Positions 1-64,000 of a stretch of 64,000 nucleotides of DNA are shown piece after piece. The position numbers and the translations under genes were made by a program. The notes beneath the pieces were generated by a model that searched no databases, was not told where the DNA came from, and worked only from the letters and a program-made list of their open reading frames with translations. This DNA comes from Enterococcus caccae ATCC BAA-1240 (GTDB taxonomy: Bacteria > Bacillota > Bacilli > Lactobacillales > Enterococcaceae): NCBI RefSeq assembly GCF_000407145.1, contig NZ_KE136473.1:248001-312000 (forward strand), read 5' to 3'. The number at the start of each line of letters is the position of its first letter. The stretch's first letter is position 1.

Positions 1-1
1 T

Positions 2-556
2 CATATTTATTCTGCATTAGAATTAACTCCTTATGAAGATGTCAAAGTCGTGATATTAGGACAAGATCCTTATCATGGGCCTAATCAAGCTCATGGGTTG
101 AGTTTTTCTGTGCAGCCAGGCGTGAGAACACCGCCGTCTTTGATGAACATTTACAAAGAACTTCAAGCTGATTTAGGGTATTCACCAGTTTCACACGGTT
201 TTTTAGAGAGCTGGGCAAAACAAGGCGTTCTTTTATTAAACACTGTTTTAACTGTTCGTAACGGACAAGCCTATTCTCATAGAGGGCAAGGGTGGGAACA
301 ATTAACTGATGCGATTATTAAAAAACTGAACGAACGTGATAAGCCAATTGTATTTATTCTATGGGGCAAACCAGCGCAAGAAAAAATCAAAATGATCGAT
401 ACGAGCAAACATATTATTATAAAATCCCCACACCCAAGTCCTTTAGCTGCTCACCGTGGTTTTTTTGGATCGAAGCCATTCTCAAAAACGAACCAAGCTT
501 TGGAACAATTGGGAGAGACGCCAATCAACTGGCAGTTACCTGATACAGTGTCATAA
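2..556 (+). CDS. ung: Uracil-DNA glycosylase, 5'-truncated by window edge
   Basis: Family 1 uracil-DNA glycosylase, which removes uracil from DNA as the first step of base-excision repair. The reading frame is open from base 2, so the start codon lies outside the window and about 184 C-terminal residues are present. The water-activating motif GQDPYHGP lies just inside the frame, and the DNA-intercalation motif [13 protein letters not shown] is near the C-terminus. Both match the family well. It is followed by pta, as in E. faecalis. The identification is secure; only the N-terminus is missing. Confidence 0.96.
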
Positions 557-709
557 AACAGGACGTTCTGTTATAGTGCAGTGGGGTGAGTTTGTGAAAA
601 GAATATCAGAATCAGCATTTTTTCCACTAATACAGCTAGAAATAACTGTTATTTTCTTGAAGAATGGTGTATGATAAGTTTGTATAAATAATCAGTTGGA
701 GGGTATATC

Positions 710-1690
710 GTGGAATTATTCGATAGCTTAAAATTTAAAGTCATTCGCCGTAACATCAAAATTGTTTTTCCAGAAGCAACAGATCCTCGTATTTTAGGGG
801 CTGCAGCTCGCTTGAAAGCAGAAGAATTAATGGAACCGATCTTGATTGGGAAACAAGAAGCCATTGTGGAAGCGGCTCATGCTCGCGGAATCAAGGCATC
901 TAACTTTACGATCATCGATCCAGATAATTATGATGGATGGGAAGAAATGGTTACAGCGTTTGTTGAACGTCGTAATGGTAAAGTCACTGAAGAAGATGCA
1001 CGCAAGATTTTGAAAGATGTCAACTATTTTGGAACAATGTTAACTTACATGGGACTTGCTGATGGTATGGTCAGTGGTGCGATCCACTCAACTGGAGACA
1101 CTGTTCGTCCAGCCTTACAAATCATCAAAACAAAACCAGGTGTTAGCCGTACAAGTGGTGCAATGATCATGGTTCGTGGCCGTGACCAAGAAAAATACAT
1201 CTTTGCAGATTGCGCAATTAATGTAAATCCAACAGCCCAAGAGTTAGCTGAGATTGCCGTTGATAGTGCTAAAACAGCTGAATTATTCGATATCGAGCCA
1301 AAAGTTGCAATGATGAGCTTTTCTACAAAAGGTTCTGCGAAAGCACCTGAAGTTGATAAAGTCGTTGAAGCAACAAAAATCGCGAAAAGCTTAGCGCCTG
1401 AACTTGAAATCGACGGCGAATTACAATTTGATGCTTCATATGTAGCGTCAGTTGCACAATTAAAAGCACCAAATTCACCTGTTGCAGGACAAGCGACAGT
1501 CTTTGTTTTCCCAGAATTACAATCAGGAAATATTGGCTACAAAATTGCACAACGTTTAGGTAACTTTGAAGCGATTGGTCCAATCTTACAAGGATTGAAC
1601 AAACCAGTATCTGATTTATCTCGTGGAGCAAATGAAGAAGATATTTACAAATTATCTATTATTACTGCTGCACAAACATTAATGAACTAA
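710..1690 (+). CDS. pta: Phosphate acetyltransferase
   Basis: Interconverts acetyl-CoA and acetyl phosphate in the acetate/ATP-forming branch of fermentation, in the cytoplasm. At 326 residues it has the usual length of the short Gram-positive Pta. The frame shows the family's FPEATDPRIL N-terminus, SGAIHSTGDTVRPALQI and a C-terminal PVSDLSRG. The start is a GTG at 710, chosen because a TTGGAGGG ribosome site lies 6-9 bases upstream and the protein begins at the expected N-terminus. Monocistronic, with its own terminator at 1701-1754. Confidence 0.96.
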   Translation: MELFDSLKFKVIRRNIKIVFPEATDPRILGAAARLKAEELMEPILIGKQEAIVEAAHARGIKASNFTIIDPDNYDGWEEMVTAFVERRNGKVTEEDARKILKDVNYFGTMLTYMGLADGMVSGAIHSTGDTVRPALQIIKTKPGVSRTSGAMIMVRGRDQEKYIFADCAINVNPTAQELAEIAVDSAKTAELFDIEPKVAMMSFSTKGSAKAPEVDKVVEATKIAKSLAPELEIDGELQFDASYVASVAQLKAPNSPVAGQATVFVFPELQSGNIGYKIAQRLGNFEAIGPILQGLNKPVSDLSRGANEEDIYKLSIITAAQTLMN

Positions 1691-1700
1691 TGAATACTAT

Positions 1701-1754
1701 AGAGAACTAAAACAAAACGTTCAGCGTTGTGTCTTAGTTCTCTAGTTTTTTTTG
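1701..1754 (+). terminator. Rho-independent terminator of pta
   Basis: The 10-base arms AGAGAACTAA (1701-1710) and TTAGTTCTCT (1734-1743) are perfect complements. They are followed a few bases later by a run of eight T. It lies directly after the pta stop codon. Confidence 0.9.
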
Positions 1755-1815
1755 CAAAAATTCGGTATACTACACTACATAGAAACATGAACCGTTTAAA
1801 TAGGCAGGTGAAAAA

Positions 1816-2289
1816 ATGGAGATTAGGATCAACAATCCAGAAGAAACAGAAACAATAGCAAAGATCATCGGATCAGTCGCTGACCCAGGAGATACGATTA
1901 TTCTTTCTGGCGATTTAGGTGCAGGGAAAACTACGATGACTAAAGGGATTGCATTAGGTTTAGGTATCGATCAAATGATTAAAAGTCCGACGTATACTAT
2001 CATTCGTGAGTATCAACAAGGACGTTTGCCACTGTATCATATGGATGTCTACCGTATTGAAAATGGAGCAGATGATCTTGGTTTAGATGAGTATTTTGAA
2101 GGTGATGGTCTATCTGTTGTTGAATGGGGAAAATTATTAGGAGAGTTTTTACCAGCTGACTATGTAGATATCACGATTGAAAAAGATCCAGAAGACATGG
2201 AAAAAAGAAAACTACGGATTCAAGCATTTGGGAAAAAATCAGAACAATTTTTAAGCCGTATTCAGCAAAAAATGGAGGAATCTGTATGA
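1816..2289 (+). CDS. tsaE: tRNA threonylcarbamoyladenosine biosynthesis ATPase TsaE
   Basis: The small ATPase of the TsaB-TsaD-TsaE complex that makes the t6A37 modification on ANN-decoding tRNAs. At 157 residues it has the normal family length. A P-loop SGDLGAGKTT is at residues 31-40. SPTYTIIREY and the HMDVYRIE and VVEWG motifs follow in the standard order. GCAGGTGAAAAA supplies a ribosome site before the ATG. Its stop overlaps the start of the downstream acetyltransferase (ATGA), implying translational coupling. Confidence 0.95.
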   Translation: MEIRINNPEETETIAKIIGSVADPGDTIILSGDLGAGKTTMTKGIALGLGIDQMIKSPTYTIIREYQQGRLPLYHMDVYRIENGADDLGLDEYFEGDGLSVVEWGKLLGEFLPADYVDITIEKDPEDMEKRKLRIQAFGKKSEQFLSRIQQKMEESV

Positions 2290-2807
2290 CAGAGGTTGAA
2301 TTTACAATTCGGGAAGCTATTCCAGATGACGCAGCAGAGATTTTACATGCATTAAAAGTTATTGGCAGTGAGACACCTTATCTCGTGATGGATGAAAAGG
2401 GAATGGAAATGACTCCCATTGAGATGAGTGAGAACTTAGCAAATCTTTATGAATCACCGAACAACGTGTTGATGGTTGCTTTAGCAGATGGCAAAGTCAT
2501 TGGTACGGCTTCTGTCAAAGCGTCTTCAAAAAAGCGAATGGAGCATATTGGAGAAATTGGGATCAGTATCTTAAAAGACTTTTGGGGCTTTGGTTTAGGA
2601 AGTTTGATGATGGATGAGCTGATTTTATGGGCGAAGGAAAGCGAAGTGATTCGCCGTTTAGAATTAACAGTTCAGCATCGAAATCAGCGTGCGGTACACG
2701 TTTATGAAAAAATTGGGTTTAAAACAGAAGCAATCATGCCGCGAGGAGCGAAAACGGACGATGGTGAATTTTTAGATGTTCACTTAATGAGTATGATGAT
2801 CGATTGA
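2286..2807 (+). CDS. GNAT-family N-acetyltransferase
   Basis: A 173-residue Gcn5-related acetyltransferase that transfers acetyl from acetyl-CoA to an amine; the substrate is unknown. The acetyl-CoA loop is recognisable as ISILKDFWGFGLGSLMMDEL (motif A), followed by the motif B region NQRAVHVYEKIGFKTEA. It overlaps tsaE by four bases, so the two are an operon. A tRNA or ribosomal-protein substrate would suit the tsaE neighbour, but nothing in the sequence shows this. It ends before the terminator at 2815-2856. Confidence 0.85.
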   Translation: MTEVEFTIREAIPDDAAEILHALKVIGSETPYLVMDEKGMEMTPIEMSENLANLYESPNNVLMVALADGKVIGTASVKASSKKRMEHIGEIGISILKDFWGFGLGSLMMDELILWAKESEVIRRLELTVQHRNQRAVHVYEKIGFKTEAIMPRGAKTDDGEFLDVHLMSMMID

Positions 2808-2814
2808 GATAAAT

Positions 2815-2856
2815 AAAGCGTTGGACAGATAAAGAATCGTGTTCAATGCTTTTTTA
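2815..2856 (+). terminator. Terminator of the tsaE operon
   Basis: The arm AAAGCGTTGGACA (2815-2827) pairs with TGTTCAATGCTTT (2840-2852) through two G-T pairs and is followed by a T run. It is placed right after the acetyltransferase gene. Confidence 0.8.
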
Positions 2857-2940
2857 GTTACACTACGTTACCTAGATGTCACAAGTTACCTCTTCTTTCA
2901 TCGTGTAACTACTTTCGTTTTTTCTATATATTGTTTTCTT

Positions 2941-2954
2941 CGTAAGCGCTATAC
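2941..2954 (+). promoter_or_regulatory. Candidate cre (CcpA) site upstream of the GH4 gene
   Basis: CGTAAGCGCTATAC matches the catabolite-responsive-element consensus at 12 of 14 positions. It overlaps a TATACT -10-like hexamer (2950-2955), 35 bases before the ATG. This suggests repression of this beta-glucoside gene by CcpA when preferred sugars are present. It is inferred from sequence only. Confidence 0.5.
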
Positions 2955-2989
2955 TGAGGTCAGATAAAACGCTTAAGGAGCTGAACGAA

Positions 2990-4309
2990 ATGTCAAAAGG
3001 AATTAAAATCGTTACGATCGGTGGAGGATCAAGTTACACACCAGAATTAGTAGAAGGATTTATTAAACGTTATGACGAATTGCCTGTGCGTGAATTATGG
3101 CTGGTTGATATTGAAGCAGGAAAAGAAAAATTAGAAATCGTTGGGGCTATGGCAAAACGGATGGTCAAAGCAGCTGGTGTAGATTGCGAAGTTCATTTAA
3201 CATTGGATCGTCGTGAAGCACTGAAAGATGCTGATTTTGTTACAACACAGTTACGTGTAGGATTATTAGATGCTCGTATTTTAGATGAACGTATCCCTTT
3301 AAGCCATGGGTTGATCGGTCAAGAAACAAATGGGGCCGGTGGCATTTTCAAAGCGTTAAGAACTGTTCCAGTGATTTTAGATATCGTTGAAGACATGAAA
3401 GAATTATGTCCAAATGCTTGGTTGATCAACTTTACAAACCCAGCGGGAATGGTAACGGAAGCTGTTTTACGTTACGGAAATTGGGATAAAGTTGTTGGCT
3501 TATGTAATATTCCAGTCAATGCGGTCTTTGAAGAAGCTGAATTATTAGGTGAAAAAAATAGTGACTTGTTCTTCCAGTTTGCTGGGATCAATCATTTACA
3601 TTGGCATACGATCACAGATAAAAATGGTAAAGACCGCACAGATGAGCTAATCAAAGTGATGTATGGACAAGACGATGCCAAATCAATCGTAGCAAATATC
3701 AAAGATAATAACCTAATTTGGGAACAAGTTGAAAATCTACACATGGTTCCTTGTCCGTACCACAATTATTACTACTATACAGATAAAATGTTAGCTGAAG
3801 AATTGGAAGACTTTAAAAACAATGGCACACGTGCCGAAAAAGTGAAAGAAATCGAGCATGAATTGTTTGAACTATATAAAGATCCAAATCTAGACTATAA
3901 ACCAAAACAATTAGCAGAACGTGGTGGCGCTCGTTATAGTGATGCAGCGTGTGAAATCATCAACTCTATCCATAACGATAAGCGTACAACGATGACAGTT
4001 AGCACTAGAAACAACGGTACGATTACTGATTTACCAGCTGAAAGTGCAGTAGAAGTAACATGTACGATCACTGGAAAAGGTCCAGTCCCTTATAACTTTG
4101 GTAGCTTTAAACCACAAGAACGTGGTTTACTACAAGTGATGAAATCAATGGAAGAATTAACGATCGAAGCAGCTGTTACAGGAGATTATGGTACGTTGCT
4201 ACAAGCATTTACGATGAATCCACTGATCACTAGTGGTGATGTTGCTAAAGAAGTCATGGATGAATTATTAGAAGCACATAAACAATATTTACCTGCATTC
4301 TTTAAATAA
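2990..4309 (+). CDS. 6-phospho-beta-glucosidase, glycoside hydrolase family 4
   Basis: An NAD+- and Mn2+-dependent GH4 enzyme that hydrolyses phosphorylated beta-glucosides such as cellobiose-6-phosphate after PTS uptake. At 439 residues it has normal family length. The N-terminal Rossmann motif GGGSSYTPELVEGF, the NFTNPAGMVTEA motif, a metal-ligand cysteine (about residue 172 in GLCNIPV) and histidine (about 202 in GINHLHW) are all present. GCTTAAGGAGCTG is the ribosome site. No PTS genes flank it. A convergent RpiR-type regulator follows and a cre-like site precedes it. Exact substrate specificity within the LicH/CelF group cannot be read from sequence. Confidence 0.93.
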   Translation: MSKGIKIVTIGGGSSYTPELVEGFIKRYDELPVRELWLVDIEAGKEKLEIVGAMAKRMVKAAGVDCEVHLTLDRREALKDADFVTTQLRVGLLDARILDERIPLSHGLIGQETNGAGGIFKALRTVPVILDIVEDMKELCPNAWLINFTNPAGMVTEAVLRYGNWDKVVGLCNIPVNAVFEEAELLGEKNSDLFFQFAGINHLHWHTITDKNGKDRTDELIKVMYGQDDAKSIVANIKDNNLIWEQVENLHMVPCPYHNYYYYTDKMLAEELEDFKNNGTRAEKVKEIEHELFELYKDPNLDYKPKQLAERGGARYSDAACEIINSIHNDKRTTMTVSTRNNGTITDLPAESAVEVTCTITGKGPVPYNFGSFKPQERGLLQVMKSMEELTIEAAVTGDYGTLLQAFTMNPLITSGDVAKEVMDELLEAHKQYLPAFFK

Positions 4310-4314
4310 ACTAA

Positions 4315-4358
4315 AAAAGCAAGACTGCTCAATTTTATGAGTGGTCTTGCTTTTGTTT
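4315..4358. terminator. Bidirectional terminator between GH4 gene and RpiR gene
   Basis: A 16-bp stem (4315-4330 with 4339-4354) has an 8-base loop. It has an A run on the left and T-rich sequence on the right, so it can serve both converging genes. The last codons of the RpiR gene lie inside it. Confidence 0.85.
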
Positions 4359-5096
4359 TTGCACTTCTTTTGCTAAATACTCAACTGTATAAAGCGCGGG
4401 AACTTGGGAAGTAATATCACTATCACCAATTCTTTCAGTTGAAATGTAATAGGGAATATTTACATCAGAAAGAGCCGCAATCGGAGATTTTTCACTATTC
4501 GTGATCGAAATGATCGAGCTGTCGTTCGTAATAAAATGATTCAGATAATTAATAATCGCTTCATTTTCTCCACTGACGGAAAGAGCGATCACACAAACAT
4601 TTTTCGCCATACTTTTATTAAAAAAGTTGACTGGATGATTGATCGGATCTTCAATGTGAAAGGCCATACTGAAAATAGATGAAAAATACAGCGCACCATA
4701 TTCAGCGATAATATTTGATGATCCTGTCCCAATAAACAAAACAAGATCTTTTTCGGACAACAATTTCGCCGCAGCTTGAATTCGTTCTTGATAAAAAGTT
4801 TCGGTCGATCGTTGGATAAAATTAGTAAAAGATGTTTCATCTACAGCATGGGTGGTTACGGGTTCAGCCAATGATTTTCGATATAAATTCAATTTAATTT
4901 TAAATTCAGAAAATCCTTCACAACCAAACTTGCGGCAAAAGCGTAAAATACTAGCGGTACTGCTATGTGTTTCTTTGGCTAATTCGCGAATTCTCATATA
5001 CACGACTTCATCGATATGAGAGGCAATATATTTATAAATTTCTAAATCGATGGGACTCAAATCTGGACTGTGATCTAAAAATAACAAGATATCCAC
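4335..5096 (-). CDS. MurR/RpiR-family transcriptional regulator
   Basis: A 253-residue phosphosugar-sensing regulator. The N-terminal helix-turn-helix (about residues 1-75) includes RIRELAKETHSSTASILRFCRKFG. The C-terminal SIS domain (from about residue 105) contains the sugar-phosphate loop DLVLFIGTGSSNIIAEY and VIALSVSGENEAIINYL. It is convergent with the GH4 6-phospho-glucosidase gene, so control of that gene is a reasonable inference that the sequence does not prove. The stop codon lies within the shared terminator. Confidence 0.88.
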   Translation of the reverse strand: MDILLFLDHSPDLSPIDLEIYKYIASHIDEVVYMRIRELAKETHSSTASILRFCRKFGCEGFSEFKIKLNLYRKSLAEPVTTHAVDETSFTNFIQRSTETFYQERIQAAAKLLSEKDLVLFIGTGSSNIIAEYGALYFSSIFSMAFHIEDPINHPVNFFNKSMAKNVCVIALSVSGENEAIINYLNHFITNDSSIISITNSEKSPIAALSDVNIPYYISTERIGDSDITSQVPALYTVEYLAKEVQKQKQDHS

Positions 5097-5127
5097 TACT
5101 TTCTTTGTTGAATAAATTAATAGTTGG

Positions 5128-5922
5128 CTAGCTATGGAAAAATGAAATAAGTAATTGGTTGATTAATTCTGGTGCTTCTAAATTAGCTAAATGTGCAGCA
5201 TTAGGAATAACCATTTTTTCAGAATGAACAATAGTTTGATTAAAAAACTCCGAAATGTTTTGAAAATCAGGAACATCATTTTCTCCAATAATCACTAAAA
5301 CTGGAAGTTTAAGTTGACTAAGTCGATCAGGTATGGGAGGCATTGATGCCTCTTCCTCAACGGAAAATGGCGGTTCCGGTCTTGTAAAAGCTGCCATTTG
5401 CATATCAATTACCAGCTTTTTGAGTTTAGGATCAAGAGACTCTGGATTACGATCTCGAAGGATCCATGTTTGGTAATTTAATTCTGCTGCTTGTTCAAAA
5501 CGTTTTTGTGCTAATAATTGTTCTTCTTTTTCATCATATTCTTGTAATTCTTGTGAGAAATCCCATGTGCCGATAGCAGAAGATTGTAAAGCTAAACGTA
5601 AACATCGCTCGGGATGTTCTAACACAAAATTTAAAGCAATTTTTCCTCCAAATGAAGCAGCAAGGATATGTGTTTGATTAATGGATAAGTGCGTTAAAAG
5701 CTTATTAATAAGCTTTGTATAGGAAAAAGTGCCTCCAGTAAACGAACTTTGTCCAAAACCTGGTAAATCAAATCGAGTGACGTGAAATTGTTTAGCTAAT
5801 GAATGGAACTCGTTTTCCCACATACGAGAATCGGCAATCCCTGCATGGATCAACAAAATATGTGGTCCATGTCCTTTCGATTCAAAATAAATAGTCGCAC
5901 CAGAAACGTTTAAAAAAGGCAT
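5128..5922 (-). CDS. Alpha/beta-hydrolase fold protein
   Basis: A 264-residue cytoplasmic hydrolase with the nucleophile elbow AASFGG (Ser90), oxyanion region LLIHAGIADSRMWE, an acid in GENDVPDF and a catalytic histidine in PNAAHLANLEAP. The complete triad suggests an active esterase, lipase or C-C hydrolase; the substrate is not recognisable. A GGAGGAATC ribosome site precedes the ATG. Upstream on the same strand are two acetyltransferase genes, the nearer one broken, so these may form a small accessory operon. Confidence 0.82.
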   Translation of the reverse strand: MPFLNVSGATIYFESKGHGPHILLIHAGIADSRMWENEFHSLAKQFHVTRFDLPGFGQSSFTGGTFSYTKLINKLLTHLSINQTHILAASFGGKIALNFVLEHPERCLRLALQSSAIGTWDFSQELQEYDEKEEQLLAQKRFEQAAELNYQTWILRDRNPESLDPKLKKLVIDMQMAAFTRPEPPFSVEEEASMPPIPDRLSQLKLPVLVIIGENDVPDFQNISEFFNQTIVHSEKMVIPNAAHLANLEAPELINQLLISFFHS

Positions 5923-5940
5923 ATGATTCCTCCAATATTG

Positions 5941-6462
5941 TTAGTTTAAATCAAGGCTATAAACAAAATGTCGGACTGGTCGTCCAGAATAATCTTTATC
6001 AAATTGTTTGATTATAGTCATTCCATTTTTTTCTGCAACTTTTCGAGAAGCAAGATTTGTATCTCGAATGAATGAACAAATTTTTTCTGCTTTTAATTTG
6101 TCTTTAGCATAAGCTATGCATAGTTGGCTAGCGGAACTTGCATAGCCTTGATTCCAGTATCGATTGTTCACTAAATACCCGATTTCTAAGAACGATTCAT
6201 CTTCGACATCAGAATAGACAATCCCGCATTGACCGATAAAGTCTTTACTTTTTTGATCGATGATAGCCCATAGACCAAATCCGTGTTCTTGATAACTTTT
6301 CAAATTCCAGCTCAATCAATTGTTTACTTTTTCTTCTGTAAAAGCTGTTTCATAAGCATACATTGTTTTTTCATCTTGGAGAATCAAACATAGATCCTCA
6401 AAATCCTCAGACGTGAATTCTCTTAAATAGAGCTGTTCATTTTCGATTATTTTTTTAGTCAA
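5941..6462 (-). pseudogene. GNAT acetyltransferase (RimJ/RimL type) broken by an in-frame TGA
   Basis: On the minus strand a TTG start at 6462 with an AAAGGAAG ribosome site opens a GNAT frame (MTKKIIENEQLYLREFTSED). It runs to a TGA at 6318-6316 and continues in the same frame to 5941. Across the stop the protein reads KVNN-stop-LSWNLKSYQ, where relatives usually carry tryptophan. One TGG-to-TGA change therefore explains the break. The downstream part holds the acetyl-CoA motif NQGYASSASQLCIAYA and EKICSFIRDTNLASRKVAEK. Without the stop it would be about 173 residues. A sequencing error or a very recent mutation are alternatives. Confidence 0.75.
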
Positions 6463-6482
6463 TGTAGATTTCTTCCTTTTTA

Positions 6483-6956
6483 TCAAACTTCTAACTTCAT
6501 ATTCATGACGAATAGCGGTCCAAATTCTCCTTGGATAATTTTCTCTAAACGCTCAAAACCTGTTTTCTCATAAAGTGTTTGGGCAGCAATGTTCTTTTGG
6601 TTTACTGCAAGAATGATTTCATTAGTATCTGGGAAATTTGATCGGATGTAATCGGGTAGCGCTTTTAGTACTGCTTTTGCGTAGCCATGCCCTTGATATC
6701 GCTTATCTGTAGAGAAGGTTCTGAGTAAAATAGCTTGCTCATTTGTTGTATATAAAGCAACATCTTTTTTTTCATCTAAAACAAAAAAATTTGTTAATTG
6801 TTTGTTTTCTATCCCTAAAATTGGATGGATAAAAGGGTTTGTTTGGGAAATTTGGATGGGCATCTCAGGAGTTCCTGTATAGAGTAATTGTTCATCATTT
6901 AATTGATAGTGCTGGATCATTGCTGAAAAATCAGCGGTATACCGTTGTAAGAGCAT
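6483..6956 (-). CDS. GNAT-family N-acetyltransferase
   Basis: A 157-residue acetyltransferase. The acetyl-CoA pyrophosphate loop is RYQGHGYAKAVLKALPDYI and the motif B region is NQKNIAAQTLYEKTGFERL. The N-terminal 60 residues (MLLQRYTADFSAMIQHYQLN) are divergent and do not indicate a substrate. An AAAGGATG ribosome site precedes the ATG. It lies upstream of the broken GNAT gene on the same strand, separated by only 20 bases, and is probably cotranscribed with it and with the hydrolase. Confidence 0.82.
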   Translation of the reverse strand: MLLQRYTADFSAMIQHYQLNDEQLLYTGTPEMPIQISQTNPFIHPILGIENKQLTNFFVLDEKKDVALYTTNEQAILLRTFSTDKRYQGHGYAKAVLKALPDYIRSNFPDTNEIILAVNQKNIAAQTLYEKTGFERLEKIIQGEFGPLFVMNMKLEV

Positions 6957-7157
6957 ATTTTACACATCCTTTCATACATATTTTTCCTGCATCAAAACAG
7001 GAAGAGCTTCTATTATTTTACCACAGTAACTGGTTAAGACTGTAAAAAATAAGGTTGAAGAGTTCAAATAGTGACAGAAAAATAAAAGGAAGTTGGGATA
7101 ATGTCAACAGAAATCTGGGAGTTTGCACTCACTATTTCCACGTATACTAAGTCCATC

Positions 7158-7180
7158 AAGTAATAACTGCTGTATTACTT
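7158..7180. promoter_or_regulatory. Inverted repeat upstream of the tail operon
   Basis: AAGTAATA and TATTACTT are perfect 8-base complements around a 7-base spacer, 28 bases before the first tail-operon gene. It could be an operator or an RNA hairpin. No convincing -35/-10 pair can be assigned around it. Confidence 0.3.
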
Positions 7181-7208
7181 CGATAATCATAGTCGCCCGA
7201 GACTTTAA

Positions 7209-7427
7209 ATGAGAGGAGATGTCAAATCGAAATTGAACGGTGTTTATTTGGATAGTAACCGGCATTTAACTTTTGAGCAGCAAGATAAGGCAATCAAAAA
7301 ACAGTTGAAAGTTATCGAAAAGCTGCAAAAAAGGGTAAAAACAGAACAACAACGAAAAAATCAGCTTGCATCTCAATTAAAAGAATTAACACAGCAGCAA
7401 AACACTAAGGAGGAAATGAACAGATGA
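7209..7427 (+). CDS. Small coiled-coil protein, first gene of the tail operon
   Basis: A 72-residue charged protein predicted to be a single long coiled coil (KQLKVIEKLQKRVKTEQQRK and following). I do not recognise the family. The ATG at 7209 has no clear ribosome site, so the start is uncertain. Its stop overlaps the start of the major tail protein gene (ATGA) and its last codons contain the strong AAGGAGG used by that gene. This ties the two together translationally. It could be a remnant of a longer phage gene. Confidence 0.55.
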   Translation: MRGDVKSKLNGVYLDSNRHLTFEQQDKAIKKQLKVIEKLQKRVKTEQQRKNQLASQLKELTQQQNTKEEMNR

Positions 7428-7933
7428 CAGCATTAAGCGGAGTAGATGTAGTTTGGCGTTTTCGTTTAGCCGAAGACGAAGGAAATGAAAGTGCGTGGGG
7501 ACTAGCCTACAGTACAGAAAATGGTTATTCAAAATCGAAAGAAAGTGAATCGACTGTTACGAAAGACGGGAGTGTTGTAACGCCAGGAGCAACTGAAACA
7601 ACAGTAACGGCTACAACATTATACAAAATCGGTTCAACTCAAATCGATAAATTAGAAACAGCGATGGATGAAAATAAACGTGTCCAAATTTGGCGCATCA
7701 ATACCAAAGAAATTGGTACAGGAAACAATGAAGGAAAATATAAAGCAAAATATTTTGAAGGTTTCTTTACATCATTTGAAGAAACGGATTCAGCAGAAAA
7801 TAAAGTTGAGTACTCTTTAGAATGGGCAATCGAAGGCGCTGGGAAGAATGGTTTTGCAGCATTAGAATTGGATACTTCTGAAGGCGGCGATTATGAATTT
7901 AAAGACACTGTAAAAGTTGAAACGAAAGCATAA
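7424..7933 (+). CDS. Phage major tail (tube) protein, TP901-1 type
   Basis: A 169-residue structural protein that should polymerise into the tube of a long non-contractile tail. The sequence (MTALSGVDVVWRFRLAEDEG, then a TVTATTLYKIGSTQIDKLET segment and a C-terminal GAGKNGFAALELD) resembles the TP901-1 and Listeria monocin (LmaA-like) tail tube family. A strong AAGGAGGAAATGAAC ribosome site precedes it. A hairpin terminator directly follows, as often seen after highly expressed tube genes. It is the first clear structural gene; no head-tail connector genes precede it. Confidence 0.82.
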   Translation: MTALSGVDVVWRFRLAEDEGNESAWGLAYSTENGYSKSKESESTVTKDGSVVTPGATETTVTATTLYKIGSTQIDKLETAMDENKRVQIWRINTKEIGTGNNEGKYKAKYFEGFFTSFEETDSAENKVEYSLEWAIEGAGKNGFAALELDTSEGGDYEFKDTVKVETKA

Positions 7934-7956
7934 TCATCCCAGACTTAAATACTTGA

Positions 7957-7986
7957 AAGAGGTTAGATTCTAGCCTCTTTTATATA
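7957..7986 (+). terminator. Hairpin terminator or attenuator after the tail tube gene
   Basis: AAGAGGTTAG (7957-7966) pairs with CTAGCCTCTT (7970-7979), with a 3-base loop and a T-rich tail. Partial termination here would raise tube-protein mRNA relative to the downstream tail genes. Confidence 0.65.
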
Positions 7987-8038
7987 GTTTATTGTAGCGA
8001 GACAATTATTGTAGTTTTAAAAATTAGGAGGAAATGAC

Positions 8039-8380
8039 ATGGAATTATCAATGAATGAAAAAAACTTTGACTGTAAATTCGGGTATGGATTTCTAAAAGA
8101 AATCAACAAACGGTACTCAGTAGAACGCGGCGGCATGCAATTAAAACTAGGAGTTGGGGCAATCGTTTCAAATCTCCTTTTATCAGATGTAGATACGCTT
8201 TTTGAAGTTTTGTTGATTGCAAATATGACAGAGAAACCTCGAATGACAGTCAAATTTTTAGAAGATTATGTTGAACAAAAAGGGACAAAAGATTTATTTG
8301 AAGAAGTGATCGATGAGCTAAAAAAGTCGGAATATACCGGAATGATGACCAGCAAGATGTTAGAAGAAGCACAAGCGTAA
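8039..8380 (+). CDS. Tail assembly chaperone, short form (gpG-like)
   Basis: A 113-residue protein in the position of phage tail assembly chaperones, between the tube and the tape measure genes. Its start follows TTAGGAGGAAATGAC. The frame contains a canonical slippery heptamer at 8320-8326, close to its end. Slippage by -1 there fuses it to the next frame, giving the long gpGT-like form. Chaperones of this kind coat the tape measure protein while the tube assembles. Family assignment rests on position, size and the frameshift signal. Confidence 0.75.
   Translation: MELSMNEKNFDCKFGYGFLKEINKRYSVERGGMQLKLGVGAIVSNLLLSDVDTLFEVLLIANMTEKPRMTVKFLEDYVEQKGTKDLFEEVIDELKKSEYTGMMTSKMLEEAQA
8320..8326 (+). 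other. Programmed -1 ribosomal frameshift site (A AAA AAG)
   Basis: In the chaperone frame the codons read CTA AAA AAG, which makes the heptamer A-AAA-AAG, one of the most efficient bacterial -1 slip sites. The -1 frame is open from 8317 to 8721, so the slip lies inside the overlap of the two frames (8317-8380). A -1 frameshift between tail chaperone genes is a conserved feature of long-tailed phages. Confidence 0.8.
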
Positions 8381-8721
8381 ATAACATAGATTTTGATGAA
8401 GTATATGAGCAGGTTCGTTTAAACTGTTTACGTTTCTTGAAGATAGAAGATTTTAATGAAATAGATCGTTTGACGATGCCTGATTATGAGCTGCGAATGA
8501 AAGCCTATCAATTAAAGCAATTGGACCGACAATATGAAATTCATATGCAGGCGTGGGCTACAGTCATGGCAGGACAGACAAGAAAAGGCAGACCCGTTTT
8601 TAAAACTTTCGATAAATTCTTTGATTATCACAAAGCAGAAGAGAAAATACTCGGCAGGGAAAAAAGAACTTCTCCTGATAAAGAGAAGCTTCAAAATTGG
8701 ATCGCGAATTTTAATTCATAG
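8326..8721 (+). CDS. Tail assembly chaperone, frameshift extension (gpT-like)
   Basis: This -1 frame begins with a TGA at 8314 and no good start codon or ribosome site of its own, yet stays open to 8721. It is therefore best read as the extension made by slippage at 8320-8326. The joined protein (8039-8326 plus 8326-8721) would be about 227 residues. The extension includes the conserved-looking segment KIEDFNEIDRLTMPDYELRM followed by YQLKQLDRQYEIHMQAW. Independent translation from a TTG at 8437 is possible but has no ribosome site. Confidence 0.75.
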   Translation, partial: VGIYRNDDQQDVRRSTSVNNIDFDEVYEQVRLNCLRFLKIEDFNEIDRLTMPDYELRMKAYQLKQLDRQYEIHMQAWATVMAGQTRKGRPVFKTFDKFFDYHKAEEKILGREKRTSPDKEKLQNWIANFNS

Positions 8722-8736
8722 GAAAGGAGGAGGGAA

Positions 8737-10737
8737 ATGGAAAAAAAGATTGATGTAATAGCGGTTTTAAAAGCTGTAGATATGGGATTAAACACTTCCC
8801 TTGATGGAGCTTTAGAAAATATTGAAAGAGTACATGACAGTATTGTAAAACTTTTTGACTCCTCGATGGATTCTTCAACAATTACGGCAAATTTTAATGA
8901 AGTAAAAGCTTCATTTACCTCGCTAAATAGTTTGCTAAATGGGTTTGGATTATCTAATGTTCAGAGTTTAATTACTAGTTTTGGAGGAATTACACAGGAA
9001 CAAATTGGTAAAGCCGCAGGAACTTTTGATCTATTTGCTGATAAAGCAAATAGTGCAACAGATAAAGTTGGGAGTATTTTTGGTAAAGTTGGCTCATCTT
9101 TTAAAAATATACCAGGAAGTATTTTGCCAGCTTTCGACGTAATTGAAGGTAAAGTTAGTGGTTTTACAAATGATGTAGCTAGAACGTTCAGTAATCTTGC
9201 TCCGAAAACAGTACTATCTATGCTGAACATGGAAACTGGTGTAGCGTCAGCAATGGATAAAATAGGGTTAAAAGCGATAGACGCGGAAATTTTCTTTGAA
9301 TCAGTTTCTGAAGGAATGAAAAATGCCACTCAAAACGTTCCGCTTCTAACTAAATCTTTGGGTGGAATAGGCTCAAGCATTCAGAAATCAGCAGGTGTGG
9401 GAACAACAGCTATGAGTACGATGGTTCAAGGATTAACCTCAGTTTTTGGATTTGCACTCAAAGCATTAGGTCCAGCAGCTATTTTAGGAGTAGCTCTTGT
9501 GGGGCTGGGTTTAGTTAATAATAAATTTGGTGGTCAATTACAAGAGATGATTACAACAGCAATTGAAAAGGGCCCGGAAATTATTACTGGATTTGTGGAT
9601 GGAATTATTTCAAAATTACCAGCTTTAATAGCCTCAGGAACACAACTAGTTGTTGGCTTGGCAGAAGCTATCTCTGTAAATCTACCTGTGATCATGCAAA
9701 GTGCAGTTGACCTGATAGGCGCACTAGTTCAAGGTGTAATCGAAAGCTTACCTACTCTTATCCCAGCCGCTTTAATGTTGATTGAATCATTAGCGACAAG
9801 TTTATTATCTGCAGCGCCACAGCTGTTAATGACCGGATTAGATCTATTGATTGCTTTAGTAGATGGGATTATGGCTAATAAGGATCAAATCATTACTACG
9901 GTAACAAATATTATCCAAGCGTTCACTACAAATATTACGAATAAATTACCTGAGATTATTAAAAAAGGGGTTGAAGTTTTAACAAAACTTGCAGAAGGTA
10001 TCGCCTCTGTATTGCCAACCTTGATACCAGTCGCTATAGAAGCAATTGCAACGTTAGTAGGAACACTACTAGAGCAGTTGCCAACCTTAATTGATGCAGC
10101 AATAAAAATTGTCGCAACTTTGTGTAAAGGGTTATGGGATAGTTTACCAGATATTTTATTAGCTGCTGGTAAGTTGTTATGGACATTTATTGAAGGAATT
10201 ATGGGACTTTTACCTGATATTGCCACAGCAGGATGGAGAATGGCCAATGAAATAATCAAAGAAATTACAGGTGTAGATTTATTTGAAATTGGTGGGAACA
10301 TAATACAAGGATTGATAGATGGGATCGAATCAGGAGTTAAATGGCTTTTAAAAACATTGGGGAATATTGGTAGCAGTATTCAAAATTTCTTTACTGGTAA
10401 GTTCAAAATCCACTCACCATCACGCTGGATGCGAGATGAAATCGGGGCAATGCTACCAGCCGGTTTAGCCGTAGGTATCGAAAGAAATACCCATGTAGTT
10501 GACCAACCAATGGACAAGCTAGCCTCTCAAATTATGTTACCTAGCTTAGACAGCCTAGATCAACATTTAGAAACGGTCCAAGATGTATCTGTCCAATCTA
10601 GCAGTAAGCAAATGATGATCCAAACAAAACAACCAGCAACCTTCAACATCAAACTGGGCAACCAACAATTCAAAGCGTTTGTTTCAGATATTTCAGAAGC
10701 AATGGGACAAGATTCTGCTATCAATTTAGCATTTTAG
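8737..10737 (+). CDS. Tail tape measure protein
   Basis: A 666-residue protein expected to set tail length, roughly 100 nm at the usual 0.15 nm per residue. That makes it short for an enterococcal siphovirus. The middle (about residues 240-470) is a long run of amphipathic and hydrophobic helical repeats (for example LPTLIPAALMLIESLATSLL). The C-terminal part carries IHSPSRWMRDEIGAMLPAGL, a segment typical of Gram-positive tape measures. AAAGGAGGAGG is the ribosome site. No frameshift or stop disrupts it. Confidence 0.88.
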   Translation: MEKKIDVIAVLKAVDMGLNTSLDGALENIERVHDSIVKLFDSSMDSSTITANFNEVKASFTSLNSLLNGFGLSNVQSLITSFGGITQEQIGKAAGTFDLFADKANSATDKVGSIFGKVGSSFKNIPGSILPAFDVIEGKVSGFTNDVARTFSNLAPKTVLSMLNMETGVASAMDKIGLKAIDAEIFFESVSEGMKNATQNVPLLTKSLGGIGSSIQKSAGVGTTAMSTMVQGLTSVFGFALKALGPAAILGVALVGLGLVNNKFGGQLQEMITTAIEKGPEIITGFVDGIISKLPALIASGTQLVVGLAEAISVNLPVIMQSAVDLIGALVQGVIESLPTLIPAALMLIESLATSLLSAAPQLLMTGLDLLIALVDGIMANKDQIITTVTNIIQAFTTNITNKLPEIIKKGVEVLTKLAEGIASVLPTLIPVAIEAIATLVGTLLEQLPTLIDAAIKIVATLCKGLWDSLPDILLAAGKLLWTFIEGIMGLLPDIATAGWRMANEIIKEITGVDLFEIGGNIIQGLIDGIESGVKWLLKTLGNIGSSIQNFFTGKFKIHSPSRWMRDEIGAMLPAGLAVGIERNTHVVDQPMDKLASQIMLPSLDSLDQHLETVQDVSVQSSSKQMMIQTKQPATFNIKLGNQQFKAFVSDISEAMGQDSAINLAF

Positions 10738-10750
10738 AAGGAGGGAAAAA

Positions 10751-11518
10751 ATGTATTATTTTGAAGACACAACGAAAAAAGTCCACAAAGATGATTTGAT
10801 CCTTCCTTCTTCAGCTATGCTGTATGACGGCCTTTATCTTGAAAAAATGATCACAGGCTACCGTACACTAGCTGTAACAGGTAGGGAAATGTTATCTCTC
10901 AATATAGAAACGCAAGAAACACAAGTCGGTAGTATCAAACTAAATCAAAAGTTACCTGCTAGAACAATCAAAGTCAGCTATCAATTAATTGGAAAAGACG
11001 CAAAAGATGTGCAAAAAAAATACCATCAGTTGATGCGTTTACTTTATAAAGAGTCAGATGTCGAGATTCGGTTTAAAGATGAGCTAGATTACCATTATTA
11101 TGGACAATATATGACAACAGATGATGTTCGCGGAGATACCAATAGTATTATTGCTAGTTTTGAAATTCTTTGTACAGATCCAAAAAAATATTCTGTATTA
11201 TTACAAACAGATAGCACAATCACCACCTATTTACCCTATCCGACAACCCCTGAAAAGATTGAAGTTATTATTGAAAAATTTGGACCGTTAATGATTTCAA
11301 ATGGTGATAAAACAATTAAAATCACCAGCTACAATTTAAGTGCAGGTGATCAAGTCACTTTTGATTTTTTAAAAGGAAAAGTTTTTGTAAATAAGCTGGA
11401 TCAAACATTTCTACTCGATTTAGAAAGTGATTTTGAAAATTTTACGATCCAAGAAGGTCAAACTATTGGTTGTAGCAATGGGTCGATGATTATTTCTTAT
11501 CGGGAGGTACAACTATGA
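10751..11518 (+). CDS. Distal tail protein (Dit-like)
   Basis: A 255-residue protein in the canonical Dit position between the tape measure and the tail-tip protein. In siphoviruses of Gram-positives Dit hexamers form the hub joining the tube to the baseplate. The sequence has the family's early MYDGLYLEKMITGYRTL region and a mid-protein FEILCTDPKKYSV. An AGAAGGAGGG ribosome site precedes it. It overlaps the next gene by four bases (ATGA) and its last codons contain that gene's GGGAGGT ribosome site. Confidence 0.8.
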   Translation: MYYFEDTTKKVHKDDLILPSSAMLYDGLYLEKMITGYRTLAVTGREMLSLNIETQETQVGSIKLNQKLPARTIKVSYQLIGKDAKDVQKKYHQLMRLLYKESDVEIRFKDELDYHYYGQYMTTDDVRGDTNSIIASFEILCTDPKKYSVLLQTDSTITTYLPYPTTPEKIEVIIEKFGPLMISNGDKTIKITSYNLSAGDQVTFDFLKGKVFVNKLDQTFLLDLESDFENFTIQEGQTIGCSNGSMIISYREVQL

Positions 11519-14322
11519 CCAAAAGTGTTTATTTCTTTGATGAACGTCAGCATTTACTTCGAATCGTTAAAGAAAATGAGTTGATAGAAGTTATTCAGGA
11601 AAAAGAGATCACCTCAAATAAAGAAGAATTGATGAATGATACTTTAAATGTATCTACAATTTATGATGAAGAGCTAAAGCAAGCGGCTTACATGGCTGTA
11701 AAAGAAGAAAGTTCTTTCTATAGTTTGTACAGAATCATTTTAGACAGGGAAGAGGAAAATCTCTTATCCTTTGTTGGGATTAGTTTTGCGCCTGATGAGT
11801 TAGATTCCTATGTTGTTAAAAATGTTCAAGTGAAAAACGAATCGATCAAGAATACCATACAAAAGTTACTGGTAGAAACAGAGTGGCGCATAGGTAAACT
11901 AGACTCTAAATTACCTGTAATAACAGAAGATTTTCGTTTTCTCTCTGTACGTGACGCTTTAAAAAATATTCAAGCACAAGGTTGCGAAATTCTATTCAAA
12001 TATAAAATTGATGGTATCGGTATTACGGATAAATGGCTAGAAGTCTATCGTGAAATTGGCGAACAAAGCAATCAACGTTTTACGTATGGTGAGAAAGCAT
12101 TAAGTATTGTAAAAGAACAAGACCGTAACCAAGTGTATACAAGTTTAATCGGTCGTGGTCGTGGCGAAGATGTTGGTGACGGCAAAGGGAAGCGAATCGA
12201 GTTCACTAATGTAGAGTGGAAAAAAGCCAATGGTAAGCCTTTAAATAAACCAAAAGGACAAAATTGGCTGGAATTTCCTGAGATGACCAAACAGTATGGC
12301 ATTCCCTTAAAAAATGGTGGGATGAGAAGACGGGAAAAAGTCATCACGTTTGATGAAGAAGAAAGTCCAGAAAAATTACTACAAAAAACATATGATTCAC
12401 TCATCGAATATTCTCGTCCACTTGTTCAATTTAAAACAGAAATCTTAGGTGGAGATACAATTGGTAATACCGTAACGATCCACCGTCATGATCGAAACTA
12501 TCACTATCAAACACGAGTTTTTAAAGTGAAAATCGATCGTTTAACAGGCAAAGTCGAAGCTGGTTTAGGAGATAATATTACAAAAAGTATTTCAAAAGCT
12601 ACCTCTGATTTAAAAGGGAATGTCGATTCTTTGGACGAAAAGAAAATGACGTTTTATGATTCAGAAGAAATTTCAAAGTGGCAGGATGACATTATCCGTG
12701 GAGCAAAAGGTGGCTCGATAAAACTGATGAACGGAATCGAAACGGGAAAGTCAAATAGCCGTGAACCATATCAACAAGTTTTTATGGATGGAAACTCGTT
12801 AGATAATAGTAAACACTTTTTAGTCATGAATTCTGAAGGGATAGGTTTTGTTAAAGGAAAGTTTACAAACAAGCCTAAAACGGCTTGGACGATTGATGGG
12901 AAATTTAACGCTGATTTCATTCAAGCAGGTACATTAGAGGGAGTTACTGTCCAAACAAAGAAAGACAATGATTTTCAAATTAAGTTACAGTCTAATGGAA
13001 CTATTGCTTTTAGAAATCAAAAAAAGAACGAAGAAGAAGCTTGGATTGGTGCTGTAATCGATGGGAAAACAAAAGAACCAGTCGGTGTTGCCGTTTGTCA
13101 AATTCCTGGATATCAGTTTTCAATTGGTTCAGCGGTTTCTAGAGAAGAAAGAGCACCAAGCGCGGTGTTTGAAATCCCTAAAGAATCCAACGCAAATAAG
13201 AAAATATGGCGATTACACGGCCAAGGAGAAATTAATGGTGACTTAAATATCACTGGCAATCTAAACATTAAAGGGAAATTATTCCTAAATGGCAAGGAAA
13301 TCACTGGTAATGGGAATGGCAGTGGCGGTAACGGAGGTACCGGTGGAGCATATCCACCTGAGATAACAACTCAAACAGATAAATTCGCTTGGGATTTGTG
13401 GAGCTTTCTAACTTCTAATGGCTATAGCAAAGCCACAGCTGCTGGTATTTTAGGAAATGTTCAACAAGAAACCGGTGGGACGATGGACCCAAATACAGAC
13501 CAAATTGGTGGACCAGCCTATGGTTTAGTGCAATGGGACGGCTCAAGCTATCCACTAATTGGTAGTCCAACTTGGGATGGTCGCGAGTACGTTAAACGTT
13601 TGATTGGAGCCGCTGGTATTACAAATGATTACCAATCAACATTAGCGCAAGCAAAATTAATTGATTGGTGTATGTACAATGGGCAGTGGATCGGCGCGGT
13701 TAATCCAACGAGTGTTAGTGGTTTTAAGGCAATTACAGACCCAGCTATAGCTGCGTATGCTTTTGAAATGAATTTTGAACGACCTAAAAATGCACATCCA
13801 GAAAGACAAGGCTATGCCCAAGAATGGTTTAACAAATTTAAAGATTTAAAACCATCAACTGGAGCAGGCAAAGCGGGGTTGGATCATTTAGAATCATTAG
13901 TTGGTCGCTATTGGGGCAATGGTCAATGTTATGCTGTACCAGCAGAATATTCAGGTTTTCTGGGTGGCTGTGGTTTAGGTGCTCAAACGAACTATCCTTT
14001 AAGTCATGTAATCGGAAATACTGAAGCTGCGGCTGATATTGGTAGCTCGTATGATTGGGCTGCGGTTGGCTGGAAAGTTATCTATCAACCGGAGTATAAA
14101 GACTTAGTGACAGGAGCCATAATCAACTGGAAACGTGGAGGAAATATTGGCGGATTCAATGTCGACTATACTTACGGACATACAGGTGTCATCAGAGGAT
14201 TAACAGCTGGTGGATTCCAAACATATGAGCAGAATATCGGAAAAGGACAAATTATTGAAAGATACGAACGTCAATGGGTTGGGGCAAGCGAAATCAGTTC
14301 AATTGTCATCCCACCCAAATAA
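11515..14322 (+). CDS. Tail-tip (Tal) protein with tail-lysozyme and CHAP domains
   Basis: A 935-residue tail-tip protein. Residues about 1-370 are the prophage tail endopeptidase/Tal baseplate domain. A beta-rich region (about 400-590) ends in a Gly/Asn linker (NGNGSGGNGGTGG). The region about 620-780 resembles the phage tail lysozyme family (TAAGILGNVQQETGG, AYGLVQWDG). The last about 145 residues form a CHAP amidase/endopeptidase-like domain, with the catalytic Cys in GNGQCYAVPAEY and His in YTYGHTGVIRG. It would both contact the cell surface and open peptidoglycan locally. It is fully open with no damage. Confidence 0.88.
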   Translation: MTKSVYFFDERQHLLRIVKENELIEVIQEKEITSNKEELMNDTLNVSTIYDEELKQAAYMAVKEESSFYSLYRIILDREEENLLSFVGISFAPDELDSYVVKNVQVKNESIKNTIQKLLVETEWRIGKLDSKLPVITEDFRFLSVRDALKNIQAQGCEILFKYKIDGIGITDKWLEVYREIGEQSNQRFTYGEKALSIVKEQDRNQVYTSLIGRGRGEDVGDGKGKRIEFTNVEWKKANGKPLNKPKGQNWLEFPEMTKQYGIPLKNGGMRRREKVITFDEEESPEKLLQKTYDSLIEYSRPLVQFKTEILGGDTIGNTVTIHRHDRNYHYQTRVFKVKIDRLTGKVEAGLGDNITKSISKATSDLKGNVDSLDEKKMTFYDSEEISKWQDDIIRGAKGGSIKLMNGIETGKSNSREPYQQVFMDGNSLDNSKHFLVMNSEGIGFVKGKFTNKPKTAWTIDGKFNADFIQAGTLEGVTVQTKKDNDFQIKLQSNGTIAFRNQKKNEEEAWIGAVIDGKTKEPVGVAVCQIPGYQFSIGSAVSREERAPSAVFEIPKESNANKKIWRLHGQGEINGDLNITGNLNIKGKLFLNGKEITGNGNGSGGNGGTGGAYPPEITTQTDKFAWDLWSFLTSNGYSKATAAGILGNVQQETGGTMDPNTDQIGGPAYGLVQWDGSSYPLIGSPTWDGREYVKRLIGAAGITNDYQSTLAQAKLIDWCMYNGQWIGAVNPTSVSGFKAITDPAIAAYAFEMNFERPKNAHPERQGYAQEWFNKFKDLKPSTGAGKAGLDHLESLVGRYWGNGQCYAVPAEYSGFLGGCGLGAQTNYPLSHVIGNTEAAADIGSSYDWAAVGWKVIYQPEYKDLVTGAIINWKRGGNIGGFNVDYTYGHTGVIRGLTAGGFQTYEQNIGKGQIIERYERQWVGASEISSIVIPPK

Positions 14323-14347
14323 TCAATTTTTAGAAAGGAGTGAGTAA

Positions 14348-15223
14348 ATGTCAATCGTATATCCAATTTTCTTATCAACGACACAACCAAACGACAATAT
14401 TCCATCAATCATGATTCGTCAATTTGACGAAGGAACCCAAGTCTTGGCTGTGACAGTAACGGAACATGGAAAACCAAAAGACATTTCAAATTTAACCCCT
14501 TTTTTCTGCGTCAAACAAGGGCATCATGCTGGACTTGGACTATCCGAGCAAAAAGTTACTAAAGTTATCGACGCCAAAAAAGGGAAATTAGAATATACAT
14601 TAACAAATTACGATATGCAAAATGTCGGGGAAAATACTGCTTACTTTAGCTTTAGAGAACTTCAAAAAGATTTAAGTTGGAGACAACAATTTTCGACGAG
14701 AGATTTTGCTTATCAAGTCAAAGAAAGCATTTACGACGAGGGAATCAAAGACAGTAACTATATTTGGACATTTGAAGAAATCTTACGCTATTTCACTGAA
14801 TGGGTGAAAACATGCCAGGAGATTTATGATGATTGGTATTTAGTAGCACAAGAAGAATTGCAGCGTATTATTGCAGAGTTTCAAAGTTGGATCACAACAA
14901 ATCAAGAGCGATACGATCAATGGACGACAGTTCAAAGAGCAGAATTCGATCAATGGTTTGCAACGATCAAAGAAATCTTAGATGAAAATGTTGCGGGGAA
15001 TCTTTTAAATTTAATTGAAGAGTTAAAACAAGCACATTTCACGTTGAAAAGTGGTGAAGCTGGAATCCTTAGAACGATCCGAGATGATAAATTTAGCTTA
15101 AATCACGGCGTAACCAAATTAGGAACAGTGACACATAAAAAAGAAGCTTCAGCTTTAGTAATAGCTGAAATTGATAGTGAAAAACAAAAGACTTTCTTCA
15201 TAAGAAAGGTAGGTTCAGTTTGA
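14348..15223 (+). CDS. Baseplate upper protein (BppU-like)
   Basis: A 291-residue protein whose N-terminal half (YPIFLSTTQPNDNIPSIMIR, then NVGENTAYFSF) matches the BppU N-terminal domain of lactococcal and enterococcal phages. It links baseplate hub and receptor-binding proteins. Residues about 145-230 are helical with repeated Trp/Gln segments (WITTNQERYDQWTTVQRAEF). The C-terminus ends KVGSV, a motif shared with the next two proteins. The stop and the next ATG overlap by one base (TGATG). Confidence 0.82.
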   Translation: MSIVYPIFLSTTQPNDNIPSIMIRQFDEGTQVLAVTVTEHGKPKDISNLTPFFCVKQGHHAGLGLSEQKVTKVIDAKKGKLEYTLTNYDMQNVGENTAYFSFRELQKDLSWRQQFSTRDFAYQVKESIYDEGIKDSNYIWTFEEILRYFTEWVKTCQEIYDDWYLVAQEELQRIIAEFQSWITTNQERYDQWTTVQRAEFDQWFATIKEILDENVAGNLLNLIEELKQAHFTLKSGEAGILRTIRDDKFSLNHGVTKLGTVTHKKEASALVIAEIDSEKQKTFFIRKVGSV

Positions 15224-15453
15224 TGGCAAATGAAGTAGAAATAAAAAAAGTCATGGAAACGGATGAAGCGGGTGTACAACGCCAAGTTTTTCCAGAAACA
15301 CACGTTAGTGCAATCCTCGGTTTAGATAAAATCGAAACAGTAGGAAGCGGTGTGACTTCGATCAATGGAAAAACGGGAGATATTACGTTGACTGCTAAAG
15401 ATTTAGGCGTTGAAGGAACAGGAATATCAATAGAGAAGGTGGGAACAGTATGA
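15223..15453 (+). CDS. Small tail-tip module protein 1
   Basis: A 76-residue protein. Its N-terminal half contains VFPETHVSAILGLDKIETVG, related to the starts of the next two proteins (PKTHVNAVEGL and PKTHTSAIDNF). It continues with SINGKTGDITLTAKDLGVEG, a segment common at the start of phage fibre proteins. It ends EKVGTV. The ATG at 15223 overlaps the BppU stop, so translation is coupled. It is probably a structural adaptor or fibre base; I cannot name a closer family. Confidence 0.65.
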   Translation: MANEVEIKKVMETDEAGVQRQVFPETHVSAILGLDKIETVGSGVTSINGKTGDITLTAKDLGVEGTGISIEKVGTV

Positions 15454-15770
15454 CAGATATCGTCGAATTAAAAAGTGATGGTGTTGTTGTTTATCCTAAA
15501 ACACACGTAAATGCGGTGGAAGGTTTAACAACAATCAAAGGTGAAAAAGGAGATATAGGTCCAGCAGGTCCGAAAGGCGCAACTGGAGCAACGGGTGCAG
15601 TTGGTCCACAAGGTTTAAAAGGTGCAACTGGACCACAAGGACCAGCAGGAGTCAATGCAACAACGACTGTAGCTGCAACACAAACTGCTAATGGTTTGAT
15701 GAGTGCAGCTGATAAGAAAAAACTAGATACATTACCAACAATAACGTTTAGTAAGGTGGGAGCAGTATAA
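15450..15770 (+). CDS. Small collagen-like tail fibre protein
   Basis: A 106-residue protein. Residues about 1-30 share the YPKTHVNAVEGL module with both neighbours. Residues 31-67 are twelve uninterrupted Gly-X-Y triplets, and a helical tail (NGLMSAADKKKLDTLPTITF) follows. Collagen-like repeats are typical trimeric rods in phage tail fibres. It ends SKVGAV. It starts within the upstream stop (ATGA). Variation of the triplet number between strains would be expected if it is a fibre spacer. Confidence 0.75.
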   Translation: MTDIVELKSDGVVVYPKTHVNAVEGLTTIKGEKGDIGPAGPKGATGATGAVGPQGLKGATGPQGPAGVNATTTVAATQTANGLMSAADKKKLDTLPTITFSKVGAV

Positions 15771-16291
15771 TGGCAGATATCGTACAATTAGAAGAAAAAG
15801 GGAACTTGCTTTATCCAAAGACGCATACAAGTGCTATTGATAATTTTGATGAGACTGTTGTGAAGAAAACAGGGAATGAAACTATTTCAGGGGTTAAAAA
15901 TTTTAAAGATGGGATTCAAATTAATGGAGAAAATTTAATCAACGACAAAATATATTCATTGGCAAGTATTCCACTTGGTTTTGGAGTAATTGGTGGGTTA
16001 AATAGAGTTGGCAATTTGGTCACTCTATCAGTACACGCTAATCAAAATAATACAAGAAGTAACGGACAGTCAAATTTGGCCGAAAAAATTCCACTAGGTT
16101 ATAGACCTACACAAATGCAGTGTATTCCAGCTATGATTTCAATTGGAAAAACAATAGAAACAGGGAGATTTTTAACTCAAATTATTCGTCCTGATGGTAG
16201 TATGCAGACGTATAACAAAGGTATGGATGTCGCTCCGTTAAGTATTAGTTTTAGCACAACATGGATTACAAATGATCCAATCCCAGTTTAA
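15770..16291 (+). CDS. Tail fibre / receptor-binding protein candidate
   Basis: A 173-residue final gene of the tail operon. The N-terminus repeats the module seen in the two preceding proteins (LLYPKTHTSAIDNF). The segment TISGVKNFKDGIQINGENLI is typical of phage fibre shafts. The remaining about 120 residues look like a small beta-rich head domain (NLAEKIPLGYRPTQMQCIPA). By position and architecture it is the best candidate for the host-recognition tip. It lacks the C-terminal KVGxV motif, in keeping with being the last cistron. Confidence 0.7.
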   Translation: MADIVQLEEKGNLLYPKTHTSAIDNFDETVVKKTGNETISGVKNFKDGIQINGENLINDKIYSLASIPLGFGVIGGLNRVGNLVTLSVHANQNNTRSNGQSNLAEKIPLGYRPTQMQCIPAMISIGKTIETGRFLTQIIRPDGSMQTYNKGMDVAPLSISFSTTWITNDPIPV

Positions 16292-16390
16292 AAAATAAAA
16301 AGTTTAAGTAATATTCGCAAATTAATTAAAAAATCTATTTATGTATTTAAGATAGGCAAAAATGTTTGATTAATGATATTTTATTTTAAA

Positions 16391-16447
16391 TAAGGACACT
16401 TTACTAGTTATCACGTTTATTTTCTAGTAAAGTGTTCTTACTTTTTT
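16391..16447 (+). terminator. Strong terminator ending the tail operon
   Basis: A 17-bp stem (16391-16407 with 16424-16440, one G-T pair) has a 16-base loop and is followed by CTTTTTTG. It separates the tail operon from the MarR-ABC operon. The remaining sequence between 16292 and 16509 shows no gene. Confidence 0.9.
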
Positions 16448-16509
16448 GTTCACATGTCTTGAACTGATTAGAAAGGAATTTGTTTAGTATTGCTCAATTA
16501 AAATTCTGC

Positions 16510-16559
16510 TTGACCAAGTCATAACACTTATCGTAATATAGTTAGGAACCGAACTATAT
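16510..16559 (+). promoter_or_regulatory. Promoter and palindromic operator of the MarR-ABC operon
   Basis: TTGACC (16510-16515) and TAATAT (16534-16539) form a promoter with an 18-base spacer. A perfect inverted repeat, ATATAGTT (16536-16543) and AACTATAT (16552-16559) around 8 bases, overlaps the -10 and the likely start site. It is well placed for autorepression by the MarR protein encoded just downstream. Binding is inferred. Confidence 0.65.
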
Positions 16560-16575
16560 CATAAGGAGGTAAATC

Positions 16576-17040
16576 ATGGACAGAAAAATCGGTCTAAAAA
16601 TCAGAATACTAGCCAACGAACTCAATCGAAAAGCAGCAGAAATTCTAAAAGAAGACAACGGCGAAGCATCATCAAGCATTCAAATGCGCATCCTCAACTT
16701 TATTCATCGTCGCAATAGCCAACCAATCCCAGTTTATCAAAAAGACATAGAACAAGAATTTGATATTCGTCGTTCCACTGCGACAGGCGTCTTACAAACG
16801 ATGGAGAAACGCTTATTTATTGAACGAAGTAGTTGTAAAGAAGACAATCGTTTCAAAACCATAATTTTAACCGATTTAGGGCAACAAAAAGTCAAGGAAA
16901 ACATCGTAAAGCTACATAAATTCGATGAATTATTAGTTCAGGGAATCTCAGAAGAAGACCTGACTATTTTCTTTAAGTTAATGGACAAACTTTCTGAAAA
17001 CAGCAAAAAAATAAATAAGGAAGGTGAATGGGTTACATGA
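16576..17040 (+). CDS. MarR-family transcriptional regulator
   Basis: A 154-residue winged-helix regulator. The HTH region reads VYQKDIEQEFDIRRSTATGV, and the wing follows with LFIERSSCKEDNRFKTIILT. ATAAGGAGGTAAATC is the ribosome site. It is the first gene of an operon with two ABC-exporter half-transporters and overlaps the first of them (ATGA). By analogy with MarR-ABC exporter operons (for example the enterococcal efrCD locus) it probably represses the operon and is released by a toxic ligand. Confidence 0.9.
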   Translation: MDRKIGLKIRILANELNRKAAEILKEDNGEASSSIQMRILNFIHRRNSQPIPVYQKDIEQEFDIRRSTATGVLQTMEKRLFIERSSCKEDNRFKTIILTDLGQQKVKENIVKLHKFDELLVQGISEEDLTIFFKLMDKLSENSKKINKEGEWVT

Positions 17041-18773
17041 TAAAAAAACTGATTGCCAATATAGGTGTCTACAAAAAAGAAAGCATCATTACACCACTTT
17101 ACGTAACTGGAGAAGTGATTTTAGATATCATCATTCCTTTGGTGATGGCGATGATGATCGATAATGGAATCGAAAAAGGTGATACAAAAGCTATTTTAAT
17201 GTATGGAGCAATTTTATTTGTGTGTGCAATCATTGCTTTATTTTTTGGTGCGATGTCAGGTCGTTACGCAGCTGTTGCCTCTGCTGGTTTTGCCAAAAAT
17301 CTACGAGATCAATTATTTGTCCGTATCCAAGGGTTTTCTTTCTCAAATATCGATCGTTTTTCTACATCAAGTTTGATTACTCGGATGACAACGGATGTGA
17401 CCAATGTTCAAAATGCCTATCAAATGATTATTCGACTTTTAGTTCGTAGTCCGTTGATTATGATTTTTTCATTAGCGATGGCGTATAGTATCAATAAAGA
17501 TTTATCATTGATTTATTTAGGCGTTGTGCCATTTCTGATGATTGGTTTAGCAGCAGTTATTTACTTTGCTCATCCGAATTTCAATAAGGTTTTTCGGATC
17601 TATGATAAATTAAATAACGTTGTACAAGAAAATTTACAAGGGATTCGCGTTGTTAAATCTTATGTGAGAGAAAAACATGAAGATGAAAAATTTAAATCTG
17701 TTTCTAAAGATATCTACAAAACATTTTCAAAAGCTCAAAGTATTGTTGCTTTCAATAATCCTATTTTACAGTTTGCAGTCTACACTTGTATGCTACTGAT
17801 TTCATGGTTAGGGGCGAAATTTGTGGTAGGGAGTACGTTAACTACTGGGGAATTAGTCAGCATGTTCACCTACACAATGCAGATTTTAATGAGTTTAAAT
17901 ATGTTATCAATGGTTTTTGTAATCGTGCTGATTGCCCGGACTTCTGCTGAGCGGATCACAGAAGTTTTATCAGAGGAAAGTGATTTAAAAAATAATGCAG
18001 ATCCTCTATATGAAATAGCGGATGGTTCTGTTCGTTTTAACGATGTGTGTTTCAGTTATGCGAATGATCTTGAAAAATTGGCATTGATGCATGCAAATAT
18101 GGAGATAAAATCGGGTGAAGTGATTGGGATTGTTGGTGGAACAGGGAGTTCAAAATCAACGTTGGTTCAGTTGATTCCAAGGTTATATGATGTGACAAAA
18201 GGGTCGGTCGAAGTGGGCGGACATGACGTACGGAACTATGATCTGAAATCTTTACGGGACCAAGTCAGTATGGTTTTGCAAAATAATGTATTGTTTACAG
18301 GGTCAATTAAAGAGAATTTGCGCTGGGGAAATGAAGAGGCGACAGATGAAGACTTGATCAGAGTCTGTAAAATTGCACAGGCAGATAGTTTTATTCAAGA
18401 ATTTCCTGATAAATATGATACGATGCTTTCACAAGGTGGAAATAATGTATCTGGAGGGCAAAAGCAACGTTTATGTATTGCTCGTGCGCTATTGAAAAAA
18501 CCAAAAATTTTAATTTTAGATGATTCAACTAGTGCTGTGGATACGAAAACAGATCGTTTAATTAGAGAAGGAATGAGACAAGAGATTCCTGGTACAACTA
18601 CCTTTATCATCGGACAGCGTGTGTCTTCCATTCAAGATTCTGACCGTATTATTGTGATGGATAAAGGCTTGATCGATGCTATTGGAACCCATGATGAATT
18701 ACTTGCTAGTAATCAGATTTATCAAGAAGTGTATGAATCTCAAGAGAAAGGATTTGGTGAAGAGAATGCGTGA
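17037..18773 (+). CDS. ABC exporter half-transporter, degenerate ATPase site (EfrC-like)
   Basis: A membrane-spanning permease fused to an ATPase, about 578 residues. Six TM helices lie in the first 310 residues. The nucleotide-binding domain has Walker A GGTGSSKST, signature NNVSGGQKQR and Walker B ILILDDSTSAVD. Asp replaces the catalytic Glu after Walker B, and the H-loop reads IIGQRVSS with Gln for His. These changes mark the non-hydrolysing partner of heterodimeric exporters. The start is placed at 17037 (ATGA overlap, AAGGAAGGTG about 10 bases upstream). Substrates are unknown; multidrug efflux is typical. Confidence 0.88.
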   Translation: MIKKLIANIGVYKKESIITPLYVTGEVILDIIIPLVMAMMIDNGIEKGDTKAILMYGAILFVCAIIALFFGAMSGRYAAVASAGFAKNLRDQLFVRIQGFSFSNIDRFSTSSLITRMTTDVTNVQNAYQMIIRLLVRSPLIMIFSLAMAYSINKDLSLIYLGVVPFLMIGLAAVIYFAHPNFNKVFRIYDKLNNVVQENLQGIRVVKSYVREKHEDEKFKSVSKDIYKTFSKAQSIVAFNNPILQFAVYTCMLLISWLGAKFVVGSTLTTGELVSMFTYTMQILMSLNMLSMVFVIVLIARTSAERITEVLSEESDLKNNADPLYEIADGSVRFNDVCFSYANDLEKLALMHANMEIKSGEVIGIVGGTGSSKSTLVQLIPRLYDVTKGSVEVGGHDVRNYDLKSLRDQVSMVLQNNVLFTGSIKENLRWGNEEATDEDLIRVCKIAQADSFIQEFPDKYDTMLSQGGNNVSGGQKQRLCIARALLKKPKILILDDSTSAVDTKTDRLIREGMRQEIPGTTTFIIGQRVSSIQDSDRIIVMDKGLIDAIGTHDELLASNQIYQEVYESQEKGFGEENA

Positions 18774-20655
18774 TGAACAAACAAAAGGGATTCGCAAAAG
18801 TCAAGATCCTTTGAAAACCTTAAAGCGCCTGTTTTCATATATGGTTAAAAAATATAAGTTTCGTCTCGTATTAGTGATGATCCTTATCCTGCTAAGTACC
18901 TTTGCCAATGTCCGAGGCTCTTTGTTTTTACAAGTAGTGATCGATGATTATATTACACCACTACTTGGCCAAAGCAATCCTAACTTTTCTGGATTATTAA
19001 AGGCAATTACAACGATGGCACTGATTTATGGTGTAGGAATCATTTCAAATTTAGGGTTTAATCTAATCATGGTTCGTATTAGTGAAGGCACTCAAAAAAC
19101 AATTAGAGATGAAATGTTTACCCATCTTGAAACATTGCCGATTCGCTATTTTGATTCAAATTCTGATGGAGATATTATGAGTCATTTCACGAATGATACG
19201 GATACTTTGCGGCAGATGATTTCTCAAAGTATTCCTAATCTGATTGCCGCTGTAGTGAGTTTTGTCAGCGTGTTTATTGCAATGTTTACCATCAGTGTGC
19301 CATTGACTTTAGTGGTGATCGTTTCTGTTTCAATAATGATTGTGACAATTCGGATGATAGCTGGGCGGAGTAGTCGTTATTTTGGCAAACAGCAAAGAGA
19401 TTTAGGAAACGTAAATGGGTTTATTGAAGAAATCATGCATGGACAAAAAGTGGTGAAAATTTTTAATCATGAACCACAAACAATCAACCAATTTAAGGTA
19501 ATTAATGAAGAGTTACGGCAAAGTGCGACACAAGCAAATAAATATGCGAATAGCTTAATGCCGATCATGATGAATTTATTAAATATTCAATATGTACTAT
19601 TAGCTGTAGTCGGCGGAATTTTTTCAGTATATGGTGTTTCTGGTCTGACTATTGGGATGATTGCCTCTTTTCTTCAGCTGAGTCGTTCATTGAATATGCC
19701 GATCAGTCAAGTGTCTCAACAAATCAATTTTGTGATCATGGCATTAGCTGGAGCTGACCGAATCTTTACGTTGATCGATGAAAAGTCAGAAGTAGATGAT
19801 GGCTACGTGACGTTAGTTAATGTGAATCGACAGGGAGATAATTTGGTTGAAAGTGAAACTAGAACAGGTATTTGGGCTTGGAGACATCCGCATAACGATG
19901 GTACAGTGACATATACTGAATTAACTGGGGATGTACGTTTTGAAGATGTGTCTTTTGGCTATACAGATAAAAATCGAGTGTTAAAAGATATCAATTTATA
20001 TGCTGAACCAGGACAAAAAGTGGCGTTTGTTGGCGCAACAGGTGCGGGCAAAACGACTATTACAAACTTGATCAATCGTTTTTACGATATTCAAGAAGGG
20101 AAAATACGTTACGACGGAATCAACGTGAAAAAAATCAAAAAAAGTTCTTTACGAAGATCATTAGGGATTGTTTTACAGGATACCCACCTATTTACTGGGA
20201 CGATACGCGAGAATATTCGTTATGGGAAGTTGAATGCTTCTGATGACGATGTGATCCGAGCAGCGCAGTTAGCGAATGCTGAGAATTTTATCAATAATTT
20301 ACCTGAAAAATATGACACTGTAATCACAGGTGATGGTGAAGGCTTATCTCAAGGCCAACGGCAATTATTATCGATTGCTCGTGCTGCAATTGCTGATCCT
20401 CCAGTAATGATTTTGGATGAAGCAACCTCTAGTATTGATACAAGGACAGAAAAGCATGTACAGGCTGGGATGGATCGTTTGATGAAAGGCAGAACGGTAT
20501 TTGTTATTGCCCATCGGTTATCGACGATTCAAAATTCAGATGCGATTATGGTGATGGATCATGGACGTATCATCGAACGAGGGAGTCATGAGGACTTGCT
20601 TAAAGAAAAAGGAATTTATCATCAACTGTACACAGGAAAAGTAGAACTTTCATAA
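18766..20655 (+). CDS. ABC exporter half-transporter, catalytic partner (EfrD-like)
   Basis: About 629 residues: a longer N-terminus, six TM helices and a complete ATPase. Walker A is GATGAGKTT, signature LSQGQRQ, Walker B VMILDEATSSID with the catalytic Glu, and the H-loop His is in VIAHRLST. It pairs with the upstream half-transporter whose consensus site is degenerate. An insertion of about 45 residues between TM and ATPase parts (VNVNRQGDNLVESETRTGIW) is typical of this subunit. The start at 18766 overlaps the preceding gene by 8 bases; a frame open further upstream is not used. Confidence 0.9.
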   Translation: MRDEQTKGIRKSQDPLKTLKRLFSYMVKKYKFRLVLVMILILLSTFANVRGSLFLQVVIDDYITPLLGQSNPNFSGLLKAITTMALIYGVGIISNLGFNLIMVRISEGTQKTIRDEMFTHLETLPIRYFDSNSDGDIMSHFTNDTDTLRQMISQSIPNLIAAVVSFVSVFIAMFTISVPLTLVVIVSVSIMIVTIRMIAGRSSRYFGKQQRDLGNVNGFIEEIMHGQKVVKIFNHEPQTINQFKVINEELRQSATQANKYANSLMPIMMNLLNIQYVLLAVVGGIFSVYGVSGLTIGMIASFLQLSRSLNMPISQVSQQINFVIMALAGADRIFTLIDEKSEVDDGYVTLVNVNRQGDNLVESETRTGIWAWRHPHNDGTVTYTELTGDVRFEDVSFGYTDKNRVLKDINLYAEPGQKVAFVGATGAGKTTITNLINRFYDIQEGKIRYDGINVKKIKKSSLRRSLGIVLQDTHLFTGTIRENIRYGKLNASDDDVIRAAQLANAENFINNLPEKYDTVITGDGEGLSQGQRQLLSIARAAIADPPVMILDEATSSIDTRTEKHVQAGMDRLMKGRTVFVIAHRLSTIQNSDAIMVMDHGRIIERGSHEDLLKEKGIYHQLYTGKVELS

Positions 20656-20662
20656 GTATAAT

Positions 20663-20700
20663 AAAAAAACACCAACCGTTTAATAGGTTGGTGTTTTTTT
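20663..20700. terminator. Terminator of the ABC exporter operon
   Basis: A perfect 15-bp stem (20663-20677 with 20686-20700) has an 8-base loop, with A and T runs at its base on both sides. It can also act for the minus-strand tRNA transcript. Confidence 0.9.
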
Positions 20701-20719
20701 AGATATACGTTTAAAAGAA

Positions 20720-20793
20720 TACGCCAAGAGAGATTCGAACTCCCGACCGCTCGCTTAGAAGGCGAGTGCTCTATCCAGCTGAGCTATTGGCGC
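20720..20793 (-). tRNA. tRNA-Arg, anticodon TCT
   Basis: The 74-base cloverleaf on the minus strand begins GCGCCAATAGCTCAGCTGGA. The anticodon arm is CTCGCCT-TCT-AAGCGAG and the T arm is GTCGGGAGTTCGAATCTC. The acceptor stem closes with a G1-U72 pair and an A discriminator; CCA is not encoded. It reads AGA codons. It stands alone between the ABC operon and the L21 operon. Confidence 0.95.
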
Positions 20794-20914
20794 AAAATAT
20801 TAACGCAACAAAATTTATTATAATGAACATCTAAAACAAAGTCAATCATAAATTAGAAATAACAACAAAGTTTTTTTGAAAAGTAGTTTATATCGCTAAA
20901 TCACTAAGTTCTTA

Positions 20915-20943
20915 TTGACTCTCGCGCCTTATTTTGATATGAT
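20915..20943 (+). promoter_or_regulatory. Promoter of the rplU-prp-rpmA operon
   Basis: TTGACT (20915-20920) and TATGAT (20938-20943) are spaced by 17 bases. This is a near-consensus sigma-A promoter, about 120 bases upstream of rplU. Confidence 0.8.
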
Positions 20944-20949
20944 ACTAAT

Positions 20950-21043
20950 GTTGTAATTGTGGACTCCACAGCTACAACCGCACAGAACAAGTATTGTAAG
21001 TATGACACTAGTCATCACTTGGGATGGCGAGTCTAAGTCTAGA
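20950..21043 (+). ncRNA. L21 leader (ribosomal protein autoregulatory RNA)
   Basis: The untranslated leader before rplU contains paired segments such as TTGTGGACTCCACAG and the conserved ACTTGGGATGGCGAGTC stretch typical of the Firmicutes L21 leader. These RNAs are thought to bind L21 and control the rplU operon. The boundaries given are approximate. Confidence 0.7.
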
Positions 21044-21063
21044 AGAAGGAGGTGCTGTATAGC

Positions 21064-21372
21064 ATGTACGCAATTATCAAAACTGGTGGTAAACAAGTAA
21101 AAGTTGAGGTAGGTCAAGCAATTTACGTTGAAAAATTAGACGTAGAAGCTGGCGAAAAAGTTGTTTTTGACGAAGTTATCTTAGTGGGTGGCGAATCTAC
21201 GAAAGTAGGAGCTCCAACTGTCGCAGGTGCAACTGTCGAAGGAACTGTAGAAAAACACGGCAAACAAAAGAAAGTCGTGACTTTCAAATACAAACCTAAA
21301 AAACACACTCACCGCAAACAAGGTCACCGTCAACCATATACAAAAGTTGTAATCAACGCAATCAACGCATAA
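21064..21372 (+). CDS. rplU: 50S ribosomal protein L21
   Basis: A 102-residue large-subunit protein with the family start [18 protein letters not shown] and the C-terminal basic tail [19 protein letters not shown]. The ATG at 21064 is preferred over an in-frame GTG at 21052, because the ribosome site GAAGGAGGTG (21044-21054) overlaps that GTG and is correctly spaced only for 21064. First gene of the operon with prp and rpmA. Confidence 0.98.
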
Positions 21373-21405
21373 TTCTTTTAAGTTGAATAGGAAAGAGGCC
21401 TATCA

Positions 21406-21750
21406 ATGATTAAAAGTTCTTTTAAACGAAATGGCTCAGGTCAAATCGTTTCATTTGAAGTCTCAGGGCATGCGGAATCAGGTCCGTATGGTAGTGATAT
21501 CGTTTGTGCAGCAGTGTCTGCATTAACAATCAGTACCGTTAACGGCATTGATGCATTAGCTGGCTTTGAACCGATTGTCGAGACCAATGATGATGAAGGT
21601 GGTTACCTTTATGTTGAAGTGATTTCAAATGCCAATCAGGAACAAACCAACATTGCCCAAATTCTCTTGGAAAACCTTTTATTAGGTTTACAAGCAGTCG
21701 AGCAAGAAAATCTTGAATTTATTCAAGTCAAAACCATAAATGAAAAATAG
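21406..21750 (+). CDS. prp: Ribosomal-processing cysteine protease Prp
   Basis: A 114-residue cysteine protease that removes the N-terminal extension of L27. Catalytic His22 (VSGHAESG) and Cys34 (SDIVCAAVS) fall at the positions known for the S. aureus enzyme. It lies between rplU and rpmA, the standard order in Firmicutes whose L27 carries a cleavable leader. GAAAGAGGCC supplies its ribosome site. The substrate, L27 with an LQLF-AHKK junction, is encoded next. Confidence 0.95.
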   Translation: MIKSSFKRNGSGQIVSFEVSGHAESGPYGSDIVCAAVSALTISTVNGIDALAGFEPIVETNDDEGGYLYVEVISNANQEQTNIAQILLENLLLGLQAVEQENLEFIQVKTINEK

Positions 21751-21762
21751 GAGGTGCAGACT

Positions 21763-22050
21763 ATGTTATTAAACATGAATTTACAATTATTCGCCCACAA
21801 AAAAGGTGGAGGTTCTACTTCCAACGGACGTGATTCAGAATCTAAACGCCTAGGTGCTAAAAGCGCTGACGGACAAACAGTAACTGGTGGATCAATTTTA
21901 TACCGTCAACGCGGAACTAAAATTTACCCAGGTGCTAACGTAGGTATTGGCGGAGATGACACTTTATTTGCTAAAGTAGACGGCGTGGTACGTTTCGAAC
22001 GTAAAGGCCGTGACAAAAAACAAGTGTCTGTTTACCCAGTAGCTCAATAG
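21763..22050 (+). CDS. rpmA: 50S ribosomal protein L27, with Prp-cleaved leader
   Basis: A 95-residue precursor. The first ten residues, [10 protein letters not shown], are the leader cleaved by Prp before [12 protein letters not shown], whose mature N-terminus reaches the peptidyl-transferase centre. The ATG at 21763 is used because TAGGAGGTG (21749-21756) precedes it. An upstream GTG in the same frame lies inside that ribosome site. It ends at a strong terminator (22066-22103). Confidence 0.98.
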
Positions 22051-22065
22051 TAATTGAATTTATCG

Positions 22066-22103
22066 GCTCTATCCCTTGTGTAGTAAGGGGTAGGGCTTTT
22101 TTT
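22066..22103 (+). terminator. Terminator of the rplU-prp-rpmA operon
   Basis: GCTCTATCCCTT (22066-22077) pairs with AAGGGGTAGGGC (22085-22096), including G-T pairs, and is followed by seven or more T. Confidence 0.88.
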
Positions 22104-22168
22104 ATTCTGGTTATACAAACACTTGAATACGGTTTTGAATGCGGTTGGTTAAAAGTTAGCGTATTTTG

Positions 22169-22474
22169 CTAACTTATCAGCCTTTTTTTCTTAGTTAAGT
22201 GAGTATATACATCCATTGTCATTTCTATGGAACTATGCCCCAGTTGCTCTTGAGCTTCTTTCATTGATGTGCCACTTTCAAATAGCATAGATCCATGGGT
22301 ATTACGATATCTATGAGAACCTCGTATATCCGAAAAGATAATAGAGGTTGCTTTGATCTCATCTGAAAAAAGAAATTCTCTTTGTTTGAGTTGCCAGCGT
22401 TCCAAAGTATGAATAGTTTTGTCATCTAGCGAAATTATTCGGTTGGAGTTTAAGGTTTTAGGTGTAGAACCTTT
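22169..22474 (-). pseudogene. Tyrosine recombinase (phage integrase) C-terminal remnant
   Basis: About 101 codons on the minus strand encode only the C-terminal part of a tyrosine integrase. GSTPKTLNSNRIISLDDKTI is followed by the catalytic-domain end (HRYRNTHGSMLFESG, LGHSSIEMTMDVYTH) with the H-R-Y-R and nucleophile Tyr regions recognisable. An in-frame TAG (22477-22475) directly precedes it and no N-terminal half is found. This is the decayed end of a prophage integrated after rpmA. Confidence 0.8.
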
Positions 22475-22842
22475 CTAGTCTTTCTTTGTTTTAGAAAGGT
22501 TTTTGTCTACTGTAACGGTATTATTTTTGAAATCAATATCATTCTATTGTAAAGGAAAAACTATTTATAAAGAAAAATAAATTTTCTTTACGAAACACTT
22601 ATTTAATAAGTTTTACTGAAAAAAGAGTGGAAGTAAAGTTATCTTTCAATAGGAACTTTGCATGTATAATGTTGTGAAATAAGGGAATAATTAAAAAAAT
22701 AGATACAAAAATTTCAATTTGAGTGTACTAGGTTTGTAAAAATGCTGTTGTTTTTCGAAAACTATACACCCGTTCTATATATTGGGGCTATAAGGCTGAA
22801 GCTTTATAGATGGATAGTTTTTATATAATAATAGGAGAGTAT
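22475..22842. other. AT-rich spacer without a recognisable gene
   Basis: The stretch is very AT-rich with many stops in all frames. The only structure noticed is an AACTATACACC motif near 22759 that recurs near 22881. It is probably eroded phage DNA between the integrase remnant and the fragments below. Confidence 0.5.
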
Positions 22843-22910
22843 ATGTGTATATATGTGGATGCAACCACTAAAAATTTTTCAACTATACACCTTTTAAAGA
22901 TGGAGGTCAA

Positions 22911-23084
22911 ATGATAACAGAAATTGATATTCAAAATAATATAAGAAGATCACTAGCACAAAATGACTGTTTTATTTATTAAGGAAATGTCGGTAAAGTA
23001 AAAATACAAGTTGGTTGATGGTTTGATACAGGACTACCAAAAGGGTGGCTGGATTTATCTGGCTGGTATGTAATACACAGGTAA
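22911..23084 (+). pseudogene. Small phage-type protein frame with two nonsense codons
   Basis: An ATG at 22911 with a GATGGAGGTC ribosome site opens MITEIDIQNNIRRSLAQNDC. It meets a TAA at 22980-22982, continues in the same frame (GNVGKVKIQVG), meets a TGA, and continues WFDTGLPKGWLDLSGWYVIH to a TAA at 23082-23084. Three coding-looking pieces in one frame suggest a 57-residue gene killed by two point mutations. A tiny upstream frame (22843-22914, 23 codons, TAGGAGAG site) overlaps its start. The family is unknown. Confidence 0.5.
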
Positions 23085-23273
23085 ATATATAGTTTATAGC
23101 CTGTGGGTATTTAATTAATATTCGGGTGTCTTGTACTTGTATAGTCATCGCTTATGTGGTGATTTATTATATTGGGAGATTTATGACTGAATTGTGATAG
23201 TTTTTATAGATAAATGTACCTTATACTAATGTTGTAAGATCTTACAAAAACAAAAGTTAGGAGGTAATAACAT

Positions 23274-24383
23274 ATGGCAAAAACAATCGGAGAAGTAAGG
23301 AGTTTTCTCGACAGTCTCATTGGTAAAATAACTGTCGATAAATCTGATTCTGGACTAAACGGGCAGTGCGTGAGTTTGATTAAGAATTTACTTGAATTCG
23401 TTGGAGCGCCTAATCCATACGCTGCGCGAGGAAATGCTAAAGACATTCCAAACACATATGTTTCTCAAGGGATTGCAAAAGTTGGTAGCGGTACACTCAA
23501 CATAGCAGTCAATAGAAATGGTGGCGGTGGCTATGGACACGTATGGATAAAAATCGGTTCTGATAGTTGGCAAGCAAATTGGAATGGATTCGCTGTCAAG
23601 AAGAATGTCGGAGAAGTTGCTGTTACAGATATTTTAAATCTAGATCAATGGATTTCAACTAGCAACACAACAAATCCTGAAGGGAAAGCAACTACTTTAG
23701 GTACTAAAGGTGAAGCGTTAATCAAAAAATTTGAAGGATGTAGACTTACAGCGTACGATCTTGGGGATGGAATGATTACCATTGGTTGGGGACATGCAGA
23801 ACCAAAAGGACAAACAAGTTTAGTCGCTGGGGTAACGACATGGTCTCAGGCTCAAGCAGACGGTCAGTTCCAGAAGGATATAGTGACCTATGTAAATGCA
23901 GTAAATAGCTACTTTGTCCGTTCTTTTAATCAAAACCAGTTCGATGCAATGGTAAGTTTCACTTATAATAGCGGTACTGGGGTCTTTGCAAGAGATAATT
24001 GGGATAAGAGTGCTTCCAATAGTTATATTACGGAATCACTCGCTAATTACATTAATAAGGGAACAATATTTGAAGAGGGCTTAAGAAGACGTCGCCAAGA
24101 GGAAATTAATCTATTTAACACACCAGTAAGTGGTAGTGAAGTAACAATTAAGGAGGATGAAGATATGACAGAATTTGCTATTTTATATGGAACAGGGGTA
24201 TATTATGTATGTGGAACAAAAATGGTTCCCTTGACCACTGCTACGCAATGGAGCGTATTGAGATCGGTCTATGAACAGGTACAAGAACATAAGACAGGAA
24301 AAGCAACGCCAATCAAAGTAATGGATTGGAGAAATAACCAAGCAACATTTGATGCGTATGCAAAAATTTGTGGATTAAAATAA
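23274..24383 (+). CDS. Phage endolysin: CHAP + GH24-type lysozyme + C-terminal binding domain
   Basis: A 369-residue wall hydrolase without a signal peptide. Residues about 20-120 are a CHAP domain (Cys32 in NGQCVSL, His89 in GGYGHVW). Residues about 143-275 are a phage-type lysozyme (Glu154 in KKFEGCRLTAYD, Asp162, Thr169, then IGWGH). Residues 298-369 form a separate small domain, probably wall-binding. TTAGGAGGTAAT is its ribosome site. The frame is intact although flanking phage genes are decayed. No holin is visible beside it. An internal start at 24165 may give the binding domain alone. Confidence 0.88.
   Translation: MAKTIGEVRSFLDSLIGKITVDKSDSGLNGQCVSLIKNLLEFVGAPNPYAARGNAKDIPNTYVSQGIAKVGSGTLNIAVNRNGGGGYGHVWIKIGSDSWQANWNGFAVKKNVGEVAVTDILNLDQWISTSNTTNPEGKATTLGTKGEALIKKFEGCRLTAYDLGDGMITIGWGHAEPKGQTSLVAGVTTWSQAQADGQFQKDIVTYVNAVNSYFVRSFNQNQFDAMVSFTYNSGTGVFARDNWDKSASNSYITESLANYINKGTIFEEGLRRRRQEEINLFNTPVSGSEVTIKEDEDMTEFAILYGTGVYYVCGTKMVPLTTATQWSVLRSVYEQVQEHKTGKATPIKVMDWRNNQATFDAYAKICGLK
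24165..24383 (+). CDS. Endolysin C-terminal domain from an internal start
   Basis: An in-frame ATG at 24165 (codon 298) is preceded by AAGGAGGATG (24150-24159) at ideal spacing, a stronger signal than most genes here. Translation would give a 72-residue domain (MTEFAILYGTGVYYVCGTKM and on). The E. faecalis phage endolysin Lys170 is known to make extra free binding domains this way and to assemble them with the full-length enzyme. The same is inferred here, but the domain itself is not a family I can name. Confidence 0.6.
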   Translation: MTEFAILYGTGVYYVCGTKMVPLTTATQWSVLRSVYEQVQEHKTGKATPIKVMDWRNNQATFDAYAKICGLK

Positions 24384-24394
24384 ATATAAAATTA

Positions 24395-24421
24395 AGATCA
24401 CTCACTGAGTGGTCTTTTTGT
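24395..24421 (+). terminator. Terminator after the endolysin gene
   Basis: A hairpin of AGATCACTCA with TGAGTGGTCT (one G-T pair) is followed by TTTTTG, about a dozen bases after the stop codon. Confidence 0.75.
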
Positions 24422-24473
24422 CAGTTGTGAGACAAGAAAAGGAGACGGCTCGAGGGCTGTTTCCTTGTTTGTT

Positions 24474-24977
24474 TTATAAGTTAAAATCAATATTACTATA
24501 ATCTATACAATCTTGAGATTTAACAGGCACCACAGAACTAACTCTGACTTTAAATTCCAAAGTTACAGCGGAGTCGTTTGATACTTTGATTATCTCTCTG
24601 CTTTGTTTAAATCCTCTAGGAAAGGAATAGTCTAAAACGCTAGCGAAAAGTGTTGCTTTGTTATCATAGTAAGCTTTTGTCAAATACTTCTAAGGTATTC
24701 CAGGAAAGCCTATTGCCCGAGTGATAGCAAAACTTTCTTTGTCATGGGATTCGATATTAACTTTTACTACATATTTACTGCAAATTTCATCACGATCAAT
24801 GGTGTTAACAATGAATTCTGTTGACTGACCTGAATTAAGCGATACTTCACGTAAGGATGATGTTGATCTAGTCGCAGGGTATGCGTTTAAGCTTACATCT
24901 TCTGCATTCACTATTTCAGGCGCTACAAATAAGCCGAATGCTAACGAACACCCTACTGCTAATAATTTCTTTTTCAT
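24474..24977 (-). pseudogene. Secreted protein gene interrupted by an in-frame TAG
   Basis: The first 95 residues begin with a clear signal peptide (MKKKLLAVGCSLAFGLFVAP, cleavage probably after VNA) and run to a TAG at 24692-24690. The same frame then continues as KYLTKAYYDNKATLFASVLD to a TAA at 24474. Read through, the protein would be about 167 residues with no TM segment beyond the signal. A single-base nonsense mutation is the simplest reading. Alternatively a shorter secreted protein is made. The family is not recognised. Confidence 0.6.
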
Positions 24978-25581
24978 AAAACAAATAACTACTTATTATT
25001 TGTAATTAAAATTCAATACAAAGGATGTATTGATACAGTGCTTAATTAATATTTAGACTATAATATTATAAGCCATTTTACGTTAACCGCCTTGCTATAA
25101 CAGGGATGCGTTTTTATTTAGCTTTCTTTATATTTTGAGTTGTAAATAATATTTTTTAATATGGAAAAGACAGGTTTATGTTTAGTAATTTAAATATATT
25201 TTATAGTTAATTTTTTAATAGAGGTTGATGCTGGATTAATCCTAATTTGAATGTCATAAACTTATTAATAGACAAAAAATAATGTGATTGTGTTTATAAT
25301 CAAATATTGTGGTGTAATTGTTTTGTTGATTAGGTGTATTTGAATAGCGATTAATCAAAGATTGTCTTATGTTTTAATGGTTAAAATTATACCTATTATC
25401 AATAGTAATTATAACGACTTACTCTCTTTTTTGTATGTGAGGACTTTTTATTGATGAACGCTGATTTAAGTAATTTTATTGAGTATTATCATTAAAAGGA
25501 CATTAAAAAATTTTAACTTACGAGAATTTTCTTTATATGGTAGCATGAACTCTGTTACAAAAAAATAGAGGAGAGTGTTTT
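24978..25581. other. 600-bp AT-rich intergenic region, no gene seen
   Basis: No frame longer than a few dozen codons with a ribosome site is present on either strand. The stretch is strongly AT-rich and contains no repeat I could detect. It presumably holds the promoters of the two divergent flanking genes and eroded phage-derived DNA. Confidence 0.5.
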
Positions 25582-26046
25582 ATGCCACAAAACAAAAAAG
25601 AAGGTTTATTTTTCACTACGATTGTCTGTTTTTCAATGGTGATGACAATGAGTGCTTATAATCTTTTGTTACACGGGCAATTTTCATTAAGTAATCTATT
25701 TGGTGGATTAGTGCCAGGATTTATCGTAGCATTTTTATTGGATGTCTTAGTCGTTTCATCTCCTGCTAAGAAGATTGCTTTTGCCTTACCTGTCAATAAA
25801 GAGAAAAAAATCCAGTTGATTATTGCTGTATCTAGTTGTATGGTTTTGGGAATGGTCTTTTTCATGTCAATGTATGGTGTTGTTATGCAGTTTGGCTTTA
25901 CAAAAAATTTCCTGAGTTATTACATCGGAGCGTTTGCTACAAACCTAATCATGGCTTTACCATTGCAATTGCTTGTTGTTGGGCCTGTTTGTAGAATGAT
26001 TTTAAGGAAGAGTCGCCAACGCAGTTGGTTAAAAGAAAAAATATGA
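25582..26046 (+). CDS. DUF2798-type membrane protein
   Basis: A 154-residue integral membrane protein with four predicted helices: about 10-30, 38-58, 78-100 and 112-135. The pattern MVMTMSAYNLLLHGQFSLSN, GLVPGFIVAFLLDVLVVSSP and a repeat of the same two-helix plan matches the DUF2798 family, which is common in enterococci and lactobacilli. The function is unknown. AGAGGAGAG precedes the ATG. It is monocistronic, ending before the hairpin at 26084-26118. Confidence 0.8.
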   Translation: MPQNKKEGLFFTTIVCFSMVMTMSAYNLLLHGQFSLSNLFGGLVPGFIVAFLLDVLVVSSPAKKIAFALPVNKEKKIQLIIAVSSCMVLGMVFFMSMYGVVMQFGFTKNFLSYYIGAFATNLIMALPLQLLVVGPVCRMILRKSRQRSWLKEKI

Positions 26047-26083
26047 GATGCGAACATAAAAAGTGTTCGTATGTAGACAAAGT

Positions 26084-26121
26084 GCGAGACAAAAGCTAAT
26101 AATTAGTTTTTGTCTCGCTTC
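26084..26121. terminator. Terminator after the DUF2798 gene
   Basis: A 17-bp near-perfect stem (26084-26100 with 26102-26118) is followed by TTCTTATCTTTT. A smaller hairpin (CGAACA/TGTTCG) lies just upstream at 26051-26069. Confidence 0.75.
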
Positions 26122-26226
26122 TTATCTTTTCTATAGAAAATCCATTTAAAAAAGGTACCAGATTTTCAAATTTGATATAAAATTGTTATAATTAATAGAA
26201 TCTTGATTAACAGGAGGTCTTCAACG

Positions 26227-26631
26227 ATGGAAATACATGAGCGAATTGTCAGGTTATTAAATTCTAGTACGGTATTTTTGATTTCAACAATTGATCAACG
26301 CGATTTTCCAACAGTGATTACCGTTTCTGAACCATTATGGAGAGAGGGCTTGTTAAGGTTACAGTTTTATTTGGATAGCAACGGTGAAACTGTTAAGAAT
26401 ATCCACTGTAATCCCAATGGTTCAGTCTGTTGCTATGAAGAAATTGAACATGAAAGTCTACTTTTAAAAGGGAAATTTACGATTGAGCAGATCGAATCGC
26501 CAGAAGCAATCGAACCTAAATTATCAGCATATCAGAAAGAATTGAATCATCAAAAGCCTGTATTGGTTAATTTTGAAACTTGGACAGCCAGGATACATAT
26601 GGATAAAAAAACAAAGGACATCATCGTTTAG
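26227..26631 (+). CDS. Pyridoxamine 5'-phosphate oxidase-like FMN-binding protein
   Basis: A 134-residue split-barrel protein of the PNPOx-like superfamily. Many members bind FMN or related cofactors as reductases or oxygenases. Visible features are the N-terminal strand VFLISTIDQRDFPTVITVSE, the LQFYLDSNGETVKNIHCNPN segment where flavin phosphate is usually bound, and a C-terminal TWTARIHM. The start is the ATG at 26227 after CAGGAGGTC; the frame is open further upstream but without a ribosome site. The substrate is unknown. Confidence 0.8.
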   Translation: MEIHERIVRLLNSSTVFLISTIDQRDFPTVITVSEPLWREGLLRLQFYLDSNGETVKNIHCNPNGSVCCYEEIEHESLLLKGKFTIEQIESPEAIEPKLSAYQKELNHQKPVLVNFETWTARIHMDKKTKDIIV

Positions 26632-26658
26632 TGGTCGACAATACTAATACTTTGTATG

Positions 26659-26695
26659 AAGAGTTGAGAGAATAAACAATCTTAACTCTTTTTTA
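26659..26695 (+). terminator. Terminator after the PNPOx-like gene
   Basis: AAGAGTTGAG pairs with CTTAACTCTT (one mismatch) and is followed by a T run; it lies 28 bases after the stop codon. Confidence 0.75.
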
Positions 26696-26853
26696 TTTTC
26701 CAGTGTAAAAGTCATTTTTAAGTAAAATTAGTACTTCTTTATGGTTTTTTTAGAAGTCTTCATAAAATATTCGCAGATTTTTATGTTTGAGTTAAGGTCT
26801 TTTGGGTATAGTAAGAGAGCATCAACTGATAACACTAGAAAGGAGGAAGGGAA

Positions 26854-27000
26854 ATGTACGCTGTAAAAGTATTACATGGTTATATTGGTAAAGACGGACA
26901 ACGTACAAGAGATAAAAATCGTGTTCGACTCTTTCCAACTAAAAATTATGCGGAAAAATTTGCTGATAAAATTGGCGGTCGTGTAAAAATGATCGGCTAA
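26854..27000 (+). CDS. Small basic protein, 48 residues
   Basis: MYAVKVLHGYIGKDGQRTRD begins a compact, basic, cytoplasmic-looking protein ending GRVKMIG. A very strong AAAGGAGGAAGGG ribosome site sits 7 bases before the ATG, and a near-perfect terminator follows at once. It is therefore probably a real, well-expressed single gene. I do not recognise a named family. The richness in Lys/Arg (13 of 48) would suit nucleic-acid binding, but that is only an inference. Confidence 0.75.
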   Translation: MYAVKVLHGYIGKDGQRTRDKNRVRLFPTKNYAEKFADKIGGRVKMIG

Positions 27001-27017
27001 ATGAATGAACTAACAGG

Positions 27018-27062
27018 AAACGAACAGCCCGAAATGTTTTAATATTTCGGGCTGTTCGTTTG
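27018..27062. terminator. Bidirectional terminator between the 48-residue gene and the phosphoesterase gene
   Basis: An 18-bp perfect stem (AAACGAACAGCCCGAAAT and its complement) has an 8-base loop. It lies between converging genes. Confidence 0.9.
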
Positions 27063-27069
27063 TAAAAAC

Positions 27070-27879
27070 TTAAATATAAAGGTCGAAAACGGCGATTTCT
27101 GGAGGGACTCTAAAACGTGCTGGAATTTTTGTCGTGCCTAAACCAGTATTAACATACAAGGTTGTATTGTTAGCGAGATTATAGAATCGTTCAAAATATT
27201 TTTCAGCCATCACATTTTTGATAGTAATAAAAGGAAGCTTAATTTGTCCACCGTGACTATGACCTGATAGGATTAATTGGATATTGTGATCGAGTAATTC
27301 CTCTGCTTTATCTGGTTCGTGGCTCAATAATATGGTGTAGTTACTTTGGCGGTTTGCCAGGGTATCTTCTATTAATGCATTTCCTAACATGGAATCATCT
27401 AAACCACCAATAAAAATAGATTTTCCGTCAGCTATTGGAACGTTAACACCCGTGTTTTCCAGTAATTGAAAATTGGATGCGGCCATAATTTCAGGATAGA
27501 CACGAGCACCACCACCGCCATAATCATGATTGCCCCAAACAGCATATTTTCCTAAAGGTGCGGATAATCGGTTCAATGCAGCAATAACTGCCTCTTCAGG
27601 GCCGTATTTTGCATAATTATCGAATAAATCACCTGTAAATAAAATGATATCAGGTTTTTCATTATTGACCTTTGTAACGATTTTTTCTAATTGTGCAGTA
27701 GAATAATTTTCTTGGATATGAATATCGGAAAGTTGAACAACTTTGACTGGTTTTTGTCCAGCATTAGTGCCTACCGTATAGTGATGAGTGACGATTCTTT
27801 TAGGTTCTATAAAAAAGGCGTAGAGAACCATGCCGATGAGGGCTAATATAAATAAGTAAAAAATAACTCTTTTTTTCAT
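27070..27879 (-). CDS. Membrane-anchored metallophosphoesterase
   Basis: A 269-residue calcineurin-like phosphoesterase (YkuE/YaeI group). An N-terminal membrane helix (VIFYLFILALIGMVLYAFFI) anchors it. The metal-binding motifs follow in order: QLSDIHIQE, FTGDLFDN, GNHDYGG, LSHEPD and SGHSHGGQIKLP. Relatives act on lipid or nucleotide phosphates at the cell surface; the substrate is unknown. The ATG at 27879 is preferred to one 14 codons upstream because AGAGAGGTCACC lies just before it. Confidence 0.9.
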   Translation of the reverse strand: MKKRVIFYLFILALIGMVLYAFFIEPKRIVTHHYTVGTNAGQKPVKVVQLSDIHIQENYSTAQLEKIVTKVNNEKPDIILFTGDLFDNYAKYGPEEAVIAALNRLSAPLGKYAVWGNHDYGGGGARVYPEIMAASNFQLLENTGVNVPIADGKSIFIGGLDDSMLGNALIEDTLANRQSNYTILLSHEPDKAEELLDHNIQLILSGHSHGGQIKLPFITIKNVMAEKYFERFYNLANNTTLYVNTGLGTTKIPARFRVPPEIAVFDLYI

Positions 27880-28054
27880 TGGTGACCTCTCTTTCGAAAA
27901 TTTACTATAACGGACATACATTAAAAAAAAGTAAATATGGAGCCAAATATTGGGAATCTTTAGAATAATTTAGAGGTTGCGTGACTTCGGTGTTTTTCAA
28001 AAACATTATTTGCTATAATAGAGAAGAACTTATTTTGGAAAGAAGGATGAAAAA

Positions 28055-29119
28055 ATGATGGTAAGAGTCAATAAATTAAGAGAATTAATGAGAAAAAATG
28101 ATCTATCTGGTTTTCTAATTACAAGTCCATATAATTTACGCTATCTAACAAATTTTACGGGAACAACAGGACTTGCAGTGATTACTTTAGATAAAGCTTT
28201 TTTTGTAACGGATTTTCGTTATACAGAACAAGCAGCAAAACAAGCGCAAGGCTTTGAAATTATTCAAAATTCTGGTCCAATTTATGATGAAGTGGTCGGG
28301 ATTGCAGAAAAGGAACAGTTAGCGAATATTGCATTTGAAGAAACTTTCATTAGTTTTGCAGAATATAGTTTGTTAGAAGAAATTACTCCATGTGACTTGA
28401 TTCCGGTGGCTGGATTGGTAGAAGAATTACGAGAAGTCAAAGATGAAGAAGAAATTGCGATTATTGAAAAAGCTTGCAGCATTGCAGATATGGGCTTTAA
28501 ACATATTTTAACGGTGATTAAACCAGGAATGACTGAGATTGAAATTGCGAACCAATTAGATTTTTATATGCGTTCTTTAGGCGCTTCGGGTGTTTCGTTT
28601 GAAACAATCGTTGCAAGTGGCGTTCGTTCAGCAATGCCGCATGGTGTTGCTAGCCAAAAAGTTATCGAAAAAGGTGACTTGATCACACTTGATTTTGGTT
28701 GTTATTATGAAGGATATGTTTCAGATATGACCAGAACATTTGCCATTGGTGAACCAAACAGTAAACTAAAAGATATCTATCAAATCGTTCTAGAAGCACA
28801 ATTAAAAGTATTGGATGAAGCAAAACCTGGATTAACAGGTGTTCAGCTGGATGCTATTGCACGTGACCATATTGCTTCATATGGATATGGTGATGCATTT
28901 GGTCATAGCACAGGTCACGGAATCGGCTTGGAAATTCATGAAGGACCAAATGTTTCCTTTAGAGCGGAGCAACAATTTGTTCCAGGCAATGTGATCACGG
29001 ATGAGCCTGGAATTTATCTGCCTGGTCTTGGCGGCGTTAGAATTGAGGACGACTTGTTGATTACTAAAGAAGGAAATCGAGTGTTGACTCATTCACCTAA
29101 AGAGTTGATCATTTTATAA
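28055..29119 (+). CDS. pepP: Xaa-Pro aminopeptidase (M24 family)
   Basis: A 354-residue creatinase-fold peptidase removing N-terminal residues that precede proline. The five metal ligands are found in LDFGCYYEGYVSDMTRTF (two Asp), GHSTGHGIGLEIHEGP (His), ITDEPGIY (Glu) and GVRIEDDL (Glu). Residues 1-125 form the N-terminal creatinase-like domain. GAAAGAAGGATG is the ribosome site; the two consecutive ATG codons leave one residue of ambiguity. In related genomes efp usually follows; here a noncoding stretch does. Confidence 0.94.
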   Translation: MMVRVNKLRELMRKNDLSGFLITSPYNLRYLTNFTGTTGLAVITLDKAFFVTDFRYTEQAAKQAQGFEIIQNSGPIYDEVVGIAEKEQLANIAFEETFISFAEYSLLEEITPCDLIPVAGLVEELREVKDEEEIAIIEKACSIADMGFKHILTVIKPGMTEIEIANQLDFYMRSLGASGVSFETIVASGVRSAMPHGVASQKVIEKGDLITLDFGCYYEGYVSDMTRTFAIGEPNSKLKDIYQIVLEAQLKVLDEAKPGLTGVQLDAIARDHIASYGYGDAFGHSTGHGIGLEIHEGPNVSFRAEQQFVPGNVITDEPGIYLPGLGGVRIEDDLLITKEGNRVLTHSPKELIIL

Positions 29120-29610
29120 AATAGACCGCATAAGCGAGAACAAGGTTGTAGTTATCTTATATGAAATCACTTTCTAAGTATAAATTGTTTTCGACCCATT
29201 TTCTCATAGTTTTTTTGGTAGCGAAAGAAGCTATTTAATGATAAACTATGAGAGAATGGAAACCTAGGTAGGTAAATGGATAGAAACTTTGATTATTAAA
29301 AATTTTCTTGTCGGAGCTGAACGAGCCCGCAATGCTTTTGTTTTAAACTACAGTGAATGAAATGAGCTGATATTGAAACATGCAAAGTTAGCAAAGCGGA
29401 ACGTTGTTATCTATATGTTATCTAGCTTCGCGGACGAACATTACGCTCTGCTTCGATCGCAACAATCTCTAAGAGCTAAAGCTTTAAGAATTGAAGGCCT
29501 TCGGGGAAAAGGTGAATTATGAATGAGGTAAAAAACACTTTAATCATGATTTCTCATTTTCTTACAGAGCCGAATGAGCCCGCTACGCTTTTATTATAAG
29601 GAGGATTAAA
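29120..29610. other. 490-bp noncoding region between pepP and asp, with repeats
   Basis: No gene and no efp remnant is visible. The stretch holds an inverted repeat built on TCTCATAGTTT/AAACTATGAGA (about 29202-29256) and two copies of a GAGC-GAA-GAGCCCGC-type repeat (29303-29339 and 29557-29592). The second copy lies immediately before the asp ribosome site. Promoter elements for the asp operon probably lie here but no clear pair stands out. Confidence 0.6.
29303..29592 (+). repeat. Pair of about 36-bp direct repeats upstream of asp
   Basis: Copy one (29303-29339) and copy two (29557-29592) share TTTTCTT, GAGC, GAA, GAGCCCGC and GCTTTT in register, about 80 percent identical. Both lie in the noncoding pepP-asp interval, 217 bases apart. 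Confidence 0.65.
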
Positions 29611-30036
29611 ATGACTGAAGAAAAAAATCTAGTGATCAATACAAAAGATTCTTTAGGCGAAATCGTGATTGCACCAGAAGTAATTGAAGTCATTATTGGT
29701 ATTGCAGCATCTAAAGTAGATGGCGTCTACGGTATGCGTGGAACATTTGCTAATAATGTAACAGAATTTTTAGGCCGTGCCGCACACGGTAAAGGCGTTT
29801 ATTTAAGAGCAGAAGAAGAAGGCCTTAAAGTTGATATTTATTGCTACTTGAATTACGGCATTTCAGTACCTAAAGTAGCATTAGAGATGCAAGATCGCGT
29901 GAAACAACAAGTATTGTTCATGACAGATATCGATTTAGTAGAAGTGAATATTCATGTTGTAGCAGTAGTTCCAGAAAAACTACCTGAACCAGATTTTGAT
30001 GAATTATTCCCGGAAGATGAGGGCGAAAATGAGTAA
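29611..30036 (+). CDS. Asp23/Gls24 family protein (YqhY-like)
   Basis: A 141-residue alkaline-shock-type protein with the family core IVIAPEVIEVIIGIAASKVD-GVYGMRG and DIYCYLNYGISVPKVALEMQ. The tail is very acidic (ELFPEDEGENE). It always sits before nusB in Firmicutes, and the B. subtilis YqhY is linked to control of fatty-acid/acetyl-CoA carboxylase activity. ATAAGGAGG gives strong initiation. It overlaps nusB by 8 bases, showing an operon. Confidence 0.92.
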   Translation: MTEEKNLVINTKDSLGEIVIAPEVIEVIIGIAASKVDGVYGMRGTFANNVTEFLGRAAHGKGVYLRAEEEGLKVDIYCYLNYGISVPKVALEMQDRVKQQVLFMTDIDLVEVNIHVVAVVPEKLPEPDFDELFPEDEGENE

Positions 30037-30478
30037 GCCAAGTTTCACTCGTCATGAGATTCGTGAAAAGGCGCTACAAGCGCTATTTCCTTTAGATTTT
30101 AATGTTGACTTAACAAAACAAGATGCGATTTCTTATGCATTAGAGTTAGATAATCAAGAAATCATTAGTGAGGATGGGGAAGAATTTGTCCCAACTTACT
30201 TAGATTTATTGGTAGGCGGCGTTTGTGATCGAAAAGCAGAAATTGATGAGGTTGTCAAAAAACATTTAGGAAACAACTGGTCGATTACACGTATTGCTAA
30301 AATGGATTTAATTATTTTGCGTATGGCTATTTTTGAAATGTTTTATGTAGGAGATGTTCCGAACACTGTTGCTTTAGATGAAGCAATTGAGCTTGCAAAA
30401 AAATATAGTGATGACCGTTCAAGAAAATTCGTTAACGGTGTTTTAGCCAATGTAATGAAAGATATTGATTCAAAGTAG
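30029..30478 (+). CDS. nusB: Transcription antitermination protein NusB
   Basis: A 149-residue all-helical NusB that joins NusE/S10 on boxA RNA to form the rRNA antitermination complex. The sequence has the family start (TRHEIREKALQALFPLD), WSITRIAKMDLIILRMAIFE and the C-terminal AIELAKKYSDDRSRKFVNGV. The start is the ATG at 30029 (8-base overlap with the Asp23 gene). The upstream extension of the frame is not used. It is followed by repeat-bearing intergenic sequence rather than directly by folD. Confidence 0.96.
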   Translation: MSKPSFTRHEIREKALQALFPLDFNVDLTKQDAISYALELDNQEIISEDGEEFVPTYLDLLVGGVCDRKAEIDEVVKKHLGNNWSITRIAKMDLIILRMAIFEMFYVGDVPNTVALDEAIELAKKYSDDRSRKFVNGVLANVMKDIDSK

Positions 30479-30500
30479 AAATACTTTGAATCTTTTTTGT

Positions 30501-30697
30501 TGTGAATCACTACGATTGGCTCCGCCAGAGTAGATGATGAACAATACAAGGCGTGCAAAGGGAGAGAAGTAACCTTACTAGTGAATCACCAAAAGTCTAG
30601 GTCTAAAAAAAGTGAGGATTAGTATTTGAGTTACCACGAAGATTTTAGCCAGAGTAGATGATGAACAATACAAGGCGTGCAAAGAGAGGTAAGTTCC
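30501..30697 (+). repeat. Two copies of a dispersed about 70-bp intergenic repeat
   Basis: Copy one (30501-30574) and copy two (30628-30697) share an identical 37-base core (30524-30560 and 30648-30684), beginning GCCAGAGTAGATGATGAAC. A third, diverged copy lies at 54468-54543 before ileS. Copies one and three both start TGTGAATCAC-ACGATTGGCTC. The segment fills most of the nusB-folD gap. No open frame covers it. Confidence 0.8.
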
Positions 30698-30797
30698 ATA
30701 GCTATACAATTCAAGGAGATAAGGATTATAGAGTGTTAAGACTAGCTAAATTATGCTAAAATAAAAGAATACAAACAAAAAATGAGGAGTGATCTTA

Positions 30798-31643
30798 GTG
30801 GGAGAGTTAATCAACGGTCGTGAGTTAGCAGATAAAATGCAAGCGCAAATCAAAGAAGAAGTGCAAGAACTTGAAAAAAAAGGCATTCATCCAGGGTTAG
30901 TTGTTTTATTAGTTGGTGAAAATCAAGCAAGTCAAACGTATGTAAAAAACAAAGATTTAGCTGCAGCTAAAATCGGGATTCACTCGAAAATCGAACGCTT
31001 GCCTGAAACAATCTCAGAAACAGATTTACTCGCTGTGATCGAACGATATAATCAAGATCCTAAGTATCATGGGATATTAGTACAATTACCATTACCAAAA
31101 CATATTGATGAAGAAAAGGTGCTATTAGCCGTTGAGCCTAAAAAAGATGTGGATGGCTTTCATCCAATGAATATGGGACAGCTGTTTATTGGGGAACCAA
31201 CGATGATACCTTGTACACCATATGGTATCATGAAAATGTTTGAAGCTTATGATATAGATTTAGAAGGCAAACGAGCTGTTGTGATCGGAAGAAGCAATAT
31301 TGTTGGCAAACCAATGGCTCAATTGATGATGATGAAAAATGCTACTGTAACGATCGCTCACTCAAGAACAGTTGATTTACCGGCAGTAGCTAGAGAAGCT
31401 GATATATTAGTTGTTGCAATCGGTCGAGGTCATTTCGTAACAAAAGAGTTTATTAAGCCTGGTGCTGTCGTAATCGATGTTGGTATGAATCGAGATGAGA
31501 ATGGGAAACTGATTGGGGATGTAAAATTCGATGAAGTTGCACCGATTGCAAATTTTATCACACCAGTGCCAAAAGGTGTTGGACCGATGACCATTACAAT
31601 GCTGATGTATCAAACGGTAGAAGCCGCTAAAAAACAAAAGTAA
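30798..31643 (+). CDS. folD: Bifunctional methylenetetrahydrofolate dehydrogenase/cyclohydrolase
   Basis: A 281-residue enzyme interconverting 5,10-methylene- and 10-formyl-tetrahydrofolate. It shows the catalytic [14 protein letters not shown] region (Tyr and Lys), [26 protein letters not shown], the NADP-binding [15 protein letters not shown] and the C-terminal [15 protein letters not shown]. The start is a GTG at 30798, 8 bases after GAGGAG. A GTG three codons upstream overlaps that ribosome site. It begins a tight run with xseA, xseB, ispA and tlyA. Confidence 0.95.
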
Positions 31644-31652
31644 GGTGAGAAG

Positions 31653-32996
31653 ATGGAGCAGCAATATTTAACAGTTACAGCTTTAACCAAATATTTAAAA
31701 CGTAAATTCGATGCTGATCCATACTTGGAGCGGGTTTATTTAACAGGGGAGATTTCAAACTTTAGGATGCGACCAAATGCTCATCAGTATTTTAGTGTAA
31801 AAGATGATGGTGCAAAAATTTCTGCAATTATGTTTAAATCAGCTTTTCAAAAATTGAAATTTCAACCTAAAGAAGGTATGAAAGTGTTGTTAGTCGGTCG
31901 AATCTCGCTATATGAAAGCGGCGGTTCTTACCAAATTTATGTAGAGCATATGGAACCAGACGGTGTTGGTGCATTATATCAAGCTTTAGCTGAATTACGT
32001 GAGAAACTAGGAAAAGAAGGCTTATTTGAAGGCCCTAAAAAGCTATTACCTCGGTATCCTAAACGGATTGCGATTGTGACTAGCCCGAGTGGTGCGGTGA
32101 TTCGAGATATTATTACAACGGTTAAACGGAGGTACCCAATTGCGCAACTTATTTTATTTCCGACGCTAGTTCAAGGAGATCGGGCAGCGGATGATATTGT
32201 TCGGAATATCCAACGTATAGAAGCGCTTGGGACTTTTGATACGATGATCATTGGTCGAGGTGGCGGTTCCATTGAAGATTTGTGGCCGTTTAACGAGGAA
32301 AAAGTTGTTAGAGCGATTTATCAGACAAAAACACCGGTTATTTCATCAGTTGGTCATGAAACTGACGTGACACTTGCGGATATGGTCGCAGATGTTAGAG
32401 CTGCAACGCCTACTGCTGCTGCAGAACTGGCAGTACCAGTACTAAACGAAGAGTTATTGAAAATCAAGGAGCGGCAAACTCGTTTAGAACAAAGTTTTCT
32501 CTATCAACTACAACAAAAAAATGATCGCTACCAACGTTTAAAAAACTCTTATGTATTTAAACAGCCTGATCGTTTATATGAAGGCCAAACAATCAAATTG
32601 GATCGGATCACACAACGTTTGATTCAATCAATGGAAACAGTGTATCATCAAAAACAACGCATAGCACAAGAAATTATTGCTGGATTTAGACAGCAGACAC
32701 CGCTTGGGCAAATCAGAGAAGGACAGCAGCAACTAAAGTTTTTAAATCAATCGCTTCATGATCGGATGGAACGATATATGAAAGATAAAGAGAAACAATT
32801 TACTTCGGCTGTTCAACAATTGGATTTACTAAGCCCCTTAAAAATTATGGGTCGTGGGTATAGTTATACGACAAAAGAACAGCAAGTAATCAAGTCAGTC
32901 AATGAACTGAAGCCAAAAGAAAAAATTCAAATCCATTATGTAGATGGTACAGTAGATACGGTGATTGAACAAATAACACCAGCTGAAGAGGAGTAA
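31653..32996 (+). CDS. xseA: Exodeoxyribonuclease VII large subunit
   Basis: A 447-residue catalytic subunit of the single-strand DNA nuclease ExoVII. The N-terminal OB fold ([20 protein letters not shown]) is followed by the catalytic domain with [33 protein letters not shown] and [24 protein letters not shown] coiled-coil C-terminal half binds XseB. TAAGGTGAGAAG is the ribosome site. It lies 9 bases after folD and 4 bases before xseB. Confidence 0.96.
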
Positions 32997-33000
32997 AAAA

Positions 33001-33240
33001 ATGGCCAAAGAAAAAGCAGTCGAAAAAACATTTGAAGAATCATTAATTGAATTGGAAGAAATCGTTCAACGCTTAGAACGTGGAGATGTACCTTTAGAAG
33101 AAGCCTTAACAGCTTTTCAAGAGGGGATGGTTTTAAGTAAACAGTGCCAAGATACTTTGGAAAAAGCTGAAAAAACATTAACAAAAGTGATGACTGAAAA
33201 TAATGAAGAAGCTATATTTGAAGAAAGTGAGGGAAATTGA
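33001..33240 (+). CDS. xseB: Exodeoxyribonuclease VII small subunit
   Basis: A 79-residue helical-hairpin subunit with the family pattern [32 protein letters not shown] and a highly acidic C-terminus. Several copies bind one XseA. AAGAGGAG in the end of xseA serves as ribosome site. Its stop overlaps the ATG of ispA (TGATG-type junction), so the three genes are translated as a unit. Confidence 0.95.
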
Positions 33241-34127
33241 TGGAGGCTTTCAATGATTTTCGTAAGCAGAGTTTACCGCTTATTGAAAAGGAAATGGAAA
33301 ACTTTATCAACGACTACACAGCAAATGAGCGGCTAAAGGAAGCTATGTTATATTCAATCAAGGCTGGTGGCAAACGATTTCGACCATTGCTTATTCTGGC
33401 CGTTCTTCGTTCGTTTAATAAAGAAGCACAGATACATGATTATCAAGTAGCTGCAGCGTTAGAGATGGTACATACCTATTCGTTGATTCACGACGATTTG
33501 CCAGCAATGGATGATGATGATTTGAGACGGGGGAAGCCTACCAATCATAAAATATTTGGTGAGGCACATGCAATATTAGCTGGAGATGGTTTGCTTACCG
33601 CTGCTTTTCAATTACTAGCTATCAGTCAAATCGAGTCAAATCAAAAAATATTATTGATTCAGCTGTTGAGCAAGGCCTCTGGTACGCAAGGTATGGTTGC
33701 TGGACAAGCGGGCGATCTGCAAGGTGAGAATCGGTCGTTATCTTTGAATGAATTAGCAGAGGTTCACGAAAAGAAAACAGGTGCCTTAATAGAGTTTGCT
33801 CTTTTAGCAGGTGGAATCTTAGCGAATCAGACAGAAGAAGTTGTTGATTTATTAGGCACATTTGCTCAACATTTAGGATTAGCATTTCAGATCAAAGATG
33901 ACTTGTTGGATGCAACTAGTTCAGAAGAAGCGTTGGGCAAGCAAGTTGGTCGCGATGAAGAATTAAATAAAAGTACTTACCCAAGTCTACTTGGATTAGC
34001 TGGTGCCAAAGCAGCATTGACCGATCAGTTATCAATGGGTAGCAGTATTTTAACAATTATTGCACAAACAAGCTCAGAATTTCATTCAGAATTACTACAA
34101 GAATTAGTAGAACAATTGCGTTTATGA
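33240..34127 (+). CDS. ispA: Farnesyl diphosphate synthase (polyprenyl synthase)
   Basis: A 295-residue trans-prenyltransferase that condenses isopentenyl and allylic diphosphates for undecaprenyl and quinone synthesis. The first Asp-rich motif is HDDLPAMDDDDLRRGKPTNH. The second is QIKDDLLDATS. GGKRFRPLL is the substrate-binding start. The ATG at 33240 overlaps the xseB stop by one base. No dxs follows as in Bacillus, which fits the mevalonate route used by enterococci. Confidence 0.95.
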   Translation: MEAFNDFRKQSLPLIEKEMENFINDYTANERLKEAMLYSIKAGGKRFRPLLILAVLRSFNKEAQIHDYQVAAALEMVHTYSLIHDDLPAMDDDDLRRGKPTNHKIFGEAHAILAGDGLLTAAFQLLAISQIESNQKILLIQLLSKASGTQGMVAGQAGDLQGENRSLSLNELAEVHEKKTGALIEFALLAGGILANQTEEVVDLLGTFAQHLGLAFQIKDDLLDATSSEEALGKQVGRDEELNKSTYPSLLGLAGAKAALTDQLSMGSSILTIIAQTSSEFHSELLQELVEQLRL

Positions 34128-34143
34128 TAGAAAGAAGGCACTT

Positions 34144-34959
34144 ATGAAAAAAGAGCGCGTAGATATATTAGCGTTTACTCAAGGATTATTTGAAACAAGA
34201 GAAAAAGCCAAACGTGCAGTGATGGCAGGTCTGGTTTATAACGATAAAAATGAACGACTTGATAAACCAGGAGAGAAAATTCTAATCGAAACACCTCTCC
34301 AAGTAAAGGGGCAAACACTGCAATATGTTTCTCGTGGCGGCTTAAAATTGGAAAAAGCACTGGATGTTTTTGAGATTGATGTAACCGGTAAAACGATGTT
34401 GGATATCGGTTCTTCAACAGGAGGATTTACGGATGTAGCCTTGCAAAATGGAGCTCGTTTGAGTTATGCGCTGGATGTTGGTTATAATCAATTAGCTTGG
34501 AAAATTCGTCAGGATGAACGCGTTGTTGTAATGGAACGAACGAATTTTCGTTATAGTACGCCAGAAGACTTCCAAGAGGGTGTTCCAGATATTGCAACGA
34601 TAGATGTATCGTTTATTTCACTTAAGTTGATTTTACCTCCGCTACATAAAATTTTAAAGCCAGGTGGTAAAGTAGTTGCATTGATCAAGCCCCAATTTGA
34701 AGCTGGCAAAGAGCTGGTTGGCAAAAAAGGGATTGTTCGAGAACCAGAAACCCATAAATTTGTTTTAAATGAGATACTTTCATTTGCCCAAAAACAGGGC
34801 TATTCAATCAGTGGCTTAGATTATTCACCAATTACAGGTGGAGAAGGAAATATTGAGTTTCTAGCTTATTTGACTTCAGTTGAAGGTGAAGGTATCGTTG
34901 GAGAGACAGTGAATGTAGAGGAAACCGTAGAGAATGCGCATCAAGAATTAAAAAAATAA
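34144..34959 (+). CDS. tlyA: TlyA-family rRNA 2'-O-methyltransferase/hemolysin-like protein
   Basis: A 271-residue protein with an N-terminal S4 RNA-binding domain (residues about 5-65: AFTQGLFETREKAKRAVMAG) and a C-terminal FtsJ-like methyltransferase. The SAM motif is MLDIGSSTGGFTDVAL, followed by DVSFISLKLILPP and VALIKPQFEAGKE. The family methylates ribosomal RNA. The last 30 residues are an acidic tail (VGETVNVEETVENAHQELKK). GATAGAAAGAAGG precedes the ATG. It is the last gene of the folD run. Confidence 0.92.
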   Translation: MKKERVDILAFTQGLFETREKAKRAVMAGLVYNDKNERLDKPGEKILIETPLQVKGQTLQYVSRGGLKLEKALDVFEIDVTGKTMLDIGSSTGGFTDVALQNGARLSYALDVGYNQLAWKIRQDERVVVMERTNFRYSTPEDFQEGVPDIATIDVSFISLKLILPPLHKILKPGGKVVALIKPQFEAGKELVGKKGIVREPETHKFVLNEILSFAQKQGYSISGLDYSPITGGEGNIEFLAYLTSVEGEGIVGETVNVEETVENAHQELKK

Positions 34960-34965
34960 ATAATA

Positions 34966-35010
34966 AAAAATCTCTGGTAAAAGCGAATCAAGCGTATACC
35001 AGAGATTTTT
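34966..35010 (+). terminator. Terminator of the folD-tlyA operon
   Basis: A stem of AAAAATCTCTGGTA with TACCAGAGATTTTT lies immediately after tlyA. Its loop is about 17 bases. The sequence from 35011 to 35280 holds no gene. Confidence 0.85.
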
Positions 35011-35221
35011 ATACGTTAATACTCTTTTTTATCGACTGATTGTAGCATTTTTACGATTTTGTTTCTAATCGATCCATTTTTAATCGACTATTTTAAGAGA
35101 GGACGTGAGGGGGCACAGTAGGTTGTATTTGCTATGAATAAATTGTATTCTGGTTTTTTCAATATTAAAAAGCCGAAGGGGCTGTGTGAGGCGGTTGTTT
35201 TGTTAGCTTTTAGACTTTCAA

Positions 35222-35243
35222 AATGAATAAAAATAAGCTATGA
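35222..35243 (+). promoter_or_regulatory. Candidate -10 and ARG-box half-site upstream of argR
   Basis: TATGAT (35238-35243) is a plausible -10, but the -35 is weak. AATGAATAAAAATAAG (35222-35237) resembles half of an ARG box (TGAATA with an AT-rich centre), which would allow autoregulation. Weak evidence. Confidence 0.3.
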
Positions 35244-35280
35244 TAAAATGGAAATGAATTCGAAAAAGGGGCATATTATT

Positions 35281-35730
35281 ATGAGGAAAAAAGATCGGCA
35301 TCGTCTGATTACTCGTTTATTAGCTGATAAAAATATCCAAAAACAAGAAGATTTTGTCACGTGTTTGGAAGAAAAAGGGATAGAAGTGACCCAAGCAACA
35401 ATATCTCGTGATATTAAAGAAATGAAATTGATCAAAGTACCTTCAGTAGAGGGCGGCTATCGTTACAGTATTCCTGCGGAAACGAAAGAAGATACGTCTA
35501 TAAAATTGGAAAAGTTGATGAAAGATGCATTTGTTTCAGTTGACCAGATGGATAAGCAGGTTGTTTTGCGTACTATACCAGGGAATGCTGCTGCAGCTTC
35601 TAACTTAATTGAAAAACACTATAAAGAAATTGTCTTTGCGGCAATCAATGATGACGACAGTGTGTTGATCATTGCCCGAACCGAAAAAGATGCCGAATTT
35701 TTAAAGAACGAATTTTTCCGATATTTATAA
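35281..35730 (+). CDS. argR: Arginine repressor ArgR/AhrC
   Basis: A 149-residue regulator. The N-terminal winged helix includes FVTCLEEKGIEVTQATISRDIKEMKLIKVP. The C-terminal oligomerisation and arginine-binding domain includes VVLRTIPGNAAAASNLIE and AAINDDDSVLIIARTEKDAE with the conserved Asp pair. The start is the ATG at 35281, 9 bases after AAAAGGGG; an upstream in-frame ATG lacks a ribosome site. Location before recN is the conserved position of the global ArgR/AhrC paralogue in low-GC Firmicutes. Confidence 0.93.
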   Translation: MRKKDRHRLITRLLADKNIQKQEDFVTCLEEKGIEVTQATISRDIKEMKLIKVPSVEGGYRYSIPAETKEDTSIKLEKLMKDAFVSVDQMDKQVVLRTIPGNAAAASNLIEKHYKEIVFAAINDDDSVLIIARTEKDAEFLKNEFFRYL

Positions 35731-35747
35731 AATTGAGGTGAATAAAA

Positions 35748-37439
35748 ATGCTGCAAGAACTTTCTGTAAATAATTTTGCTATTATCTCTTCTTTACAACT
35801 AGAATTTCAGATGGGAATGACCGTTTTAACAGGAGAAACAGGTGCAGGTAAGTCAATTATTATTGATGCGATGGGCCTATTGACTGGCGGGCGAGGATCG
35901 AGTGACTATATTCGCCAAGGTGCTTCAAAATGTACACTGGAAGGCTTGTTTACGATGCCTAAAAACCAGGAATTAATGAATCTTTTGGAAGAATTAGGGA
36001 TCGAGAATGATGACGAATCGATTGTGATTCAGCGAGATATTTCGACTTCTGGCAAGAATGTTTGTCGTGTCAATGGTCGTATCGTCAATATTGCTAACCT
36101 ACGTAAAGTTGGTGAATTTTTGGTTGATATCCATGGTCAAAATGAACACCAAGAATTGATGCAAAGTGAAAAACATTTGGGCATGTTAGATGATTTTGGC
36201 GGCAAAGAGTTGTTCAAAATAAAAGAGCAGTATGAAGGAAGTTATTCAGAATATCGCATGATTGAAAAAAAAGTTAGAAATCGTCAAAAAAACGAAAAAG
36301 AATTTGCCCAACGTATGGATATGTTACAGTTTCAAAGTGATGAAATTGCGGCAGCTGAACTGGTTTTGGGTGAGGAAGAGCAGTTGATTGAAGAGCGGAA
36401 CAAGCTTGGGAATTTTCAAAAAATTGCAGATGCCCTAGCAACAAGTTATGAAGCAATCAATGGCGATAGTGATAGCAGCTTAGACAAAATCGGCTTTGCT
36501 ATGAATGAATTGCTGTCGATTGAAACGCTGGATCCAGAATATAAAGTGATATCAGAAGCTGTTCAAAATAGTTATTACCTTCTGCAAGAAGCTAGCGGTG
36601 ATTTATCAAGACATATCGACAGCCTTGAGTTAGATGAAAATCGCCTAAATGAAGTCGAAACAAGGCTGGAACTGATTCGGCAAATGAAAAGGAAATACGG
36701 AGAATCAATCGACTCGATTTTGGATTACTATCAAGAAATCACTCGTGAATTAGCGGATGCGGATTTTTTAGAAGGACGAACTGGTGAGCTGGAAACCTTA
36801 TTGATTGAAAAGAAAAATCAAGTGATCAAAAATGGATTGAAACTACGAGAAGCCCGGAAGAAAATTGCGAAAAAGTTAGAAAAAAATATTTTGCGTGAAT
36901 TAAAAGAATTGTACATGGAGCGAACAGTTTTTGATATCCGTTTTACTGAATTACCAGATGAGCAATTTACTGAAGAAGGACTAGATCAAGTTGAATTTTA
37001 CATTACAACAAATCCAGGAGAACCGTTGAAACCTTTAGTTAGAGTAGCATCTGGTGGAGAGCTTTCTCGTGTGATGTTGGCGCTTAAAACAATTTTTTCA
37101 AAATCACAAGGAATCACTAGCATTGTTTTTGATGAGGTTGATACAGGCGTGAGTGGACGTGTTGCCCAAGCAATCGCAGATAAGATCTATCAAATATCGG
37201 AAAATTCGCAAGTGCTCTGTATTACCCACCTTCCTCAAGTTGCAGCTGTTGCAGACTATCAATACTTCATTGAAAAAGAAATCGTTGGGGAACGGACAGA
37301 AACGAAAGTCAGAAGATTAAAACAAAATGAACGAGTTGCAGAAATTGCCCGAATGCTTTCAGGTAGCGAAATTACTAAATTAACGACAGAACATGCAAAA
37401 GAATTATTGAATATGGCTGGGAATGATCGGAGAAATTAA
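35748..37439 (+). CDS. recN: DNA repair protein RecN
   Basis: A 563-residue SMC-like ATPase acting early in double-strand-break repair. Walker A is TGETGAGKSIIIDAM near residue 30. The coiled-coil arms occupy about 160-370. The signature is RVASGGELSRVMLALKTIFS and the Walker B/D-loop is SIVFDEVDTGVSGRVAQAI, followed by CITHLPQVAAVADYQYFIEK. TTGAGGTG is the ribosome site. It is 17 bases after argR and probably in one operon with it, ending at 37501-37541. Confidence 0.97.
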   Translation: MLQELSVNNFAIISSLQLEFQMGMTVLTGETGAGKSIIIDAMGLLTGGRGSSDYIRQGASKCTLEGLFTMPKNQELMNLLEELGIENDDESIVIQRDISTSGKNVCRVNGRIVNIANLRKVGEFLVDIHGQNEHQELMQSEKHLGMLDDFGGKELFKIKEQYEGSYSEYRMIEKKVRNRQKNEKEFAQRMDMLQFQSDEIAAAELVLGEEEQLIEERNKLGNFQKIADALATSYEAINGDSDSSLDKIGFAMNELLSIETLDPEYKVISEAVQNSYYLLQEASGDLSRHIDSLELDENRLNEVETRLELIRQMKRKYGESIDSILDYYQEITRELADADFLEGRTGELETLLIEKKNQVIKNGLKLREARKKIAKKLEKNILRELKELYMERTVFDIRFTELPDEQFTEEGLDQVEFYITTNPGEPLKPLVRVASGGELSRVMLALKTIFSKSQGITSIVFDEVDTGVSGRVAQAIADKIYQISENSQVLCITHLPQVAAVADYQYFIEKEIVGERTETKVRRLKQNERVAEIARMLSGSEITKLTTEHAKELLNMAGNDRRN

Positions 37440-37500
37440 CAGAAATCCTCTTGATCGAACATGTTAATAGGAAGAATGAAGAGATATTTTAATCAAAAAA

Positions 37501-37541
37501 AGGGCAGAAAAAGCGATGTCTGATATCGCTTTTTCTGCTCT
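37501..37541. terminator. Bidirectional terminator after recN
   Basis: A perfect 17-bp stem (37501-37517 with 37525-37541) has a 7-base loop. The A run on the left also serves the minus-strand gene at 37561-37674. Confidence 0.92.
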
Positions 37542-37560
37542 ATTAATGTTATTTAGTTGA

Positions 37561-37674
37561 TTATCGTAAACTCATGAAAGCAGTCAAGATCGTTGAGCCA
37601 GCAATGGCAATTAGCATCAACCAAACAACGACTTTTGTGACTTTAGAAAACGTGCTTGTTTTTTTATCGTTCAT
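37561..37674 (-). CDS. Small single-pass membrane protein (DUF4044-like)
   Basis: A 37-residue protein starting MNDKKTSTFSKVTKVVVWLM, with one TM helix (VVVWLMLIAIAGSTILTAFM). It resembles the short DUF4044 proteins of lactic acid bacteria, which share STF-KVT and one helix. AAGGATGTG on the minus strand is the ribosome site. It lies directly between the recN terminator and corA. The function is unknown. Confidence 0.65.
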   Translation of the reverse strand: MNDKKTSTFSKVTKVVVWLMLIAIAGSTILTAFMSLR

Positions 37675-37745
37675 TGATTATACACATCCTTATTCCTTAC
37701 TTTCTATAGTTTACATCCTTTTACTAAAATCGGCAACTAGAAATT

Positions 37746-38702
37746 TTACAAAAGGTTTCGTTTCTTTAGCCTGTGAATAACAAAAAGACAGGTAGCTGTA
37801 GTGACAACAAAAATCCAGAAAAAAGCATCTTCTCGATTAGCAAATGGCAATTTTACATTCATTCCAAAGATACCGCCAATGATTGTTGGTATCGTCAGAA
37901 CGATAGTCAGTGAGGTTAAAATTTTCATGACATTATTCAAATTGTTTGACACGATAGCTGAAAAAGTGTCACTAATTTTATCTACCAGTTTTAATTGAAT
38001 ATTAGTTGTCGTTGCTGCTTGCTTTGTTTCAACTAAAATATCATGGAGTCGAGGGAGATGGGCTCTAGGATCTTTGAAAATGCTAGCGCTGTAGAGCATA
38101 TTTAAAACTTCTAGATTGGAATTGATTGCTGATTCAAAATAAACTAAGCTTTTTTGGATATCCATTATTTTATATAGCTGACTATTTTCTGTAGAAACTT
38201 TCAATTCACCCTCCAGTTTATTGGTTTCTTTGATCAATTCTTTTAAGAACCGGTTATAGCAAGTAGAAATATGCCAAGATAAATATAAAACAAGCGTCTC
38301 TTGAATCGGTAGTTCAATATCTGGGACGGGTGTAGAGAGTGCTCTTTTTAAAAAGTCAGCGGAATTGTTGATAACAGTAATCACTTTTCCGTTTGTCGTC
38401 AAAATAATTGCAAACGGGAATGTATCCAATTGAGTATATCCACTAGGACTAATTGTAGCATGAGGATACTGAACTAACATCAGCGCAGGCTCTTCAAGTA
38501 CATTTTGATGGAGACCTTCGAAACGAGAATTTTCGTCATCATCCAAGACACCTGTGATATAATCTTTAGGGAGTTTATAAGTTGTGACTAAATATTCAAT
38601 CTCTTCTTCAGTTGGTTTTTCAACGGCAAGCCAAATCGAGTCGTCGGTATCAGTTTTGGATGGTGTAAATAATCCATTTTCTATTTTTAAATAGTTGATC
38701 AA
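37746..38702 (-). CDS. corA: CorA-family divalent-cation transporter
   Basis: A 318-residue magnesium/divalent-cation channel. The cytoplasmic funnel is followed by two C-terminal TM helices (about 255-275 and 290-310) with the hallmark GMN motif in GGIFGMNVKLPF between them. The C-terminus is basic (HRLKKRNLL). The ATG is preceded by GAGGTGACATC on the minus strand. It is the only member here and could carry Mg2+, Co2+ or Mn2+; the sequence does not discriminate. Confidence 0.9.
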   Translation of the reverse strand: MINYLKIENGLFTPSKTDTDDSIWLAVEKPTEEEIEYLVTTYKLPKDYITGVLDDDENSRFEGLHQNVLEEPALMLVQYPHATISPSGYTQLDTFPFAIILTTNGKVITVINNSADFLKRALSTPVPDIELPIQETLVLYLSWHISTCYNRFLKELIKETNKLEGELKVSTENSQLYKIMDIQKSLVYFESAINSNLEVLNMLYSASIFKDPRAHLPRLHDILVETKQAATTTNIQLKLVDKISDTFSAIVSNNLNNVMKILTSLTIVLTIPTIIGGIFGMNVKLPFANREDAFFWIFVVTTATCLFVIHRLKKRNLL

Positions 38703-38887
38703 GATGTCACCTCATTTTTTTTTAGAATCTATTTCATTCTATTATAATAGAGTTGGCTTGTTTTTGGGGAATAAAGCCCTTGAAAATTAGTATTATTTAG
38801 GCATGAATTTTTAAACGAAATGAAACATCTGTGTAAAGAAAATAAAGTATAGTTAATAAAGCGTGTTACGAAAGGAATTGTTAGGAA

Positions 38888-39259
38888 ATGGTGTCGTTTT
38901 CAGTCATTATGCTTTTTTGGTATGTTTTTCCAGTAATTGTCTTATTTGCGTGTAATTTTATTATTACAACGTTCTCGCTGACAGAACGTTTTAAAATAAA
39001 AGCGCCAGATATCTCAATTCCATTTTTATTTATAGGATTAAATGAATTGTCAAAAGATAGTTATGGACAATCAATCGTGCCCTATATGGTTATTTCCGTT
39101 TTACTATTAGGCATTTGTGTTGCCGTTTTCCAAGCCTATTATTATGGCGAGATCCTTTATGGCAGATACTTTAAAATGTTCTGGCGTTTAGTGTTTCTTC
39201 TGAGTTTTATTTTATATGGAGCGCTTGTGTTGTTAAATATCGTGCATTACTTTTCATAA
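38888..39259 (+). CDS. DUF3397 membrane protein
   Basis: A 123-residue protein with four hydrophobic segments (about 5-27, 40-55, 65-88, 97-120). It matches the DUF3397 family by size, topology and its place just upstream of mraZ in enterococci and lactobacilli. AAAGGAATTGTTAGGAA serves as ribosome site. The function is unknown. Its conserved location near the division cluster is suggestive but unproven. It is separated from mraZ by a hairpin at 39260-39313. Confidence 0.8.
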   Translation: MVSFSVIMLFWYVFPVIVLFACNFIITTFSLTERFKIKAPDISIPFLFIGLNELSKDSYGQSIVPYMVISVLLLGICVAVFQAYYYGEILYGRYFKMFWRLVFLLSFILYGALVLLNIVHYFS

Positions 39260-39316
39260 AATCGAAAAAGGTGGTAGCAGATAGTTCCCCACTTCTCACC
39301 ACCTTTTTCGATTGTA
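39260..39316 (+). terminator. Hairpin after the DUF3397 gene
   Basis: A 15-bp stem (AATCGAAAAAGGTGG with its perfect complement at 39299-39313) has a 24-base loop. The 3' T run is interrupted, so termination may be partial. Confidence 0.65.
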
Positions 39317-39476
39317 ATATTTTTATGAGAAATCAACCATAGAAATAATCAGAAAAAACCCTTTTAAAAGTAATGATATCAACATTGGTATCGCTTTTTT
39401 TGGAAGAGTATCTGTATACTGAAATATTACAAACTTTTTAAATAACCATTAAATGAGAGTAGTTTCACTGTTTTTG

Positions 39477-39506
39477 GTGGTAGAAAGTGGCGGGATGTGG
39501 TAGACT
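39477..39506 (+). promoter_or_regulatory. MraZ-binding direct repeats upstream of mraZ
   Basis: Three GTGG elements recur exactly every 10 bases (39477, 39487, 39497) in GTGGTAGAAA-GTGGCGGGAT-GTGGTAGACT. MraZ proteins are known to bind such 10-bp-spaced repeats in the dcw promoter and autoregulate. Two further GTGG at 39518 and 39526 do not keep the period and belong to the ribosome-site region. Confidence 0.7.
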
Positions 39507-39541
39507 GTTTCTATCAAGTGGAAAAGTGGGGAATATTGGCT

Positions 39542-39973
39542 ATGTTTATGGGTGAATTTCAACATAATATAGATGCCAAAGGCCGACTCATCGTACCAGC
39601 TAAATTTCGCGACCAATTAGGCGAGAAATTTGTGGTAACAAGAGGAATGGATGGCTGTTTATTTGGTTATCCAATGTCCGAATGGGAAGAACTAGAGGGT
39701 AAATTAAAAGAAATGCCTCTAGCTAAAAAGGATGCCCGTACATTTGTCCGCTTTTTTTATTCGGCTGCTACAGAATGTGAGATTGATAAGCAAGGTAGGA
39801 TCAACATCCCTGCTACGCTTAGAACGCATGGTAGTTTGGAGAAAGCTTGTGTGATCATCGGTGTTTCAAATCGAATCGAGATTTGGGATGAAGCCCGCTG
39901 GCAAGAATTTTCTACAGAAGCTGAAGAGAATTTTGATGAAATTGCAGAAACAATGATTGATTTTGGTTTTTAG
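39542..39973 (+). CDS. mraZ: Transcriptional regulator MraZ
   Basis: A 143-residue AbrB-fold DNA-binding protein that autoregulates the division cluster. Two SpoVT-AbrB repeats are seen: [20 protein letters not shown] at the N-terminus and [20 protein letters not shown] in the middle. The start is the ATG at 39542 in front of MFMGEFQHN; an upstream extension has no family match. It is preceded by three 10-bp-spaced GTGG repeats, the likely target of its own product. Confidence 0.96.
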
Positions 39974-39986
39974 AAAGAGGAGCATT

Positions 39987-40946
39987 ATGACAGAAGAGTT
40001 TCAGCATTATACTGTTTTACTAAAAGAAACAGTTGACGGCTTACAAGTGAAAGAAGATGGCATCTATGTCGATTGCACATTGGGCGGCGCAGGTCATAGT
40101 GAGTACTTACTCTCTCAACTGAGCGAACAAGGACATCTATATGCCTTTGATCAGGATCAAAAAGCATTGGATTTTGCAGCACAACGATTAAAAAAATATG
40201 TAGATCGAGGCATGGTGACCTTTATCAAGTCGAATTTTCGACATTTAAAAGAAAAATTAGCGAATCACGAGATTTACCAAGTTGATGGTATTTTATATGA
40301 TTTAGGCGTTTCATCTCCTCAATTAGATGAAGCTGAGCGTGGGTTTAGTTATCATCAAGACGCACCATTAGATATGCGGATGGACCAAGAGGCGGAGTTG
40401 TCGGCTTACGATGTAGTCAACAACTATAGCTACCATGAATTAGTGAAGATTTTCTTCCGTTATGGAGAGGAAAAATTTTCTAAGCAAATCGCTAGAGAAA
40501 TTGAACGGGTACGCGAAAAAGCACCAATCGAAACAACTGGCGAATTAGTAGAAATCATCAAAACAGCAATTCCAGCGCCAGCAAGACGTAAGGGTGGACA
40601 TCCAGCAAAAAGGATTTTCCAAGCTATTCGCATTGCGGTAAACGATGAATTAGGCGTTGTTGAAGAGTCTTTGGAACAAGCAATTGCGTTATTAAACAAA
40701 AATGGTCGAATTAGCGTGATTACTTTTCACTCTTTAGAAGATCGAATTGTAAAAACCATGTTTAAAGAATATAGTACGATGCAGGATTTACCACCTGGAC
40801 TACCCGTAGTGCCAGAAGAATTTCAACCTGAGTTAAATGTAATTACTAGAAAGCCGATTTTACCAGGTGAGACTGAGTTGGCTGAAAATAATCGCTCACG
40901 AAGTGCTAAATTAAGAATTGCCGAAAAAGTTAAATTAAATTTATAA
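39987..40946 (+). CDS. rsmH: 16S rRNA (cytosine-1402-N4)-methyltransferase
   Basis: A 319-residue RsmH (MraW) that methylates C1402 of 16S rRNA in the P-site. Signature segments are [16 protein letters not shown] (SAM motif), [20 protein letters not shown], the [19 protein letters not shown] helix and [15 protein letters not shown]. The start is the ATG at 39987 after AAAGAGGAGC. It is in the conserved second place of the dcw cluster, 13 bases after mraZ. Confidence 0.97.
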
Positions 40947-40962
40947 AGAAAGGGGTAACGAC

Positions 40963-41364
40963 ATGGCTGAGTTAAAAAAAGTGGAAGAGTTCCAATATGA
41001 TATTCCAATAATGGATGAACCAGTCACTGCTCCTGAACAAAAGCCAAAAGTTCAGAAAAATGTAGACCTACCCCAATCTCCCAAAAGGAAGTTGAGAAAT
41101 ATCTCACTTTTAGAAAAAACAATCGGCTTTTTATTATTAGTAGCGATTATCGGTATAGCTGTTCTCACCATTCAAGTACGTACTTCTATTACACAAATGA
41201 CGAATGAAATCACTGAAACGCAAGCGACGATCCAAGAGAAAGAAGAATCTGCATTAAAATTAGAACAACAAAAAAATGAACTATCCAAAGCAGATCGAAT
41301 CAAAGATGTTGCAAAGCGCAAAGGGCTTTCAGATAACCTTGATAGTATAAGGAATGTGAAATAA
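40963..41364 (+). CDS. ftsL: Cell division protein FtsL
   Basis: A 133-residue single-pass division protein. It has a cytoplasmic N-terminus of about 50 residues, a TM helix (TIGFLLLVAIIGIAVLTIQV) and an extracellular coiled coil (about 75-115: ITETQATIQEKEESALKLEQ). It heterodimerises with DivIC and joins the DivIB complex. GAAAGGGG is the ribosome site. The PBP gene begins immediately after its stop (TAAATG), implying coupled translation. Confidence 0.92.
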   Translation: MAELKKVEEFQYDIPIMDEPVTAPEQKPKVQKNVDLPQSPKRKLRNISLLEKTIGFLLLVAIIGIAVLTIQVRTSITQMTNEITETQATIQEKEESALKLEQQKNELSKADRIKDVAKRKGLSDNLDSIRNVK

Positions 41365-43245
41365 ATGAGCATAAAAAATAAAATAAAGAATTTTGTCAAA
41401 AAGAAGAACTTAAATCCAATGAACAATCGTAAAAAAGTAGGCATTATTTTATTTGCTACGAGTATTGGATTGTTCTTTTTATTTGCCTTTAGATTAACGT
41501 ACATAGTAGCTGTGGGCAAAGTAGCCGGTGTCTCTTTACCAGAAAAAACAGCGAATCTCTACCAAGGCAGTAGTGTAGTCAAAGCAAAAAGGGGAGCCAT
41601 TTTAGATCGAAATGGAGCAGTTATTGCAGAAGATGCTACCTCATACTCTGTTTATGCTATTTTGTCTGAAACATATTTAGGTGAAGAAAATAAAAAATTA
41701 TATGCACAGAAAAAAGATTTCCAAACACTAGCAGAAATCTTAGATAGAAATACAGAGCTCACAAAAGATGAAGCGTTAGGTTTTCTCAATCGTGGTGTAA
41801 ACGAAGATGGGACCGTAAAATTTCAAGTTGAATTTGGATCTAAGGGTAAAAATATTACATTAGAAACACGACAAAAAATTGAAGAAGAACTAAAGCAAAA
41901 AAATGTGGCAGGTCTTTATTTTGAGGGCCATCCAGCAAGGATTTATCCAAATGGTGTCTTTGCTTCTCATTTTATTGGTTATACAGATTCAGCTGATGCA
42001 GAGGATGATTCAAAAGGCTTAGTAGGGAAAATGGGGCTAGAAAAGTCCTATAATGATATTTTAAGTGGGCAAGATGGTAAAATCGATTACGAAAAAGATG
42101 TTTACGGAAATCCTTTACCAGGAACCGTTGCCAGTGAAAAGAAAGCAATTGACGGAAAAGATATCTATACAACGCTAGACACACGAATTCAAAGTCGCTT
42201 AGAAATTTTATTAGACCCAGTTGTAGAAGAATTTAAGCCAGAAGATATGACAGCAATGTTGATGAAGGCTAAAACTGGTGAAATTCTTGCAATGTCTCAA
42301 CGACCATCCTTCAATCCGGAAACAAAAGAAGGGTTAAATGATGACACTGTTTGGCGGAATATATTAGTAGAAGATAAATTTGAACCAGGCTCCACTATGA
42401 AACTTTTTACAGCAGCAGCAGCAATGCAAGAAGGAAAATTCAACCCGAATACAACATTCAACTATCCAGCAGGTGGCTATAAATTAGATGATCGAACAGT
42501 GAATGATCATGATTTCGGAGCGGTAGGTCCTTTGACTTTCCGCCAAGCAATCTCTTGGTCTAGTAATGTCGGGATGCTTACTTTAGAACAGGCAATGGAC
42601 CCAACAGGTCAAATTTGGAAAAGTTATTTAGAAAAATTTGGTTTTGGAAAATCAACAAATTCAGGTTTAGCTGGAGAATCAGCTGGGGAATTACCAGGCG
42701 ATAATTGGGTCGACCTAGCAATGTCATCGTTTGGACAAGCAGTTTCAGTGACCAATTTTCAAATGATGCAAGCTTATACCGCAATAGCCAACGATGGTTC
42801 TATGCTGAAGCCGCAATATATTAGTAAGATTGTGGATAAAGATACTGGTGAAGAAAAAATTACTCAACCTGAAAGAGTAGGACAACAAGTTATAACGCCA
42901 CAAGCAGCTAGCGATATTCGAACATATATGATCGATACGGTAGAAGATCCAAATTATGGAATTGCTTATGAGGTATATACAGTTCCAGGCTACCATGTGG
43001 CAGCTAAAACCGGAACAGCGCAAATCACTGGAGAAAATGGTTATATGGCTGGTTTAACAGATTATACTTATTCTGTTGTAGAAATGGTGCCTGCTGACAA
43101 TCCAGAATATATTTTGTATCTTACAATGAAAAAACCACAAACTTATACAAGAGAAGCATTGGCAAAAATTGCTAACCCGCTGATGAAAGTGGTAATGGAT
43201 TCGATGGACAGCGAGTCAACTGAAACAGTAAAACCAGCGAAATAA
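41365..43245 (+). CDS. pbpC: Class B penicillin-binding protein, division transpeptidase (FtsI/PBP2x type)
   Basis: A 626-residue bitopic transpeptidase for septal peptidoglycan. One N-terminal TM helix (GIILFATSIGLFFLFAFRLT) precedes the dimerisation domain. The transpeptidase motifs are STMK (in EPGSTMKLFTAAA), SSN (in ISWSSNVGML) and KTG (in HVAAKTGTAQIT). No C-terminal PASTA domains are seen, so it is shorter than the streptococcal PBP2x. Its position between ftsL and mraY is that of the E. faecalis pbpC gene. Confidence 0.92.
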   Translation: MSIKNKIKNFVKKKNLNPMNNRKKVGIILFATSIGLFFLFAFRLTYIVAVGKVAGVSLPEKTANLYQGSSVVKAKRGAILDRNGAVIAEDATSYSVYAILSETYLGEENKKLYAQKKDFQTLAEILDRNTELTKDEALGFLNRGVNEDGTVKFQVEFGSKGKNITLETRQKIEEELKQKNVAGLYFEGHPARIYPNGVFASHFIGYTDSADAEDDSKGLVGKMGLEKSYNDILSGQDGKIDYEKDVYGNPLPGTVASEKKAIDGKDIYTTLDTRIQSRLEILLDPVVEEFKPEDMTAMLMKAKTGEILAMSQRPSFNPETKEGLNDDTVWRNILVEDKFEPGSTMKLFTAAAAMQEGKFNPNTTFNYPAGGYKLDDRTVNDHDFGAVGPLTFRQAISWSSNVGMLTLEQAMDPTGQIWKSYLEKFGFGKSTNSGLAGESAGELPGDNWVDLAMSSFGQAVSVTNFQMMQAYTAIANDGSMLKPQYISKIVDKDTGEEKITQPERVGQQVITPQAASDIRTYMIDTVEDPNYGIAYEVYTVPGYHVAAKTGTAQITGENGYMAGLTDYTYSVVEMVPADNPEYILYLTMKKPQTYTREALAKIANPLMKVVMDSMDSESTETVKPAK

Positions 43246-43305
43246 ATAGTAGGTAGTAGAATAACAAGGTAGACCAATACGAGTCGGATAATTAGGAGAG
43301 ATATC

Positions 43306-44271
43306 ATGGAGTGGACACAAATTTTTATTCCCATAGTATGTAGTTTTGCTATAACAGTGGCAGTGATGCCGATGTTTATCGGTTATTTTCAAATGAAGAA
43401 ACAAGGACAAACAACGCGCGAAGATGGCCCAACTTGGCATAATGTGAAAACAGGAACGCCAACGATGGGTGGCTTAGTTTTTCTAGTTGCAAGTTTTATC
43501 ACGTCATTATTAGTAGGCTTATGGAAGCAAGAACTGACTCCTTCTCTGCTGATTATTTTGTTTATTTTAGTATTGTATGGACTGTTAGGTTTTTTAGATG
43601 ATTTTATCAAAGTCTTTAAGAAAAGAAACATGGGGCTGAATTCCCGTCAAAAGTTGATTGGTCAAATCATTGGTGGTTTAGTATTTTATTTTGTTTATCG
43701 ATCTGAAGGATTACCAGATACATTAGATTTGTTTGGTATTGTAACATTACCATTAGGGATTTTTTACGGTGTATTTGTCATTTTTTGGTTGGTTGGATTT
43801 TCAAATGCAGTGAATTTGACCGATGGAATCGACGGATTAGTTGCAGGATTAGGAACCATTTCATTTGCTACATATGCAATCATCGCATGGAAACAACAGC
43901 AATTTGACGTTGTGATCATCTGTCTGAGCGTGATTGGTGGTCTGCTAGGATTCTTTCCTTATAATAAAAAACCAGCTAAAATTTTTATGGGTGATGTCGG
44001 TTCACTCGCTTTAGGAGGATTGTTAGCAGCTATTTCAATTATTTTACGCCAAGAATGGACATTGTTGCTGATCGGACTTGTTTACGTGTGTGAAACAGCT
44101 AGTGTTATTTTGCAAGTTACTTCATTCAAGTTATTTGGAAAACGAGTTTTTAAAATGTCTCCGATCCATCATCATTTTGAAATGTGTGGATGGTCTGAAT
44201 GGAAAATCGATCTTGTTTTCTGGTTGACAGGTGCTATTTGTTCAGCAATCACATTATGGATTATTTTTTAG
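43306..44271 (+). CDS. mraY: Phospho-N-acetylmuramoyl-pentapeptide transferase
   Basis: A 321-residue enzyme with ten TM helices that makes lipid I from UDP-MurNAc-pentapeptide and undecaprenyl phosphate. Catalytic and conserved segments are [19 protein letters not shown], the Asp pair in [49 protein letters not shown] and [26 protein letters not shown] precedes the ATG. Unusually, a tandem-repeat block separates it from murD. Confidence 0.97.
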
Positions 44272-44282
44272 ACCTATCTATA

Positions 44283-44776
44283 TCTTTCAGCATTTCTAAC
44301 GTGTCTAGCATCAAGAAGCAACTCTTAGGAAAGTAGATAATTTGAAGTTAAACGAAGAACGTTCCACTTCAAATTCCTAACTTTCTACAGAGTTATTCGC
44401 TTCTTTCAGCGTTTCTAATGTGTCTAGCATCAAGAAGCAACTCTTAGGAAAGTAGATAATTTGGAGTTAAACGAAGAGCGTTCCACTTCAAATTCCTAAC
44501 TTTCTACAGAGTTATTCGCTTCTTTCAGCGTTTCTAATGTGTCTAGCATCAAGAAGCAACTCTTAGGAAAGTAGATAATTTGAAGTTAAACGAAGAGCGT
44601 TCCACTTCAAATTCCTAACTTTCTACAGAGTTATTCGCTTCTTTCAGCATTTCTAATGTGTCTAGCATCATGAGGGAGTTTTTGGAAAATAGCTAATCTT
44701 CGAATGGAAACAAAGGTGTTTTAATCTCAGATTCTTAATTTTCAACAAGGCTACCCGCGTCTTTCAGTTTTTCTTA
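44283..44776 (+). repeat. Four tandem copies of a 119-bp repeat between mraY and murD
   Basis: Units begin at TCTTTCAGC at 44283, 44402, 44521 and 44640, exactly 119 bases apart. A partial fifth starts at 44760. Units two and three are almost identical, unit one close, unit four diverged in its second half. Each of the first three carries an imperfect 27-bp hairpin: CTCTTAGGAAAGTAGATAAT plus TTGAAGT against its later complement, ending in CTACAGAG, with 20 of 27 positions pairing. It contains no open frame. It would be transcribed within the dcw operon. Confidence 0.93.
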
Positions 44777-44794
44777 AGAGAAGGAGAATTTATA

Positions 44795-46165
44795 ATGAAA
44801 AAAATAACAGATTATGAAAACAAAAAAGTCCTTGTTCTTGGGCTTGCTAAAAGCGGTGTTAGTGCTGCGAAGTTACTGCATGAGCTAGGCGCATTGGTAA
44901 CAGTCAATGACTTTAAACAATTTGATCAAAACCCGGAAGCCCAAGATTTATTAACCTTGGGTATTCGTGTTGTTACAGGTGGACATCCAATTGAGCTTTT
45001 AGATGAAGATTTTTCTTTGATTGTGAAGAATCCAGGAATACCTTATACAAATCCTTTAGTAGAAAAAGCTGTCAGCATGAATCTACCGATTCTAACAGAA
45101 GTTGAGTTGGCTTATCAAATTGCTGAATGTCCAATCATTGGAATTACTGGAACAAATGGTAAAACGACTACAACTACAATGATTGGTTTACTTTTGAATG
45201 CTGATCGAGAAAAAGGAACTGCTCGTTTAGCAGGGAACATTGGTTATCCAGCCAGTGAAGTTGCTGAAGAGTCTAGTGCTGAAGATGATATCGTGATGGA
45301 GTTATCAAGTTTTCAATTGATGGGAATCAAAACATTCCGTCCACATATTGCCGTGATTACTAATATTTACGAAGCACATTTAGATTATCATGGTTCAAGA
45401 GAAGAATATGTAAAAGCTAAATGGGCAGTGCAAGAAAACATGGAAGCAAATGATTTTATTGTCCTTAATTGGAATCAACAAGAGCTACGAGAGCTGAGTG
45501 AAACAACGAAAGCCACAATTATTCCATTTTCAACAAAAGAAAAAGTTGCGGGTGCTTATCTTGCCGATGAGAAGTTGTATTACAAAGATGAATACATTAT
45601 GAAATCAGCGGAATTGGGTGTACCAGGTAGTCATAATATTGAGAATGCTTTGGCAGCAATTTCTGTAGCAAAATTAAAAGGCGTATCAACAGAGGTCATT
45701 AAACAAACGTTAATGATTTTCACCGGAGTTCCTCACCGCACACAGTATGTAGGGGAGGTAGGCGGACGTAAATTCTATAATGATTCAAAAGCAACGAATA
45801 TACTCGCAACGGAGATGGCATTGAGCGGTTTTGATCATTCCTCACTTGTTTTATTAGCAGGTGGTTTGGATCGAGGAAATAGTTTTGAGGAGTTAGTTCC
45901 CTCACTCAAAGGAATCAAAGCAATCATTCTTTTTGGAGAAACCAAAGATAAACTGTATACAGCGGCAGTGGAAGCAGGAATCAAAATGATACAACGGACA
46001 GAAAATGTTCAAACGGCTGTAAGGCAAGCCTATGATTTTTCTGAAAAAAATGATACTATTCTATTATCGCCTGCGTGCGCTAGTTGGGATCAATATCCTA
46101 ATTTTGAGTTGCGCGGAGATGCGTTTATTCAAGCGATGCACCAGCTAAAAGACATAGAAAAGTGA
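44795..46165 (+). CDS. murD: UDP-N-acetylmuramoyl-L-alanine--D-glutamate ligase
   Basis: A 456-residue ATP-dependent Mur ligase adding D-Glu to UDP-MurNAc-L-Ala. It has the N-terminal Rossmann-like domain ([20 protein letters not shown]), the P-loop [14 protein letters not shown], the [13 protein letters not shown] segment, [25 protein letters not shown] and a C-terminal [33 protein letters not shown] gives its ribosome site, after the 119-bp repeat block. It is followed 7 bases later by murG. Confidence 0.97.
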
Positions 46166-46172
46166 GATAATT

Positions 46173-47264
46173 ATGAAAATATTAATAACTGGCGGCGGAA
46201 CAGGGGGACACATTTACCCTGCTTTGGCTTTTGTTAATTATGTGAAACAAATCGAACCAAATACTGAATTCATGTATGTTGGTACGGAAACGGGTTTAGA
46301 AAGTCAAATTGTTCCGAAATACGACATTCCATTTAAAACGATTAAAATCCAAGGATTTCGACGTTCACTTAGTCCGCAAAATATCAAGACCGTCTACCTG
46401 TTTTTAAACAGTATTGGAAAAGCTAAAAAAATTATTAAGGCATTTCAACCAGATGTTGTCATTGGAACAGGTGGTTATGTTTCAGGATCTGTTGTCTATG
46501 CTGCAAAACAGTTGAACATTCCAACAATCGTACATGAGCAAAACAGCATACCTGGTATAACAAACAAGTTTTTAAGTAGATATGCGACTAAGGTAGCGAT
46601 TTGCTTCCCGGATGTTGCAGAACATTTTCCTAAAGATAAGGTAGTTTTGACTGGGAATCCTAGAGCTCAAGAAGTTGTGATGCTCGAGAAAGCAGATGTT
46701 CTAAAAGAATATGGTTTAGACCCTGATAAAAAAACAGTGGTCATTTTCGGTGGAAGTCGTGGGGCATTGAAAATAAATCAAGCGTTTGTTGAAGCATTTC
46801 CACTTTTTGAACAGAGAAACTACCAAGTACTTTACGCATCAGGAGAGCGTTATTATGAAGAATTGCAAGAAACGTTAAAGCTTTCTGAAAAGAAATTGAC
46901 AAATATAAGCATTCAGCCTTATATTGATAAAATGGCTGAAGTTTTAGCAGCGGTAGACTTGATGGTTGGACGAGCTGGAGCAACCTCTATTGCAGAATTT
47001 ACAGCTTTAGGATTACCAGCGATTCTGATCCCAAGTCCATATGTCACTAATGATCATCAAACAAAGAATGCTCAAAGTTTAGTGAAATCTGGAGCAGTCG
47101 AAATGATCGCCGATCAAGAGCTTACAGGTCCTAAATTAGTAAATGAAATTGATGCAATTTTATTGGATGAAGCGCGCCATCAAGCAATGGCTGAAGCTTC
47201 TAAGCAAGAAGGAATTCCTGATGCTGCCAAGAGATTATATGAAGTGGTGAAAGAAATTACTTGA
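46173..47264 (+). CDS. murG: UDP-GlcNAc:lipid I N-acetylglucosamine transferase
   Basis: A 363-residue GT28 glycosyltransferase that converts lipid I to lipid II at the inner membrane face. It shows the N-terminal [14 protein letters not shown] loop, [50 protein letters not shown], and the UDP-GlcNAc site [20 protein letters not shown] followed by [11 protein letters not shown]. The ribosome site is weak (GTGAGATAATT). It is separated from divIB by only 15 bases. Confidence 0.97.
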
Positions 47265-47279
47265 TAGGGGGTGTAAAAG

Positions 47280-48320
47280 ATTAGTAAGAAAAAAGATGAC
47301 TCAGGGGGTCAAGAAGAAAAACGCAAAGATACTAACGAACAGTTAGACGAACAAAATTTGACCCCATGGCAAAAAGAAAATTTGGAGTATTTGAAAACAC
47401 AAGGTGATCAGCCAACGTGGAGTCCTTCTGCTGGATCTGATGAAAAAGAAGACCAAGAAGAAAAAGAGGAAGAAGACGAAACGAAAACAGAAGAATCGGT
47501 GTCAAAAAATCCAGAAACTGAAGAAAAAACGAAGAAAACTTACGAGTCTTTTGCAGACCGCTTACCAAACATAAAAAAAGTGCGTAATAAACTATTATAT
47601 CGTCGATTGACATTGATTGTATCCGTATTTTTGTTGGCGATATTGATTGTACTTTATTTTGTTTCTCCACTTAGTAAGCTAGGCAAGATTAGTGTTTCTG
47701 GGAATAATGCTGTAGACAGTCAGCAAATCATTGTCCAATCAAAACTGGAAAAAGGCAAGAGTTTATGGGAACAATTTGGAGATAGAAAAATCTATGAAAA
47801 AAAAATCAAACGCCAATTACCACGTGTAAAAAAAGCAACGATTTCATTGAGTGGAATTAATGCCTTCAATATAAAAATTGATGAATATAAAGTAGTTGCT
47901 CTGGAATCGGTAAACGATATTTTTCATCCAATCTTAGAAAATGGGAAAATTTTACCAGAAGAAATGAAAGCACCTATTAGTGGTATGCCTGTTTTTCTAA
48001 ATTTTAAAGATCAGTCGATCATTAAAAATTTAATGAATTCTTATAATAAACTTCCTGAGGATTTAAAGCAAAATATTTCAGAAATTCGTTATGCACCTTC
48101 TAATGCAAATAAAGAATTAATTAATCTTCATATGAAAGATGCAAACGAAGTTATTGTAAATATCTCTCAATTAGCGGAGAAAATGGCGTATTATAGCAAA
48201 GTAGCCAGTCAAATGGAGAAGCCGGGAATTATTGATATGGAGGTCGGAATTTTCTCATATCCTTTTAATAATGAGGCGGCTGAAGAAAGTGTAGAAGAAT
48301 CTTCACAAGCGGTAGAATAA
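47280..48320 (+). CDS. divIB: Cell division protein DivIB (FtsQ), apparent ATT start
   Basis: About 346 residues: an acidic, charged cytoplasmic tail (about 1-100), one TM helix (LTLIVSVFLLAILIVLYFVS), the POTRA domain (about 130-200, LGKISVSGNNAVDSQQIIVQ) and a C-terminal beta domain. It acts with FtsL and DivIC. A TAA at 47274 limits the frame, and no ATG, GTG or TTG lies near the ribosome site TAGGGGG (47265-47271). The codon 8 bases after it is ATT (47280), giving (M)SKKKDDSGG. The next candidate, TTG at 47358, has no ribosome site and would delete 26 residues. Confidence 0.85.
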   Translation: MSKKKDDSGGQEEKRKDTNEQLDEQNLTPWQKENLEYLKTQGDQPTWSPSAGSDEKEDQEEKEEEDETKTEESVSKNPETEEKTKKTYESFADRLPNIKKVRNKLLYRRLTLIVSVFLLAILIVLYFVSPLSKLGKISVSGNNAVDSQQIIVQSKLEKGKSLWEQFGDRKIYEKKIKRQLPRVKKATISLSGINAFNIKIDEYKVVALESVNDIFHPILENGKILPEEMKAPISGMPVFLNFKDQSIIKNLMNSYNKLPEDLKQNISEIRYAPSNANKELINLHMKDANEVIVNISQLAEKMAYYSKVASQMEKPGIIDMEVGIFSYPFNNEAAEESVEESSQAVE

Positions 48321-48481
48321 AGTTAAGAAAAATAAAAGAATAAAATAGTAGAATCTGCTTTCTAAAAAGCCTATGTTTATGGTAAAATTGAAAGAAGTGA
48401 GTATTCATAAAAAATATATATGTAAATGGGTGTTTTATGCCCATGTACATATTGGAATTAATAGGAGGAGGAACCCCATTC

Positions 48482-49804
48482 ATGGCAAAGACAGGAATGT
48501 ATGTAGGCCTTGATATTGGTACAACGTCAGTAAAAGTTGTAGTGGCTGAATTTATTGAAGGTCAAATGAATATCATTGGCGTAGGAAACGCAAAATCTGA
48601 TGGATTAAATCGAGGGATCATTGTCGATATCGATAAAACAGTAAATGCGATTCAAAGAGCAGTAAGACAAGCAGAAGAAAAAGCGGGAATTCAAATTAAA
48701 AGTGTGAATGTGGGGTTACCGGCAAACTTACTTGAAGTGGAAAATTGTCAAGGAATGATCGCTGTTAGTAGTGAGTCAAAAGAAATCACTGATGAAGATG
48801 TACGAAATGTGGCATCTGCAGCTCTGGTTCGTTCAACTCCTCCTGAACGTCAAATTGTAGCCATTTTACCTCAAGAGTTTACGGTAGATGGATTTGAAGG
48901 GATCAAAGATCCTCGAGGAATGATAGGCGTTCGTTTAGAAATGTTCGGAGTGGTTTTCACAGGTCCGAAAACAATCATCCACAATACAAGAAAATGTGTT
49001 GAAAAAGCTGGTTTAACAGTCAATGAATTAGTTATCATGCCATTAGCACTAACTGAAACAGTTCTTTCAGACGGTGAAAAAGATTTTGGAACGATTGTCA
49101 TCGACATGGGTGGCGGTCAAACAACAACTTCTGTGATGCACGATAAACAATTGAAGTTTACTCATGTAAATCAAGAAGGCGGAGAATTTGTAACGAAAGA
49201 TGTTTCGATTGTCTTGAATACATCATTCAATAATGCGGAAGCGTTGAAAATCAATTATGGTGATGCATATCCAGAAAGAACGTCAGTTAGTGAAGAATTT
49301 CCAGTTGATGTGATCGGTAAGTCTGAACCTGTAAAAGTTGATGAACGTTATCTTTCAGAAGTAATCGAAGCAAGAGTCGAACAAATCTTTAAAAAATCAA
49401 AAGAAGTGTTAGACGAAATCGATGCTTTAGAACTTCCAGGCGGAGTGATTCTAACTGGCGGTGGCGCAAGCCTTCCTGGTGTAGTTGACTTAGCTCAGGA
49501 AATTTTTGATGCGAGTGTGAAATTATACGTACCTAATCATATGGGGTTACGTAACCCAGTATTTACTAATGTGATCAGCATCGTAGAATATTCTGCTCAA
49601 CTAAATGATATTTATCATATTGCTAAAGGTGCGATTCCAGGTGAGAAAATTAAATCATCACAACCAATCGCAGTTCAACAAGAAGTGCAATATGATACTT
49701 ATGCAGATACAGTACAAGATGATTACGATGATTCTGAAATACATGAATCTGGTGAAAAAGTTACAGGCAAGATCAAAGACTTCTTCTCGAACATTTTCGA
49801 CTAA
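48482..49804 (+). CDS. ftsA: Cell division protein FtsA
   Basis: A 440-residue actin-like protein tethering FtsZ to the membrane. Nucleotide-binding motifs are [20 protein letters not shown], the [12 protein letters not shown] phosphate loop and [20 protein letters not shown]. An amphipathic membrane-targeting helix ends the protein ([12 protein letters not shown]). The ATG at 48482 is used with the strong TAGGAGGAGGAA upstream; a longer in-frame ORF from 48437 covers that ribosome site. A 160-base noncoding gap separates it from divIB. Confidence 0.96.
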
Positions 49805-49830
49805 CAATTAAAACAGGAGGAAAAGATACT

Positions 49831-51087
49831 ATGGAATTTTCTTTAGACAATAACATTAACAATGGCGCTGTCATCAAAGTTATCGGTGTAGGCGGCGGCG
49901 GCGGTAATGCTGTGAATCGCATGATCGATGAAAACGTCAAAGGCGTGGAATTTATCGCTGCAAATACAGATGTACAAGCCCTTAAAAACTCAAAAGCAGA
50001 AACAGTCATTCAACTTGGACCTAAGTACACACGTGGATTAGGTGCAGGATCTCAACCAGAAGTTGGTCAAAAGTCAGCAGAGGAAAGTGAACAAGTACTT
50101 TCGGATGCTTTACAAGGGGCGGACATGATCTTTATCACTGCTGGTATGGGCGGTGGAACAGGTACAGGAGCTGCTCCTGTAGTTGCTAAAATCGCTAAAG
50201 AATTAGGTGCTTTGACAGTTGGGGTCGTTACAAGACCATTTAGCTTTGAAGGACCAAAACGCGGACGTTTTGCAGCTGAAGGAATTGCTCTTTTAAAAGA
50301 AAACGTTGATACATTGTTGATTATTTCAAACAACCGTTTATTAGAAGTTGTTGATAAAAAGACTCCAATGCTTGAAGCATTCCGTGAGGCAGATAATGTT
50401 TTACGTCAAGGTGTACAAGGAATTTCAGATTTAATTACAGCTCCAGGATATGTCAACTTGGACTTTGCTGATGTAAAAACTGTAATGGAAAACCAAGGAA
50501 CGGCTTTAATGGGAATTGGTGTAGCTAGTGGAGAAGATCGTGTGATCGAAGCCACTAAGAAGGCCATTTCTTCACCACTTCTAGAAACATCTATTGATGG
50601 TGCAGAGCAAGTCTTGTTAAACATTACTGGTGGTCTTGATATGACATTGTTTGAAGCACAAGATGCTTCAGATATCGTAACAAGTGCTGCGACTGGTGAT
50701 GTGAATATTATCTTAGGTACTTCTATCAACGAAGACTTAGGAGATGAAATTCGTGTTACAGTGATTGCTACAGGAATCGATCCTTCAAAAAAAGATCGTA
50801 AACCACAACGTCAACATAGACCAACTCAAATCCAAGCTGTGCAACAAGCACCAGTATTGGATATGGAGCAATCAAAACCTGCACCTTCACAACCACAACC
50901 GCAAGAAGATACAAGTGCGTTTGGTGATTGGGACATCCGCAGAGAACAAAATGTGAGACCTAAAGTTGAAGATACAACATTTGAAAATGTGGAGAAAAAA
51001 GATTTTGAAACATTTCATCGTGAAGAACCATCTCAAAATAATGACGATGAGTTAAACACACCACCATTTTTCCGCAGAAAAAGATAG
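49831..51087 (+). CDS. ftsZ: Cell division protein FtsZ
   Basis: A 418-residue tubulin homologue that polymerises into the Z-ring. The GTP-binding signature is [18 protein letters not shown]-terminal [19 protein letters not shown] and the T7 loop [11 protein letters not shown] are intact. Residues about 320-400 are a variable Gln/Pro-rich linker. The C-terminal peptide [14 protein letters not shown] binds FtsA, SepF and others. A strong ACAGGAGG precedes the ATG, in keeping with high expression. Confidence 0.98.
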
Positions 51088-51096
51088 GAGTGAATT

Positions 51097-51780
51097 TTGA
51101 CCATGCTAGTTGATAACTTAGAAAAAATAAATCAAGAAATTCGACTAGCATGTCAAAAAGCTTCGCGGTCTGACAACGATGTAACCATGATTGCTGTGAC
51201 TAAATCAGTGGGAAAAGAGATTGCCAAGGAACTTGCTGAACTTGGTATTGAGAATATGGCTGAGAACCGAGTCGATAAATTATTGGAAAAAAAAGTGGCA
51301 CTAGAAAGTTTTTCGTCTATTAAGTGGCATTTGATTGGTAATTTACAGCGTAGGAAGGTAAAATCAATAATAAATGAGATAGATTATTTTCACGCTTTGG
51401 ACAGTTTAAAATTAGCAGAGGAAATCCAAAAACGAGCAGAAAAGCAAATTTCTTGCTTCGTTGAGGTGAATGTTACGGGTGAGGAAAGTAAACACGGATT
51501 CAAATCAGAGGAAGTGCTTGATTTTATCCATCAATTAGCTGATTTTGATCGAATAAAGGTTGTAGGATTAATGACTATGGCTCCGTTGAATGCTTCTGAA
51601 CAAGTACTTCATGAAGTGTTTTCTAAGTTAAAAAAACTGCAATCAGCAGTAAATAATCAGCATCTGTCATATGCGCCATGTACAGAGCTTAGCATGGGAA
51701 TGAGTAACGATTTCCCAATCGCTATTGAAGAAGGTGCAACTTTTGTACGAATCGGAACAGCAATATTTAGAGGTGCGTAA
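51097..51780 (+). CDS. yggS: YggS-family pyridoxal-phosphate homeostasis protein
   Basis: A 227-residue single-domain PLP-binding TIM-barrel protein that buffers PLP and amino-acid pools. The cofactor lysine is in VTMIAVTKSVGKEIAKELAE. IENMAENRVDKLLEK, SIKWHLIGNLQRRKVK and ELSMGMSNDFPIAIEEGATF-VRIGTAIF complete the family pattern. The start is probably the TTG at 51097 (6 bases after TAGGAG); an ATG two codons later is the alternative. It is the conserved gene between ftsZ and sepF. Confidence 0.93.
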   Translation: MTMLVDNLEKINQEIRLACQKASRSDNDVTMIAVTKSVGKEIAKELAELGIENMAENRVDKLLEKKVALESFSSIKWHLIGNLQRRKVKSIINEIDYFHALDSLKLAEEIQKRAEKQISCFVEVNVTGEESKHGFKSEEVLDFIHQLADFDRIKVVGLMTMAPLNASEQVLHEVFSKLKKLQSAVNNQHLSYAPCTELSMGMSNDFPIAIEEGATFVRIGTAIFRGA

Positions 51781-51793
51781 AGGAGGGGAATCT

Positions 51794-52399
51794 ATGTCAA
51801 TTTTTAGTAAAAATGCGTTATCGAGCTTTTTTGGATTATCTGGTGAAGATGAATATGATAATTATGATGAATACGAAGAGCAAAAGGTTGTAAATGAACA
51901 ACCAAGACAGACGGTTCGACAAGCACAAACACAGGTACAAAGACCGACTACAACTGAGCCTTTAACCGAAAAACCATCTGCTCGTTATCGTTCAACAGAA
52001 ACGCATCAAGATAAGAAAGAAAGCCGTCAGGAAACAGCATTTAATGAGCAAAAGGTTGTCTCCATGCGTAGTTCTAATAACTCAAGTTCAAAACGTTCGC
52101 AAGATACACAGAGCTCAGGTAGACCAGGTAAAATTACCATTATTGAACCAAGAGTTTATTCTGAAGCAATGAATATTGCTAAACATATTATCGCAAGTGA
52201 TGCTGTGCTGATTAATTTTCATTTAGTGGAAGAAAATCAAGCAAGAAGAATCGTTGACTTTCTTACAGGAACTGTATACGCATTAGATGGAGACATTCAG
52301 CGTGTAGGGGATGAAATTTTTCTTTGTACACCATCAAACATAGAAATCGATAGTGCTACTGCACAATCGTTAGCTAAGAAACAAATGTTTGATTTTTAG
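51794..52399 (+). CDS. sepF: Cell division protein SepF
   Basis: A 201-residue FtsZ-bundling and membrane-tethering protein. An N-terminal amphipathic membrane-targeting helix (MSIFSKNALSSFFGLSG) is followed by a long low-complexity acidic and Gln-rich linker (about 18-110). The SepF core (ITIIEPRVYSEAMNIAKHII to CTPSNIEIDS) forms the C-terminal domain. AAGGAGGGGAA precedes the ATG at 51794. The frame's extension upstream into yggS is not used. Confidence 0.95.
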   Translation: MSIFSKNALSSFFGLSGEDEYDNYDEYEEQKVVNEQPRQTVRQAQTQVQRPTTTEPLTEKPSARYRSTETHQDKKESRQETAFNEQKVVSMRSSNNSSSKRSQDTQSSGRPGKITIIEPRVYSEAMNIAKHIIASDAVLINFHLVEENQARRIVDFLTGTVYALDGDIQRVGDEIFLCTPSNIEIDSATAQSLAKKQMFDF

Positions 52400-52409
52400 T
52401 TAGGAGGTA

Positions 52410-52682
52410 ATGAGTATCGCTCTATTTATATTTCTATTGTATAAAGGTGTTCAAATCTATTCAGGCGTTTTAATCATTTATGCATTATTATCTTGGTTTC
52501 CAGGAGCATATGATTCTACGTTTGGCCGATTGATTTCAAGAATTTCTGAACCTTACTTAAACCTATTTGATCGATTAAATTTGAGCATAGGTATGGTTGG
52601 TTTTAATGTGATGATTGCAATCATTGTATTGAACTTAGTTGCGAGTGGACTAGGACGAATTTTACAATCGATTATTTACTAA
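52410..52682 (+). CDS. YggT-family membrane protein
   Basis: A 90-residue protein with two TM helices separated by a short amphipathic stretch (LIIYALLSWFPGAYDSTFGR, RISEPYLNLFDRL, GFNVMIAIIVLNLVASGL), the YggT/YlmG plan. It is the conserved neighbour of sepF. YlmG homologues affect division and nucleoid positioning. The ATG at 52410 is only two bases from the TTAGGAGG ribosome site, closer than usual. No better start is seen, so the N-terminus is not certain. Confidence 0.85.
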   Translation: MSIALFIFLLYKGVQIYSGVLIIYALLSWFPGAYDSTFGRLISRISEPYLNLFDRLNLSIGMVGFNVMIAIIVLNLVASGLGRILQSIIY

Positions 52683-52704
52683 TAAAAGAAAGGATGGTTT
52701 ATCT

Positions 52705-53487
52705 ATGAACGCAAATGTGTATCAACATTTTCGAAAAGATGAGCATCCTTTTATTGATTCCGTTGGTGATTGGTTAGAACAAGTTGAAAGTCAGTATGCT
52801 CCTTATTTATCTGATTTTTTAGATCCTAGACAAGCGTATATTTTAGAAACATTGATACGACAAAATAGTGAGCTCGAGTTTCAGTTTTACGGTGGATATG
52901 AACAAGCGGAGCGAAGACGCTGCTTGATTTTTCCTGATTACTATGAACCAAAAGAAGCAGATTTCGAGGTTGAATTAATTGAAATTGTCTATCCTGTTAA
53001 ATTTTCAACCTTATCTCATGGTAAGGTACTGGGGACTTTAGTTAATACAGGGATTAAACGAGAATATTTTGGAGATATTATTTCTGATGGCGATAGATGG
53101 CAAGTCTTTGTTGCTAAAGAAATAGCTAACTTTGTTATGACTCAAATAGAAAAAATCGGGAAAATATCAGTAAGATTAGAAAAAAGAAAATATACGGAGA
53201 TGATTCTTCCAAAAGATGACTGGACACATGAGCGGACAACAATAAGTTCGTTACGTCTGGATAATTTGATCTCTAGCGTATATAATATATCTAGACAGAG
53301 ATCTAAACAATTGATTGAGTCTGGAAAAGTCAAAGTGAATTGGACGGAGAATGTCAGACCAGATTTCTTAGTAGACTTGTTAGATATCGTGTCTATTAGA
53401 GGTTTTGGCCGAATCCAAATCCAAGAGTTAGAGGGAAAAACGAAAAAAGATAAGTTTCGTTTGTTATTGGGAGTTCTACGAAAATAA
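52705..53487 (+). CDS. ylmH: YlmH-family S4-domain RNA-binding protein
   Basis: A 260-residue protein. The N-terminal two-thirds are the YlmH-specific domain (FLDPRQAYILETLIRQNSEL, FYGGYEQAERRRCLIFPDYY). The S4 RNA-binding domain occupies the C-terminus (LRLDNLISSVYNISRQRSKQ-LIESGKVKVNW). Recent work on Bacillus YlmH places it in ribosome-associated quality control on split 50S subunits. AGAAAGGATGG precedes the ATG. It lies between yggT and divIVA as usual. Confidence 0.92.
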   Translation: MNANVYQHFRKDEHPFIDSVGDWLEQVESQYAPYLSDFLDPRQAYILETLIRQNSELEFQFYGGYEQAERRRCLIFPDYYEPKEADFEVELIEIVYPVKFSTLSHGKVLGTLVNTGIKREYFGDIISDGDRWQVFVAKEIANFVMTQIEKIGKISVRLEKRKYTEMILPKDDWTHERTTISSLRLDNLISSVYNISRQRSKQLIESGKVKVNWTENVRPDFLVDLLDIVSIRGFGRIQIQELEGKTKKDKFRLLLGVLRK

Positions 53488-53506
53488 TCCAAAGAGGTGA
53501 AGGAAT

Positions 53507-54226
53507 ATGGCATTAACTCCATTAGATATTCAAAATAAGAATTTCACTACGAAGATGAGAGGATATAGTCAAGATGACGTTGATGATTTTTTAGATCAAG
53601 TCACAAAAGATTACGAAGATTCTCTTCAAAAAACACGTGAGCTTGAAAAATCATTAAAACATGCTGAAGAAAAATTACAATATTTCAATGAATTAAAAGA
53701 TGCATTGAATCAATCAATTATTGTTGCACAAGATACTGCAGATAAGGTAAAAACGAGTGCGAATAAAGAATCTGAAGTAATTGTAACTTCTGCTGAAAAT
53801 ACAGCGAATGAAATGATTTCTTCTGCTGAAAAACGTTCAAGTAACCTTATTACTTCTGCAGAAGAAAAAGCGAAAGAAATTTTAACAGATGCTACTGATC
53901 GTGCACGTCAATTAGCAGCTGAGACAGATGATTTGAAGAAGAAAACGCGTGTCTTCCATCAACGTTTAAGCTTAATGTTAGAAGCGCAATTAGAGCAAGT
54001 GAAAAGCGAAGAATGGAACGAATTATTAAAACCATTCTCAAGTTACGTAAGTGATTCACATACTGTTATCAAAGAAGTATTGGCAGATGAACTTGATAAA
54101 AGTGACGATGTAGTTGTTGAGCCAACAGTAACAGAAGAACAAGCTACTATAGATGAACCAACATTAGAAAAAGCTGCTATGGATCCCAAAGCAATGCTAG
54201 ATCTATTAAACAAAGATCCTAAATAA
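53507..54226 (+). CDS. divIVA: Cell division initiation protein DivIVA
   Basis: A 239-residue coiled-coil protein that senses membrane curvature at poles and septa. The N-terminal lipid-binding domain contains MALTPLDIQNKNFTTKMRGY-SQDDVDDFLDQV. Coiled coil spans about 30-180, with a repetitive central part (SAENTANEMISSAEKRSSNL ITSAEEKAKEI). The C-terminus is acidic (LEKAAMDPKAMLDLLNKDPK). CAAAGAGGTGAAGG is its ribosome site. It is the last dcw gene before the ileS T-box. Confidence 0.96.
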   Translation: MALTPLDIQNKNFTTKMRGYSQDDVDDFLDQVTKDYEDSLQKTRELEKSLKHAEEKLQYFNELKDALNQSIIVAQDTADKVKTSANKESEVIVTSAENTANEMISSAEKRSSNLITSAEEKAKEILTDATDRARQLAAETDDLKKKTRVFHQRLSLMLEAQLEQVKSEEWNELLKPFSSYVSDSHTVIKEVLADELDKSDDVVVEPTVTEEQATIDEPTLEKAAMDPKAMLDLLNKDPK

Positions 54227-54239
54227 TTTTGTAAATAAA

Positions 54240-54465
54240 TAGAACAGAAAAGTCAATAACCATTCTTTTAGCGAGTCAATGATAGTGAAAGTTTGACAGA
54301 CCCTGGTATTGAAAAGATCCTCTATTTTACTCAAGTTTGAATCAAGTAAAACTTGACGAGTGATTTCGTTAACAATCGACAGAGGAAATAATTGAGTTGA
54401 ACGATTATTTTAAATTTGGGTGGTAACGCGAGTACTTTCGTCCCTTGGGATGAAGGTACTTTTTT
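54240..54465 (+). promoter_or_regulatory. T-box riboswitch upstream of ileS
   Basis: The conserved T-box GGGTGGTAACGCG is at 54418-54430. It is followed at once by the terminator hairpin AGTACTTTCGTCCC with GGGATGAAGGTACT (54431-54460) and a T run. The antiterminator would pair the T-box with part of this stem when uncharged tRNA-Ile binds. A possible ATC specifier lies in TTTGAATCAAG (codon at 54341-54343), an assignment made by eye only. The 5' limit is approximate. Confidence 0.88.
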
Positions 54466-54467
54466 GC

Positions 54468-54543
54468 TGTGAATCACCACGATTGGCTCTGACAGAATGA
54501 ATGATGAACAGTACTTGGCGAAGGTAAGTGAGAGAAGTTTCCT
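54468..54543 (+). repeat. Third copy of the dispersed intergenic repeat, before ileS
   Basis: TGTGAATCACCACGATTGGC starts a segment matching 30501-30574 over about 75 bases. The shared pieces are TGTGAATCAC, ACGATTGGCTC, GATGATGAACA-TAC and GAGAGAAGT, with scattered differences. It is inserted between the T-box terminator and the ileS start, so it is in the readthrough leader. Confidence 0.75.
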
Positions 54544-54596
54544 TTTAACAATATTACTTATTATTAAAAGCCTACAAATGAAAGCGAGGAAGAAAC

Positions 54597-57386
54597 ATGA
54601 AAATGAAAGAAACATTGCAATTGGGAAAAACAGCTTTTCCAATGCGTGGGAATTTGCCAAACCGTGAAGTAGAATGGCAAAAAGATTGGGAAGAACAAAA
54701 AATCTATGAAAAACGTCAAGAATTAAACGAAGGCAAGCCAACATTTGTCCTTCATGATGGACCGCCATATGCCAATGGAAATATTCACTTGGGACATTCA
54801 TTAAATAAAATCAGTAAAGATATTATCATCCGTTCAAAATCTATGTCAGGATTTCGTTCGCCATATGTTCCTGGTTGGGATACACATGGTTTACCGATCG
54901 AGCAAGTGCTGACAAATAAAGGGATCAAAAGAAAAGAAATGACTTTAGCTGAATACCGTGAAAAATGTGAAGAGTATGCACGTTCACAAGTAGATACACA
55001 ACGTGCTGATTTTAAACGTTTAGGTGTTGCTGGTGATTGGGATCATCCGTATATTACATTAGACCCTTCTTATGAAGCAGCTGAAATTCGTGTATTTGGA
55101 AAAATGGCTGAAAAAGGCTATATCTACAAAGGCTTAAAACCAATTTACTGGTCTCCATCAAGTGAATCATCATTAGCTGAAGCGGAGATTGAATATAAAG
55201 ATGTTAAATCAGCATCTATTTACGTTGCATTTAAAGTAGCTGACGGCAAAGGAATTCTGGATACAGATACTTCATTTGTAATTTGGACAACAACACCGTG
55301 GACCCTTCCCGCAAACTTAGGGATTTCAGTGAATCCTACGTATCAATATGTCGTAGTCAAAGCATATGGTAAAAAATATGTCGTAGCGAAAGATCTTTTA
55401 GACACTGTAAAAGAAGCGATTGGCTGGGATGATGTTGAAATTCTTGATACGATTTCTGGTAAAGAGTTGGAATACATGACTGCTCAACATCCATTTTATG
55501 ATCGTACATCACTAGTGATGTTAGGAGATCATGTAACCTTAGACGCTGGTACTGGTTTAGTTCATACTGCACCTGGTCATGGTGAAGATGATTACATCGT
55601 AAGCAAAAAATATAACTTAGATGTTCTTTCACCTGTTGATAATCGTGGTGTCTTTACTGATGAAGCCCCTGGATTTGAAGGAGTTTTCTATGATAAGGCA
55701 AACCCAATGATCACAGCGTTATTGGATGAAAAAGATGCGCTATTAAAATTGGATTTCTTTACACATAGTTATCCACATGACTGGCGTACGAAGAAACCTG
55801 TTATTTACCGTGCAACGCCGCAATGGTTTGCATCGATCGATAAATTCCGCCAAAACATCTTAGATGAAGTTGAAAAAGTTGACTGGATTCTTCCTTGGGG
55901 TAAAACCCGTCTTTATAATATGATTCGTGATCGTGGTGACTGGGTAATCTCCCGTCAACGTGCGTGGGGTGTACCATTACCGATTTTCTATGCGGAAAAT
56001 GGTGAAGCAATCATTACACCAGAAACAATCGAACATGTAGCAAGTTTATTTGCTGAGCATGGCTCCAACGTTTGGTTTAAACGTGAAGCGAAAGACTTAT
56101 TACCAGAAGGCTTTACCCATCCTGGTTCTCCAAATGGTGAATTTACAAAAGAAACAGATATTATGGACGTTTGGTTTGATTCTGGTTCATCTCATGAGGC
56201 TGTATTGCGTCAACGCCCTGAACTAACATTCCCAGCTGATATGTATCTAGAAGGCTCTGATCAGTATCGTGGCTGGTTTAACTCAAGTATTACGACTAGT
56301 GTAGCGATCAATGGTGTAGCGCCTTATAAAGCCGTTTTATCTCAAGGCTTTACATTGGATGGTGAAGGACGTAAGATGAGTAAATCACTAGGCAATACAA
56401 TTTTACCGGATAAAGTAATCAAGCAAATGGGTGCGGATATTTTACGCCTGTGGGTAAGTAGTGTGGATTATGAAGCCGATGTCCGCGTTTCAATGGATAT
56501 CTTAAACCAAGTTTCTGAAGTTTACCGTAAAATTCGTAATACAATGCGTTTCTTATTAGCAAATACAAGCGATTTTGAACCACAAGAGCACACTGTTGCA
56601 TATGAAGATTTACGTTCTGTGGATAAATATATGATTGTACGTTTAAATCAAGTGATTCAAGAAATTCGGGAAAAAGGCTATGAAAAATATAACTTCATGC
56701 AAATTTACCGTTCTGTTATGAACTTCTTAACTGTGGATCTATCATCATTCTATTTGGATTTTGCCAAAGATGTGGTTTACATTGAAGCAGAGGATAATTA
56801 TCAACGCCGTTGTATGCAAACTGTATTTTATCAAACAGCTGTTGCATTAACTAAACTGTTAACGCCAATTATCCCACATACTTCTGAGGAAATCTGGAGC
56901 TTCTTGAAAGAAGACGAAGACTATGTTCAGCTAGCAGAATTCCCTGGATATGAAGAGTTTGCTAATCAACAAGAATTGTTAGATACTTGGGCAGCATTTA
57001 TGGACTTTAGAGATAATGTTCTAAAAGCTTTGGAAGAAGCTCGTAATTCTAAATTGATTGGTAAATCATTGGAAGCAAAAGTAACAGTTTATCCTAATGA
57101 GCAAGTCCGTGAGTTGTTAACAGCTGTGGATGCTGATATTGCTCAATTATTGATTGTATCTGACTTTGAGATAGCGGATTTAACAGCGGAAGTTCCTGAA
57201 AATGTCGAAAAATTTGATGATATGGCGATTTTTGTGGAAAAAGCAGCAGGAGAAACATGCGATCGCTGTCGTGCGGTGCGCACAGATGTTGGGGAAGATG
57301 AAAAATTACCACACCTATGTGGACGTTGTGCTACAATTGTTGAAGAAAATTATCCAGAAGCTGTGGCAGAAGGATTTGAAGACTAA
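54597..57386 (+). CDS. ileS: Isoleucyl-tRNA synthetase
   Basis: A 929-residue class Ia synthetase. The HIGH motif appears as [16 protein letters not shown] and KMSKS as [11 protein letters not shown]. The editing (CP1) domain includes [14 protein letters not shown] and [20 protein letters not shown]-terminal zinc site is visible as [20 protein letters not shown] with CGRC, typical of the mupirocin-sensitive bacterial type. GAGGAAGAAAC precedes the ATG; a second ATG two codons later is possible. Expression is controlled by the upstream T-box. Confidence 0.98.
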
Positions 57387-57561
57387 AATAAGTAAACGTG
57401 GTTGGAATAAAAACACGTAACTTCGAGAACCAAGTAGGTACTATTTGACATCTATTCTTGTCCTATTATGTTTTATAGCAGAGGGCATTCAAGAGAATGG
57501 CTAAGCATCACAGTGAGCGTGAGAACGGATGATAATGGCTACCTACCTGGTATTGTTCAAA

Positions 57562-57612
57562 TTTAAAGGGGCTGAGACATAACTTTTCGAGTTATGTCTT
57601 AGCCCCTTTAAA
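57562..57612. terminator. Bidirectional terminator between ileS and zwf
   Basis: A perfect 22-bp stem (about 57563-57584 with 57590-57611) contains GGGGCTGAGACATAACT and its complement. It lies between converging genes. Upstream (57387-57561) no gene is seen; that stretch has a weak long inverted repeat around TAGGTA/TACCTACC. Confidence 0.9.
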
Positions 57613-57653
57613 TACGAATAAACGGTGGTAAAAAAGCGCCTAGCTCCATTTTT

Positions 57654-59174
57654 TTATTCTAATTTTCCACGTTCACGGTACCAGATATCAGGCTGCCAAT
57701 CCCATGTGAAATTATCTCGTGCTAATAAATCAAATGCAGCGTCAGGTCCCATTGAACCTGCTGCATAATTTGGGAATTCAACAGAAGTTTTATCCCAAGC
57801 ATGACGAATAATATCAACAATACGCCAAGATTGAGCTACTTCATCCCAATGGGAGAAGTTTGTACCATCACCATTCAAACTATCTAATAATAGCTTTTCA
57901 TAAGCTTCTGGACTATTGCCTGTTGTCTCTGCACTATGACGGTAGTCTAATTTTACAGGAGTTGTTGTAAATCCTTGACCAATTTCTTTGCCATTTAGTG
58001 TCATTGAGAAACCTTCTGTTGGTTGGATATAAATTGTTAAGACATTTGGTGGTAAATCGGTTTTTTCACCACATTTATCAATATCATCTTTGAAGACATT
58101 AACTGGTACTTGTTTGAAAACGATATTAATACGTGTGCCTTTTTCTGTTAGGCGTTTACCTGTGCGGATATAAAATGGAACACCTGACCAACGGAAATTA
58201 TCAATCAGGAATTTTCCAGCAACAAATGTTTCGGTTTGAGAGTGTTCATCTACATTAGGTTCTTCACGATAACTAACAAATTCTTGCTCTTCAAGTTTAC
58301 CATGGCCATACTGACCACGAACAAAATTTTCCAACGCTTCTTTTTCCGAATAAAGGCGAATTGCTTGTAAAGCTTTAACTTTTTCTGCACGAATTTCAGC
58401 TTCTGAAAAAGCAACTGGTGGTTCCATCGCTAATAATGCTACCACTTGTAAGATATGATTTTGAACCATGTCTTTTAATGCACCACTGTGTTCATAATAA
58501 CCACCGCGGTCTTCAACACCAAGGCTTTCAGCAAATGTAATCTGTACGTTATCAATATAGCGATTATTCCATTGCGATTCAAAAATGTTATTAGCAAAAC
58601 GAATCGCTGATATATTTTGAATCATTTCTTTTCCTAAGTAGTGATCGATTCTGAAAATATCTTTTTCTGGGAAAACGGCACGAATTTCTTCATTTAATTG
58701 ATAAGCAGAGTCATAATCTGAGCCAAATGGTTTCTCGATGACTAAACGATCAAAGCCGTTATCTGTTAGAATTTCTTGTGATTTTAAGTGTTGGACGATC
58801 GTGCCGAAAAATTGTGGAGCCATCGCTAAGTAATAAATATGGTTTCCACCTAATTTGTATTTATCATTTAAAGTATCAGATAATTTTTTTAAAGTATCGT
58901 AATGCTCAGAATCATTGACATTGTGGGACTGATAATAGAAGTGACTTGAAAAGGCCTCTGCTTCTTCAGTGGTTGGATTTAAGTCTTTGATTGTGTCACG
59001 GACAATCTCACGATAATGATCATCAGACCAGTCCCTTCTTGCAGTGCCAATTACTGCGAAATGCTCAGCTAAATTTCCTTTACGATATAATCGGAATAAA
59101 GAAGGATAAAGTTTTCTTTTGGCTAAATCACCAGTGCCGCCAAATATAGTAAATAGAGCGATCTTTTCATTCAT
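57654..59174 (-). CDS. zwf: Glucose-6-phosphate 1-dehydrogenase
   Basis: A 506-residue NADP-dependent enzyme opening the oxidative pentose phosphate pathway. The N-terminal dinucleotide-binding motif is FTIFGGTGDLAKRKLYPSLF and the active-site motif is RIDHYLGKEMIQN. Further conserved blocks are VIEKPFGSDYDSAYQLN and VPFYIRTGKRL. GGGGAAATGA on the minus strand is its ribosome site. In E. faecalis the same gene also follows ileS in inverted orientation, which supports the synteny. Confidence 0.96.
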   Translation of the reverse strand: MNEKIALFTIFGGTGDLAKRKLYPSLFRLYRKGNLAEHFAVIGTARRDWSDDHYREIVRDTIKDLNPTTEEAEAFSSHFYYQSHNVNDSEHYDTLKKLSDTLNDKYKLGGNHIYYLAMAPQFFGTIVQHLKSQEILTDNGFDRLVIEKPFGSDYDSAYQLNEEIRAVFPEKDIFRIDHYLGKEMIQNISAIRFANNIFESQWNNRYIDNVQITFAESLGVEDRGGYYEHSGALKDMVQNHILQVVALLAMEPPVAFSEAEIRAEKVKALQAIRLYSEKEALENFVRGQYGHGKLEEQEFVSYREEPNVDEHSQTETFVAGKFLIDNFRWSGVPFYIRTGKRLTEKGTRINIVFKQVPVNVFKDDIDKCGEKTDLPPNVLTIYIQPTEGFSMTLNGKEIGQGFTTTPVKLDYRHSAETTGNSPEAYEKLLLDSLNGDGTNFSHWDEVAQSWRIVDIIRHAWDKTSVEFPNYAAGSMGPDAAFDLLARDNFTWDWQPDIWYRERGKLE

Positions 59175-59246
59175 TTCATTTCCCCGCTTTCTTGATGGAG
59201 GCTAGGCTATATGTTTCTTAACCTGCCGCTTCGTAGTCATTCTTTC

Positions 59247-59903
59247 TTATAAGTTATCAACAAAAATCGTACTTGCTGCTTTATAGCTGATTGCTAATTT
59301 TTTCTCGCCATTGCTAATACTGATTGGACCTTCATAGGCTGCAATTTCATCAATCGTATATTCTTCATGGATTTGTAGATCGATCGATACGAGATAATCT
59401 AGTAATTCTTTTTCATCTAATACACGTGCGATACGGATCTTAGTTCCAACTGGATAGTCTATTAAAGTTTGTCGTTTTTCTTCATGGACAGGCTGATCAT
59501 CACCAGGAATAACTCCACCATGAGGACAAAAACTAGGCTGATGTAAGTAGTCAGATAATCGATTTGCTAAGGTTTGAGAGGTGACATGCTCCAAGACTTC
59601 CGCTTCATCATGAACTTCATTCCATGAGTAGTTTAAATGTTCAACCAAAAATACTTCCCATAATCGATGCTTACGAATCAGTGTACTTGCTTTTTTTAGT
59701 CCTATTTCTGTTAGTTGAACGCCTTGATAGGGTGAATGTTCAACTAGTTTTTCTTTTACCAACTTTGAAATCATCTCACTGACAGATGCAGCTGAAACAT
59801 CTAATCCAGAAACGATTTGCTTGTTGTTGATTTTATTTTCATCGCCACCTAATTCAAAAATTAGTTTTAGGTAGTCTTCACGATTAGGGGTCATATAGTT
59901 CAT
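59247..59903 (-). CDS. efaR: DtxR/MntR-family manganese-dependent regulator (EfaR-like)
   Basis: A 218-residue three-domain regulator. It has an N-terminal helix-turn-helix (NKQIVSGLDVSAASVSEMIS KLVKEKLVEH), a metal-binding dimerisation domain (HRLWEVFLVEHLNYSWNEVH, DEAEVLEHVTSQTLANRL, CPHGGVIPG) and a C-terminal FeoA/SH3-like domain (from about 145). It matches ScaR/EfaR-type repressors of the manganese ABC transporter. Its position next to zwf agrees with E. faecalis efaR. GAAAGGATGAAC precedes the ATG. Confidence 0.88.
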   Translation of the reverse strand: MNYMTPNREDYLKLIFELGGDENKINNKQIVSGLDVSAASVSEMISKLVKEKLVEHSPYQGVQLTEIGLKKASTLIRKHRLWEVFLVEHLNYSWNEVHDEAEVLEHVTSQTLANRLSDYLHQPSFCPHGGVIPGDDQPVHEEKRQTLIDYPVGTKIRIARVLDEKELLDYLVSIDLQIHEEYTIDEIAAYEGPISISNGEKKLAISYKAASTIFVDNL

Positions 59904-60031
59904 CCTTTCAAAGAAGCCATCAAGGTAAGTTTATCAGAAAAATGTTTTTTTGACCATTTAATAATATGTTAATCTTAAAAAAAATGTGTGTTTTGTTTTC
60001 TGAATCTGAAAATGGTAAATAAACGCATAAT

Positions 60032-60045
60032 TGATAACGTTTTCC
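60032..60045 (+). promoter_or_regulatory. Candidate cre (CcpA) site upstream of glpK
   Basis: TGATAACGTTTTCC fits the cre consensus at 12 of 14 positions, about 190 bases before the glpK start. Possible -10 hexamers TATAAT lie at 60165-60170 and 60200-60205, neither with a convincing -35. The 59904-60236 interval holds no gene. Confidence 0.55.
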
Positions 60046-60119
60046 ATGAAGTTTTATTTTAAAATTCGCTAGGAAAATGATGAACGTAGGTTTATTAAAA
60101 AAAGATTGTTAAAAAATGA

Positions 60120-61742
<1,623 letters not shown>

Positions 61743-61776
61743 CTCTTGGTAATTGACGTAAAGGAGGAGTAAGAGA

Positions 61777-62577
61777 ATGGATTATCGACCGCAAGTTTGG
61801 CAAGAGTATACAAGTGATTACCAAGAAGTTGCTCCTGATTTACGTTTACGGCCCTATATTCAATCCTATTGGTTTAGTTATACAGATTCATCTAGTCCGC
61901 CTAGCAGGATTATTCCAGACTTATGTTCAGATGTGATTGTTCAATTGAGTACTGAATTAGATGTTTTACAGATCAAGGTCAGTGGTCCAAACACGAGTTT
62001 TTTTTATTCTTATTCGGACCAACCGATTGTTTATTTTGGTATCCGGTATTATTTAGGAGGTATGTATCCTTTTTTCAATCAATCCTTTAAAGGGCTAAAA
62101 GATCAGTTGACTGAATTAGCACTACTTGAAAAAAGAATGGCCGTTGATTTAACTGATAATTTATCTGGAAAGACTTCACTTAGTGAAGTCATTAAAGGCG
62201 CTGATTTATATTTTTTAGAACGGTTGAATCGCTTATCACCGAGAAAAATTTCGATACCCATTCAGATGTTTATTGAAAATCATGGTCACTTGATCAGTTA
62301 TGCTGAAGGTACAGCTAATCGTTCTTTATCTGAAAGAAGTTTGCAACGATTATTTAGAGAAGAAACAGGACTTTCACCGTATGAAGCGTTTGATGTTCTG
62401 CGTTTTCAAAAAGTGTATCAGGAATTAATCAGCAAACCAAATATCAGTCACTTGGATTTAGTTGAAAAATACGGCTTTTTTGATCAGGCTCACTATTCTC
62501 GTAAAATGAAAAAAATGACTGGGCTAACGCCGCAAGCAATTCGTCAACATGTCGGGATTTTACAAGACAAGCATTAA
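61777..62577 (+). CDS. AraC-family transcriptional regulator
   Basis: A 266-residue regulator. The N-terminal domain (YRPQVWQEYTSDYQEVAPDL, PYIQSYWFSY) resembles the DUF6597-type sensor domain, with GPNTSFFYSYSDQPIVYFGI. The C-terminal AraC double helix-turn-helix is LSERSLQRLFREETGLSPYE-AFDVLRFQKVYQEL and DLVEKYGFFDQAHYSRKMKK. AAAGGAGGAG precedes the ATG. It follows glpK by 34 bases and lies upstream of VOC and YjbR-like genes. Its target is unknown. Confidence 0.88.
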   Translation: MDYRPQVWQEYTSDYQEVAPDLRLRPYIQSYWFSYTDSSSPPSRIIPDLCSDVIVQLSTELDVLQIKVSGPNTSFFYSYSDQPIVYFGIRYYLGGMYPFFNQSFKGLKDQLTELALLEKRMAVDLTDNLSGKTSLSEVIKGADLYFLERLNRLSPRKISIPIQMFIENHGHLISYAEGTANRSLSERSLQRLFREETGLSPYEAFDVLRFQKVYQELISKPNISHLDLVEKYGFFDQAHYSRKMKKMTGLTPQAIRQHVGILQDKH

Positions 62578-62619
62578 GCAACGGATTATAATAAAAGAAA
62601 CAGGATGGAGGTTCTTAAG

Positions 62620-63018
62620 ATGAAATTAGATATGGTCGGAATTATTGTCGAGTCGATGGAGCAAGCAGTTTTATTTTATGAGCGTTTAGGCTTTAAAGCA
62701 TTAGGTGAAAAAAATGCTGATTACGTAGAAGTGAATAATGAAGGAATGCGCATTTCACTAAATACTAAAAAAATGATCGAAGGAATTTATGGCTACCCGC
62801 CAAAAAGTGAAGGTGATAAAATCGAATTGGCTTTTCTCTGTGATTCTCCTGCAGAAATCGATCAAGTATGTGAAAAAATGAAAGGCTTTGGTTATGAGAT
62901 CTTTCGGGAACCGTGGCAAGCTTTTTGGGGTCAGTATTACGCTATCATTAAAGATCCGGATGGAAATTTGTTGAGTCTGTTTTGTAATGATCCGTTGGAA
63001 CAAGCGGATGAAAAATAA
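62620..63018 (+). CDS. VOC-superfamily (glyoxalase/bleomycin-resistance fold) protein
   Basis: A 132-residue metalloenzyme-fold protein with paired beta-alpha-beta-beta-beta modules: MVGIIVESMEQAVLFYERLG-FKALG at the start, and GYEIFREPWQAFWGQYYAIIKDPDGNLLSLF at the end. The substrate is unknown. The start is the ATG at 62620, because the other in-frame ATG at 62605 lies inside the GGATGGAGG ribosome site. It overlaps the next gene by 11 bases. Confidence 0.85.
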   Translation: MKLDMVGIIVESMEQAVLFYERLGFKALGEKNADYVEVNNEGMRISLNTKKMIEGIYGYPPKSEGDKIELAFLCDSPAEIDQVCEKMKGFGYEIFREPWQAFWGQYYAIIKDPDGNLLSLFCNDPLEQADEK

Positions 63019-63370
63019 AATTCAGTACTTAAAAGATACGGCTAAAACATGGCCGGGAGCAACAGTTGATTATCGGGAAGATTGGGACTGTGATTATTTC
63101 GCAATAGAGAAAAAATGTTTTTGTATGCTTGGAACAAATAAAACAGGTGACTGGGTGATGACAGTCAAAGGGAATCCAGAAGAAAATGAATTGTTACGCG
63201 AGCAATATTCAGATGTGGTTCCAGGATATTACGCGAATAAAACACATTGGAATTCTTTTCTATTAGAGAATTCGTCGTTTACAGAAGAGCAGCTAGCCTT
63301 CTTCTTAAAAAAATCTTATGAACTAGTATTAAAGAAGTTCCCGAAAAAAGTTCAGATGAAGTATGTTTGA
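63008..63370 (+). CDS. MmcQ/YjbR-family protein
   Basis: A 120-residue DUF419 (CyaY-like fold) protein. The pattern TAKTWPGATVDYREDWDCDY-FAIEKKCFCMLG followed by GDWVMTVKGNPEENELLREQ, DVVPGYYANKTHWNSFLL and a C-terminal SYELVLKKFPKK is typical. Members are proposed DNA-binding proteins; the true function is unknown. The ATG at 63008 lies within the VOC gene (11-base overlap), showing translational coupling. A long terminator follows. Confidence 0.82.
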   Translation: MKNKIQYLKDTAKTWPGATVDYREDWDCDYFAIEKKCFCMLGTNKTGDWVMTVKGNPEENELLREQYSDVVPGYYANKTHWNSFLLENSSFTEEQLAFFLKKSYELVLKKFPKKVQMKYV

Positions 63371-63378
63371 TTATATGT

Positions 63379-63423
63379 AAAAACGTCGCTTTAAGATGAA
63401 AGTCTTAAAGCGACGTTTTTTGT
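63379..63423. terminator. Bidirectional terminator after the YjbR-like gene
   Basis: A perfect 18-bp stem (63379-63396 with 63403-63420) contains ACGTCGCTTTAAGA, has a 6-base loop, and has A and T runs at its base. It serves the converging TraX-like gene too. Confidence 0.92.
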
Positions 63424-63426
63424 TGA

Positions 63427-63477
63427 ATTAACCTTGATGCAGATAAAAATTAACCTTGATGCAGATAAAAATTAACC
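63427..63477 (+). repeat. 22-bp tandem duplication at the end of the TraX-like gene
   Basis: Two exact copies of ATTAACCTTGATGCAGATAA plus AA (63427-63448 and 63449-63470) are followed by a partial ATTAACC. The second copy holds the last codons of the minus-strand gene and its stop. The first is a duplication beyond the stop, so the protein is unaffected. Confidence 0.9.
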
Positions 63478-64000
63478 AATGTGATGATCCACAAATGTGC
63501 TGGATAAAATACATAGAATAAATATTTAAAGAAAGGATTATCACTGCCTTTTTTACCGTTATATAAATGGATAAAAGGAATGACTGTAATAAATAGAAAT
63601 TCTGGATTTGCACCTATGCTTTCTTTAATCATTTCAAAAGAATATTCGGGCAGTCCTACAATCGCCAGTAGCAACAAAGGAATTGCAAAGATAATATAAG
63701 AAATATCTCTCTTTTTTGCGTTGTCTCTGAAAAAGTAACTAAGTAGCATAAATGGTATAACGACTAATCCGCCTTCTGCAGGAATTAAATTTAAGGCTAT
63801 TGCTAGTACCAAGAGAATGACTAAAATAATTGCTCCAATTTTAAATACAGGTTCTTTCACTCGTTTTGAAAAATCGATCAGTGTTAAAATCGTCACGCCA
63901 AAAGCGAGTGTTAGAAAAATATTATTATGAACCTCATACATCGGATTTTTGATAATCAAGGTATTGATCAAAGTATTCCCTACAAACATGATTGCCGCCC
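63450..64000 (-). CDS. TraX-family membrane protein, 5' end beyond the window
   Basis: At least 183 residues of a polytopic membrane protein, open on the minus strand to the window edge. About five or six TM helices are visible (for example IGAIILVILLVLAIALNLIP, ISYIIFAIPLLLLAIVGLPE). The C-terminal KYLFYVFYPAHLWIITLV is the hallmark of TraX-like acyltransferase-fold membrane proteins. An ATG at 63989 exists, but the frame continues upstream (residues AAI before it), and TraX proteins normally start further N-terminally. The substrate is unknown. Confidence 0.75.
   Translation of the reverse strand, partial: AAIMFVGNTLINTLIIKNPMYEVHNNIFLTLAFGVTILTLIDFSKRVKEPVFKIGAIILVILLVLAIALNLIPAEGGLVVIPFMLLSYFFRDNAKKRDISYIIFAIPLLLLAIVGLPEYSFEMIKESIGANPEFLFITVIPFIHLYNGKKGSDNPFFKYLFYVFYPAHLWIITLVNFYLHQG

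Follow-up and report, generated by a model that had tools for sequence, protein, structure and literature searches.

A headless tail operon of Enterococcus caccae ATCC BAA-1240 likely encodes the structural part of a domesticated, monocin-like tailocin of the F type and the TP901-1 tail lineage, the other part being a locus for regulation and lysis elsewhere in the genome. The operon occupies positions 7209-16291 of the stretch of contig NZ_KE136473.1 that was analysed, 64,000 nucleotides in all (the window); it and its signals are read on the + strand, its tail genes are open and they follow the TP901-1 order. We read it as a domesticated two-part bacterial weapon and not as a dying virus because it has been retained at one site in 17 genomes and because a probable switch and lysis gene exist at a distance. 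The identity of the genes, their synteny, the selection on them, the co-distribution of the two loci and the promoter box common to both are shown.

The operon opens with orf72 (7209..7427), a coiled-coil protein with an uncertain start codon, followed by the major tail tube protein MTP (7424..7933; Phage_tail_2 PF06199, 1.8e-13; TIGR02126), which is 94-99% identical across 16 relatives. The tail assembly chaperones G (TacG, 8039..8380; Phage_TAC_12 PF12363, 3.2e-21) and T (TacT, 8437..8721; phrog_441, 3.4e-31) are likely a single programmed -1 frameshift unit from G to GT: the slippery heptamer A AAA AAG (8320..8326) is retained in 17/17 loci, and the T frame is open from 8317, just upstream of it. 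Next come the 666-residue tape measure protein (8737..10737; phrog_1204, 1.8e-66), the distal tail protein Dit (10751..11518; Sipho_tail PF05709, 1.5e-11; PF22768), which matches ORF46 of TP901-1 in PDB entry 4v96 at 1.2e-58, and the tail-tip protein Tal (11515..14322; PF06605; Phage_lysozyme2 PF18013, 1.9e-27), which matches Gp16 in PDB entry 9m7n at 1.5e-230 and has a sub-threshold CHAP match (PF05257, 23.7 bits against a 26-bit cut-off). The upper baseplate protein BppU (14348..15223; BppU_N PF10651, 1.4e-34) matches ORF48 in 4v96 at 8.2e-37, and orf77 (15220..15453), a small conserved protein of the baseplate region, is found in 17/17 loci. A collagen-like tip or fibre protein (15450..15770; PF01391, 5.8e-8) precedes the BppL-like receptor-binding protein (15770..16291), which has a constant N-terminus and a variable head. 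Its residues 29-113 match the TP901-1 BPP, ORF49, in the PDB (1.4e-4) and PF18338 reaches 24.0 bits, below its cut-off of 25.8; the mean pLDDT of its model was 45.9, and no fold search was based on the model.

The gene set of a non-contractile tail is present: tube, chaperones, tape measure, baseplate and receptor-binding protein. No tail-terminator protein was recognised in the operon, and no sheath family appears among the profile matches of its proteins, so that the criterion for an R-type (contractile) tailocin, genes for a sheath and baseplate wedges, is unmet. None of its ORFs has the size or kind of a head, connector, integrase or repressor gene, and packaging and replication genes are also absent from the locus. 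The original prediction, made from sequence alone, of a headless siphovirus-type tail operon in canonical order, bounded by a terminator, with all tail frames intact and without head, connector, integrase or repressor genes, held at 7209-16291 on the profile and structure matches and the terminator read, the absence of those genes extending to the 16 relatives. Its separate chaperone genes must be corrected to the apparent frameshift unit, and its start of the first gene at 7209 is doubtful.

The tail-operon promoter (7087..7148) has AG at 7087, 7109 and 7120 (the last in AGTTT), then 18 bases and TATACT at 7143-7148; AG at -33, -11 and 0 together with AGTTT-N18-TATACT occurs in 17/17 tail loci. 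The 5' untranslated region holds a leader element, GTCGCCCG(T/A/G)GAC...AAATGAGAGG (7192..7216), which contains a small hairpin and a probable Shine-Dalgarno sequence. Its exact pattern is found in 16 of the 22 genus genomes, as a single copy each and always at the tail locus, and the seventeenth tail genome (G011) has a variant of it. The leader matched no known RNA family, the sole sub-threshold match, ylbH, falling within the tube gene. The first gene probably starts elsewhere than at the ATG at 7209, which lies inside this conserved element and whose frame is closed within 8 codons in 7/16 relatives; a core of 34 residues of orf72 is open in 16/17 loci, with a stop in G006, and has an omega of 0.16. 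A hairpin with a 13-pair stem 3' of the tube gene (7954..7982) is possibly an attenuator, a role that is only inferred. The terminator (16396..16448), a 12-bp stem and then a T run, was read directly from the sequence and is missing from the hairpin scan, which allowed loops of no more than 8 bases.

The tail operon lies at one chromosomal site in 17 of the 22 genomes, headless and with the same gene order (L048 of G004 is a different locus and is excluded from the 17), and no head genes were found at the site in any of these loci. The operons of the 16 relatives contain the same genes and, beyond them, only small ORFs of no assigned family, the largest of 131 aa, which were outside the family searches. 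All structural tail frames are open in 16/17 loci; the sole split gene is BppU of G007, possibly through sequence error, since the adjacent ABC genes are also split in that assembly. No near-identical phage tail was matched by megablast, phage tube proteins are below 60% identity in 87/87 records and Tal relatives are below 60% in 270/270.

Strong purifying selection acts on most of the tail genes: the median omega is 0.029 for MTP, 0.053 for TacT, 0.060 for BppU, 0.061 for TacG, 0.073 for Dit, 0.096 for orf77, 0.113 for the collagen-like protein and 0.125 for Tal (0.03-0.13 overall), with 0.278 for the tape measure; the flanking rpiR gene, for comparison, has 0.021. The low values of most tail genes are seen at high dS, and BppU of G007 and saturated pairs were excluded. 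The receptor-binding protein has an omega of 0.757, for which the head alignment is unreliable; its first 19 residues are invariant in the 10 aligned of 17 sequences, and the heads are hypervariable and mostly unrelated (mostly 4-20% identical). The tape measure comes in lengths of 666-670, 725, 766, 806 and 921-923 aa over the 17 loci. The DNA of the cassette from TacG to the tape measure is 98-100% identical between G000 and G013 and the remainder mostly 79-89%, which is likely the trace of a recent cassette exchange. G003 was omitted from the core tree and the Mantel tests (its 6-phospho-beta-glucosidase is cut), and G001, which is without the regulator/holin module, from the Mantel tests. 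The original prediction had named same-site conservation and dN/dS below 1 in the tail genes as checks, and both are met, the latter far below 1 in nearly all genes; head genes at the site in relatives or loss-of-function mutations in the tail genes of sister strains, either of which it held would refute a tailocin, were not seen in the 17 loci, with the split BppU and the orf72 stop as exceptions.

A second conserved locus lies ~575 kb from the tail operon in the same genome and is likely its on-switch and cell-bursting gene. There, the genes of an ImmA-type protease and an Xre repressor diverge from those of the late activator ArpU and of a holin (families Peptidase_M78, HTH_3, ArpU TIGR01637 and holin). 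All but one of the 17 tail genomes carry this module, as does G020, making 17 module loci; G020 has kept it with the tail absent, and G001 has the tail without the module, one core gene flanking the module also being missing there. Four genomes lack both loci and have a more diverged flanking CBS protein (85-87%), so the co-distribution may reflect few events. An Amidase_5 endolysin stands directly 3' of the holin in G003 and G014, and in G006 a related lysin lies ~2.7 kb beyond it; 14/17 module loci showed no endolysin 3' of the holin. The claim that holin and regulator are lacking thus held only in part: they are absent at the site and found in trans.

One unusual box recurs in the promoters of the tail operon and of arpU-holin. 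Scored with a PWM built only from the 17 tail promoters, the arpU-holin site comes first in 12/17 module loci and within the top 3 of 17/17, and with the 41-column box alone it comes first in 14/17. In 30 column permutations of the box the site was never in the top 3 at any locus; a generic -10 was rejected as the cause of the match, the -10 columns alone giving the top 3 in just 1/17. The box is inexact at the holin (AGTTT in 11/17, TANACT in 14/17), and the holin site was set by a GGGAG/GAAAG anchor picked by eye, with one alignment per locus. In a control of phages and satellites, the best plus-strand match of the combined PWM fell between positions -30 and +7 relative to the arpU stop in 5/9 loci, the tail-only PWM giving a match near the stop in 3/9 and the holin-only PWM in 1/9; this is supporting evidence only, because arpU ends may resemble each other as coding sequence. 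ArpU control of the tail operon is inferred from promoter likeness only, without ArpU binding data.

In the mechanism that we propose, stress would release the ImmA-type protease, the Xre repressor would be removed and ArpU would be made. ArpU would act on the two promoters with the common box, that of its own holin (joined by an endolysin in some species) and that of the distant tail operon, whose expression would be driven in trans. The operon would build a headless, flexible, non-contractile tail, a tape-measured tube ending in a Dit/Tal/BppU baseplate whose tip is lysozyme/CHAP-like and whose receptor-binding heads can be exchanged. The holin would permit lysis after tail assembly, with a wall hydrolase from the module, a prophage or the host, and the tails would adsorb to related strains and kill them, probably by wall cutting and membrane opening. 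The induction cue, the protease action, ArpU binding, the particles and the killing are all inferred; the F-type tailocin that had been predicted is supported by genomic evidence, with no experimental data on particle production or killing. Since prophages and satellites carry ArpU too, resident phages might also fire the regulon. A bolder reading, which we consider more likely than not, is that of a genus-wide two-locus tailocin regulon, the loci having been separate since before the species diverged and being linked only by the ArpU-type box. In this reading, species exchange separate cassettes for tube length (tape-measure alleles of ~668, 766 and 921 residues), for the tip enzyme and for the receptor-binding head.

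The rival that survives best, though it is unlikely, is a domesticated tail that serves something other than killing rivals: it might, for instance, remodel the wall, mediate adhesion or help to release the cell's contents, and the main effect would then be lysis through the distant holin. Phage tail-tip proteins can indeed bind host surfaces, as PblA/PblB do (PMC3675006), and G020 has holin and regulator and no tail; however, the variability of the receptor-binding heads and the exchange of tip enzymes suit changing targets better than fixed housekeeping. A prophage remnant in early decay, with head, integrase and regulation lost and the tail to follow, is very unlikely, and the purifying selection seen throughout the genus already goes far to refute it. 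In its favour are the nearness, in four genomes, of the operon end to a tRNA-Arg gene, a classic type of prophage site, a lysin beside decayed sequence downstream of the operon and the filing of the locus in the virus collection IMG/VR as viral contigs of 8.8-10.8 kb. Against it, no att repeat of more than 12 bases was found at tRNA-Arg in the five loci tested, structural frames are open and omega is low at high dS, the promoter, leader and frameshift site are conserved and a cassette was apparently exchanged recently; nor were disabling changes seen in the tail genes of the source strain, to which a remnant might have been confined. We reject the remnant because of selection, frameshift retention and synteny. 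A split phage or gene-transfer agent, in which head and packaging genes elsewhere in the genome use this tail, is likewise very unlikely: an SPP1-type or HK97-type portal exists somewhere in G000 and six other tail genomes (its surroundings lay outside the analysis), but 10 of the 17 tail genomes have no PF04860 or PF05133 portal, the only two families searched, and connector genes are absent at the tail site.

The monocin-like tailocin that we favour has close parallels. Listeria monocins, with a locus in L. monocytogenes 10403S, are F-type tailocins whose capsid-free tail genes are likewise genus-conserved and vertically inherited (PMC6872733). Monocin tails are of the TP901-1 lineage, and this criterion is met here (TIGR02126; ORF46/ORF48/ORF49 of 4v96); a further criterion, that one cluster also contain a repressor, an MpaR/ImmA-type protease and lysis genes, is not, since these are present only at the distant locus. 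The monocin is one 17-gene cluster with a holin-endolysin lysis module (PMC6872733), whereas the Enterococcus loci are far apart and mostly without an endolysin beside the holin, and an ArpU gene takes the early position; no monocin sequence was compared, nor homology to LmaC or LmaD. The same paper notes that "some Enterococcus" strains have clusters of this sort, so this kind of tailocin is not new for Enterococcus. Another headless core-genome element of the genus with tail and lysis genes is pp2 of E. faecalis V583 (EF1276-EF1293), for which no excision was seen and in which repressor, replication, tail and lysis genes are present and integrase, portal, head and packaging genes absent (Table 1 of PMC3675006); it differs in being a single 14.6 kb cluster, labelled a phage remnant by its authors, and homology was not compared. 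With these two precedents, the claim that an enterococcal equivalent would be new was too strong; the two-locus build, the common box and the swapped cassettes were not met in the literature searched. The lactococcal phage TP901-1 has detectable relatives of MTP, Dit, BppU and the receptor-binding protein (BppL/BPP), but the Enterococcus operon is without its head or packaging genes, and the collagen-like protein is an addition relative to the TP901-1 tail. F-type pyocins and rhizoviticin (PMC10811719) are also flexible headless tails used against relatives. Those systems are Gram-negative, of another tail lineage, and have regulation linked to the tail genes.

If our reading is true, tailocins need not form single gene clusters, and searches demanding adjacent regulators and lysis genes will miss split tailocins, which are then classed as remnants of prophages or as small viral contigs. 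ArpU would gain a concrete box and regulon open to testing, tail-length biology would gain a natural series of tape-measure lengths, and environmental relatives of E. faecalis would be a source of particles whose spectrum is probably narrow.

The original prediction had seen no adjacent lysin, and an intact phage-type lysin does exist at 23274-24383 of the window. It was rejected as the operon's own lysin, its 84-90% relatives (in G002, G003 and G017 and as a second copy in G000) being located elsewhere, as is a partial relative in G005.

The tail locus and a distant regulator and lysis module are likely to constitute together a monocin-like F-type tailocin encoded at two unlinked loci, with particles, killing, induction and the binding of ArpU all at the level of prediction. 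The original prediction had claimed a headless tail operon at the first of these loci, and this held: the operon is real. In a genome of 3.55 Mb (7 contigs), it encodes at 7209-16291 a siphophage tail of the TP901-1 type, made up of tube, the tail assembly chaperones G (TacG) and T, tape measure, Dit, Tal with lysozyme and CHAP-like domains, BppU, a small protein, a collagen-like protein and a BppL-like receptor-binding protein. A conserved promoter lies ahead of the operon, and the terminator at its end is a direct reading of the sequence. As an additional observation, a leader element of 25 bases at 7192-7216, consisting of a small hairpin, GTC-GCCCGW-GAC, plus AAATGAGAGG, is near-invariant across 17 genomes, while the coding start 3' of it is not conserved likewise; no match to it was found in Rfam.

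Sixteen other genomes of the genus encode the tube protein at 94-99% identity; with the window's own genome, the tail is present in 17 of 22. Nine of the same loci belong to E. ureasiticus, E. plantarum, E. ureilyticus, E. quebecensis, E. crotali, E. termitis, E. rivorum, Enterococcus sp. DIV0212c and Enterococcus sp. 5H. The genomes with the tail locus we take to be relatives of E. faecalis, which is not itself among them. The pp2 element of E. faecalis V583 is described as a remnant in the core genome that has tail and lysis but lacks a head (PMC3675006). RpiR and 6-phospho-beta-glucosidase genes lie upstream of the operon in 16/16 fetched loci, and MarR-ABC genes or rplU downstream in 15/16, neither being found within the stretch examined in the remaining genome, G003. 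Gene content is identical in all 17 except that orf72 is broken in G006 and BppU is in two pieces in G007, possibly an assembly error, as the adjoining ABC genes are split too. When the genomes of 147 relatives were searched with Dit, close matches were confined to the genus, the best outside it being 49% identical. A tRNA-Arg(TCT), at 20719-20794 in the window, lies near the 3' end of the tail operon in relatives without MarR-ABC (loci L035, L044, L045 and L047); it may be an old prophage integration site, and an att repeat was looked for there and not found.

With saturated pairs excluded, median pairwise dN/dS runs from 0.029 (tube) up to 0.125 (Tal), with 0.278 for the tape measure; two flanking control genes give 0.009 and 0.021. 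For the receptor-binding protein, with its poorly aligning heads, the median is 0.757 and the maximum 1.24. At all 17 loci, the chaperone has kept its -1 slippery heptamer.

Late regulators of the ArpU family are found in 21 of the 22 genomes. The one in E. caccae that resembles the ArpU proteins of the other tail genomes is encoded at C2:840894-841313 (C2 being a contig), about 575 kb from the tail. It is flanked by divergently oriented genes for an ImmA/IrrE-type peptidase and an Xre repressor and, on its other side, by one for a Phage_holin_4_1 holin. This layout mirrors the monocin switch, which has repressor and protease on one side and early genes on the other (PMC6872733). ArpU, peptidase and repressor occur together in 16/17 tail genomes and also in G020, and 16 of the 17 module loci adjoin an MFS or CBS-domain gene that E. 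caccae has there too; neither was seen within the stretch fetched from G006. A homologue of the E. caccae holin follows arpU in 16/17; the holin of G014 is a different one, though it shares the Pfam family, and an Amidase_5 endolysin comes after it. Such an endolysin also stands immediately 3' of the holin in G003, and in G006 a frame starting about 2.7 kb past the holin, truncated by the end of the stretch, is 35% identical to the G014 lysin over residues 20-125. On this evidence, the module probably once had a full lysis cassette; no lysin was seen 3' of the holin at the other 14 loci. Further genes were observed in E. caccae. A 505-aa trypsin-like serine protease gene adjoins its module (5703-7220 of the module locus, L093), with no counterpart among the ORFs of six other module loci compared. 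Behind rpmA, 22160-24383 holds an intact phage-type lysin (Phage_lysozyme, 369 aa), with relatives of 84-90% located elsewhere in a few genomes, together with decayed sequence and a short antisense ORF that, by eye only, resembles a tyrosine integrase end.

Promoter likeness suggests a link between the two loci. AG at -33, -11 and 0 plus AGTTT-N18-TATACT are common to all 17 tail promoters, and a site of the same spacing directly follows arpU, ahead of the holin, with AG at -33 in 14/17, AGTTT in 11/17 and TANACT in 14/17. Scanned with a matrix built from tail promoters only (12,874-35,874 positions per module locus), this site was the best-scoring one at 12 of 17 loci and among the three best at all of them. 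The box columns alone placed it first in 14/17 and in the top three in 16/17, the -10 columns alone in the top three in 1/17, and 30 permutations of the box columns never did so at any locus. The 17 loci are related and hence are not independent tests; ArpU loci of phages and satellites give partial support for the box. Distances are correlated between core and tail (Mantel 0.82), core and module (0.86) and tail and module (0.92; 15 genomes, p 0.0005), as would fit each locus having been inherited vertically as a unit for a long time, although many forks in the trees are unresolved.

G020 is an exception that has the module without the tail, its tail site being closed (144 bases from GNAT to MarR); it looks like a case of tail loss, because its partner in the core-gene tree, G015 (100/99), has the tail. 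The module tree groups it with G018 (97/92), likewise a tail genome. G001 has the tail and no module; a flanking core gene is missing as well, probably through a larger deletion or a gap. In G004, G012, G016 and G021, there is no close tube protein, no tail next to rplU in the portions examined (for G012, just 6.5 kb) and no module next to the CBS gene; their ArpU relatives reach just 36-50%, and the rplU stretch of G016 holds a weak tape-measure match (22%).

One rival explanation is that the tail belongs to a phage whose head is encoded elsewhere in the genome. In its favour, E. caccae has a portal at C2:812908; against it, 10 of the 17 tail genomes have no portal of PF04860 or PF05133, the two families searched. 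The portal, a second ArpU (C2:808105) and a second holin (C2:830580) suggest a prophage ending about 9 kb before the module, and the module is not part of it, being kept in genomes without such portals. The reading of the tail locus as a mere remnant is rejected, the finding being more than that.

Residues 1-19 of the receptor-binding protein are invariant in the 10/17 sequences aligned, and residues 1-20 average 96% identity over 16 relatives; the heads are largely unrelated among loci. The lysozyme region of Tal occurs as one of two main alleles (identity to that of the window 83-97% or 40-42%), with G014 intermediate (60%), and their distribution cuts across species: G018 and G007, both close relatives, have the other allele. 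From TacG to the tape measure (about 8094-10493), the DNA matches that of Enterococcus sp. DIV0212c at 98-100% identity, whereas the remainder is mostly 79-89% identical, some shorter stretches reaching 97%, and the receptor-binding heads of the two are unrelated. This difference implies that cassettes are still moving between species. The cassette recently exchanged with DIV0212c spans 8039-10737. In E. plantarum (locus L037, 13072-13467), a 131-aa ORF between the tail operon and MarR resembles, by eye only, an IS200-type transposase.
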